A DNA stretch of 37,679 nt. Origin: Erysipelotrichia bacterium (GTDB taxonomy: Bacteria > Bacillota_I > Bacilli_A > Erysipelotrichales > Erysipelotrichaceae). The notes under the pieces are model-generated. The model did no database searches and was not told the origin of the DNA. It was given only the letters and a program-made list of their open reading frames with translations. The translations under genes were made by a program, and so were the position numbers. The stretch lies in contig JAAZKG010000115.1 of assembly GCA_012799935.1 (NCBI GenBank), positions 1 to 37,679 of the forward strand, in the 5' to 3' direction. Positions 1 to 37,679 of this stretch are shown here, piece by piece. How positions within the stretch are numbered: position 1 is the stretch's first letter; each line of letters begins with the position of its first letter.

Positions 1-161
1 CAAAACCAAATACAAATATTAAACAAAATCATAGTTAAAATATGATTTGAATTGTATTGCTTCTATACCTTCTATAACTTGGATTTATTTAAATAGTTGA
101 ACGCTTATACAATCAGGAAGTTCAATTATAGCAACAAAATCTGTATAAATTGCTAATTTAA

Positions 162-182
162 TAAAAAAGAGGCGCAACCTCT
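162..182 (-). terminator. Rho-independent terminator of the solute-binding protein gene
   Basis: Read on the minus strand, AGAGG and CCTCT form a 5-bp stem with a 5-nt loop, followed by a run of six or more T. It lies about 75 nt past the stop of the lipoprotein gene. The stem is short but position and T-run fit. Positions 1-161 beyond it show no gene I can support. Confidence 0.6.
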
Positions 183-254
183 AAATAGAATTTTTTCATG
201 TTTTTGAATACATCTACTTCGTTACACCTCTAAATTATCTAGTTTTAAACTAAA

Positions 255-1523
255 TTACTCAGCTAAAGCTGCTTCACAAGCTGCTTTGCAAATTGCTAGA
301 CCATCTTTAATTGATACTGTTCCAGCAGCAGTAGTTTTAACTAGTTCTTCTAAAGCTGTTCTTATAGCAGCAGAACCTTTTGTATTAGGTAATACACCTG
401 CATAATTAATTTGACCAGCTAATGCAGTTAATGCGATGTTACCAGCAACAGTTGCTTGATAATCAGCATTTTCTTGAGTTGCAAAATATGGTGAGAAAGC
501 ACTCATTGTTTTTGCCCAAGCAGCATTATTTTCTTCATTTAAGAAAAACTCAGCAAATTTTACAGCAGCAGCTTCTTTAGCTTCATTACTCTTAAATACA
601 ATTACACCTCTGTTCCATGCTGGAGCCCAATCAATTACGCCCATTCCTTCATCCATTTCTCTTGGTAAAGATGTAGCAGCAATTCCATCATATGATAAAT
701 AAGGCAAGCCTGCACTTGAACCAACATAAGAAGCTAATGTTAAAGCATTCATATCAGAACTATTATAATCGCCTGATTGAGGAGCTAACTGGAAATAACC
801 TTCTTGAACAGCTGTCTTAAATTGTTCTAAGACAAATGCCAACTTATCACCATCACAGAATAAAACTGAAGTTTTATCTTCGTTATAGTAACCTAAACCA
901 TGTTGCATAATAATTGTAGTAAAGAAGTCAGTTAATGAGTCAACTGCAAATCCTACAACTGTATGATTAGATTTTTCCCAGATAGTTTGAGATAGTAAAA
1001 ATACTTCTTTCCAAGTTTTTGGAGGTTCAACTCCATACTGTTCAAATAATTTTTCGTTGTAGATGTAGATAGGTCCAGTTGTTACCATTGGTAAAACATG
1101 TAGCTTACCATCTGCAAAGTCAGTCATTTCAGCATAAATACCAGGAGCAACTAATTTTGAGAAATCTTGGCTTAAATATTTATCAAAATCAACAACCTTT
1201 GTTTCTTCTTCTGTAGGTCCAACATATGTTGCAGCGGTAGAAGCGTAGTTGAAGATAATATCTGGTCCCACACCATTAGCTACAGATTCGTAAACTTTGT
1301 TTGTAAAGCCAGAATATTCTTGAGCTTGAACAATTACTTCGATTTCACCTTCATGTAAAGCTGTAAATTCAGATGCAATTCTCTCTAATGTTACTTTTTG
1401 ATCATCAGTATAAGTGTGCCAAATAACAACTGTTATTTTTTCCTTTTCTGGTTCTTTTGGTCCACAACCAGCAAAACCTAAAATCATTAAAACAGTTAAT
1501 AATAATACTAATAATTTTTTCAT
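255..1523 (-). CDS. ABC transporter solute-binding lipoprotein, sugar/glycerol-phosphate type (family 1)
   Basis: Extracellular lipoprotein of 422 residues that should capture a sugar or glycerol-phosphate-like ligand for an ABC importer. The N-terminus is a lipoprotein signal: a Lys-Lys start, a Leu-rich core and the lipobox LGFAGC with Cys20 as the lipidated residue. The mature part opens with an ITVVIWH strand, as in UgpB/MalE-type binding proteins, and has the family's usual length. The start is supported by a GAAAGGAAAGG ribosome site. No permease or ATPase of this type is next to it, so it is an orphan here; its partners are elsewhere or it shares a transporter. The ligand cannot be told from sequence alone. 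Confidence 0.85.
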   Translation of the reverse strand: MKKLLVLLLTVLMILGFAGCGPKEPEKEKITVVIWHTYTDDQKVTLERIASEFTALHEGEIEVIVQAQEYSGFTNKVYESVANGVGPDIIFNYASTAATYVGPTEEETKVVDFDKYLSQDFSKLVAPGIYAEMTDFADGKLHVLPMVTTGPIYIYNEKLFEQYGVEPPKTWKEVFLLSQTIWEKSNHTVVGFAVDSLTDFFTTIIMQHGLGYYNEDKTSVLFCDGDKLAFVLEQFKTAVQEGYFQLAPQSGDYNSSDMNALTLASYVGSSAGLPYLSYDGIAATSLPREMDEGMGVIDWAPAWNRGVIVFKSNEAKEAAAVKFAEFFLNEENNAAWAKTMSAFSPYFATQENADYQATVAGNIALTALAGQINYAGVLPNTKGSAAIRTALEELVKTTAAGTVSIKDGLAICKAACEAALAE

Positions 1524-1593
1524 TTTTCCCTTTCCTTTCGTAAAAATTATTGTCTTACGCAGTATTTAATTAACAATATATAAGACTAATTAT

Positions 1594-1621
1594 ATTATAA
1601 CAAATTAATGGATAAATCAAA
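1594..1621 (-). promoter_or_regulatory. Promoter of the solute-binding protein gene
   Basis: An extended -10 (TGTTATAAT; hexamer 1594-1599) has a partial -35, TTTGAT at 1616-1621, 16 nt upstream. The leader contains a 6-bp inverted repeat, GTCTTA at 1552-1557 with TAAGAC at 1581-1586, which could be an operator or an RNA hairpin. Confidence 0.55.
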
Positions 1622-1737
1622 AATAAAATCATTTTATTATTAACAATTGATAAAATTTTACATTAACTTTACATTAAATATATCTATTTTATCAATTATA
1701 CTGAAAACATTTAAATGTTTGAGTGTTTTAATTTTTG

Positions 1738-1765
1738 AAAAATAAAAACCTAAAGACTTAGGTTT
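1738..1765 (-). terminator. Terminator of the tRNA transcription unit
   Basis: On the minus strand AAACCTAA and TTAGGTTT form an 8-bp stem with a 4-nt loop, followed by a T-rich stretch. It lies 14 nt beyond the CCA end of tRNA-Leu. Confidence 0.8.
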
Positions 1766-1778
1766 CTATTTAAAATAA

Positions 1779-1866
1779 TGGTGCAGAAAGAGGGACTTGA
1801 ACCCTCACGGTATTGCTACCAAGGGATTTTAAGTCCCTCGTGTCTACCTATTCCACCACTTCTGCA
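1779..1866 (-). tRNA. tRNA-Leu (anticodon TAA)
   Basis: The 88-nt sequence folds as a class II tRNA. The acceptor strands TGCAGAA and TTCTGCA pair fully and an encoded CCA follows. The anticodon loop reads CTTAAAA-like with TAA as anticodon, so it decodes UUA (and UUG by wobble). The long variable arm between anticodon and T arms is typical of tRNA-Leu. The T loop is TTCAAGT. It is the second tRNA of a two-gene unit. Confidence 0.95.
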
Positions 1867-1872
1867 TATTGC

Positions 1873-1946
1873 TGGAGGTTCCCACCAGATTCGAACTGGT
1901 GATCACTAAGTTGCAGTCAGTTGCCTTACCACTTGGCTAGGGAACC
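1873..1946 (-). tRNA. tRNA-Cys (anticodon GCA)
   Basis: A 74-nt cloverleaf. The acceptor strands GGTTCCC and GGGAACC are followed by T and an encoded CCA. The anticodon stem ACTGA/TTAGT holds the loop CTGCAAC with GCA in the middle. The T arm is ACCAG-TTCGAAT-CTGGT. It is first in the unit, 6 nt before tRNA-Leu. Confidence 0.95.
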
Positions 1947-1967
1947 ACAAGATTACCAGCGAATATT

Positions 1968-1996
1968 ATTGTATAACAGTTAAAAGCAAATTGCAA
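1968..1996 (-). promoter_or_regulatory. Promoter of the tRNA-Cys/tRNA-Leu unit
   Basis: The -35 TTGCAA (1991-1996) and -10 TACAAT (1968-1973) are 17 nt apart on the minus strand. The predicted start near 1961 leaves about 15 nt before mature tRNA-Cys. Confidence 0.75.
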
Positions 1997-2091
1997 CACC
2001 AATTAAAATAAAATCAAGTTGAATATCCCCTTTATTCTTTCGCTATATTGAAGATAATCGATTAAATATTTATTAGTTTTAATAATTAAAT

Positions 2092-2109
2092 TATGGTATT
2101 ATTTAAGTA
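2092..2109 (+). promoter_or_regulatory. Extended -10 promoter giving an apparently leaderless mRNA
   Basis: TGGTATTAT (TG at 2094-2095, hexamer 2097-2102) lies directly before the ATG at 2109. A start 7 nt past the -10 falls on the A of that ATG. No ribosome site precedes the ATG, so a leaderless transcript is the simplest reading. The -35 region is weak. Confidence 0.45.
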
Positions 2110-2747
2110 TGGAAAAAGAGAACACAGAAAACTTGAAAAAAAAGGCTCAAAAGACAGCAATAGCTGCAACTACTGCTGCTTCTTTGTTTGTGAATAACAC
2201 TTACGAAACGCCTTTAGAAATAATTGAAAAATCTTATGAGGATGAAGATTTTAATGAGCATTATAATCAAAAAAAGAAAAATTTTTTCAAAGTTAAAATT
2301 AAACAAATACTATACAACATACCTCAATCAATAAGAATGGTTTTCTTGTTACCTTTATGGTCTTTAGGTTGGCTTTTGATGTTAGTTTTTAGACCAATAT
2401 GGGAAAATCTATTAGTAGGATTTGCCTCTGAAATTTGTTATTGGTTAATACTTGGAGCAATTTTACTTGTTATTGTACTTGTTTCAACATTAATTGCTTT
2501 TCCTGGTTTACCGCTTTCTAAAACCTTTAATAAAAAAACAATTTCATTAATACTAGTTTTATTAATTGTCTTGGCTATAAGCGACAAACTTTTAACATTA
2601 TTCTACCCTGCTTACAGTAATTTCAAGCGATCAGTTAAAGTTATAAGTTGTATTTTCATAGTCATAATAAGTCTAGTTTTCATTCATTTTAAAACTAGAA
2701 AACTTAAATTTAAAGTAACAAACGATAAATATACATTCTCTAATTAA
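2109..2747 (+). CDS. Uncharacterised membrane protein
   Basis: I do not recognise this 212-residue protein. It has a polar, acidic N-terminal part of about 70 residues (with a K-K-K-rich stretch near 55-65) and then hydrophobic segments at roughly 77-97, 110-135, 143-162 and 175-193, so about four membrane helices. The tail is short and basic. It stands alone on the plus strand between the minus-strand tRNA unit and potCD, with its own promoter and terminator. The ATG at 2109 has no ribosome site, and the -10 box sits immediately upstream. Nothing in the sequence points to a function. Confidence 0.7.
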   Translation: MEKENTENLKKKAQKTAIAATTAASLFVNNTYETPLEIIEKSYEDEDFNEHYNQKKKNFFKVKIKQILYNIPQSIRMVFLLPLWSLGWLLMLVFRPIWENLLVGFASEICYWLILGAILLVIVLVSTLIAFPGLPLSKTFNKKTISLILVLLIVLAISDKLLTLFYPAYSNFKRSVKVISCIFIVIISLVFIHFKTRKLKFKVTNDKYTFSN

Positions 2748-2748
2748 G

Positions 2749-2769
2749 GTGTCAGTCAAGACACTTTTT
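2749..2769 (+). terminator. Terminator of the 2109 membrane protein gene
   Basis: GTGTC (2749-2753) and GACAC (2760-2764) pair around a 6-nt loop and are followed by TTTTTATT. Confidence 0.7.
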
Positions 2770-2775
2770 ATTAGA

Positions 2776-2806
2776 AAAAAGATGCTTTTTCTAAAAACAT
2801 CTTTTT
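2776..2806 (-). terminator. Terminator of the polyamine transporter operon
   Basis: AAAAAGATG (2776-2784) and CATCTTTTT (2798-2806) form a 9-bp stem. On the minus strand a T-rich tract follows. It lies 5 nt past the potCD stop. Confidence 0.75.
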
Positions 2807-2810
2807 CTTA

Positions 2811-4721
2811 TTAATTTAATTTAACTTTCACCCAATATTCAGAAATAATCTTTCTGATATAGTCATCATTTACAAAGGTTTCATCTTTCTCAAATCCTAC
2901 ACGTGGCACATAAGCATCAATGCCATAATATTCACCATCTTCTGAACTTAAAGCTATCAAAACTTCTTCATTTGGCGAAGTATAACCAACATACTCTGAG
3001 TTAGCATAAGAAACATCATATGACAACATATAATTGATGAAGAAATTGGCCAATTCTGGACTTCTTGCAACTTTTGGAATAAACATACAATCCATCCAAA
3101 CATTAGTGCCTTGATGCGGTTCATAAAATCTTAAATTTTCATTTTCATATATCATATAGGTAGCATCACCTGAATAGACATAACCTAAGGCTTTTTCACC
3201 ATTAATGATGCCATCAATGATTTCATCGGTTACATATGCTGGATCAACGGCATTATCCATTTCAATTAACCAGTTATATGCTTCTAGTAGTTCTTGTTCA
3301 TTTTTAGTATTCATTGAATAACCTAAGGCTTTTAAAGCAACCATAAATGAGTCTCTTTCTGAATCATAGAAATAAACCATACCACGATATTTTTCAAGCT
3401 TAAAAACATCCCAACCCAAGGTCTCAACATCTTCACTGTCAATTAAAGTCTCATCGTAAATAATGCCAACTGTACCCCACATATACGGAACAGCATAAAC
3501 CATTTCAGGATCAAATTCCATATATTTCAAAGCATCAGGATACAAATCTGTTAAATTTGTCAGCATATCCTTATCTAATGGTTGTAATAAACTATCTTTA
3601 ATTAATTTTTGAATCATATAATCCGAAGCAATGATGATATCATAAGAGGTTCCACTCATCAGTTTAGTATACATTTCTTCATTTGAAGCAAAGGTGTCGT
3701 AATTAACTTTAACATTATACATATCCTCAAAATCTGCAATTACATCTTCACCAATAAATTCACCATAATTGAATAGATTTAAGGTGTTTGAACCAAATTC
3801 TGCAATTGGATCAAAATCACCAGTTGTTTTATTTCCAAAAGATACCAAGAAGATAGCCAGAGCTAATGCTCCTGCCAAATATGGAATATAAGATAATTTG
3901 CTTTTCTTTTTGACAACTTCAACTTGTGGACGTCTTGCTTTAATCATTGGAATCACATTAGCAACAACTAGAACAGTTGTAACAACTGCAACAATTAATG
4001 AACTTAAAGCATTGATTGAAGGATTAATACGTTTACTCATTGAATAAACAAATATCGAAATGTTGCTTACTCCTGTACCTGTTGTGAAAAATGAAATAAC
4101 GAAATCATCAAAACTCATTGAGAAAGCAATTAATGCTCCTGAAAATATTGCTGGCATAATTTGTGGAATAATAACCTTTGTTAAAGCTTGAAAAGGAGTC
4201 GCTCCTAAGTCTAGTGCAGCTTCAGCTACATTATCATCCAAAGTTCTTAGTTTTGGCATGATAGACAAAACAACAAATGGTATACAGAAAGTAATATGCG
4301 CTATCAGCAGGGTAAAAATACTGGTTTCAATATTTAGTGAAATGAAAAATAACATCAAACCAATTGCTGTAACAATATCTGGATTCATTACTGGCAAATC
4401 ATTTACTTGCAAGACTAATTCTCTAACTATTTTCTTTTGTTTTGACAAACCAATAGAAGTTATTGTACCAATAATAGTTGATACTACTGTTGCAATAACA
4501 GCTACCAAAACTGTGTAATAAATTGGTTCTAGCATCTTTCTATCATTAAACATCTTTTCATACCACATTAATGAGAAACCAGTAAAGTGATTTAAACTTT
4601 TAGTAGAGTTAAATGAGAATATAACAACATAAATAATTGGCAAATAGAAGAATAAAACAATTAAAATTAGCCAGGTATTAGGTACTATTTTTGACCATAA
4701 ACTTTTATTTTCTTTTTTCAT
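2811..4721 (-). CDS. potCD: Spermidine/putrescine ABC transporter, permease-binding protein fusion (PotC-PotD)
   Basis: Importer subunit of 636 residues that joins two proteins normally made separately. Residues 1 to about 268 are a PotC-type permease with about six helices and the ATPase-contact loop with its EAALDLGAT segment (about 161-169). A further helix near 277-297 then acts as a signal anchor. Residues 300-636 are a PotD-like polyamine-binding domain, starting NTLNLFNYGEFIG. The binding domain is therefore tethered outside the membrane. The ATG at 4721 has an AGAGGAG ribosome site formed by the end of potB, 4 nt upstream. It is the last gene of the operon regulator-potA-potB-potCD. 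Such PotCD fusions are known in some low-GC Gram-positives and Mollicutes. Confidence 0.93.
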   Translation of the reverse strand: MKKENKSLWSKIVPNTWLILIVLFFYLPIIYVVIFSFNSTKSLNHFTGFSLMWYEKMFNDRKMLEPIYYTVLVAVIATVVSTIIGTITSIGLSKQKKIVRELVLQVNDLPVMNPDIVTAIGLMLFFISLNIETSIFTLLIAHITFCIPFVVLSIMPKLRTLDDNVAEAALDLGATPFQALTKVIIPQIMPAIFSGALIAFSMSFDDFVISFFTTGTGVSNISIFVYSMSKRINPSINALSSLIVAVVTTVLVVANVIPMIKARRPQVEVVKKKSKLSYIPYLAGALALAIFLVSFGNKTTGDFDPIAEFGSNTLNLFNYGEFIGEDVIADFEDMYNVKVNYDTFASNEEMYTKLMSGTSYDIIIASDYMIQKLIKDSLLQPLDKDMLTNLTDLYPDALKYMEFDPEMVYAVPYMWGTVGIIYDETLIDSEDVETLGWDVFKLEKYRGMVYFYDSERDSFMVALKALGYSMNTKNEQELLEAYNWLIEMDNAVDPAYVTDEIIDGIINGEKALGYVYSGDATYMIYENENLRFYEPHQGTNVWMDCMFIPKVARSPELANFFINYMLSYDVSYANSEYVGYTSPNEEVLIALSSEDGEYYGIDAYVPRVGFEKDETFVNDDYIRKIISEYWVKVKLN

Positions 4722-4724
4722 TGT

Positions 4725-5504
4725 CTACTCCTCTCCGATTCTTTTATCAATCTTTTTTGTAAAGTACATAGAAACGATAATAATGATTGCCATAATTAAA
4801 GAGATAGCACTACCAAAGTTCCAGTCTCCTGTTGTTATAAAGTAAGTTTCAATCAGATTACCAATTAAAACATAATCTCCACCACCTAATAACTTAGGAA
4901 TGAAGAACGAACTTACAGCTGGTAAAAATACTAAAGTAATACCTGAAATAACTCCAGGGATTGAAAGAGGTAAAACTACTCTTAAAAAAGTTTGCATTTT
5001 GTTAGCTCCTAAATCATAAGAAGCATCGAGTAAATTTTTATCCATCTTTGCTAAAGAAGTATAAATTTGGATTATCATATATGGTAAAAAGTTATAAACC
5101 ATACCAACAAAGACCTTAAATTCACTTGAAATATTAAAGTTCATTAAGATGCCTTTCCAAGCATATGTTCTAACTAACATGTTAATCCACATTGGTAAAG
5201 TAAGTAATAAAATATAGACTGCTTGCTTATTTTCATCCTGTTTAGCAATGACATAAGCAGTAGGATAACCAATCAAAACACAAATAACAGTAGTTATAAA
5301 GGCGATTTTTAAAGAAGTATATAAAACTCTTAAAAAATCTGGATCTTGAAAGAATCTGGTAAAATTTTCCAATGTAAATTTGAATACTAACATGTCATTT
5401 CCAGCATTGGTAAAAGCATAGAAAACAATCATTAACATTGGAGCTACCACAAATAAAGCTAACCATACAATGTATGGATAAGTCATATTTCTAAAGCTTT
5501 TCAT
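4725..5504 (-). CDS. potB: Spermidine/putrescine ABC transporter permease PotB
   Basis: Inner-membrane permease of 259 residues with about six helices, close to the usual PotB length. The EAA-like loop reads LLDASYDLGANKMQTF (about 158-173) and docks on the PotA ATPase. It pairs with the PotC half of the downstream fusion to form the channel. The start is 2 nt after the potA stop and potCD begins 4 nt after its stop, so translation is coupled. The ribosome site (GGTGGT) is weak, which fits coupling. Confidence 0.93.
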   Translation of the reverse strand: MKSFRNMTYPYIVWLALFVVAPMLMIVFYAFTNAGNDMLVFKFTLENFTRFFQDPDFLRVLYTSLKIAFITTVICVLIGYPTAYVIAKQDENKQAVYILLLTLPMWINMLVRTYAWKGILMNFNISSEFKVFVGMVYNFLPYMIIQIYTSLAKMDKNLLDASYDLGANKMQTFLRVVLPLSIPGVISGITLVFLPAVSSFFIPKLLGGGDYVLIGNLIETYFITTGDWNFGSAISLIMAIIIIVSMYFTKKIDKRIGEE

Positions 5505-5506
5505 CT

Positions 5507-7075
5507 TTATACCACCATCTTACTCATGACATGAATGTCATTTCGGTCAAATTTTAAACCGACCTTATCCCCTTCTTCGTGTACTGTTGTTGTTTCAATT
5601 TTATATTCTCTACCTTGGGTTGCGAAAGTAATTTCATACGAACCTTCTTCGATATCTGCTGTATCAAAATCAAATTTCACATCAGTAATTTCAATTTCCG
5701 AATCATCTTGTAAGTTCCATGCTTCAGCAGAAGCCCATGTTTTCAGGTCAGTTGAAATCGCCATTGATTCCTTAACTTCATCAGCTGTGACAAAGAAATC
5801 AAAAGCACTGATACCTATATTCTTTTTAGCATCTTCAACATACACTGGAGCAACTACATGAACCTTTATCGTAATTTCAGTATTTTTTTGAGTTTTGAAA
5901 GTACAGTCATAAGTACCTACTTTATTTTCAATACTATGAGTAATGCTAGCAATTGATAAATTATTTTCTTCATCATCCCAAGCTTGAGCATTAGCTCTGG
6001 CTACTAAGTTAAAATCATCTAATGCATTAACATCTTCTAAGTCAACAAAGAAATCATTGGCACTAATTTTTTCATTTTCAGCTGCATTATAGGTGTCATG
6101 TTCTGATAAAATATGCATCGTGACTGTTTTTGAAGCACCAGAAATAGTTTCAACAATTATTTCATAATGAACACCTTTAAAAAGGACTGACTTTACTTCA
6201 CCTTTCATTAAGGCGCCAGTTCTGCCAACAATCTTTATATCTTCTGGTCTAATCAATACATCAACAGGTTCGTTTTCTTTGAAACCAAAATCTTCACAAT
6301 CAAATATCTTATCATCAAATTTAACTTTATAGTCTTCAACCATTACCCCTTCAATAATGTTGCTTTCGCCAATAAATTTAGCTACATATTCATTAGCTGG
6401 TTCATTATAAATTTCTAAAGGTGTACCGATTTGTTGAATTTCACCATCTCTCATGACAACAATCTTATCAGACATTGTCAATGCTTCTTCCTGATCATGA
6501 GTGACATATATAAAAGTAATTCCTACTTCTTGTTGAATTCTTTTTAATTCACGTTGCATTTCTTGTCTCAATTTTAAATCTAATGCTCCCAGTGGTTCAT
6601 CTAATAGTAAAACTTCAGGTTCATTTACTAAGGCTCTAGCAATTGCGACACGTTGTTGTTGCCCCCCTGATAATAATGTGACATTTCTATGTTCATAACC
6701 TTCAAGATTAACTAAAGATAGCATACGAGTAACTTTTTGGTCTATTACATCTTCAGCTACTTTTTTAATTCTTAAACCAAAAGCGATGTTATCAAAAACA
6801 TCCAAATGCGGAAACAAGGCATATCTTTGAAAGACAGTGTTAATTTCTCTTTTATATGCTGGAACATCATCAATACACTGTCCATCAAAAATGATAGTTC
6901 CTTCATCCTGCTGCAAGAAGCCACCTAAAATTCTAAGCAGTGTTGACTTGCCACATCCTGAAGGTCCTAATAATGTGACAAATTCATTTTCATAGACATT
7001 CAAGTTAATACCCTTTAAAACAACTTGATTGTCAAATGATTTTACAATGTTTCTAAACTCAATTAATTTTCTCAT
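5507..7075 (-). CDS. potA: Spermidine/putrescine ABC transporter ATPase PotA with inserted Ig-like repeats
   Basis: Cytoplasmic ATPase that powers polyamine uptake. Visible motifs are Walker [10 protein letters not shown] (37-45), the signature LSGGQQQR (135-142), Walker B VLLLDE (155-160) and the switch His193. At 522 residues it is about 150 longer than normal PotA. The extra sequence lies inside the C-terminal TOBE domain: TOBE strands run to about residue 320 and resume at [12 protein letters not shown] (about 496). Between them are two related repeats of about 80-85 residues. Each starts I(S/G)A-DFFV and ends GTYDCTF/GSYEITF plus a final strand, the pattern of bacterial Ig-like domains. 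Such domains are usually extracellular, so their place in a cytoplasmic ATPase is odd. The start has GAGG upstream. Confidence 0.92.
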
Positions 7076-7087
7076 TTCTTTCTACCT

Positions 7088-7624
7088 CTAAAACAATGGC
7101 GGTGTACAAATCCATAAAACTTTTGCCCTATTTTTAGTTTTATTTTCTAAATAATGTTCTTTTTTACACTTTAAGTAAAATGTACCGCCTTGTTTTACTT
7201 TATAAGTGTTTTTCCCGTTTACTAAATTAATCGTTCCTTTTAATACATAACCAAATGTTTCACCATCCTCTTTTGGAGAAACAACTTTTGATTGAGCATT
7301 TGGCTGTAATTCAATAATTATTGGTTCCATCTGATTTTTTTGAGCATTTGGAACCACATAAGTAATTACTACTTCCTGAGATTCATCAACAAAATAATCT
7401 TCTTCGTTAAATGTTATTTTCTCATCCTGTTCTTCCGTAAAAAAGACAGCCATTGTTGTCCCCAATGCTTCGACAATGTCCATCAAAGTTGGTAATGATG
7501 GAGTAGCTAAATTATTTTCCAATTGTGATAAAAAACCTTTTGTAAGCTCACATCTAGAAGCCAATTCTTCTTGAGTCAAATCATTTGAGACTCTCAGTTG
7601 TCTAATTCGTTCACCTATATCCAT
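7088..7624 (-). CDS. XRE-family regulator with C-terminal cupin, likely polyamine operon regulator
   Basis: DNA-binding regulator of 178 residues. Residues 5-60 are an XRE helix-turn-helix (the LTQEELASRCELTKGFLSQL region). Residues about 100-178 are a cupin beta-barrel that may bind a small ligand. The layout matches PuuR-type regulators of polyamine genes. It is the first gene of the unit, 12 nt before potA, so it probably controls its own operon. The ATG at 7624 has GGAGG 7 nt upstream. A perfect inverted repeat (7639-7655) sits between promoter and start, the expected place for autorepression. The inducer is not shown by sequence; a polyamine is the natural guess. Confidence 0.88.
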   Translation of the reverse strand: MDIGERIRQLRVSNDLTQEELASRCELTKGFLSQLENNLATPSLPTLMDIVEALGTTMAVFFTEEQDEKITFNEEDYFVDESQEVVITYVVPNAQKNQMEPIIIELQPNAQSKVVSPKEDGETFGYVLKGTINLVNGKNTYKVKQGGTFYLKCKKEHYLENKTKNRAKVLWICTPPLF

Positions 7625-7638
7625 CCAATCCCTCCTTT

Positions 7639-7677
7639 GTTTAGAATTGCTAAACTATTTTATTAATTATAGTAAAC
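7639..7677 (-). promoter_or_regulatory. Promoter and candidate autoregulatory operator of the pot operon
   Basis: The -10 TATAAT is at 7666-7671 with only a weak -35. Just downstream, GTTTAG (7639-7644) and CTAAAC (7650-7655) form a perfect dyad with a 5-nt spacer. A further half site, GTTTAC on the minus strand, abuts the -10 at 7672-7677. A regulator bound here would block transcription. Confidence 0.6.
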
Positions 7678-7766
7678 AAGATTAATTATAAAGATTTTAA
7701 AAAAATATGCAAGTTTTTTATTGTTCTTTATAAAAAAATCCCCACTAATCTAGTTTTACAAAACTT

Positions 7767-7791
7767 CAAAGAATATAAATAATATTCTTTG
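7767..7791. repeat. Perfect 10-bp inverted repeat
   Basis: CAAAGAATAT and ATATTCTTTG face each other across 5 nt. No T-run follows on either strand. It could be a protein-binding dyad or a weak hairpin; it belongs to no recognised family. Confidence 0.5.
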
Positions 7792-7891
7792 ATAATGCAT
7801 ACAATATCGCTATACAATTTGGCATCCTTTTATGATAGTTATATTCATTTTTCAATTATATTGTTTTTTTTCTTTTTTATTTAAACAATTT

Positions 7892-7921
7892 AAAAACACC
7901 CAAGATTATTTTACTTGAGTG
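7892..7921 (-). terminator. Terminator downstream of the acidic protein gene
   Basis: On the minus strand CACTCAAG and CTTGGGTG form an 8-bp stem with one G-T pair and a 9-nt loop, followed by TTTTT. It lies about 140 nt past the stop at 8059. Confidence 0.6.
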
Positions 7922-8058
7922 AATATTTATCTTATTGATATATCTTTGATATCTAATTTAATAAGTTCATGTTACTTCAATGGACCAATCTATCCATTAC
8001 TATCTATAAGATGTATTAATATCATTAATATGAAAAAATAGAATTTTTATTTATTATC

Positions 8059-8466
8059 TTAATCTGTATCTGATTCATCCTCATTATAACCAAAATTTTC
8101 ATCATCATAAAAACATCCACGACATTTAATACCATGTTTGCTGTGATAGCCATAACTATCTTCATCAATAAAATCTGATTTGTACTGTTCTTCATCTACC
8201 CATTGATCAGTTTGTTCATCTTGATTATAATCATGCTCTCTCTCATCATCTTGCCAATAATCTTCTGGAATATTGTTGTAGATAAATAAATGACATTCAT
8301 TATGACATTTTTCGATTAATTCGACTAATTTATAATAACCATCACACTCTTGCTCTTGATTTAAATTATCAAGAAAGTTATTTGATTTTTCATTAACCAT
8401 TTCTATTGTTTCACTATAGTGGATTAAGATTTCTTGTAATTCTTTTTTTAATTTTTCAAATTTCAT
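8059..8466 (-). CDS. Small acidic protein of unknown function
   Basis: I do not recognise this 135-residue protein. It is strongly acidic, especially after residue 70, and rich in Asp, Glu, Tyr and His. The N-terminal 60 residues look helical and contain CDGYYKLVELIEKCHNEC, and a CRGC pair lies near residue 115. These Cys and His residues could bind metal, but no known motif is clear. The ATG has an AGGAG ribosome site and begins 9 nt after the glpK stop, so it is co-transcribed with glpK. No signal peptide or membrane segment is seen. Confidence 0.65.
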   Translation of the reverse strand: MKFEKLKKELQEILIHYSETIEMVNEKSNNFLDNLNQEQECDGYYKLVELIEKCHNECHLFIYNNIPEDYWQDDEREHDYNQDEQTDQWVDEEQYKSDFIDEDSYGYHSKHGIKCRGCFYDDENFGYNEDESDTD

Positions 8467-8475
8467 AAATATCTC

Positions 8476-9954
8476 CTAAAATTCCATTGTAGCTTTTATT
8501 GCTTTTTTCCAACCGCGAATTAATTTTTGAACTTGCATTGAATTTAAATATGGTTCAAATTTTTGTTCAACTTTATATTTGTCTATTAAATCATTTTTAT
8601 CGGCAAAAATATTTGTTGCTAAACCTGCTAGCATTGCTGCTCCCAGTGCTGTAGTTTCAAAATTTTCTGGTCTGACAATTCTTGTTTGCAGTAAATCTGA
8701 TTGAAATTGCATCAAATAATTATTTCTACAAGCCCCACCATCCACCTGTAAAGCCGTAATAGTTATATCTGTATCTTGTTGCATGGCTTCAATTAAATCA
8801 TAGGTTTGATAAGCTAAAGATTCTAAAGTTGCCCTAATAAGATGATTTGTTGTTGTTCCTCTTGTTAAACCAAAGATTGCACCTTTAGCATTTTGATCCC
8901 AATAAGGTGCTCCTAATCCAGTAAAGGCAGGAACAACATAAACTCCATCACTACTTTCTAATTCATAGGCGATTCTTTCAGTTTCAGAAGCTTTTTCAAT
9001 AACTTTTAAACCATCTCGAAGCCATTGTATAGCTGCTCCAGCTACAAAAACCGAACCTTCTAAAGCATAAACAATTTCATCTTTTATTTTCCAACCTACC
9101 GTTGTGACCAAACCATTTTTTGATTCTACTCTTTTATTTCCAGTATTAAACAGCAAGAAACAGCCTGTTCCATAAGTATTTTTACACTGACCAGTTTCAA
9201 AACACATCTGACCAAACAAAGCGCTTTGCTGATCTCCAATACAAGCTGCAATTGGCAGTTTAGTTCCAAATATACTAGTATGACCGTAAACTTCACTAGA
9301 ATCTTTTATTTTTGGTAACATGCAGTTTGGAATATTCCAAATATCCAAAAGTTCTTGATCCCACTGTAAAGTGTCTAAATTCATCAACATCGTTCTAGAG
9401 GCATTAGTTACATCAGTAATATGAACACTACCATTAGTTAATTTATAAACTAACCAGCTATCAACTGTGCCAAATAGTAGTTCTCCATTTTCTGCTCTTT
9501 TTTGACCATTTTCAATATTATCTAAAATCCACCTGATTTTACTACTTGAAAAATAAGGGTCAATTGGCAAACCGGTTTTACGCTTAATTACATCAGTATA
9601 TCCTGCCCTGACTACCTTTTCACATAGTTCGTTTGTTTGTCTTGATTGCCACACCAAAGCATCATAAACAGGCAAATCTGTTTTTTTATTCCACACAATT
9701 GTTGTCTCTCTTTGATTGGTGATTCCAATTGCTTTGATATCTTTAACATCGATTTTAGCTTTTTCTACTGCATTTAAACAAACATATTGCACTGAAGTCC
9801 AAATTTCAGAAGCTGACATCTGAACCCATCCAGGTTTTGGAAAATTATTAGCCACTTCCTGTTGACTAATAGAAATTATTTTTAAATCATCGTCAATTAT
9901 CATCGCTCTTGAAGAAGTTGTTCCCTGATCAATTGCCAGTATGTATTTACTCAT
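8476..9954 (-). CDS. glpK: Glycerol kinase
   Basis: Phosphorylates glycerol to sn-glycerol 3-phosphate with ATP in the cytoplasm. The 492-residue length is standard. The phosphate-binding motif DQGTTSSRA is at 9-17, the substrate-binding RET segment (ITNQRETT) is near 78-85, and the C-terminal GG motif (LQVDGGACRNNYL) is near 400-412. The start has an AAAGGAG ribosome site. Unusually, no glpF, glpD or glpO is adjacent; the only partner is the small acidic ORF downstream. A divergent promoter region of about 100 nt separates it from ygiQ. Confidence 0.97.
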   Translation of the reverse strand: MSKYILAIDQGTTSSRAMIIDDDLKIISISQQEVANNFPKPGWVQMSASEIWTSVQYVCLNAVEKAKIDVKDIKAIGITNQRETTIVWNKKTDLPVYDALVWQSRQTNELCEKVVRAGYTDVIKRKTGLPIDPYFSSSKIRWILDNIENGQKRAENGELLFGTVDSWLVYKLTNGSVHITDVTNASRTMLMNLDTLQWDQELLDIWNIPNCMLPKIKDSSEVYGHTSIFGTKLPIAACIGDQQSALFGQMCFETGQCKNTYGTGCFLLFNTGNKRVESKNGLVTTVGWKIKDEIVYALEGSVFVAGAAIQWLRDGLKVIEKASETERIAYELESSDGVYVVPAFTGLGAPYWDQNAKGAIFGLTRGTTTNHLIRATLESLAYQTYDLIEAMQQDTDITITALQVDGGACRNNYLMQFQSDLLQTRIVRPENFETTALGAAMLAGLATNIFADKNDLIDKYKVEQKFEPYLNSMQVQKLIRGWKKAIKATMEF

Positions 9955-10034
9955 ATAATTAGCTCCTTTATTATTTTTATTTTATCATAATATACTGATA
10001 AAATGTCTTTATTTAATTTAATCTAAAAGTAAAG

Positions 10035-10052
10035 TATAATTAATTTGAGGTG
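10035..10052 (+). promoter_or_regulatory. -10 box and ribosome site that set the ygiQ start
   Basis: TATAAT at 10035-10040 is followed by GAGGTG at 10047-10052. The ribosome site is 7 nt from the ATG at 10060 but only 4 nt from the in-frame TTG at 10057, so the ATG is chosen. The -35 is poor. Confidence 0.55.
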
Positions 10053-10059
10053 AACTTTG

Positions 10060-11841
10060 ATGTTTTTGCCAATAAACAAAAAAGAAATGTTAGAAAGAGG
10101 TTGGAAGCAACCTGATTTTGTTTATATCATTGGTGATGCATACGTTGACCATCCTTCCTTTGGGGCAGCTATTATTTCTCGAACCTTAGAAGCTTTTGGC
10201 TATAAAGTTGCTGTACTTGCTCAACCAGATTGGAAAAAAGATGCTGATTTTTTACAATTTGATAAACCAAGGCTAGGTTTCCTAGTTACTGCAGGTAATA
10301 TTGATTCAATGGTTAATCATTATACAGTCAATAAAAAAAGAAGAAGAAAAGATAGTTTTAGTGATCAAGGAGTTATGGGGAAAAGACCAGATCGAGCAAC
10401 AATAGTTTATTGTCAAAAAATAAAACAACTCTTTCCTGATAGTGCTATTATTATTGGTGGAATTGAAGCCTCTTTACGTCGCTTGGCTCATTACGATTAT
10501 TGGGATGATAAAGTTAGAAATTCAATACTTATCGACACTCAAGCTGACTTACTTCTATATGGAATGGGAGAAAATAGTATTATTGAAGTGGCTGATAGTT
10601 TAAATGCTGGTATTGATGTAAAACATTTAACCTATCTAAGAGGAACTTGCTATAAAACTAAATCATTAGACAATATCTCAGATTATGTTATTTTACCAAC
10701 TTATGAAGAGATTTGTCATGACAAAAGAAAATATGCGGAAAGTTTTAAAATTCAAGCAGCAAATACCGATGCTATTAGAGCTAAAAAATTAATAGAAACT
10801 TATCAAGGTTGGTATATTGTTCAAAATGAACCTGACTACCCTATCAGCAGACAGAGAATGGATGATACTTATGATTTACCATATAAGAGAACTTTTCATC
10901 CATCATATAAATATATTCCAGCAATTGAGGAAGTTAAATTTTCAATCACCTCTTCTCGTGGTTGTTTCGGTTCGTGTTCATTTTGCGCCTTAGCAAATCA
11001 TCAAGGAAGAACCATTTCCTCTAGAAGCAAAGCTTCCATTATAAAAGAAGCTAAATTACTTACTCAATTTAAAGACTTTAAAGGATATATCAATGATATT
11101 GGCGGTCCAACTGCTAACTTTTATCAACCAAGTTGTCAACAAAGTCTTAACAATGGAGTTTGCCCTAACAAAAACTGTTTATCACCTAGAGTATGTCGCA
11201 GCTTAAATATTGACCACAGCGAATATTTAGATATTCTTAAAACTGTTTCTGCTTTACCAAAAATTAAAAAGGTTTTTATTAGAAGTGGTATTAGATACGA
11301 CTACTTAATCTATGATAAAGATGATTCATTTTTTAGAGAATTAGTACAAAATCATATTTCTGGACAACTAAGAGTTGCTCCTGAACATATCGATCCTAAA
11401 GTACTAAATCTTATGGGTAAGCCTACCAAAGAAGTTTATTTACAGTTTGTAAAAAAATTTGAACAGCTTAACCAAGAGTACAAAAAGAAGCAGTTTATTG
11501 TTCCTTATTTTATCTCTTCCCATCCTGGAAGTGATTTAGACAGTGCTATTGAATTAGCTTTATATCTAAAGGAAATAAATCATATTCCTTTACAGGTTCA
11601 GGATTTCTATCCTACACCTTCGACAAAATCAACCTGTATGTATTATACCGGTTTAAATCCAGATACAATGCAGGAAGTTTTTGTCGAAAAAGATTTAGAA
11701 AGAAAGAAAATGCAAAGAGCTTTAATGCAATATGGTTTTCCACAAAACTATAACTTGGTTTATAGAGCATTAGCCTTAGCCAATAGAAAAGATTTAATTG
11801 GTTATGGTTCTAATTGTCTAATCAGACCTAAAAAGCGCTAA
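10060..11841 (+). CDS. ygiQ: YgiQ family radical SAM protein
   Basis: Radical SAM enzyme of 593 residues (UPF0313/YgiQ family) whose reaction is not known. The radical SAM cluster motif is visible as SRGCFGSCSFCALANHQGR near residue 305, with the three Cys spaced CxxxCxxC. The N-terminal 200 residues form the YgiQ-type region, including the GGIEASLRRLAHYDYWDDKVR stretch (in part) that is well conserved. A second Cys group near 370-390 (CPNKNC, CRSL) may bind another metal centre. Length is at the short end of the family. It precedes the cohesin-domain protein by 50 nt, and the two may be one transcript ending at the terminator near 12950. Confidence 0.93.
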   Translation: MFLPINKKEMLERGWKQPDFVYIIGDAYVDHPSFGAAIISRTLEAFGYKVAVLAQPDWKKDADFLQFDKPRLGFLVTAGNIDSMVNHYTVNKKRRRKDSFSDQGVMGKRPDRATIVYCQKIKQLFPDSAIIIGGIEASLRRLAHYDYWDDKVRNSILIDTQADLLLYGMGENSIIEVADSLNAGIDVKHLTYLRGTCYKTKSLDNISDYVILPTYEEICHDKRKYAESFKIQAANTDAIRAKKLIETYQGWYIVQNEPDYPISRQRMDDTYDLPYKRTFHPSYKYIPAIEEVKFSITSSRGCFGSCSFCALANHQGRTISSRSKASIIKEAKLLTQFKDFKGYINDIGGPTANFYQPSCQQSLNNGVCPNKNCLSPRVCRSLNIDHSEYLDILKTVSALPKIKKVFIRSGIRYDYLIYDKDDSFFRELVQNHISGQLRVAPEHIDPKVLNLMGKPTKEVYLQFVKKFEQLNQEYKKKQFIVPYFISSHPGSDLDSAIELALYLKEINHIPLQVQDFYPTPSTKSTCMYYTGLNPDTMQEVFVEKDLERKKMQRALMQYGFPQNYNLVYRALALANRKDLIGYGSNCLIRPKKR

Positions 11842-11891
11842 TGCTTGAGCATTCAAATCATTAGTGATATTATTATTAGTGGAGTGATAAG

Positions 11892-12935
11892 ATGAAAAAA
11901 ATTATATTAATTTTGTTATCAATATTATTTAGCATCAGTTTATTAACTGTTAGTGCTGCCAATGACTCAGCTGTTATTACTATCAATGGTTCAACCAGCA
12001 CTATTTGTGATGGTTTAGCCTTTGTTGAAGTAAATGCCAACAGTCAAGATGGTGTTAAAAACATTAAAGGTCAAATCAATTACGATAAGTCCGTATTAGC
12101 GATTTTTGGCGTAGAAGTTTCTGACAACTTACATAATTGGGATTTTTCAGTAGATACTTCAAAAGCTGGAGTGATTTCCTTTAACGGTACCGCTAAAGCG
12201 CATGACCCTATTGATTCTGATAGACTACTATTTAAAGTGACTTTTATTGTGCATGGTTCTCTGGAAAAAACAACCGTTGTTTCCTCTAGTAATGTTACTG
12301 CAGAAATTACTGAAATTGAGATAATAACAACTACTGTTGTAACTAATCAAGAAGAAATTGATTATGCTGAAGAAAATGGCTTGCCAGTACCAGATCCTAT
12401 TACAGAAAAAGTTGAAGAACAAGTCGAAAAGAAAAGAAATATTACCTTTGAAAATGGATCTCATTCTATCAAAGTAGTTAAACCAGTTAGTAAGAATTGT
12501 TATTTGAAAAATATTGAAGTTGAAAATGGAACATTATCTCCAGTTTTCAATAAACTTACTAATGCTTATAAAGTGACAATTAATGATAAAGAGGAATTAA
12601 AAATCAATTATACAAAAGAAGATGAAAAATCAGTAGTTGTCATTCAAGATGAGGTAAACAATCAGATTATAATTACTGTTACTGCAGAAGATGGAAGTAA
12701 CAATAGCTATGTTTTAACAATTATTAGACAGCCTAATTACAATCATACTGATCCTGATGCTAATGTTGAAGATCCTACTTTACCAATTAATCCAGGAACA
12801 ATTGATGGTGAAAATGATAATCATTTGGCTTCAATTAACAATACCAGAACATTGATTATTATTGCTCTTGTTATTGTTTCGTTTATTGGAATTGGTGTTG
12901 GAGGCAGTTTAATTTATAAAGGAAGTCGTGAATAA
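11892..12935 (+). CDS. Surface-anchored protein with cohesin-like and cadherin-like beta-sandwich domains
   Basis: Exported protein of 347 residues. Residues 1-22 are a signal peptide ending SAA. Residues about 26-135 resemble a cohesin domain (ITINGSTSTICDGLAFVEV, then GQINYDKSVLAIFGVEV). A Val/Glu-rich linker (140-190) follows. Residues about 200-275 match the cadherin-like beta-sandwich family (YLKNIEVENGTLSP to NNSYVLTIIRQ). A Pro/Asp-rich stretch leads to a membrane helix near 318-341 and a short basic tail, so the domains face outside and are held by the C-terminal anchor. Cohesins normally bind dockerins; none is in the window. A GTGGAG-like ribosome site precedes the ATG. Confidence 0.8.
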   Translation: MKKIILILLSILFSISLLTVSAANDSAVITINGSTSTICDGLAFVEVNANSQDGVKNIKGQINYDKSVLAIFGVEVSDNLHNWDFSVDTSKAGVISFNGTAKAHDPIDSDRLLFKVTFIVHGSLEKTTVVSSSNVTAEITEIEIITTTVVTNQEEIDYAEENGLPVPDPITEKVEEQVEKKRNITFENGSHSIKVVKPVSKNCYLKNIEVENGTLSPVFNKLTNAYKVTINDKEELKINYTKEDEKSVVVIQDEVNNQIIITVTAEDGSNNSYVLTIIRQPNYNHTDPDANVEDPTLPINPGTIDGENDNHLASINNTRTLIIIALVIVSFIGIGVGGSLIYKGSRE

Positions 12936-12950
12936 CAACTTCCTTTTTTT
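12918..12950 (+). terminator. Terminator overlapping the end of the cohesin-domain gene
   Basis: AAAGGAAGT (12918-12926) pairs with ACTTCCTTT (12938-12946) and a T-run to 12950 follows. The left arm lies in the last codons of the gene. Confidence 0.8.
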
Positions 12951-13070
12951 TATAATTTTTAAGTAATATCAACAATTTTTTACACAAAATTAAAAGATAA
13001 ACAACTTTGGTATTATATTAAATCGGCTTTATCTATTATTGAATTGCTTATGCATTTAAAAATTTTCCAT

Positions 13071-13090
13071 AAAAAGACATCAGTCTTTTT
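13071..13090 (-). terminator. Terminator of the mrp end of the envelope operon
   Basis: AAAAAGAC and GTCTTTTT form an 8-bp stem with a 4-nt loop, with T-rich ends on both strands. It lies just past the mrp stop at 13094 and may also stop plus-strand transcription. Confidence 0.65.
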
Positions 13091-13093
13091 TAT

Positions 13094-13987
13094 TTATATT
13101 TTTTCTAACATGTCTGTTAAAGCATTCAAACCTTCAACACTACACTGTTCAATAGTTCCAGCATCGACTGCTTTGGCCAAAGTTGGATCTAATGGTAATT
13201 TAGCTAATACCTTCAAATTAAACTGGTTAGCTAATTCTTCAATATTACCATCACCAAATAATGGAATATTCTTACCACAGTCACCACAAACAATATAACT
13301 CATATTTTCTACTAAACCTAAAATCCTGACCTTCATCATTTCTGCCATTCTAACAGCTTTTTCTACAATCATTCGAACTAAATGTTGAGGAGTTGAAACA
13401 ATTATAACTCCATCAATTGGTAGAGATTGGAAAATTGTTAGAGATACATCACCTGTTCCTGGAGGTAAATCTATAAATAAGTAATCAATATCTCCCCAAA
13501 TAACTTCGGTGTAAAACTGTTTAACTAATGAAGTTATTAAAGCGCCTCGCCATAAAACTGGTTGTCCTTTTTCTTTTAATATTAAGTTAGTAGAGACTAT
13601 TTTGACTCCATTTTTACTTTCTAAAGGTAAAATGCTCACCCCATCACTAAATAAAAATCCATCTACACCAAAGGCTTGCGGTATTGAAGGTCCTGTAATA
13701 TCAGCATCTAAAATACCAACATTGTATCCCTTAAAACGCATTGCGCTGGCAAGTAAAGAAGTTACAATTGATTTACCTACTCCACCTTTGCCAGAAACAA
13801 CAGCTATTACTTTTTTAATATTACTGTATTGGTTAGCTTTGACTTTTAAATCTCTATCTGGACAATCTAGTGAACAAGTTGAACAATCATTATTACATTG
13901 CTGTTTTGTAGCATCAGCGACAAAATCAGATTGCCTACTGTCACAATCTTCTTGACACAATGAACAGTTATTATTACATTCAGTCAT
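13094..13987 (-). CDS. mrp: Mrp/NBP35 family Fe-S carrier ATPase with duplicated N-terminal Cys motif
   Basis: Cytoplasmic P-loop protein of 297 residues of the Mrp (ApbC/Nbp35) family, which carries or inserts Fe-S clusters. The deviant Walker A reads GKGGVGKS near residue 66-73, and the C-terminal CxxC pair is in IVCGDCGKN. The usual N-terminal MIP18-like domain is absent. Instead there is a Cys-rich leader with two copies of C-N-N-x-C-S-x-C-x-x-D-C, at residues 4-15 and 31-42. A single Cys-rich N-terminus is known in Nbp35-type proteins; the tandem copy is unusual. The ATG has AGGGAG upstream and follows the 83-residue gene by 40 nt, so it is likely last in the operon. Confidence 0.93.
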   Translation of the reverse strand: MTECNNNCSLCQEDCDSRQSDFVADATKQQCNNDCSTCSLDCPDRDLKVKANQYSNIKKVIAVVSGKGGVGKSIVTSLLASAMRFKGYNVGILDADITGPSIPQAFGVDGFLFSDGVSILPLESKNGVKIVSTNLILKEKGQPVLWRGALITSLVKQFYTEVIWGDIDYLFIDLPPGTGDVSLTIFQSLPIDGVIIVSTPQHLVRMIVEKAVRMAEMMKVRILGLVENMSYIVCGDCGKNIPLFGDGNIEELANQFNLKVLAKLPLDPTLAKAVDAGTIEQCSVEGLNALTDMLEKI

Positions 13988-14027
13988 AAAAATTTCTCCC
14001 TATTAATCTCTTTTAAAAAGGTTATCT

Positions 14028-14279
14028 CTAACCTTTCAATCCTTTTGCTTGTCTTTCCATATTTTCAATTATTACATCAAATATGTCTCCTAAAGAAGAA
14101 CAATATTCTAGTACCAACCATGGCTCATTAGTATGATAATGAATCTTGATTAATTCATCATCCCCTACTGCTAATAAACTGTCACCACTAAAATTTTCGA
14201 TAAAATAATCACTGATTACATCTTCATTTAGGTTTTCACCTGAAATTAATAACTGAACATCATATTTGAATTCTAACAT
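14028..14279 (-). CDS. Stand-alone FakA C-terminal-like domain protein
   Basis: An 83-residue protein resembling only the C-terminal domain of FakA (YloV), the fatty-acid kinase subunit once called DAK phosphatase. The matching region reads KYDVQLLISG, then GDSLLAVGDDELIKIHYHTNEP, and ends IIENMERQ (residues 5-75). It has no nucleotide-binding kinase part, so it cannot be a kinase alone. Small proteins of this type are seen in Bacillota, but their role is not established. The ATG has GGAG upstream and overlaps the stop of the preceding membrane protein gene by 7 nt, so the two are translationally coupled and may work together. Confidence 0.75.
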   Translation of the reverse strand: MLEFKYDVQLLISGENLNEDVISDYFIENFSGDSLLAVGDDELIKIHYHTNEPWLVLEYCSSLGDIFDVIIENMERQAKGLKG

Positions 14280-14845
14280 CTATTTTCTCCTTTATTTTTC
14301 TTTTTAACTAACGCTCTAATACAAGCAATAGCAATATATAAACTGTATAATCCTACACCTATTGAAGCTATAACTAAGGCAGTCATATTTACATCATTAA
14401 ATGAAAAATTTGTAAAATTAACTGTTTGCTCTAAAACATAATAAACCAACAATACTGGTAAAAGCAAACATAATACAATCATTAACATTAAAATTCGACT
14501 GTCTTTTTCTACCAGTTGATCAACTCTTTTAGCATTTTCTGGAACTGTAAACTCTTTTGCTTCTCGAAGTTTAGGAATAAAAAATTTACGATAATAAAGC
14601 TCAAAAGAAACAAATAATACCCCACTTATAATTACAGCAGGTATTATATCCCAAAATGAAAATGAAAAAACAAATGCCAAAATAACAATCATTACTCTAG
14701 TATCCAGAATTCTGAAGGCTTTTTCTTCTACATCTTCAATAAAGTAAGCTTTTTTGGTTAATTTATCAAATAAAATTAGACGATTATAACCATCTTTAAA
14801 CGTTCTGTCAGTAATGACAGTTATTTTTCCGTATTTATTTTTCAT
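14273..14845 (-). CDS. Uncharacterised four-helix membrane protein
   Basis: I do not recognise this 190-residue protein. A soluble N-terminal part of about 48 residues (with FKDGYNRLILFDKLTKKAYF) precedes two helices at about 50-66 and 68-84. A basic loop of about 30 residues follows, then helices at about 117-137 and 153-173, and a Lys-rich tail. It lies between alr and the 83-residue FakA-like gene, with an 8-nt gap after alr and a 7-nt overlap downstream. The context suggests an envelope-related job, but that is inference. Confidence 0.7.
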   Translation of the reverse strand: MKNKYGKITVITDRTFKDGYNRLILFDKLTKKAYFIEDVEEKAFRILDTRVMIVILAFVFSFSFWDIIPAVIISGVLFVSFELYYRKFFIPKLREAKEFTVPENAKRVDQLVEKDSRILMLMIVLCLLLPVLLVYYVLEQTVNFTNFSFNDVNMTALVIASIGVGLYSLYIAIACIRALVKKKNKGENRC

Positions 14846-14853
14846 AATCCCTC

Positions 14854-15978
14854 CTAATCAACAAAATATTTTTCCACTCTTACATTTATATTACAAACTA
14901 TTTCATCAACTATCGTTTCTGATAAATCAGCTAATTCATTTAAATCTATTTTTAAATTACCACTTTTTCCAATTAAAATAACTTCATCCCCAGCTTTTAC
15001 ATTTTCTATATCAGTTACATCTACCATCATTTGATCCATGCATATTCTTCCAACAATGTTTGCTTTTTGACCTTTTATTAAGACATAACCTTTATTGGAA
15101 AGCCTTCTTGGATAACCGTCTCCATATCCAACTGATAAACTAGCAATTTTTCTTTCTTTATCACTAACATATATATGGCCATAACTGACACCTTCATTAG
15201 CTTTTATTGTTTTAACCATTTCAACTTGGCTTTTCCATGTCATAACTGGTTTTCTTTTATATTTATTTATAACTGCGCCAACATCAAAACCTAATAACAT
15301 AAATCCAGGTCTAACATAATCGTAAATAAAATCTGGATAATTTAAGATTCCTGCACTGGCACATAAATGGGTTCTACCAGTTTTTAACCCTAATTTCTTT
15401 ATCTTATTTAAAAACATATCAAAAATTTCTTTTTGTTTATAGGTAAATTGCCTATCACTTTCTTCAAAACTATCAGATCTGCATAAATGTGAATAAGTTC
15501 CATTAATCTTTAAATACGGATTATCATAAATTGTTTTTATTTGTTTTTCAGTTAAGTTAGCATTAACTCCTATTCTATTCATACCAGTATCAACTTTAAT
15601 CTCAACCTTTAGTTGAATATCATTTTCTTTACAATATTCAATCATTTCAACCCCGTGATCATAATCCACAATTGAAAAAACAAAGTTATAATTATTAGCA
15701 ATAAACCACTGCTCTTTACTAGAATATCCCAGTATAAGTATTGAATCTTCTAAACCTAATTTTCTAAGTTCAATAGCTTCTGCCAGTGATGCCACAGCAA
15801 AATCTTTTACCCCTTCTTCTTGCATTATTTTAGCCAGTTGATAGGCTCCATGACCATAGTAGTCAGTTTTTATAATGCCTATAATGTTGGTTTGTTCAGG
15901 TAAAATATTTTTCAATCCTTTTAAATTATCTCTAAAATTACTTTTAGAAATTTCTCTGTAACATCTTTTTAAAATCAT
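14854..15978 (-). CDS. alr: Alanine racemase
   Basis: PLP enzyme that interconverts L- and D-alanine for peptidoglycan. The 374-residue length is standard. The PLP lysine is Lys37 in IIKTDYYGHG, a variant of the usual KADAYGHG. The catalytic tyrosine lies in VSYGHIY near residue 266. The C-terminal domain has SVGYGDGYPR and RICMDQMMVDVT, both typical. The ATG follows the ddl stop by 3 nt with AAAGGA as ribosome site inside the end of ddl. D-alanine made here would feed Ddl and then MurF, encoded directly upstream. Confidence 0.96.
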   Translation of the reverse strand: MILKRCYREISKSNFRDNLKGLKNILPEQTNIIGIIKTDYYGHGAYQLAKIMQEEGVKDFAVASLAEAIELRKLGLEDSILILGYSSKEQWFIANNYNFVFSIVDYDHGVEMIEYCKENDIQLKVEIKVDTGMNRIGVNANLTEKQIKTIYDNPYLKINGTYSHLCRSDSFEESDRQFTYKQKEIFDMFLNKIKKLGLKTGRTHLCASAGILNYPDFIYDYVRPGFMLLGFDVGAVINKYKRKPVMTWKSQVEMVKTIKANEGVSYGHIYVSDKERKIASLSVGYGDGYPRRLSNKGYVLIKGQKANIVGRICMDQMMVDVTDIENVKAGDEVILIGKSGNLKIDLNELADLSETIVDEIVCNINVRVEKYFVD

Positions 15979-15981
15979 TTA

Positions 15982-17019
15982 TTAGTCCTTTAGCTTTAGT
16001 TCAATTAGCTTATTTATTAATTCTTTATAACCTAAACCTGTTGCCTTAAACATAGCAGGATATAAAGAGTGAGAAGTAAAACCTGGAATAGTATTAACTT
16101 CATTAAAGATTATCCCTTTAGAAGAGTTAAAGAAATCAACTCTGGCTAAAACATCGCATTCTAAAATATTAGCAATTTTCAAACCCAATCTATTTACTTC
16201 ATCTTGTACTTCTTTTGAAATATTTTTAGCTGGAACATAGATTTTAGTTTTATAACCATCATATTTTTCAGCATAACCATACATTTCTGTTTCTACAACC
16301 ACTTCATAAACTTCACCAGTTGTATTAGTTCCTAAAACACCACAGCCTACTTCTGTTCCATCAATAAACTCTTCTAATAAAATCTTATTATCATATGAAA
16401 AAGCATCATTAACATACTTAATAAAGTCATTATAATCTTTTATTTTATGAGCGCCAAATGATGATCCTTCTCTAGCTGGTTTTACATAACAAGGTAATTT
16501 CAGTTTTTCTTTTGCTTCTTTAAACATTTCTTCAAAAGAAGGACAGTTTTCTTTTGTATAAACAAGATACTTAGCCATTTTTATACCAGCATTTTCACAA
16601 ATAATATGAGTAAATTCTTTGTCCATAGCAATAGCACAACTTGTCATATTAGTTGAAATACAAGGTATACCACTTAAATAACATAAACCTTGAATTGAGC
16701 CATCTTCACCATATTTACCATGTAAAATTGGGAAAATTGCATCTACTCTATCAATTTTATTAGTTTTTAAATTGTAAAAACCATGATGAACATTGCTAGC
16801 TGACAAAATAACTTCCTGGTTATTTTCATCCTGTTGCCACTTTCCATTTTCTATTTTATCAACACTACCACTATAGTGATACCATCTTCCATCTGTGGTA
16901 ATACCCACCATATATTTTGTGTATTTTTCATCTAGATTTTTTAAAACAGATGATGCAGACATTAAAGAAACTGGATGCTCACTTGATTGTCCACCAAATA
17001 GTACTGCAATAACGCTCAT
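15982..17019 (-). CDS. ddl: D-alanine--D-alanine ligase
   Basis: ATP-grasp ligase of 345 residues that joins two D-alanines. The N-terminal LFGGQSSEHPVSLMSA is the family signature, and CYVKPAREGSSFGAHK forms part of the ATP-grasp fold. The C-terminal FNEVNTIPGFTSHSLYP is the metal and product-binding end. The segment before the omega loop reads MYGYAEKY, with Tyr where D-lactate-forming VanA enzymes have His; this favours D-Ala-D-Ala as product, though I cannot exclude other specificity. The start overlaps the murF stop by 4 nt (ATGA), with GGAGG as ribosome site. Confidence 0.96.
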   Translation of the reverse strand: MSVIAVLFGGQSSEHPVSLMSASSVLKNLDEKYTKYMVGITTDGRWYHYSGSVDKIENGKWQQDENNQEVILSASNVHHGFYNLKTNKIDRVDAIFPILHGKYGEDGSIQGLCYLSGIPCISTNMTSCAIAMDKEFTHIICENAGIKMAKYLVYTKENCPSFEEMFKEAKEKLKLPCYVKPAREGSSFGAHKIKDYNDFIKYVNDAFSYDNKILLEEFIDGTEVGCGVLGTNTTGEVYEVVVETEMYGYAEKYDGYKTKIYVPAKNISKEVQDEVNRLGLKIANILECDVLARVDFFNSSKGIIFNEVNTIPGFTSHSLYPAMFKATGLGYKELINKLIELKLKD

Positions 17020-18389
17020 AAATAATCCTCCAACTTTTCAATTAGACTTGCAAACTTCATTCCGTTGCTGGCCTTAAAGAAAATAACATTTCCTTTTGTT
17101 AAATATTGTTTAATTTCTTCAACAATTTCCATAGCATTATTATAATGCTTTGAAACAATATTTTTTTCCGTTAATTTTTCTTGTAATGCTTTTATCTGAT
17201 TGCCTACAAGGTATATCTTATCAAACAAGCTAAAATCTATCAAATCAGCCATATTGGCATGTAAAAATAGTGAATTTTCACCCAATTCCAGCATATCACC
17301 AATAACTACAATCTTTTGATACTTATCACTATAATCTATAAGTGTTTCTAAAGAAGCAGCTAAAGATGAAGGATTTGAATTATAAGTATCATCTACAATA
17401 ATAGCATCTTTTATCACCTTTACCTGCATCCTATGTGGTGTAAGTTCTATCTTATCAAAACCTTGTTGAATTTGATTAATTGATAAACCAAATCTTTTGC
17501 CAATAGCAATAGCTGCCAGTCCATTTAAGACTTGGTGTTTACCTAAAATTGGAAGATGGAAAACTGTTTCTGGATAGTTTTTAACAGTAAAGTTGGTATA
17601 TTTATCTTCAATTGTATAATCTAAGGCTAAAATATTGCTTGCTTTTTCAAAGCCATAAGAAACTATTTGATTATCTTTTAAACCCATCTTTTTTAATTGT
17701 TCTTTTACCCCATAAGCATCATAAGCATAATAACAGCAGCCATCTTTTTTCAAACGAGAATTAATCCAGCATTTTTCTTTAACAATATTGTCTAATGTTA
17801 AAAACTGTTGTGCATGTGCTAAAGCAATATTGGTAATAACGGTAATATCTGGTTCAACCATATTAACCAACATTTCCATAATGCCAAAATCATCAATTCC
17901 CATTTCAATAACTGCAAATTCAACATCATCATCCATATTAATTAAAGTTATTGGAACTCCTAACTTATTATTATAGTTTCCAATTGTTTTAAATGTTTTG
18001 TATTTAGATGATAATACTGCTGCAATTATGTCTTTGGTTGATGTTTTTCCAGAAGAGCCAGTAATACCAATAAACTTGCAATTTAAAGACATACGATAAT
18101 ATCTAGCCAAAATCTGTAAAGCCTTTAAAACATCATCGACAACAATTAAGTTACCTTTTGGTTTTTCAATTTTAGAATCTTTTTGCCAAAAACTGGCTTT
18201 GATACCTTTAGTAAATAAATCAGCAACAAAAAGGTGACCATCAGTATTTGCTCCTTTAAATGGAGCAAACATTTGGTCCTCTTTCAATAATCTTGAATCG
18301 CAATTAACACCTCTAATTATTTGACTTCCATCACCAATTAGTTTTCCACCAACAATTTGTGCTATCTTTTCTAAACTATAATTAATCAT
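17016..18389 (-). CDS. murF: UDP-MurNAc-tripeptide--D-Ala-D-Ala ligase (MurF)
   Basis: Adds D-Ala-D-Ala to the UDP-MurNAc tripeptide, the last cytoplasmic step of the peptidoglycan precursor. The Mur ligase P-loop reads GITGSSGKTSTKD, and the C-terminal domain contains DDTYNSNPSS. From the ATG at 18389 it has 457 residues, a normal length. A TTG six codons earlier (18407) is in frame, but it overlaps the AAAGGA ribosome site that serves the ATG, so it is rejected as start. It is followed directly by ddl, which makes its dipeptide substrate. A terminator-like hairpin separates it from glmM upstream. Confidence 0.96.
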   Translation of the reverse strand: MINYSLEKIAQIVGGKLIGDGSQIIRGVNCDSRLLKEDQMFAPFKGANTDGHLFVADLFTKGIKASFWQKDSKIEKPKGNLIVVDDVLKALQILARYYRMSLNCKFIGITGSSGKTSTKDIIAAVLSSKYKTFKTIGNYNNKLGVPITLINMDDDVEFAVIEMGIDDFGIMEMLVNMVEPDITVITNIALAHAQQFLTLDNIVKEKCWINSRLKKDGCCYYAYDAYGVKEQLKKMGLKDNQIVSYGFEKASNILALDYTIEDKYTNFTVKNYPETVFHLPILGKHQVLNGLAAIAIGKRFGLSINQIQQGFDKIELTPHRMQVKVIKDAIIVDDTYNSNPSSLAASLETLIDYSDKYQKIVVIGDMLELGENSLFLHANMADLIDFSLFDKIYLVGNQIKALQEKLTEKNIVSKHYNNAMEIVEEIKQYLTKGNVIFFKASNGMKFASLIEKLEDYL

Positions 18390-18405
18390 AAAGATTCCTT
18401 TCAAC

Positions 18406-18430
18406 AAGAAAAAGCACTAATAATAGTGCT
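18406..18430 (-). terminator. Terminator or attenuator between glmM and murF
   Basis: On the minus strand AGCACTA and TAGTGCT form a 7-bp stem with a 4-nt loop, followed by TTTTTC. It begins 4 nt past the glmM stop. It likely lowers rather than abolishes read-through, as no clear separate murF promoter is seen in the 45-nt gap. Confidence 0.7.
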
Positions 18431-18433
18431 CTA

Positions 18434-19759
18434 TTACATATTTTTACTTTTAATTAAATCAACTATTTCCATCACATATTGATGACAAATTTCATCAGTT
18501 GATGCTTCAATCATAACTCTAACTAATGGTTCAGTACCACTTGCTCTTACCAAAACTCTGCCATCACCATGTAAAATTTCTTCTACTTCCTTACATTTAG
18601 CGATTACTTCTTCATCTTTTAAACAAGCCTCTTTATTTTTAACTGGTACATTAACCAAAAGTTGTGGATAAATATATAAGTCATCGGTTAACTCATTTAA
18701 AGTTTTGTTTTCGCTAATCATAACCTTTAGAATCTCTAAAGTCGTTAACAAGCCATCACCAGTAGTAGCATGCTCGGAAAAAATAATGTGTCCAGATTGC
18801 TCACCACCTAAAACATAACCATTTTCACACATATTCTGATAAACATATTTATCACCAACAGCTGTTTTTTCATAGCCAATATTCAACTTATCAAGCTTTT
18901 TAAAAAGACCCAAATTAGCCATCACTGTTGTAACAATTTTATTGCCTTTTAACTTTCCTTGACTAGCTAAATATTTTCCACAGCAATATAAAATCTTGTC
19001 ACCATCAACAACAGTACCATCACCAGCAACAGCAATAACTCTGTCTGCATCGCCATCATAGCTAAAACCACAGTCATAATCACCCTTTTTAATTGCCTCA
19101 ACTAAAACATCTATATGGGTTGAACCACAATCTAGATTGATATTTACGCCATTAGGCTGATTGTTAATGGCATCTACTTGGCAATTGATACTTCTTAAAA
19201 ATCTTTCAACAATAAAACTAGCAGAGCCATTTGAACAGTCAATTAAAAGCTTGTAGTTTGATAAGTCTAATGGAAATTCTCTTTTTAAATACTTTAGATA
19301 AATCTTTAAACCTTCAGTATAATCAAAAACTTGTCCAATGTTTTCATTAGTTGCATAAGCAAGTTTACTATCGTTATATATATACTCTTCTATTTTCTCT
19401 TCTAAATCACTATCTATTTTAGTTCCTTGATTAGAAATTATTTTAATACCATTATCATAGTATGGATTATGAGAAGCAGAAATCATTAAGCCACAACTAA
19501 ATCCTTCATTTTTAACTAAATAAACTAAACTTGGAGTGGAACATACTTTTAAAAGGTATACATTACAACCTCCAGCTGTCAAACCAGCAGCTAGGGCACT
19601 TTCAAACATTGAACCAGAAATACGAGTATCTCGACCAATCAATGCTTTTCCACCATTAAAATGATTTCCTATATATCTACCAATACGATAAGCCATATCT
19701 ACGGTCAAATCTTCATTAGCTTTACCTCTAATTCCATCTGTTCCAAAATGTATCTTCAT
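18434..19759 (-). CDS. glmM: Phosphoglucosamine mutase
   Basis: Converts glucosamine 6-phosphate to glucosamine 1-phosphate for UDP-GlcNAc. The 441-residue protein opens FGTDGIRGKANEDLT, has the phosphoserine loop ISASHNPYYDNGIK near residue 95, the metal-binding DGDADR near 240, and the C-terminal phosphate loop RASGTEPLVRVM. It follows cdaR by 9 nt with an AGAGGT ribosome site. In Bacillota GlmM binds and restrains CdaA, so its place in this operon is conserved and meaningful. Confidence 0.97.
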   Translation of the reverse strand: MKIHFGTDGIRGKANEDLTVDMAYRIGRYIGNHFNGGKALIGRDTRISGSMFESALAAGLTAGGCNVYLLKVCSTPSLVYLVKNEGFSCGLMISASHNPYYDNGIKIISNQGTKIDSDLEEKIEEYIYNDSKLAYATNENIGQVFDYTEGLKIYLKYLKREFPLDLSNYKLLIDCSNGSASFIVERFLRSINCQVDAINNQPNGVNINLDCGSTHIDVLVEAIKKGDYDCGFSYDGDADRVIAVAGDGTVVDGDKILYCCGKYLASQGKLKGNKIVTTVMANLGLFKKLDKLNIGYEKTAVGDKYVYQNMCENGYVLGGEQSGHIIFSEHATTGDGLLTTLEILKVMISENKTLNELTDDLYIYPQLLVNVPVKNKEACLKDEEVIAKCKEVEEILHGDGRVLVRASGTEPLVRVMIEASTDEICHQYVMEIVDLIKSKNM

Positions 19760-19768
19760 TATTGACCT

Positions 19769-21133
19769 CTATTCAGATATTTCTACCTGAACATACTTTC
19801 TACCATCTTCAATTGCATAGGTTACAAAACTGTTGTTTCCAACTACATTGATTGGAACCTCTTGTACCCCAACAACTACATTGCTTAAATCAATAGTAAC
19901 AGAGATTTCATCTGCTGAAATCGATTCAATGTTTCTCAGTGTTCCTGTAACAATTACATTTACTAAAGCATCTGAATCTTTGACTAATTTAGGCTTGTAT
20001 TTAGGATCAACATTTTCCCAAGCGACCTTAACACCAGTAATCACCTTACTAGTAACCTTATCAATAGTGATTTTCATATTTACCTTTGTGATATCCATCT
20101 TCATAACACCACTAGGCATCGTTAATGTTGTTGAAATGTCAGTATTTTTAGTAATTGTAGAAATATCTAAATCAATATAAACAGCATCAATAACTGCCAA
20201 TATATCGGTAGGCGCAGAAATTGTTACAATTGAATTATCCAAAGCAATTTCATCAATCGCATAACCTTCAATTAATTTGCCAATTGGTCTAACAATAATT
20301 GGAACCTGTTTACTAGGTTGAGTTACTGTCACATTAACTGTCACAAATTCAGGAATAATATCACAATTTACAATTAAACCATTGTTATCGTATGCGACAA
20401 TTTGAGCTTGCTTTGTAAAGTTGGCATCGACATCAGTAACATCTATTAAAGCCTTAACAAAAGCAATTGAATTAATCGTATCCTGTGAAGCTCTAATCAG
20501 TACTTCAGTTGTATCAAATGTTGCACTAGATAAGATAAAGGCTGGATCCATCTTATTTTTATTAATATATTCATAAGAAATATTGTATTTTGTGGTAATC
20601 TTCTTTTTAATCGTTACATTAACTCTTGGATTATCTAAAATATTGACTGATAAATCGCTGCTAAAATTAGTTGGAGTTAAAGTGATAACATATGTCCCTT
20701 CAGTTAATCCTGATAAATCCGCTGTTACAGCAGAGTTTGTCTTTCCTTTTTGTAAGGAAATATCACTAATTGCTCCAGAAATTAAGACATTAACAGTTTC
20801 TGGAATACCACTGATTTCATAAATTTCAGAATTATAGATTACTTTAACTGGAATATCGGTTAAAGTAGATGATTGAGTAACACCAAAAGTATCACTAGTA
20901 GATACATTAACTGAAATATACATAACAATTGCCATTGCTAGAGCAATTATTTTCGAAAGTCTTTTACTAAAGAAGGCTTTGGTCAGTAGAGAAGACAGCC
21001 ATCTAAAGAAATAAATAAAGGCATTTTCTAAAGAAGCATATGTTCTGGCAACCTTTTTAGAGTTAGCAGCAATTTTTTGAGCTATTTCTAACTTATCTTT
21101 TGGATTAGTGCTTAAATTATCTTTTTTAGACAT
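19769..21133 (-). CDS. cdaR: YbbR-domain regulator of c-di-AMP synthesis (CdaR)
   Basis: Membrane-anchored regulator of CdaA with 454 residues from the ATG at 21133. About 60 cytoplasmic residues, Lys-rich and probably helical, come before a single membrane helix near 62-78 (IIALAMAIVMYISV). The rest is outside and made of about four YbbR repeats of 80-90 residues (seen as recurring VTVTQPSKQVPIIVRP-like strands). The N-terminal extension is longer than in typical CdaR. A GTG at 21139 is also in frame, but AGGAGG is only 2 nt before it and 8 nt before the ATG, so the ATG is preferred. The gene overlaps the cdaA stop by 8 nt. Confidence 0.9.
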   Translation of the reverse strand: MSKKDNLSTNPKDKLEIAQKIAANSKKVARTYASLENAFIYFFRWLSSLLTKAFFSKRLSKIIALAMAIVMYISVNVSTSDTFGVTQSSTLTDIPVKVIYNSEIYEISGIPETVNVLISGAISDISLQKGKTNSAVTADLSGLTEGTYVITLTPTNFSSDLSVNILDNPRVNVTIKKKITTKYNISYEYINKNKMDPAFILSSATFDTTEVLIRASQDTINSIAFVKALIDVTDVDANFTKQAQIVAYDNNGLIVNCDIIPEFVTVNVTVTQPSKQVPIIVRPIGKLIEGYAIDEIALDNSIVTISAPTDILAVIDAVYIDLDISTITKNTDISTTLTMPSGVMKMDITKVNMKITIDKVTSKVITGVKVAWENVDPKYKPKLVKDSDALVNVIVTGTLRNIESISADEISVTIDLSNVVVGVQEVPINVVGNNSFVTYAIEDGRKYVQVEISE

Positions 21134-22319
21134 TTTCACTACCTCCTTTTCCAGAAGTTTTTTCTATTTTATCTGTGCCAGTGGTAACACTAGTAGTTTT
21201 AATAACATTTATACCACCAGTATTTGATGTTGTACCTTTAGGCACAGCAACTTTTCTAACTGTGACATTTTCATCAACAGTATTTTCGGCTAAAGTTGAC
21301 GAGATTAAACTTTCTACTAATTTTTTAGGAGCATTAATTTCACTAACATCCTCTTCTTCAAAATCAATAGTTTTAAAGCTGATTGTATTGAAGTTTTTCA
21401 TTTCATGACTATCAAGATTACTTAATTGATTTTCGATTTCAATATCTTGATCTAGTCTTTCAAATTCTTTCTCAAATTTATTTACTAAATCGTCAATTGA
21501 AACGGAAACACTACTTGTTCTTGGCCTACTTTCACCAGAAATATTTTCTTTATTTAAAACAATACGCTCTAAGTAAGCTCTTAATTTTCTCTCGTTCATT
21601 TGGATTAATTTACCTTGCTCTGCTACTGAAACTCTTCCTGTTTCTTCTGAAACAACAATGGTGACAGCATCACTTATTTCACTGATACCAATAGCTGCTC
21701 TATGTCTTGCCCCATATTTAGCAGGCAAATCCATCGTTGTTGGCGGAAAATAAGCTGAAGCACATGACAATTTATCTCCTTGAATAATAACTGCTCCATC
21801 GTGTAATGGAGTTGTAGTCATAAAAATTGAACAAATTAACTCAGCACTGACTAAAGAATTCATTCTTATTCCAGTATTAACATAATCTTCTAAAGAATGA
21901 GCTTGTTCTAGTGTAATTAAAGCACCCGTTTTGCTAGCGGTTAAGTTAGCAGTAGCTGCCATTAATTCATCAATTAAAGATTCCTTTTCTGTTGATGTTA
22001 AAGTTGCAATTCTAGCTAGAGCATTGCTTTTGCCAAGTCTTTCTAAAATTGATCTAATTTCAGGTTGAAAAATAACAATAATAGCTAAAAATCCCCATGA
22101 AACTATATTGTTTGCTAACCAGGCAACTGTAGTAAGTCCTAACAATTTAGAAACTGACTGAACAATTACAATTAACAAAATTCCTTGGAAAATTTGAATT
22201 GTTTTTTGGTTTGTTCTTACTACCTTAATAAGATAGTTTAAAACAATCCATACTGCTATGATATCTATTCCGACTTGTAGATAATGTATTATTGATTCAT
22301 AGGTTAATGATATATGCAC
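21126..22319 (-). CDS. cdaA: Diadenylate cyclase CdaA with long C-terminal extension
   Basis: Makes the second messenger c-di-AMP from two ATP. Three N-terminal helices (about 15-32, 40-60, 68-85) anchor it, and the DAC domain follows with DGAVII at 174-179 and RHRAAIG at 205-211. Normal CdaA ends near residue 270; this one has 397. The extra 125 or so residues begin after KENISGE, include a charged helical stretch (about 275-300) and end in a Ser/Thr/Gly-rich tail. The start is GTG at 22319 with AAGGTG upstream. It is first gene of the operon with cdaR and glmM, the standard Bacillota set. Confidence 0.94.
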   Translation of the reverse strand: MHISLTYESIIHYLQVGIDIIAVWIVLNYLIKVVRTNQKTIQIFQGILLIVIVQSVSKLLGLTTVAWLANNIVSWGFLAIIVIFQPEIRSILERLGKSNALARIATLTSTEKESLIDELMAATANLTASKTGALITLEQAHSLEDYVNTGIRMNSLVSAELICSIFMTTTPLHDGAVIIQGDKLSCASAYFPPTTMDLPAKYGARHRAAIGISEISDAVTIVVSEETGRVSVAEQGKLIQMNERKLRAYLERIVLNKENISGESRPRTSSVSVSIDDLVNKFEKEFERLDQDIEIENQLSNLDSHEMKNFNTISFKTIDFEEEDVSEINAPKKLVESLISSTLAENTVDENVTVRKVAVPKGTTSNTGGINVIKTTSVTTGTDKIEKTSGKGGSENV

Positions 22320-22361
22320 TACTACACCTTCTCTCTTCTTTTTTAAAAATTTTTACAATTA

Positions 22362-22480
22362 ATTATATCATATTTAATTATCAGTTTATAGCACTACTAA
22401 AACAGTGTTAGCCACTGATACCTATATATTCTATACTATTTTTCAGACAACTACAAATTGAAACCAAACTAAGCTATAAT
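22362..22480. promoter_or_regulatory. Divergent promoter region between cdaA and the TraB-family gene
   Basis: A minus-strand TATAAT (22362-22367) faces cdaA and a plus-strand TATAAT (22475-22480) faces the TraB gene, 19 nt before its start; both have poor -35 boxes. Between them is a nested dyad: TATCAGT (22379-22385) with ACTGATA (22414-22420), and CACT (22392-22395) with AGTG (22404-22407). It could be an operator for both sides. Confidence 0.4.
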
Positions 22481-22498
22481 ATAAACGAAGGTGTAAAT

Positions 22499-23668
22499 AT
22501 GGAAAATAAAATTGAAGTTATACAATTAGAATATCAGGGAAAACAAATCACTTTGATTCCTACTGCCCATGTTTCAAAAGACAGTGTTGAACTGACTAGA
22601 GAAACAATCGATACTATCAAACCAGATAGCATTTGTATTGAATTAGACAAAGATAGATATAATTCTTTGATTAATCCAGTTAAATATCGTAATACTGATA
22701 TCAGTAAAATCATCAAAGAGAAAAAAGTGTTTATGATGCTGGTAAATGTCATTTTAGCAAATTTCCAAAAGAAGATTGCTGAAAAGTTAGGTTCTAAAAG
22801 TGGCCAAGAAATGTTGGTGGGAATTGAAAAAGCTAAAGAGTTAAATGCTAGTTTAGTTTTAGCTGATAGAAATGTAACTATTACCTTCAAAAGAATTTGG
22901 GCTAATTTAAATTTTAAAGATAAATTAAAACTTGTTTCACTTTTAATGTCTTCTCTTATTGAGGAAGGAGAAATTACGGAAGAAGATTTAAAGTCTCTTC
23001 AACAAAAAGACATGCTTACTGCTGCCCTAGATGAAGTAAGTAAGGAATTTCCCAATATTACCGAAGTATTAGTTGATGAAAGAGATAAATACTTAGCTTA
23101 TAAAATCAAAAATGCTCCAGGAACAAATATCATTGCTATATTGGGAGCAGCTCATACAATAAATATTCCCAAATATATAAATATGGAATATGAAATAGAA
23201 CAATACGATGTAATCCCTGAAAAAAAGAAATCAAGTAAATTACTAGGTTGGATTGTACCAATAATCATTGTTGTTTTGATATTGACAAGTTTTAGACTTG
23301 ATTCTTCTATTGGGTTGCAACAAATCAAAAGTTGGATTATAATCAATGGTTCATTAAGTGCTTTAGGAGTTTTAATTTGCCGAGGCAATATTTTATCAAT
23401 GTTAACAGCTTTTGTTGCTGCACCAATTACTTCATTAAACCCACTTTTAGCTGCAGGTTGGTTTGCAGGTTTAGTTGAAGCAAAAATTTTAAAACCAACA
23501 GTTGCTGATTTCGACAGTTTATCTGATGATTTAAACACCTTTAAAGGTTTTGTGACAAATAAAGTAACTAGAATATTGCTAGTTGTAACTTTAGCTAATT
23601 TGGGAAGTACCATTGGAACTTTTGTAAGTGGATTAAATATTGTTAAAGCTATCTTTAATCTACTATAG
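22499..23668 (+). CDS. TraB/PrgY family membrane protein
   Basis: Protein of 389 residues of the TraB (PrgY/GumN-like) family. The plasmid member PrgY shuts down pheromone signalling; chromosomal members are uncharacterised and are suspected metalloproteases. The conserved motifs are PTAHVSKDS (21-29), CIELDKDR (46-53), VDERDKYLA near 198 and LGAAH near 220. The C-terminal part has about four helices from residue 248 onward. The start has AAGGTG as ribosome site. It begins a plus-strand unit with the M20 and SIS genes, 9 nt and 37 nt apart. Confidence 0.85.
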   Translation: MENKIEVIQLEYQGKQITLIPTAHVSKDSVELTRETIDTIKPDSICIELDKDRYNSLINPVKYRNTDISKIIKEKKVFMMLVNVILANFQKKIAEKLGSKSGQEMLVGIEKAKELNASLVLADRNVTITFKRIWANLNFKDKLKLVSLLMSSLIEEGEITEEDLKSLQQKDMLTAALDEVSKEFPNITEVLVDERDKYLAYKIKNAPGTNIIAILGAAHTINIPKYINMEYEIEQYDVIPEKKKSSKLLGWIVPIIIVVLILTSFRLDSSIGLQQIKSWIIINGSLSALGVLICRGNILSMLTAFVAAPITSLNPLLAAGWFAGLVEAKILKPTVADFDSLSDDLNTFKGFVTNKVTRILLVVTLANLGSTIGTFVSGLNIVKAIFNLL

Positions 23669-23677
23669 GGAGGAAAA

Positions 23678-24952
23678 ATGAAACAAGCAGTTAAAAACTA
23701 CATTCAACAAAACAAAGAAGAAACCATTTTATTGGGAGAAAAACTTTTTAGTTGTCCTGAATTAGGATTTAAAGAGTTTAAGACCAAAGAACTTATTATC
23801 GATTATCTTACTAAACATAATCTTAAAGTAAATAAAGAGTTTTTTGAAACTGGTTTTTCCGTTTCAATAGGTAATGGTAAACCACATATAGGTCTAATTG
23901 CTGAATTAGATGCTATCCCTACTGTTGGTCATCCTAATGCTAATAAAATAGATAACGCTGCTCACTCTTGTGGTCATAGTACTCAAATAACTATAATGCT
24001 AGCTGCTTTAAATAGTCTTAATCAACAGATAGATAAGCTAAAAGGGCAAGTTACTTTATTTTTTACCCCTGCTGAAGAATTCACTGATATTGAATATCGT
24101 AAAAAGCTGGTTAATAAAGGAAAAATCAAATATTTATCTGGCAAACAAAATATGCTAGTCAATCATCTTTTTGAAGAATGTGATTTATTTATTCATTTGC
24201 ATAGTTCATCGGGTAATTCTGGTTATCGCTTTTCAGTTAATTCAACCTTAGCTGGTTTTCTTTATAAAAAAATAACTTTTTTAGGTAAAGCAGCACATGC
24301 AGCTGTTAGTCCTGATGAAGGAATTAACGCCCTAAATATGCATAATTTATTTTTAAATGCTGTAAATATGTTAAGAGAAACCTTTAAAGAAGAGGATATG
24401 GTCAGAGTTCACGGAATAATTGCTAAAGGCGGAGATACTGTTAATTCAATTCCTGAAGAAGTTATTTATGAATGTTATATTAGAAGTGCCAACCCAAACT
24501 ACTTATTAGAACTTAATGAAAAAATATCAAATGCTGCCAGATGTTGCAGCAAAGCCTTAGGTGGCAATTGTATTATTGAAGATATTCCTGGTTACTTACC
24601 GCTAATTCCAAGTGAACAATTAAGTAAGGTTATTTATAAAAATATGCTTGACTACACTGATGCCAGTAAAATAAAGTGCCATGAAAAAAGTATTGCTGCT
24701 GGTGATATTGGTGATGTAAGTTTATTTAAACCAGTTACTCAATATGGTTACACTGGCTTTGAAGGAAGAGTGCATGGCAATAATTTTAAAGTTGCTGATC
24801 CTGATGAAGTTTATATTGTTCAAGCTAAAATTGTAGCAAGCAGTGTTATAGATTTATTAACTGATAAATCATTAGTTGATGATATTGTTAATCGTTTTAA
24901 ACCAAAAATGACTTATCAGCAATATTTAAATTATTTAAATAAAGGGGAGTAG
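23678..24952 (+). CDS. M20 family amidohydrolase/peptidase
   Basis: Cytoplasmic zinc hydrolase of 424 residues, closest to the M20D group (aminoacylases, amidohydrolases). Seen are the N-terminal SCPELGFKEFKTKELI, the substrate-side AELDAIP (about 72-78), the metal ligand motif SCGHSTQ (about 97-103), the catalytic TPAEE (about 131-135) and a C-terminal VHGNNF. In most M20D enzymes the CGH is followed by Asp and then His (CGHDxH); here these are Ser and Gln, so metal binding may differ. GGGAGG precedes the ATG. It sits between TraB and SIS genes; a joint role in breaking down an acylated amino sugar or sugar-amine conjugate is possible. Confidence 0.85.
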   Translation: MKQAVKNYIQQNKEETILLGEKLFSCPELGFKEFKTKELIIDYLTKHNLKVNKEFFETGFSVSIGNGKPHIGLIAELDAIPTVGHPNANKIDNAAHSCGHSTQITIMLAALNSLNQQIDKLKGQVTLFFTPAEEFTDIEYRKKLVNKGKIKYLSGKQNMLVNHLFEECDLFIHLHSSSGNSGYRFSVNSTLAGFLYKKITFLGKAAHAAVSPDEGINALNMHNLFLNAVNMLRETFKEEDMVRVHGIIAKGGDTVNSIPEEVIYECYIRSANPNYLLELNEKISNAARCCSKALGGNCIIEDIPGYLPLIPSEQLSKVIYKNMLDYTDASKIKCHEKSIAAGDIGDVSLFKPVTQYGYTGFEGRVHGNNFKVADPDEVYIVQAKIVASSVIDLLTDKSLVDDIVNRFKPKMTYQQYLNYLNKGE

Positions 24953-24989
24953 ATTTTTGCTATTCCTTCACCATATTTAGGAGGTATTT

Positions 24990-26111
24990 ATGAGAGAAAT
25001 TACAATGTTAGATTATATTAATCAGACACCTGAAACTGTAAAAAGAATTATTAATAATAGCTATGAATTTACTAAAGTTTTGACTGAAAACTATATAAAT
25101 AATGATTATGATGGAATTTTATTAATTGCTTGTGGTTCTAGTTATAATGGTTGTTTACTTGCCAGATATTTTATTAGAGACGTTTTAAACTGTGAATGTA
25201 AATTAATTACTCCGTTTACATTTTATCATCACGAATATAAACTTCATGACAGGATGATGAAAATCAATGTTTCCCAATCAGGATGCTCAACAAACATCTT
25301 AGACTGTTTAAAGAAACTAAAAATTGACAATCAGCAAACTATATGTCTAACAGGTCGAGATGATTGTGATGCTAAGCTATATAGCGACATTTTGGTTAAC
25401 TGGCAAGTAGGAGAAGAAAAAATTGGTTTTGTAACCAAAGGTGTTATCTCTTTAGCTGCTTTTCTAATGTCATTTGCCTTAGAAACTGCATTAAAAAAGG
25501 AGATAATCAAAAAAGATAAATACGAATATTACAAAAATCAAATAAACTTAGCAATGGAAATTCATCCAGAAATAGTTAATAACAGTATTAAATTATTTGA
25601 AGAAAATATTTCTGATTTTACTACTAGTCCTCGAGTATACTTGGTTAGCAGTGGACCAAATCTTGGTACTGCTGTCGAAGCAGGATTAAAGATTTCTGAA
25701 ACAAGTTGTATCAGTGCTTTAACATTTGAAGTAGAAGAATACTTACATGGTCCAATATACCCTTTAGGACCTGATGCCTTATGTCTATTTATTGATAATA
25801 ATGATTCCTTTTCTTCAGAAAGAATTATTGAGGTAGCAATTGCCAACAATATTGTCAGTAAAAAAACTTATACCATTTCTAATAGTAATAAAATAGATGA
25901 TTTTAAAGCTATCAGAACAAGCAAGCAAACTGATCCACTGATTTGTCCTCTTTACAAGCTTGCTGGTTTACAGGTGCTGGCTTATTTGATGACCGAAAAT
26001 ACCAATAAGTATGTACCACATCCAAATATCAAAGAATTTAAAAACTCTAATGCTGTAGTTAGCAAAAGCAGAAGTAACCTATACCTAGATTTACAAAAAA
26101 ACAAAACATAA
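24990..26111 (+). CDS. SIS-domain protein, GlmS/deglycase-like sugar isomerase
   Basis: Protein of 373 residues with two SIS (sugar isomerase) domains and no glutaminase domain. The first SIS domain has LLIACGSSYNGCLLARYF (about 45-62) and INVSQSGCSTN (about 92-102). The second has YLVSSGPNLGTAVEAGLKISE (in part, near 217) and EVEEYLHGPIYPL (near 248), the usual catalytic Glu/His region. Such proteins include fructoselysine- and glucoselysine-phosphate deglycases and GlmS-like deaminases. The partner M20 hydrolase suggests catabolism of an amino-sugar or Amadori-type compound; substrate unknown. AGGAGG precedes the ATG. Confidence 0.85.
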   Translation: MREITMLDYINQTPETVKRIINNSYEFTKVLTENYINNDYDGILLIACGSSYNGCLLARYFIRDVLNCECKLITPFTFYHHEYKLHDRMMKINVSQSGCSTNILDCLKKLKIDNQQTICLTGRDDCDAKLYSDILVNWQVGEEKIGFVTKGVISLAAFLMSFALETALKKEIIKKDKYEYYKNQINLAMEIHPEIVNNSIKLFEENISDFTTSPRVYLVSSGPNLGTAVEAGLKISETSCISALTFEVEEYLHGPIYPLGPDALCLFIDNNDSFSSERIIEVAIANNIVSKKTYTISNSNKIDDFKAIRTSKQTDPLICPLYKLAGLQVLAYLMTENTNKYVPHPNIKEFKNSNAVVSKSRSNLYLDLQKNKT

Positions 26112-26112
26112 A

Positions 26113-26138
26113 AAATAAAGGATATCAGTCCTTTATTT
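26113..26138. terminator. Bidirectional terminator between converging units
   Basis: AAATAAAGGA and TCCTTTATTT form a 10-bp stem with a 6-nt loop directly after the SIS stop. On the minus strand a long T-run follows, so it also serves the creatininase-family gene that converges from the other side. Confidence 0.8.
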
Positions 26139-26235
26139 ACAAATTTTGTTGAAAAATAAAAAAATATATTTAAAAATAAAAACTATAAAAAATATATTGT
26201 TTTTCATTATTTAAGACTCCCTTATTTTTAATTTG

Positions 26236-26967
26236 TTATTTATTTAAAACATAATTTACCTTATCAATCATAGCATTTACTTCAGCATCAATAAATTGCT
26301 TTCCTTTTTCCTTAGAAGCTGAAGTAGCATCACCCATTATTCCATGCTCTGAAAATTCAATCCATCTATATGTAGATTCCTTTAAATCAGAAGGTAATAT
26401 TGGATAATGTGTAATAGCTTTTTCCATATCAACACCAGCTTCATCACATTCTAATGCCTGTGATGTTTCAAGTTCATCAGCATGCGCCAAAAACGGATCT
26501 TTATATGGAGAATCACATATTTGTTCTTGGATTTTTCTAACAACACTCAATTCACTTAATATAACAAGTTTTAAACCATTATATTTCCCAGATTCTTCCC
26601 TAATAGTTTGTTTCATAACTGCCCAATTTCCACCATGATGGGAAATAAGAAAAATAATTCTAAAACCATTATCATATAATGACATTATCAAATCCGCTAA
26701 TAATGATTTCATTGTATTATAGCTTATTGTCAATGAACCTGGATATCCGTATAGTGAATATACCATTCCATAAGGAACTAGAGGCATTTTTATAATACCA
26801 GTGGCTTCACAAATTCTTTTGGATTTCTCTTCTACAATACTATTATCTATATCTATATTCAAGTGTGGGCCATGAGCCTCTATTGCTCCCAATGGTAGTA
26901 AACACGCTTTTTTTGTTTTTACAATTTCCTGACATTCTGGCCATTTAAGTTTTCCCCACTCAATCAT
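26236..26967 (-). CDS. Creatininase family metal-dependent hydrolase
   Basis: Hydrolase of 243 residues from a family that opens cyclic amides (creatininase, FAPy deformylase) or acts on peptides (MftE). Metal ligands are all present: Glu and His in GAIEAHGPHLN (about 27-37), Asp in NIDIDN, His in SHHGGNW (about 108-114) and Glu in HADELETS (about 160-167). ATG with AAAAGGAG upstream. It is the last gene of the catabolic cluster on this strand. A cyclic amide or lactone intermediate is a reasonable guess for its substrate; true creatininase activity is not implied. Confidence 0.88.
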   Translation of the reverse strand: MIEWGKLKWPECQEIVKTKKACLLPLGAIEAHGPHLNIDIDNSIVEEKSKRICEATGIIKMPLVPYGMVYSLYGYPGSLTISYNTMKSLLADLIMSLYDNGFRIIFLISHHGGNWAVMKQTIREESGKYNGLKLVILSELSVVRKIQEQICDSPYKDPFLAHADELETSQALECDEAGVDMEKAITHYPILPSDLKESTYRWIEFSEHGIMGDATSASKEKGKQFIDAEVNAMIDKVNYVLNK

Positions 26968-27039
26968 GATAAATCTCCTTTTCTACTACTCACATAATTT
27001 GAATATTTGTTTTTCAGCCATAGTAAGCCAACTCTTAAA

Positions 27040-27059
27040 GTGCAATACATGTATTACAC
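27040..27059. promoter_or_regulatory. Near-perfect 20-bp palindrome upstream of the creatininase-family gene
   Basis: GTGCAATACATGTATTACAC is a palindrome with one mismatched pair; the central AATACATGTATT is perfect. It lies between the 122-residue gene and the creatininase-family start, about 75 nt before the latter. It shares the ACATGT core with the palindrome before the dehydrogenase gene. A dimeric regulator site is likely; which regulator is unknown. Confidence 0.5.
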
Positions 27060-27086
27060 CTATTATCGGTTTTTCATTTAAATTTA

Positions 27087-27455
27087 TTATTTGTTTCCTT
27101 CTTTATAAAAATAATCTTCTATTTCTTTCAAACCACAAACTGGGCAAACTGGGATTTCCTTTCTGTTCATTTTTAATCTTTGAACTTCTGGGTTGTTAAT
27201 GTCATTCAATGCACAGTTCTTATCAACATGATAATAACCCTTTCCTTCATCAAAATAAACTACTGGATTCTGTTTTTCAATTCTAATTTGATTTAATGAA
27301 CCTATTGTATTTAATATTGTGGCAAACACTAAAGGAATAAATGCAAAAATAACACCAATCAAAATTATCACTTCTCTTTTTGTAATATAACCATATAAAA
27401 TAACTATTATTGCTATAGCAATTATTAATGTAATTATTATCTGCGTTTTTTTCAT
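27087..27455 (-). CDS. Small membrane protein with zinc-ribbon-like tail
   Basis: I do not recognise the family of this 122-residue protein. Two membrane helices lie at about 4-25 and 29-50 with a short turn between. The C-terminal 50 residues hold YYHVDKNCALND and CPVCGLKE, so one His and three Cys could bind zinc, in the manner of other small YH...C...CxxC modules. An upstream TTG (27476) overlapping the dehydrogenase end is in frame, but the GGAG site 9 nt before the ATG at 27455 fits the ATG. It starts 4 nt after the dehydrogenase stop and is surely co-transcribed with it. Confidence 0.7.
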   Translation of the reverse strand: MKKTQIIITLIIAIAIIVILYGYITKREVIILIGVIFAFIPLVFATILNTIGSLNQIRIEKQNPVVYFDEGKGYYHVDKNCALNDINNPEVQRLKMNRKEIPVCPVCGLKEIEDYFYKEGNK

Positions 27456-27459
27456 AAAA

Positions 27460-28632
27460 TCATTCTCCATCTCCAAATGTCCAATTTCCTAAGACTTTTT
27501 CTTTCTGATTTTCTTTTAAAAACATTTTCTTAGCTTCTTTTTTAACTGTATTTGGAATATATCCACCCAATGTTCTTTTGGTATTATTTGCATCAGAAAC
27601 TCTATTTTCCATATCTTCGCAAGCTTTTAATGACATTGTTATATTGTTTTTCAATAAGATTTTCATTGTAGTTTTAAAATCCTCTAATGATTCAACAATT
27701 TCTAAAAACTTTTGCTTTTCATAATTATTTACATATTTGATTGAATGTTCTAAAAAAACGGTTTCAAAAAATGCACAAGCAACGCCATGTGGTATAGAAG
27801 CATTTTCGGTCAAAATATAACCTGCAGGATGTGGAAATCCTGTTCCACTTAAAGCTATTGCCATACCACCATACAATGATCCATAATGCTGATTGCGTCT
27901 TAATTCTTCATCATTTGGATTAAATTCTCCATCAGCTATTTTTTTCAAACATGAATATGTTAACTCCGTTCCTCTCATAGCTAAAAGATTTGATAATTCT
28001 GTAGCATTTGTACTAAACCAACTTTCGACACAATGACACAATGCATCCAATCCAGTTGCTACAGTCAATCTTATAGGCATTGTCATTGTGTATCTATAAT
28101 CATAAAATGCCACTTTCGGAAACATTTCATTAGAAACAACAACCCTCTTTATGCCATTGCTGTCTTCTGTTAAAACAATTACATTTCCAATTTCACTTCC
28201 AGTACCAGCAGTAGTGCTTATTACAGCAATGTTTAAACATTTTGTAATTGTTTTAGAATAGATTTCTTCTGGTTTTTCAAAATTCATAGAGGCAAACACT
28301 GCAGCAGCTTTTGTTCCATCTATAACTGAGCCACCGCCTACCGCTAACAAGTAATCTGCTTTATAATTTCTAGCTATCTCACCTGCTTTATACGATGTTA
28401 ACAAAGTGGGATTCTCTACTAATTCATCAAACAAAATATATTCTATATTTTCTTTTTTAAACGCTTTTTTAATATCAGTTAAAGCGCCACATAATTCTGC
28501 TGAATTTCCACTCGTTAAAATCATGCATCTTTTTCCCAAATTTGAAAAATAACCAGATTGACTAATAACACATTTTTCCCCACTTACTATTCGTGTTGGC
28601 AAATACATATCAAATAATTTCACATTTATCAC
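27460..28632 (-). CDS. Iron-containing alcohol dehydrogenase
   Basis: NAD(P)-dependent dehydrogenase of 390 residues (family III, iron type). The nucleotide-binding GGGS is in LLAVGGGSVIDGTKA (about 95-109). Metal ligands are Asp and His in GLDALCHCVES, His in SIPHGVACAFF, and a second His 14 residues later in FLEHSIKY, the FucO-like D-H-H-H set. Substrates in this family are short alcohols, diols or aldehydes. The start is uncertain: GTG at 28632 has GGTGAT just before it, and GTG at 28623 is also possible. An unusual leader hairpin precedes it. It lies in the PTS cluster, where it may interconvert a sugar-derived aldehyde and alcohol. Confidence 0.92.
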   Translation of the reverse strand: MINVKLFDMYLPTRIVSGEKCVISQSGYFSNLGKRCMILTSGNSAELCGALTDIKKAFKKENIEYILFDELVENPTLLTSYKAGEIARNYKADYLLAVGGGSVIDGTKAAAVFASMNFEKPEEIYSKTITKCLNIAVISTTAGTGSEIGNVIVLTEDSNGIKRVVVSNEMFPKVAFYDYRYTMTMPIRLTVATGLDALCHCVESWFSTNATELSNLLAMRGTELTYSCLKKIADGEFNPNDEELRRNQHYGSLYGGMAIALSGTGFPHPAGYILTENASIPHGVACAFFETVFLEHSIKYVNNYEKQKFLEIVESLEDFKTTMKILLKNNITMSLKACEDMENRVSDANNTKRTLGGYIPNTVKKEAKKMFLKENQKEKVLGNWTFGDGE

Positions 28633-28680
28633 ATATCACCAAATGTTTTATATTTGATGTTTTCCTTTCTAGCCTATTAC
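28633..28680 (-). promoter_or_regulatory. Structured leader of the dehydrogenase gene
   Basis: A strong ribosome-site-like AGAAAGGA (28663-28670) lies 30 nt before the GTG start. Between them CATCAAAT (28652-28659) and ATTTGGTG (28637-28644) form an 8-bp hairpin with one G-T pair. The GGTG of a second ribosome site is inside the right arm. The same arrangement, with near-identical sequence around it (GTAATA..TAGAAAGGA), precedes the TrpA-like gene. Confidence 0.6.
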
Positions 28681-28704
28681 TTAACCAAACATATTTTATA
28701 GACC

Positions 28705-28718
28705 ACAAACATGTTTGT
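28705..28718. promoter_or_regulatory. Perfect 14-bp palindrome before the dehydrogenase gene
   Basis: ACAAACATGTTTGT reads the same on both strands and lies about 75 nt before the start, the same distance as the ACATGT-cored palindrome before the creatininase-family gene. A candidate operator. Confidence 0.5.
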
Positions 28719-28813
28719 TCATTATTTATACTAATTATTATTCATATAGTTTTTTGATATTATCAAGTATGCCTTCAAAAATAAAAGATATCATTTATTC
28801 TATAATTAAGAAC

Positions 28814-28834
28814 GTAATAACTTCATATTATTAC
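28814..28834. repeat. Inverted repeat downstream of the phosphotriesterase-family gene
   Basis: GTAATAA and TTATTAC are perfect 7-bp arms around a 7-nt loop. On the minus strand only a weak T-rich tract follows. It could be a weak terminator or an mRNA-end hairpin. Confidence 0.45.
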
Positions 28835-28945
28835 TTTTCGCCCAAAAACAATTTAATTATTATTCAACCCACAACTTAAATTCTTTGTTTTCTACAATTA
28901 ATTTTTCAATTCAATTTAAACCTTTTTTATAATTAATTATTTATT

Positions 28946-29920
28946 TTATTTAATTGGTTCACCAGCAAAAAAACGTCGTGGATTTTCAATAATCATCATA
29001 TTTATTTGTTCTTCTGTTATTCCTCTTTGTCTTAACATTGGAAGTAGATTAACAAATAATTCGCAATAATCCCTAATAGATGTATTTCTACTTGCATCAC
29101 GTTTGAATGGTGAAAAAGAATAGGCATAATCGCTTGCCGCTCCAGCATCATGAGATAAAAAAATATGCTTTTCATAGCCTTTCCCTTTTTTTATTAAATT
29201 TGATATAATGTTCGCTAATTGTTCAGTCGTGTTTCTATGGGTAATTCCTATTTGATCAGCACCAACATATGAACCCTTATCCATAATGAACATAATATAT
29301 TCTTCATCCATACAATCAAATGTGTGCCCAATATAAATTTTATGTGGAGCTACACCAGCTTTTAAAAAAATGTTTTGCTGATAAATACCTTGTTTTAACT
29401 TACTTTGTGTATGAGTCATAATTGGGCAGCCTGTAACTAAAGATGCTTTCGCAGCAGCAAGCATCATAATTTGATTTACTTCACTTTCTCCTCTATATTT
29501 ATCAGTTGCCACTTTAATAAAACCAGCTTTATAATCTGTTCCTTCAATGCCCTCTGTTAAATCTCTTATAAAGTAACTAGCCAAACAATCCACATCTGTT
29601 CCACGCATTATCCATGGTTCTTCCATAAAATACAATCCCGTAGCACAAATAATATTTATTCCTGCACGTCTCGCCCCTTCTTGCATTGTTTGAAGGTCTC
29701 TTCCTAAATTTACAGGTGTAGGATCAACCATTGTTTTAACCCCATATTTTTTTACTGCTTCAACATTTTTAACAAACAAGTCCAAAGTTTCATCCATATC
29801 ACACCAATCTTTATAAGCATGCATCATAGACATATCCAAACTTGCAATATGTTCATGCATCAAAGTGATGCCCATTTCTTCTGTATTAATTGGACCTAAT
29901 ACACTATTAACAATTGCCAT
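28946..29920 (-). CDS. Phosphotriesterase family hydrolase (Php-like; possible phospho-lactonase)
   Basis: Zinc amidohydrolase of 324 residues from the ATG at 29920. The family includes E. coli Php and lactonases acting on sugar-lactone phosphates. Metal ligands are visible: HEH near residue 21, the carboxylated Lys in FIKVATDKYRG, His in THTQ and in IGHTFD, and Asp in LSHDAGAAS. An in-frame ATG 8 codons upstream (29944) has no ribosome site; the chosen ATG has AAAGGAT. In E. coli php lies in the yhf operon with yhfZ; here a YhfZ-like regulator is also present. Hydrolysis of a phosphorylated lactone made from the PTS sugar is my inference. Confidence 0.9.
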   Translation of the reverse strand: MAIVNSVLGPINTEEMGITLMHEHIASLDMSMMHAYKDWCDMDETLDLFVKNVEAVKKYGVKTMVDPTPVNLGRDLQTMQEGARRAGINIICATGLYFMEEPWIMRGTDVDCLASYFIRDLTEGIEGTDYKAGFIKVATDKYRGESEVNQIMMLAAAKASLVTGCPIMTHTQSKLKQGIYQQNIFLKAGVAPHKIYIGHTFDCMDEEYIMFIMDKGSYVGADQIGITHRNTTEQLANIISNLIKKGKGYEKHIFLSHDAGAASDYAYSFSPFKRDASRNTSIRDYCELFVNLLPMLRQRGITEEQINMMIIENPRRFFAGEPIK

Positions 29921-29980
29921 AATTTCATCCTTTATGATAAACATGTACTTTATCTATATATGAATATCATTTTCCTTTCT
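29921..29980 (-). promoter_or_regulatory. Leader of the phosphotriesterase-family gene with mini-ORF
   Basis: AGAAAGGA (29973-29980) is followed 2 nt later by a tiny ORF, MIFIYR (29950-29970). Downstream GATAAA and TTTATC form a 6-bp hairpin with a 7-nt loop, then AAAGGAT and the true ATG. This fits the shared leader plan of the cluster. The rest of the 29981-30214 gap holds a TATAAT near 30090 on the minus strand and no gene. Confidence 0.45.
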
Positions 29981-30214
29981 AAAATTTATATAATATAATG
30001 AAAAATCTTTTTTGTGCTTCATCTTCTTCAAAAGGAGTGAGTCAGTAAGTTTAACTATTTTGGTTCTATTCAAATTGCCAAATGCATACAATTATACTTG
30101 TAGCTATTTTCATTTCCATAACAACACCAAAAGTTAAATTTATTTCTATGAAAATTTTCTTTGAATAAATTAATTTTTTTTAATATGTTAACAATGACCT
30201 AAAAAGATTGTTTA

Positions 30215-30964
30215 TTATCTTACCAGTCCGTCAGCATATTTTTTATACTCCTTTATTGTTTTCTTTAGTTTTTCTAAATCGCCGTATTCATTAATCAGTA
30301 GACTTCCTAAAATATAGCCATCCGCACCAGATTCATAAATAATCTTTAAATCCTCTGGTTTTCTAATACCTTTTGCACAATAGATAGGGCGGTTTGGACA
30401 TTCTCTACGTAAAATAGTCACACACTCTTTTAATCTATTGGTAGTATAACCAGCTTTTAATTCACTTTCATAAGGCAGCGCTTGCATATAAATAAATCCA
30501 TTTCCATCTTTTGCTTTTGCCAATTCCTCTTCTTTCATATAATACGAAACTGAAGATTGTGTTAGCATCAAACCAGCAGATTTGTAAGAATCAATTAAAT
30601 CCTGAGTATAAGTACCCACCATGAAAATCGTGGCAATGTTGTTATTCTTAAAAAACTTGATTATATTATCAACTCCCAACGCATTTGTCATTTCCATATA
30701 TATACCAGGATAAACTTCAATATTTGGGTATTTTTTTTTGAATTTAGAAATTTCTTCTAAATGTTTTTTGTAATCAGAGCATTTTTGATAAGCTTCAATT
30801 GCCCATGGTTTTAAATGATCTTGTTCACGATATGGATTAGATACAGGAATTGACCATTCAATAGCTTCACAGCCAGCTTCAACATAGATATCTAAAATTT
30901 TTTCACTTTCTTCTATTGATGGAAAACCACTAAGAAACCAACATATCATCTTCATATTTATCAC
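30215..30964 (-). CDS. TrpA-like TIM-barrel protein, not a true tryptophan synthase alpha
   Basis: Protein of 249 residues with the fold and length of tryptophan synthase alpha. The catalytic Glu equivalent to Glu49 is kept in AIEWSIPVSNP, but the Asp60 position is Glu and the usual SDPxADGP is SNPYREQD. Phosphate-binding parts remain: KGIRKPEDL and DGYILGSLL. No trpB or other trp gene is nearby. A phosphate-bearing substrate and retro-aldol chemistry, as in TrpA, are plausible, but the substrate cannot be indole-glycerol phosphate by context. The start is GTG 30964 or ATG 30955. It follows the EIID gene and has the cluster's hairpin leader. Confidence 0.85.
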   Translation of the reverse strand: MINMKMICWFLSGFPSIEESEKILDIYVEAGCEAIEWSIPVSNPYREQDHLKPWAIEAYQKCSDYKKHLEEISKFKKKYPNIEVYPGIYMEMTNALGVDNIIKFFKNNNIATIFMVGTYTQDLIDSYKSAGLMLTQSSVSYYMKEEELAKAKDGNGFIYMQALPYESELKAGYTTNRLKECVTILRRECPNRPIYCAKGIRKPEDLKIIYESGADGYILGSLLINEYGDLEKLKKTIKEYKKYADGLVR

Positions 30965-31012
30965 ACATCATCAAATTAGTTTTTAGGTTTGATGTTCTCC
31001 TTTCTAACTTAT
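30965..31012 (-). promoter_or_regulatory. Structured leader of the TrpA-like gene
   Basis: AGAAAGGAG (30997-31005) is 32 nt before the GTG. CATCAAA (30988-30994) and TTTGATG (30969-30975) form a perfect 7-bp stem. With the hairpin folded, only about 6 nt separate the ribosome site from the GTG. Near-copy of the leader at 28633-28680. Confidence 0.6.
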
Positions 31013-31091
31013 TACAAAAATATACATATTTATAATTATATATGTTTTTAGTGTAATCAATATAATATTTTTTACAACTAGTATCTTACTT

Positions 31092-31128
31092 AATAAGCGT
31101 AGTTCTTATATTAGGAACTACGCTTATT
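31092..31128. terminator. Strong 14-bp hairpin after the PTS EIID gene
   Basis: AATAAGCGTAGTTC (31092-31105) pairs perfectly with GAACTACGCTTATT (31115-31128), 9-nt loop. It lies 5 nt past the EIID stop. The T-run is good on the plus strand but poor on the minus strand, so for the minus-strand operon it may be a partial terminator or an mRNA-protecting hairpin before the TrpA-like gene. Confidence 0.7.
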
Positions 31129-31132
31129 TTTA

Positions 31133-31960
31133 CTACATAATCCCTAATAATGTTAAAACAACTACAACTATCAACGTTCCAAAAACTAGAACTGTAGTAT
31201 TAACTCTTTTCTTACGTAAATTTAAGAATAAGAAAATTACTGCCAATTTCAGCAAACCAGGAAAAATACCATCAATTACAGACTGTAGTGATGTCATTGC
31301 ACCTTCAACCCCATAAGTGTAAGCCAAATTAACACGTACTGTGTTATAACACATTCCACCTACGACCATCAAACCTAGTATTGATGCTCCCTCTAGAATT
31401 ATATTCATTAATCCTGATTTTTGTAATCTAGTAAGAAGGTCTGTTCCCATTTCATAGCCTATATGGCCACCATAAAAACGACAGACCAGAGCAGGGATAT
31501 TGTAGACTAAAGCATAAATTAGCATGCCAATAGCCTGTCCTTCTAACATCATTGATATGCCAATTGAAGCACCGATAATACGGAAACAGCTCAAGAAAAT
31601 TGAGTCAAAGATTCCAGACATAGGTCCCATTAATGCTGCCTTTACAGAGTTAATTGTCTGCACATCAAAATCTGGATCCGTTTTATTCTGTTCTTCAAGA
31701 GCTACCATCAGTCCACCAAACCAACTATAAACTTGTGGTGTAGTGTTATACCATACTAAATGACGTTGCAATGCTTCTGAAAAGGCTTCTTTGTCGTCAC
31801 CATATATTTTCTTTAAGCAAGGTCCGACCATAAAACAGAATGGTTTATGCGTTAGTCTTTCATAGTTACAAGAACATGCACCCAATAATGAGCGCCAATT
31901 AAGAGCTGAAATTTCTTTTTTGGTTAATAATTTTTCTCTAGTTTGTACATTAGAAGTCAT
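31133..31960 (-). CDS. PTS mannose-family EIID component
   Basis: Membrane subunit of a mannose/fructose/sorbose-family phosphotransferase, 275 residues from the ATG at 31960. It opens LTKKEISALNWRSL, as EIID proteins do, and contains FCFMVGPCLKKIYGD and LMGPMSGIFDSIF (about 117-129), the conserved EIID region. One or two hydrophobic helices lie near the C-terminus. Two earlier in-frame ATGs exist, but GGAGGAGG is 6 nt before the ATG at 31960. It overlaps the EIIC stop by 11 nt, so it is coupled to EIIC. Substrate unknown. EIIA is not in the window. Confidence 0.92.
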   Translation of the reverse strand: MTSNVQTREKLLTKKEISALNWRSLLGACSCNYERLTHKPFCFMVGPCLKKIYGDDKEAFSEALQRHLVWYNTTPQVYSWFGGLMVALEEQNKTDPDFDVQTINSVKAALMGPMSGIFDSIFLSCFRIIGASIGISMMLEGQAIGMLIYALVYNIPALVCRFYGGHIGYEMGTDLLTRLQKSGLMNIILEGASILGLMVVGGMCYNTVRVNLAYTYGVEGAMTSLQSVIDGIFPGLLKLAVIFLFLNLRKKRVNTTVLVFGTLIVVVVLTLLGIM

Positions 31961-32747
31961 CTTCATCCTCCTCCGCTCCAGCAACAGCTGTAGCAACATC
32001 TCCTGTCCTTAACGATTGTGCAATTGAACCAAGGTCAAACCTCAGATATATAATAATCATTCCAAGAACTGCTATACCAATTGTTGGCATATTGAAAAAC
32101 GCAACCAAAATAAATCCCAAGAAAAAATATGGAGCATTATTCTTGTTCATAATCATTGAAATCAAAATAGCCATACCAATTGCAGGTAATACTCCACCTG
32201 CATTTGCCATACCATTCATGATTGGCTCTGGAATCTTATTGACTAATGCAACTACCGTTTCACTACCATACATCCAAGCCAAAAATACAATTAAGAATTT
32301 CAGCAGGATATTCCCAATACCTTCTAGGAACATAACTAAATATACGCCTTTATCATTTCCTTCTTCAGCATATTTATCTGCAATCTTAGAACTGAACGAG
32401 TATAATGCCCATAATATATCTTGTAGCGATGTAGTTATGACCGCAATTGGTACAGCCAAAAGCAATGCAGCATTAGTATCCAGTCCTGCAGATATTGTAA
32501 ATGCAGTCGCTAAAATACTGCTTACTCCTGCATCTGGAGCCTGATAACCACCAATAACAACGTTTCCTAAAAAGTATGATTCCAAAATAGCTCCTAAATA
32601 TAAGCCTGTTTGGAAATCACCCATAATTGCACCAGCTAATGGTGCAAGAATAATTGGCCTATTGAGATAAGGGCAACCAATCCACCAGTCAAAGTGACAA
32701 TAGCCACCAAGTAATCCCAATAAAATTGCCTGAGTCAAATGTGACAT
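31950..32747 (-). CDS. PTS mannose-family EIIC component
   Basis: Sugar-channel membrane subunit of 265 residues, mostly hydrophobic with about seven to eight helices. The family pattern PIILAPLAGAIMGDFQTGLYLGA (in part) near residues 32-54 and the GGYQAPDAGVSS loop near 66 are typical EIIC features. The tail is acidic (EEDEDDF). The ATG at 32747 has no ribosome site within 12 nt; AGAAAGGAG is 34 nt upstream with a hairpin and a mini-ORF between. A good promoter lies at 32914-32942. First gene of the EIIC-EIID pair. Confidence 0.92.
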   Translation of the reverse strand: MSHLTQAILLGLLGGYCHFDWWIGCPYLNRPIILAPLAGAIMGDFQTGLYLGAILESYFLGNVVIGGYQAPDAGVSSILATAFTISAGLDTNAALLLAVPIAVITTSLQDILWALYSFSSKIADKYAEEGNDKGVYLVMFLEGIGNILLKFLIVFLAWMYGSETVVALVNKIPEPIMNGMANAGGVLPAIGMAILISMIMNKNNAPYFFLGFILVAFFNMPTIGIAVLGMIIIYLRFDLGSIAQSLRTGDVATAVAGAEEDEDDF

Positions 32748-32790
32748 ATTAAGCTAATTGATATGATTCTTATCATATCTCTCCTTTCTA
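32735..32790 (-). promoter_or_regulatory. EIIC leader with mini-ORF and hairpin
   Basis: AGAAAGGAG (32781-32789) is followed 4 nt later by an ORF of 13 residues, MIRIISISLICHI (32735-32776), whose stop lies inside the EIIC gene, past its ATG. The first codons also form an 8-bp hairpin, GATATGAT with ATCATATC. EIIC itself has no nearby ribosome site, so leader translation or folding probably sets its expression. Confidence 0.55.
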
Positions 32791-33244
32791 GTCTTCATTA
32801 TGTTAAAACTACATATCAATTGCGAAGACTCAACAATTAATATTAAATACAAAGAACATATTTACAATATTTTTTATATATTTTTTATATATATTCTCTG
32901 TTATTCTAGTTTTAGTATAATTCATAAATTTCCTTTTGTAAAGGCATTTTTTATATATTTATATTGTATATTAAAGATATATTATAAATATATCACTTTA
33001 ATTTTTTTTAAAAAAAATTGTATTCAATATGTATGTCTAGGCTTTTTCTATTGTTCTTCTATAAGTTTTCTGTCAATTAAACTCTTATACAGAAAAAAAT
33101 ATCATTTAAATTCTATTGTTAGTTCTATTATTATTATATTTATACAAATTAATCAATCATAAAAAGTTAAAGCAAATTCTTACTGACATAATTAAAAATA
33201 TATAATTTAACCTTTATTTTCTAATTAGGTCTCTTTTTTTATAT
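32791..33244. other. Divergent AT-rich region between EIIC and the YhfZ-like regulator
   Basis: About 530 nt in all lack a credible gene. It holds the EIIC promoter and leader on one side and the regulator promoter on the other. An ORF of 120 codons on the plus strand (32800-33162) is Ile/Tyr/Phe-rich, has no ribosome site and covers the EIIC promoter, so I do not count it. Confidence 0.55.
32914..32942 (-). promoter_or_regulatory. Promoter of EIIC-EIID with dyad at the -35
   Basis: -35 TTTACA (32937-32942) and -10 TATACT (32914-32919) are 17 nt apart, each one base from consensus. The -35 is embedded in the dyad CCTTTTGTAAAGG (32932-32944, plus strand). The same dyad and promoter layout recur at 37058-37089. 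The leader is about 160 nt long. Confidence 0.7.
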
Positions 33245-33274
33245 TTTACTTTTTTTGTAAAAACAATGTATAAT
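33245..33274 (+). promoter_or_regulatory. Promoter of the YhfZ-like regulator, apparently leaderless
   Basis: -35 TTTACT (33245-33250), spacer 18, -10 TATAAT (33269-33274). A start 7 nt on is the ATG at 33281 itself. There is no ribosome site. Confidence 0.55.
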
Positions 33275-33280
33275 ACCTAT

Positions 33281-34192
33281 ATGAGTAATATTAACAATAA
33301 AAAGTCATATGTAGAAACGGAATTAGCCAAAGAATTCTTGTTATTAACACCAGGAGATAGTTTGCAATCAATTTCTTATTACGAAGAAAGATTTAATGTC
33401 TCGCGTGGCACAGTTCAAAAAGCTATTAAAGCTTTAGGTGAAAGCGGTGCAGTAAAAATTGAAACACGAGGACGAAATGGTTCTTTTATTCAAGAAATAG
33501 ATTATGCTATGGTTCAAGAATATTATGGTATTGGAACAATCATTGGTTGTTTAACAATGCCTGCTTCAATAACAACAAAAGGCTTAATAACCGCACTGTA
33601 CAATAATCTAAATATCTTAGATTGTAACATAGTTTATGCAAGAAATGCTGAAATAAGAATTAAGATGTTAAAAAAAGGGAAATGTGATTTTACTGTTTGT
33701 TCATTACACTCAGCGTTACTTTATTCAAAAAATCAAAATGATATTAAGATTCTATTTAACTTTGGCCCATACACATATACATCTGAACGTATAAAAATTT
33801 TTAGAGATTCTTCCAAAACAGATTTTGACACAACCATGAGAATAGCTTATGATTCGGAAAATGACGATTATGTTGGGTTGATGAATTTTCTGTTAGACAA
33901 CAATAAAAAATATAATCTCGTTGAAACAAAAACACAACGAATTTTAAAAGCGTTAAGAGATAATCTTGTTGATGCAGGAATGTGGTCTATTGATGATGCC
34001 AAAACAATTGATATGAATTTAGGCATTGCAAAAATAACAACCCCTGATGTCATTGATTATACCACAGCAGTACTTCTTGTTAGATCAGATGATTTCTTGA
34101 CCCAAAGTCTATTAGAGAAATATATCAATATATCAAGGGTTATTAAAACCCAGTATGAAGTGGTAAATGGATTGAGAGAACCAGATTACTAA
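33281..34192 (+). CDS. YhfZ-like GntR/HTH transcriptional regulator
   Basis: DNA-binding regulator of 303 residues from the ATG at 33281. Residues about 8-70 form a winged helix (ISYYEERFNVSRGTVQKAIK then ESGAVKIETRGRNGSFI). The rest resembles the YhfZ C-terminal domain, a periplasmic-binding-protein-like ligand domain (YGIGTIIGCLTMPAS, then CDFTVCSLHSALLY). The family is known from E. coli yhfZ, beside php, and is uncharacterised. An in-frame ATG at 33266 overlaps the -10 box, so it cannot be the start. It is divergent from EIIC and very likely controls the PTS cluster, possibly sensing the phosphorylated substrate. Confidence 0.85.
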   Translation: MSNINNKKSYVETELAKEFLLLTPGDSLQSISYYEERFNVSRGTVQKAIKALGESGAVKIETRGRNGSFIQEIDYAMVQEYYGIGTIIGCLTMPASITTKGLITALYNNLNILDCNIVYARNAEIRIKMLKKGKCDFTVCSLHSALLYSKNQNDIKILFNFGPYTYTSERIKIFRDSSKTDFDTTMRIAYDSENDDYVGLMNFLLDNNKKYNLVETKTQRILKALRDNLVDAGMWSIDDAKTIDMNLGIAKITTPDVIDYTTAVLLVRSDDFLTQSLLEKYINISRVIKTQYEVVNGLREPDY

Positions 34193-34386
34193 AACCTGAT
34201 AAATAATAAAACTATTTTTAAACTATGGACTTAAAATAATTTGAGCAATATTATAGCAAATCAGATGTTATAATAAAAGTCAGACATATATTAAAAAGGT
34301 TGCAATAAAAATAAATCTCAATCTTCCCTTTATAATAAAAACATTAAATAATTAGCCAATAAAAGGTTATTAAGGATAAAAAAAGG
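34193..34386. other. AT-rich gap after the regulator
   Basis: No ORF, no convincing terminator and no repeat. It leads into the IS21-like remnant at 34387. Confidence 0.5.
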
Positions 34387-34960
34387 CTCTTTAATTTTTG
34401 GTGGGGCTGGGGACACCCTTTAATTTTTAGTGGGGACTAAAAAGTCCTCTTTTTTTATCATGGTGGGGACAACCTTTAAGTTTTCGTGGGGATACCCTTT
34501 AAACTTTAATGGGGACACTAAAAACCTTCACAACTATTGTTTTGCTAAAGCAAAATTTAAACATGTTGAGCTGTTTATTTAAACTATATCTTCTGTTACT
34601 AAAACTTTGTTTATATTATTAAAAATTGGAAAAACAGTTATTTTTAGGAAATGAGGCACAAATTAATATGAAAATGTCTTGTATATACAGGATATACTGA
34701 TAAAAATAAGAGAATCTATTGACACTTCTAGTGTATTAATTAATTCTGGTTATTTTAAAATCAAGGATCAAATATCTTTAAAGTAAGATTTATCTTTCCT
34801 TTTATATATAATTTCATTTACTTAAATACATATAAAAAGATTAGACAATTAGAAGCAAAAAGCAGCATTTCTGTTTAGAATTACTGCTTTTTTTGATTTT
34901 CAGGTCCCCACCAAAAATTAAAGATCACTTTTTCAAGTCCCCATTAAAGTTTAAAGAGGG
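34387..34960. mobile_element. Transposase-less element with IS21-like repeated ends
   Basis: About 574 nt bounded by inward-facing copies of a motif, roughly CTCTTTAATTTTTGGTGGGG then AC. The left end has five direct copies (starting 34387, 34417, 34447, 34473, 34495). The right end has two copies in the opposite orientation (34904-34923 and 34937-34960). Multiple internal repeats at both ends are a hallmark of IS21-family elements, where the transposase binds them. The centre has no transposase or helper ATPase ORF, only a terminator hairpin (AAAAAGCAG/CTGCTTTTT, 34857-34892) and short dyads. It is best read as an internally deleted, MITE-like derivative. TAAAAAA on both flanks may be the target duplication. 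Confidence 0.6.
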
Positions 34961-34998
34961 TTAAAAAATATATAAATTTAATATTTTAGTCTCTTTTA

Positions 34999-35463
34999 TT
35001 ATATTAAATTTTTTAATGGTGTGGCTTTAGTTGTCGGAATCATTTGCAAATTAATAATGACACCCCTATCGATTAATTCTCTCATTTGAACTTTTTGTTC
35101 TTCAGATATGCAAGTTTCGTTGTTTAAATACTCATAATTTTTATTTTTATCGGTCCTTCCAATATTTATTTCTGTAATCTCAGGAACTTCTTTAGCAATT
35201 CTATATGCATCTGTTATGTTGCCAACAAGTAAAAACAAATTATATTTTTCTGTTCTGCCAGCTTTAATATCTGCAATCATATTATCTACTGTCTTAATCA
35301 CAAGTTTAACTCCAGCAGGCTTGCATAATTTCATTGCTGTAATAACAATGTCACTAATATGGTCTCCTGCAACACCTACACAATTAGTTCCTACTGCATT
35401 AACCCACGAGACTGCTACTTGTCCATGCAACAATCTGTTATCCACTCTCAAAAGTTTAATCAT
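34999..35463 (-). CDS. PTS mannose-family EIIB component
   Basis: Cytoplasmic phosphocarrier of 154 residues. The phosphorylated His is in LLRVDNRLLHGQVAVSW (His14), and the rest follows the EIIB fold with NIGRTDKNKN near 107. It should take phosphate from EIIA and give it to the sugar entering through EIIC/EIID. ATG at 35463 with AGGGAG upstream. It is cut off from EIIC/EIID by the regulator and an IS21-like remnant, and from its probable promoter by an IS110 copy. No EIIA is visible. Confidence 0.92.
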   Translation of the reverse strand: MIKLLRVDNRLLHGQVAVSWVNAVGTNCVGVAGDHISDIVITAMKLCKPAGVKLVIKTVDNMIADIKAGRTEKYNLFLLVGNITDAYRIAKEVPEITEINIGRTDKNKNYEYLNNETCISEEQKVQMRELIDRGVIINLQMIPTTKATPLKNLI

Positions 35464-35520
35464 TTTCTCCCTTGTATGATAAATACGTACCTTGTCATAC
35501 GTAAATTCATATTCCTTTCT
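35460..35520 (-). promoter_or_regulatory. EIIB leader with overlapping 16-residue mini-ORF
   Basis: AGAAAGGA (35513-35520) and, 2 nt later, an ORF MNLRMTRYVFIIQGRK (35460-35510). Its stop overlaps the EIIB ATG (ATGA), the classic layout for translational coupling. TACGTA arms (8-nt loop) form a hairpin within it. Confidence 0.5.
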
Positions 35521-35544
35521 AACCTTTGATAGAATTAAGTAGGA

Positions 35545-35717
35545 ACCATGTTTACTCTGAAATTTTAACTGTGGTTTATCTACTCGAAAGAGGTTGAGAC
35601 TATGAGTTCTTATGAATCTGTTTATGGTTGGATAGGCTTAGTGTCTTTATGTCACGCAAGGTTACAGATAAGATCGCCATAGCAGTTAGACAAGGTTTCT
35701 AGAAAGGCGGTCTTTTT
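35545..35717 (+). ncRNA. Candidate bridge-RNA region of the IS110 element
   Basis: IS110-group elements encode a structured guide (bridge) RNA in the non-coding left end, before the transposase. This stretch has the right place and length, and is more GC-rich than its surroundings, with hairpin-prone parts (for example GATCGCCATAGC near 35675). I have not folded it fully, so this is position-based inference. Confidence 0.3.
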
Positions 35718-36887
35718 ATGACTTATTTTGTTGGCATTAATATTGCCAAATTTAAACACGTTGCTTCTATCTTAGATTCATCTACTGGTGAACTGATAGT
35801 CAACTCTCTTCATTTCGATAATAATCTCAAAGGTTTTAATCTATTATTATCGAATTTATCTATGTCAAATAAAGAAGATGTTGTTATTAGCTTTGAATCT
35901 ACTGCTCACTATCATCTGGCTTTATTTAACTTCTTAAACGAGAATGATTATAGGTGTGTCTTAGTTAACCCACTTCAAATATCTCGTTTTAGAAAAATTT
36001 CTCTTCGTGATACGAAAAACGATAATGTCGATTCTCGTACCATCGCTTGTTTTTTATTACTTGAACATCAAAATATTTTAGAAGAAGAATTCTATAATAA
36101 TGAACTTAAAGAATTGTGCTCACAAAGGTTTTTCTTGATACAACACTCTTCTAAACTGAAAATTAAATTAGTCAGTTATCTAGATAGGGTGTTTCCAGAA
36201 CTAGAATCAACTATTCCTAAAGGAACTCTTCACACAATGGGACTTAGAGCTATATTAAAGAAATATCCTACAGCCAAACAGATTAGTAATGTTAGAGTTG
36301 ATCATCTTGTCAATATAGCTAAGAAAGCTTCTAAAGGAAGATATAAAGAATCTATGGTTATCAAAATCAAAGAAGCCGCTAAATCATCTATTGGTTTTTA
36401 TTCATCTGGTTTAGCTCTTAAAATAAGGCAATCCATAGAATCCCTGGAATCAATTGAAAGGCAGATTGATGAGGTTGAGTCTTTTATTAACAGCCACCAC
36501 ACTGTTATCAATTCGCCTTTACATAAGATAAAAGGTATCAACTCAATTGAAATTGCCTAAATCATGTCTGCCATTATTAGTATAAACCGTTTTAGCTCAG
36601 AAAAGAAATTAATTGCGTTTGCAGGGCTTGATCCCAAGGTAAGACAGTCTGGCACATGGGAAGCTAAATCCACCCGCATGTCTAAACGTGGCAATAGATT
36701 GCTTCGCTATACTTTGATTTGGACTGCCAACAATATGCGCAAACATCCTTCTAAAATGAAAGATTACTACAATAAGAAGCGCCTGGAAACCAAATCTCAT
36801 TACAATGCTCTGGGACACTGTGCAGCTAAACTCTGTAGATATATTTTCTTTATTCTTAATAATCCTGATGTAGAGTTCATTAACTAG
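35718..36887 (+). pseudogene. IS110-family transposase broken by an in-frame stop
   Basis: One reading frame of about 389 codons with a TAA at 36558-36560; the frame stays the same on both sides. The N-terminal part is the DEDD RuvC-like domain: VGINIAK (first Asp replaced by Asn), Glu in ISFESTAHYH, and the D-x-x-D pair in KNDNVDSRT. The C-terminal part carries the transposase_20 domain: RFSSEKKLIAFAGLDPKVRQ and SKRGNRLLRYTLI. The stop falls in the GINSIEIA-IMSAII helix that starts this domain. Ribosome site AAGGCGG is 7 nt before the ATG. Two separate lesions point to an inactive gene. Confidence 0.85.
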
Positions 36888-37305
36888 TTCAAGTAATAAT
36901 TTTTCAAAGATCTTTTTTGTTTTACAAATATAATTTATATTTTTACAAATCTTTATTTAAGGTTCTTTTTATTGTGATTTTCAAGCTTATTTAATTTTCT
37001 ATTGATTTTTCATAGTAGATTTCCATATATTTGTATTTTTTTTATATCTTTTATTATAATATAGTACATATAAACCCTTTTTGTAAAGGTGTTTTTTCTT
37101 TTTTTATTGTATATTTTATGTATATTTCACACATTTTTATAATTGCATTACAATATAATGTTTTTATTGAACCTAGTAAAAAATCAGGAAATAGAAAAAA
37201 TATCAAAAAATTTTATCATTTTTTACACATTTTACATTTTTATTATGATATATGGAATTGTAATTTCTAAAAACAATTAAAGTTTTTAAATTATACACAC
37301 TCAAA
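36888..37305. other. AT-rich gap after the IS110 element
   Basis: About 420 nt without a credible gene; a 79-codon plus-strand ORF at 37031-37270 is low-complexity Phe/Ile/Tyr and has no ribosome site. The only structured part is the minus-strand promoter-like sequence at 37058-37089. Confidence 0.55.
37058..37089 (-). promoter_or_regulatory. Second copy of the EIIC-type promoter, likely the original EIIB promoter
   Basis: -35 TTTACA (37082-37087) inside the dyad CCTTTTTGTAAAGG (37076-37089, plus strand), spacer 18, -10 TATATT (37058-37063). Flanks also resemble the EIIC promoter region. It points toward EIIB, with the IS110 copy between. Confidence 0.55.
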
Positions 37306-37470
37306 TTATTTGTTTAAAAATAATGCTACTATAACAAAAGAGAAACGATTTTTATTTTTCGCTTCTTTTCGATAAATGTAATATTCATTATATCTAATAA
37401 TCTTCCTTGAAACATATAATCTTGGTCTTAATTTTAAATGGTCAATTGTAAAGATTGTTATTTTCTCCAT
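37306..37470 (-). pseudogene. luxS: luxS N-terminal remnant
   Basis: A 54-codon ORF whose first 23 residues match the start of LuxS (S-ribosylhomocysteine lyase) of the type beginning MxKIxxFTIDHLxLxPxxYVSRK; here FTIDHLKL and LYVSRK are seen. After that the similarity ends abruptly. A one-base shift would extend it to SRKD before stops appear, so a frameshift plus decay or deletion removed the catalytic part (HTxEH, Cys). A good AAGGAG site precedes the ATG, left from the intact gene. It follows the partial gene at 37498 by 27 nt. Not functional as an enzyme. Confidence 0.7.
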
Positions 37471-37497
37471 AAATATCTCCTTGTATCGACTATTATA

Positions 37498-37679
37498 CTA
37501 ATTCAACTGCACTTTTTCGATAAACCATTTACCTTCTTCCAAAAACAAGTATCGATAACTATTTCCTATTTTACAAGTAAATCTCAATCCCATTCCTCCA
37601 CTTTTTAAAGAGGCAGCAGGAATTATCTGAGTTATTTTATCTATTGGATATTTTTCTCCATTTTCCCACAATATATATA
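37498..37679 (-). CDS. C-terminal end of an unidentified gene (partial)
   Basis: The last 59 codons of a gene that begins outside the window. The visible protein end runs from YILWENGEKYPIDKI to EGKWFIEKVQLN, with balanced composition and no membrane segment. It reads as beta-rich (TCKIGNSYRYLFLEEGKWF). I do not recognise it. It lies directly before the luxS remnant on the same strand, suggesting a former operon. Confidence 0.6.
   Translation of the reverse strand, partial: YILWENGEKYPIDKITQIIPAASLKSGGMGLRFTCKIGNSYRYLFLEEGKWFIEKVQLN

Follow-up and report, generated by a model that had tools for sequence, protein, structure and literature searches.

Candidate split ribosome-binding sites in five leaders of a sorbose-type PTS gene cluster from an Erysipelotrichia bacterium

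In the 37,679-nt stretch analysed here from an uncultured Erysipelotrichia bacterium of the Erysipelotrichaceae (the window), five genes of one cluster possess the 9-nt extended Shine-Dalgarno sequence TAGAAAGGA 34–52 nt upstream of their start codons, and in all five leaders a predicted stem starts 1–3 nt after this site (Table 1). These leaders may represent split ("accommodated") ribosome-binding sites, a model that we consider slightly better than even (probability about 0.52). According to it, the 30S subunit would pair with TAGAAAGGA via the 3' end of its 16S rRNA, the hairpin 1–3 nt downstream would be excluded from the mRNA track by looping, leaving 12–16 exposed nucleotides instead of 34–52 to the start codon. 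We infer that these hairpins fold in vivo and that initiation requires them. The model is favored by the cluster-specific density of sites, by the predicted stems and by the fact that three of the five genes have no good near site.

The cluster encodes the EIIB and EIIC components of a sorbose-type PTS, a phosphotriesterase-family protein (PTE), a TrpA-like TIM barrel protein, an Fe-containing alcohol dehydrogenase and a YhfZ-family regulator; EIID overlaps EIIC, and genes for an M20 peptidase, a SIS protein and a creatininase adjoin the cluster. The assembly comprises 1.54 Mb in 163 contigs and is 84% complete, the window being one contig, and the gene statistics given below cover 351–547 kb of this genome. 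Directly upstream of the EIIB leader there is a transposase that resembles the IS110 family and is interrupted by an in-frame TAA (window 35718–36887; ORFs 35718–36560 and 36564–36887). At 34400–34960, a region of ~550 bp that lacks a transposase has arrays of GTGGGGAC..CCTTTAATTTTT repeats at both ends, oppositely oriented, and looks like a relic or a miniature insertion element.

Table 1. Genes, upstream sites, predicted hairpins and mini-ORFs of the cluster (window coordinates; hairpin p values are against dinucleotide shuffles)
Feature	Position	Strand	Evidence and remarks
Sorbose-type PTS EIIB	34999..35463	-	PF03830, E 3.6e-36; nearer site AAGGGAG also present
Sorbose-type PTS EIIC	31950..32747	-	PF03609, E 1.6e-65; without near Shine-Dalgarno
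TrpA-like TIM barrel	30215..30964	-	PF00290, E 4.5e-17; probable start ATG 30955
Phosphotriesterase-family protein (PTE)	28946..29944	-	PF02126, E 1.5e-56; probable start ATG 29920, near site AAAGGA
Fe-containing alcohol dehydrogenase	27460..28632	-	PF00465, E 4.7e-38; probable start GTG 28623
YhfZ-family transcription regulator (candidate cluster regulator)	33266..34192	+	PF14503, E 4.1e-37; PF14502, E 3.5e-15
TAGAAAGGA, extended Shine-Dalgarno, EIIB leader	35513..35521	-	sequence
TAGAAAGGA, EIIC leader	32782..32790	-	sequence
TAGAAAGGA, TrpA-like leader	30998..31006	-	sequence
TAGAAAGGA, PTE leader	29973..29981	-	sequence
TAGAAAGGA, dehydrogenase leader	28663..28671	-	sequence
EIIB leader predicted hairpin, ATGA..TACGTA / TACGTA..TCAT	35475..35511	-	13 pairs in two parts; -10.0 kcal/mol; p 0.004
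EIIC leader predicted hairpin, GATATGAT-AAGA-ATCATATC	32760..32779	-	perfect 8-bp stem; p 0.0075
TrpA-like leader predicted hairpin, CATCAAA / TTTGATG	30969..30994	-	7-bp stem, 12-nt loop; p 0.07 alone
PTE leader predicted imperfect hairpin, ATGATA..CAT..ATG..TATCAT	29934..29970	-	-7.0 kcal/mol; p 0.11
Dehydrogenase leader predicted hairpin, CATCAAAT / ATTTGGTG	28637..28659	-	8-bp stem, one G-U, 7-nt loop; p 0.095
EIIB mini-ORF, MNLRMTRYVFIIQGRK then stop	35460..35510	-	16 codons, stop overlaps EIIB ATG (ATGA); read from sequence
EIIC mini-ORF, MIRIISISLICHI then stop	32736..32777	-	13 codons, overlaps EIIC start; read from sequence
PTE mini-ORF, MIFIYR then stop	29950..29970	-	6 codons; read from sequence

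A preliminary description of this DNA had placed AGAAAGGA 30–60 nt before five starts, which was borne out by the distribution of this motif: five of its six copies in the window belong to the named leaders, all on the minus strand. The full-length TAGAAAGGA shows no genome-wide enrichment as a generic site, since its count (32 copies in 1.54 Mb) equals that of a reversed control (33). Five of these copies nevertheless fall within a 7-kb span, in the cluster, and the chance of finding one in each of the five leaders is ~1e-17 at the background rate; the others are mostly ordinary sites 5–12 nt before a start or lie inside coding sequences. We take TAGAAAGGA to be complementary to the very 3' end of Firmicute 16S rRNA, a pairing that rests on general knowledge because the 16S gene is absent from the assembly. 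The ordinary site-to-start spacing in this genome is about 2–13 nt, with a peak at 7–8 nt. EIIC has no good near site, and the TrpA-like and dehydrogenase genes have only 5–6-nt partial matches. EIIB and PTE each also have a near site, which counts against split sites; in these two genes, the upstream site may be dispensable and contribute affinity or stability instead.

The first start of the ORF is probably not the true start in the TrpA-like, dehydrogenase and PTE genes. The TrpA-like protein probably starts at ATG 30955, because its homologues (the C115 copy, G002 and G194) begin at MK, and the dehydrogenase at GTG 28623, from which it compares best with a homologue beginning MKNFMYHIPT; for PTE, we presume a start at ATG 29920 from general knowledge of the family. 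After looping, the distance from AGAAAGGA to the start would be 12 exposed nucleotides in EIIB, 14 in EIIC, 15 in PTE and 16 in both the TrpA-like and dehydrogenase genes. The looped distance of 6–7 nt to the GTG reported earlier for the last two genes is reproduced from the upstream GTG, where the exposed spacing is 7 nt, at the peak of the ordinary distribution, but it becomes 16 nt from the homologue-based starts. An exposed spacing of 14–16 nt is long compared with the ordinary maximum of 13 nt and argues against the split-site model.

Hairpins had initially been described only in the TrpA-like and dehydrogenase leaders. Their near-identical stems were confirmed, but hairpins are predicted in all five leaders, and the best ones, those of EIIC and EIIB, had been missed. 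The EIIC and EIIB hairpins are clearly predicted, that of the dehydrogenase moderately well, and those of the TrpA-like gene and PTE are individually weak and matched by many shuffles, another point against split sites. The five leaders combined differ from shuffles at p ~1e-4, and the support for the predicted hairpins across all of them is moderate. In minimum-energy folds of a longer context, the hairpin is kept for EIIC, EIIB, PTE and the dehydrogenase, and not for the TrpA-like gene. The TrpA-like and dehydrogenase leaders, with a common stem and loops of 12 vs 7 nt, look like copies of one another. The stems did not line up in a MAFFT alignment of eight leaders, and an Rfam search of the leaders gave no match at the gathering threshold or at E<=5.

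A strong 8-mer site at least 18 nt upstream of the start was found in seven of the 296 genes sampled (351 kb), five of them from the cluster and the others being nrnA and L092. A stem lies between the site and the start in all seven genes, and the exposed spacing after looping is 12–16 nt in each of these leaders. Within this part of the genome, the arrangement is thus not equally common before unrelated genes, yet it is not exclusive to the cluster, as nrnA demonstrates. In a search of 465 genes for a site followed by a perfect stem and a start, there were seven matches, two of which have near sites, compared with none when the site was reversed. Some candidates were rejected: the pattern matches at glmM (window 19759) and at L078 8385 have near sites or lie within the preceding gene, and conservation of the L092 hairpin says little because the hairpin falls in the last part of the coding sequence that precedes L092. 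A seemingly perfect further case, xseB (L025), was left out of the count because it adjoins the end of a contig, and relatives have xseA and a near site at this place. There, at L025 1–137 (G000:C116), unrelated sequence with an 11-bp hairpin precedes xseB at the place of xseA in sister genomes, reflecting either the contig edge or a rearrangement. Separately, two intergenic places (the centres of L029 and L032) share GGGGG-AT..ATATTTTT..AAATAGAAAGGA, a CAAG..CTTG hairpin and ATAATA..AACAAA.ATGTG, without an Rfam match.

The unrelated gene nrnA possesses the split architecture both in this genome and in the same-genus sister species G001, with 81% protein identity. Its stem is TCTATC/GATAGA here vs ATCAATAT/ATATTGAT in G001, two double changes that keep the pairing at equal total length. 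The nrnA leader has a shorter hairpin in G002 and an ordinary site in G005, and in the G001 sample no comparable gene other than nrnA lacks a near site. Related EIIB-EIIC-EIID-TrpA clusters are present in G002 (same genus) and G194, where EIIB and EIIC are preceded by ordinary sites without a hairpin. The arrangement is thus gained and lost within the genus, a pattern also reported for T4 gene 25 among relatives of T4 (PMC3014915). No orthologous cluster with the split arrangement was found by searching for TrpA-like proteins in the genus and family and for YhfZ in the class, or by two genome-contig scans; the related clusters found in these searches have ordinary leaders. The genome itself contains two TrpA-like/PTS/YhfZ clusters (window 30215–30964; L033 9270–9998), of which the second (C115, L033) has ordinary leaders and no EIIB gene immediately next to EIIC.

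The main rival to split sites is a DNA operator: the region between site and start would be a putative binding site of the cluster's own YhfZ-family regulator, its inverted repeats would mimic RNA hairpins, and repression would proceed by a transcription roadblock. We regard this explanation of the leaders as rather doubtful, although the regulator gene does sit in the cluster. Each of the five leaders contains a single copy of TTATCAYA / TRTGATAA, in either orientation relative to the genes, and 28000–36000 has no other; this orientation independence points to DNA. The best 13-mer over four leaders beats all 200 shuffled sets, and of the five genomic matches of TRTGATAAAYRYG, four lie in the cluster and the fifth inside a coding sequence. 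However, the significance of the motif is only moderate because it was fitted to these very leaders, and tests with a 10-mer and a 16-mer were weaker (16/200 and 8/200 shuffles equally good). The dyad spacing varies, and the retained stem with a differing loop in the TrpA-like and dehydrogenase leaders suits an RNA hairpin better than the DNA site of a dimer. An operator also leaves the strict TAGAAAGGA and the nrnA leaders unexplained. Furthermore, a different palindrome, RTACAA-N4-TTGTAY, is found at YhfZ-type operons in relatives and is likely the YhfZ-family operator there (L033 11970; L197 14839; L201 9848; L205 6852 and 9711; L206 10061; L207 1982; L208 10174 and 13041; L209 8798, as ATACAG-N4-CTGTAT in L209). 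None was found in the cluster promoters of the window, the nearest sequence being TACAATTATACTTGTA at 30087 with a 6-nt gap. YhfZ-regulated yhf operons contain YhfZ, YhfT, YhfU, a PTE-family gene, YhfS, YhfX and YhfW. The cluster resembles them in its YhfZ regulator and phosphotriesterase-family gene, but differs in the sorbose-type PTS, TrpA-like and alcohol dehydrogenase genes, in the separate leaders and in lacking this palindrome. Because the 13-nt motif occurs in either orientation, a DNA operator may be superimposed on the same stretch, and an operator and split sites could both be true at once.

An unlikely alternative is an mRNA stabiliser, in which a strong 5'-proximal site and a hairpin would block 5'-3' decay by RNase J, as in the cryIIIA and aprE leaders, and translation would use the near site where present. 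Such 5' stabilisers, among them the cryIIIA, aprE and ermC leaders, are established in Bacilli, where a strong Shine-Dalgarno can protect the mRNA even without a start codon (PMC3997798). Like these elements, the Firmicute leaders described here pair a strong upstream Shine-Dalgarno with a nearby hairpin; EIIB and PTE have their near sites, and a weak promoter match of EIIC would start transcription at about the site. Nevertheless, the site of a Bacillus stabiliser need not serve the coding region, whereas EIIC, the TrpA-like gene and the dehydrogenase have no other good site, so that the far site must serve translation in these genes. In addition, the promoter matches are no better than chance.

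The preliminary description also proposed that looped-out sites impose a shared post-transcriptional control. Looping is the best-supported explanation and extends to all five genes. Shared control falls short, because the stems and loops differ (only those of the TrpA-like and dehydrogenase leaders are alike), same-genus EIIB and EIIC lack the arrangement and nrnA has it. A regulon-wide translational switch, where one factor or condition (a protein, temperature or a metabolite) would open or close the looping hairpins of the five separately transcribed genes together, seems quite improbable. The tiny ORFs noted after the site in EIIC, EIIB and PTE, two of them overlapping the real start, are present as described, and that of EIIB terminates in ATGA where the EIIB gene begins, as would suit translational coupling to the downstream gene. 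This coupling is nonetheless very unlikely because of the site-to-ATG spacing: the ATG of the EIIB and PTE mini-ORFs follows AGAAAGGA by just 2 nt, which is at the far edge of the distribution of spacings. In addition, the PTE mini-ORF ends before the gene is reached, and the TrpA-like and dehydrogenase leaders have none. Least probable is an ordinary site with a tolerated insertion and a merely harmless hairpin. Because the same-genus EIIC has AGAAAGGAGG at an ordinary distance, the spacer may have lengthened in this lineage, but without selection the same change would hardly be expected in five leaders of a single cluster.

Few split ribosome-binding sites have been documented, mainly and best in phage T4. 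The proven split sites of T4 genes 38 and 25 have Shine-Dalgarno sequences 22 and 27 nt away, which RNA structure shortens to 5 and 11 nt, and the arrangement is lineage-specific, being missing from more distant relatives (PMC3014915). The cluster leaders share with them a too-distant Shine-Dalgarno, a predicted intervening structure that would shorten the gap and a lineage-specific presence. They differ in belonging to chromosomal bacterial genes in five transcription units, in the predicted reduction from 34–52 to 12–16 nt, and in the 9-nt site and the AU-rich stems.

What makes the split-site model interesting is that a rare arrangement recurs within one chromosomal cluster. If it is true, five split sites in one cluster, together with the compensatory changes in nrnA, would mean that chromosomes use split sites repeatedly. 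Start-site predictors that need a site within ~15 nt could then misplace such starts, and the amount of looped-out structure that the 30S subunit tolerates could be measured on this natural series.
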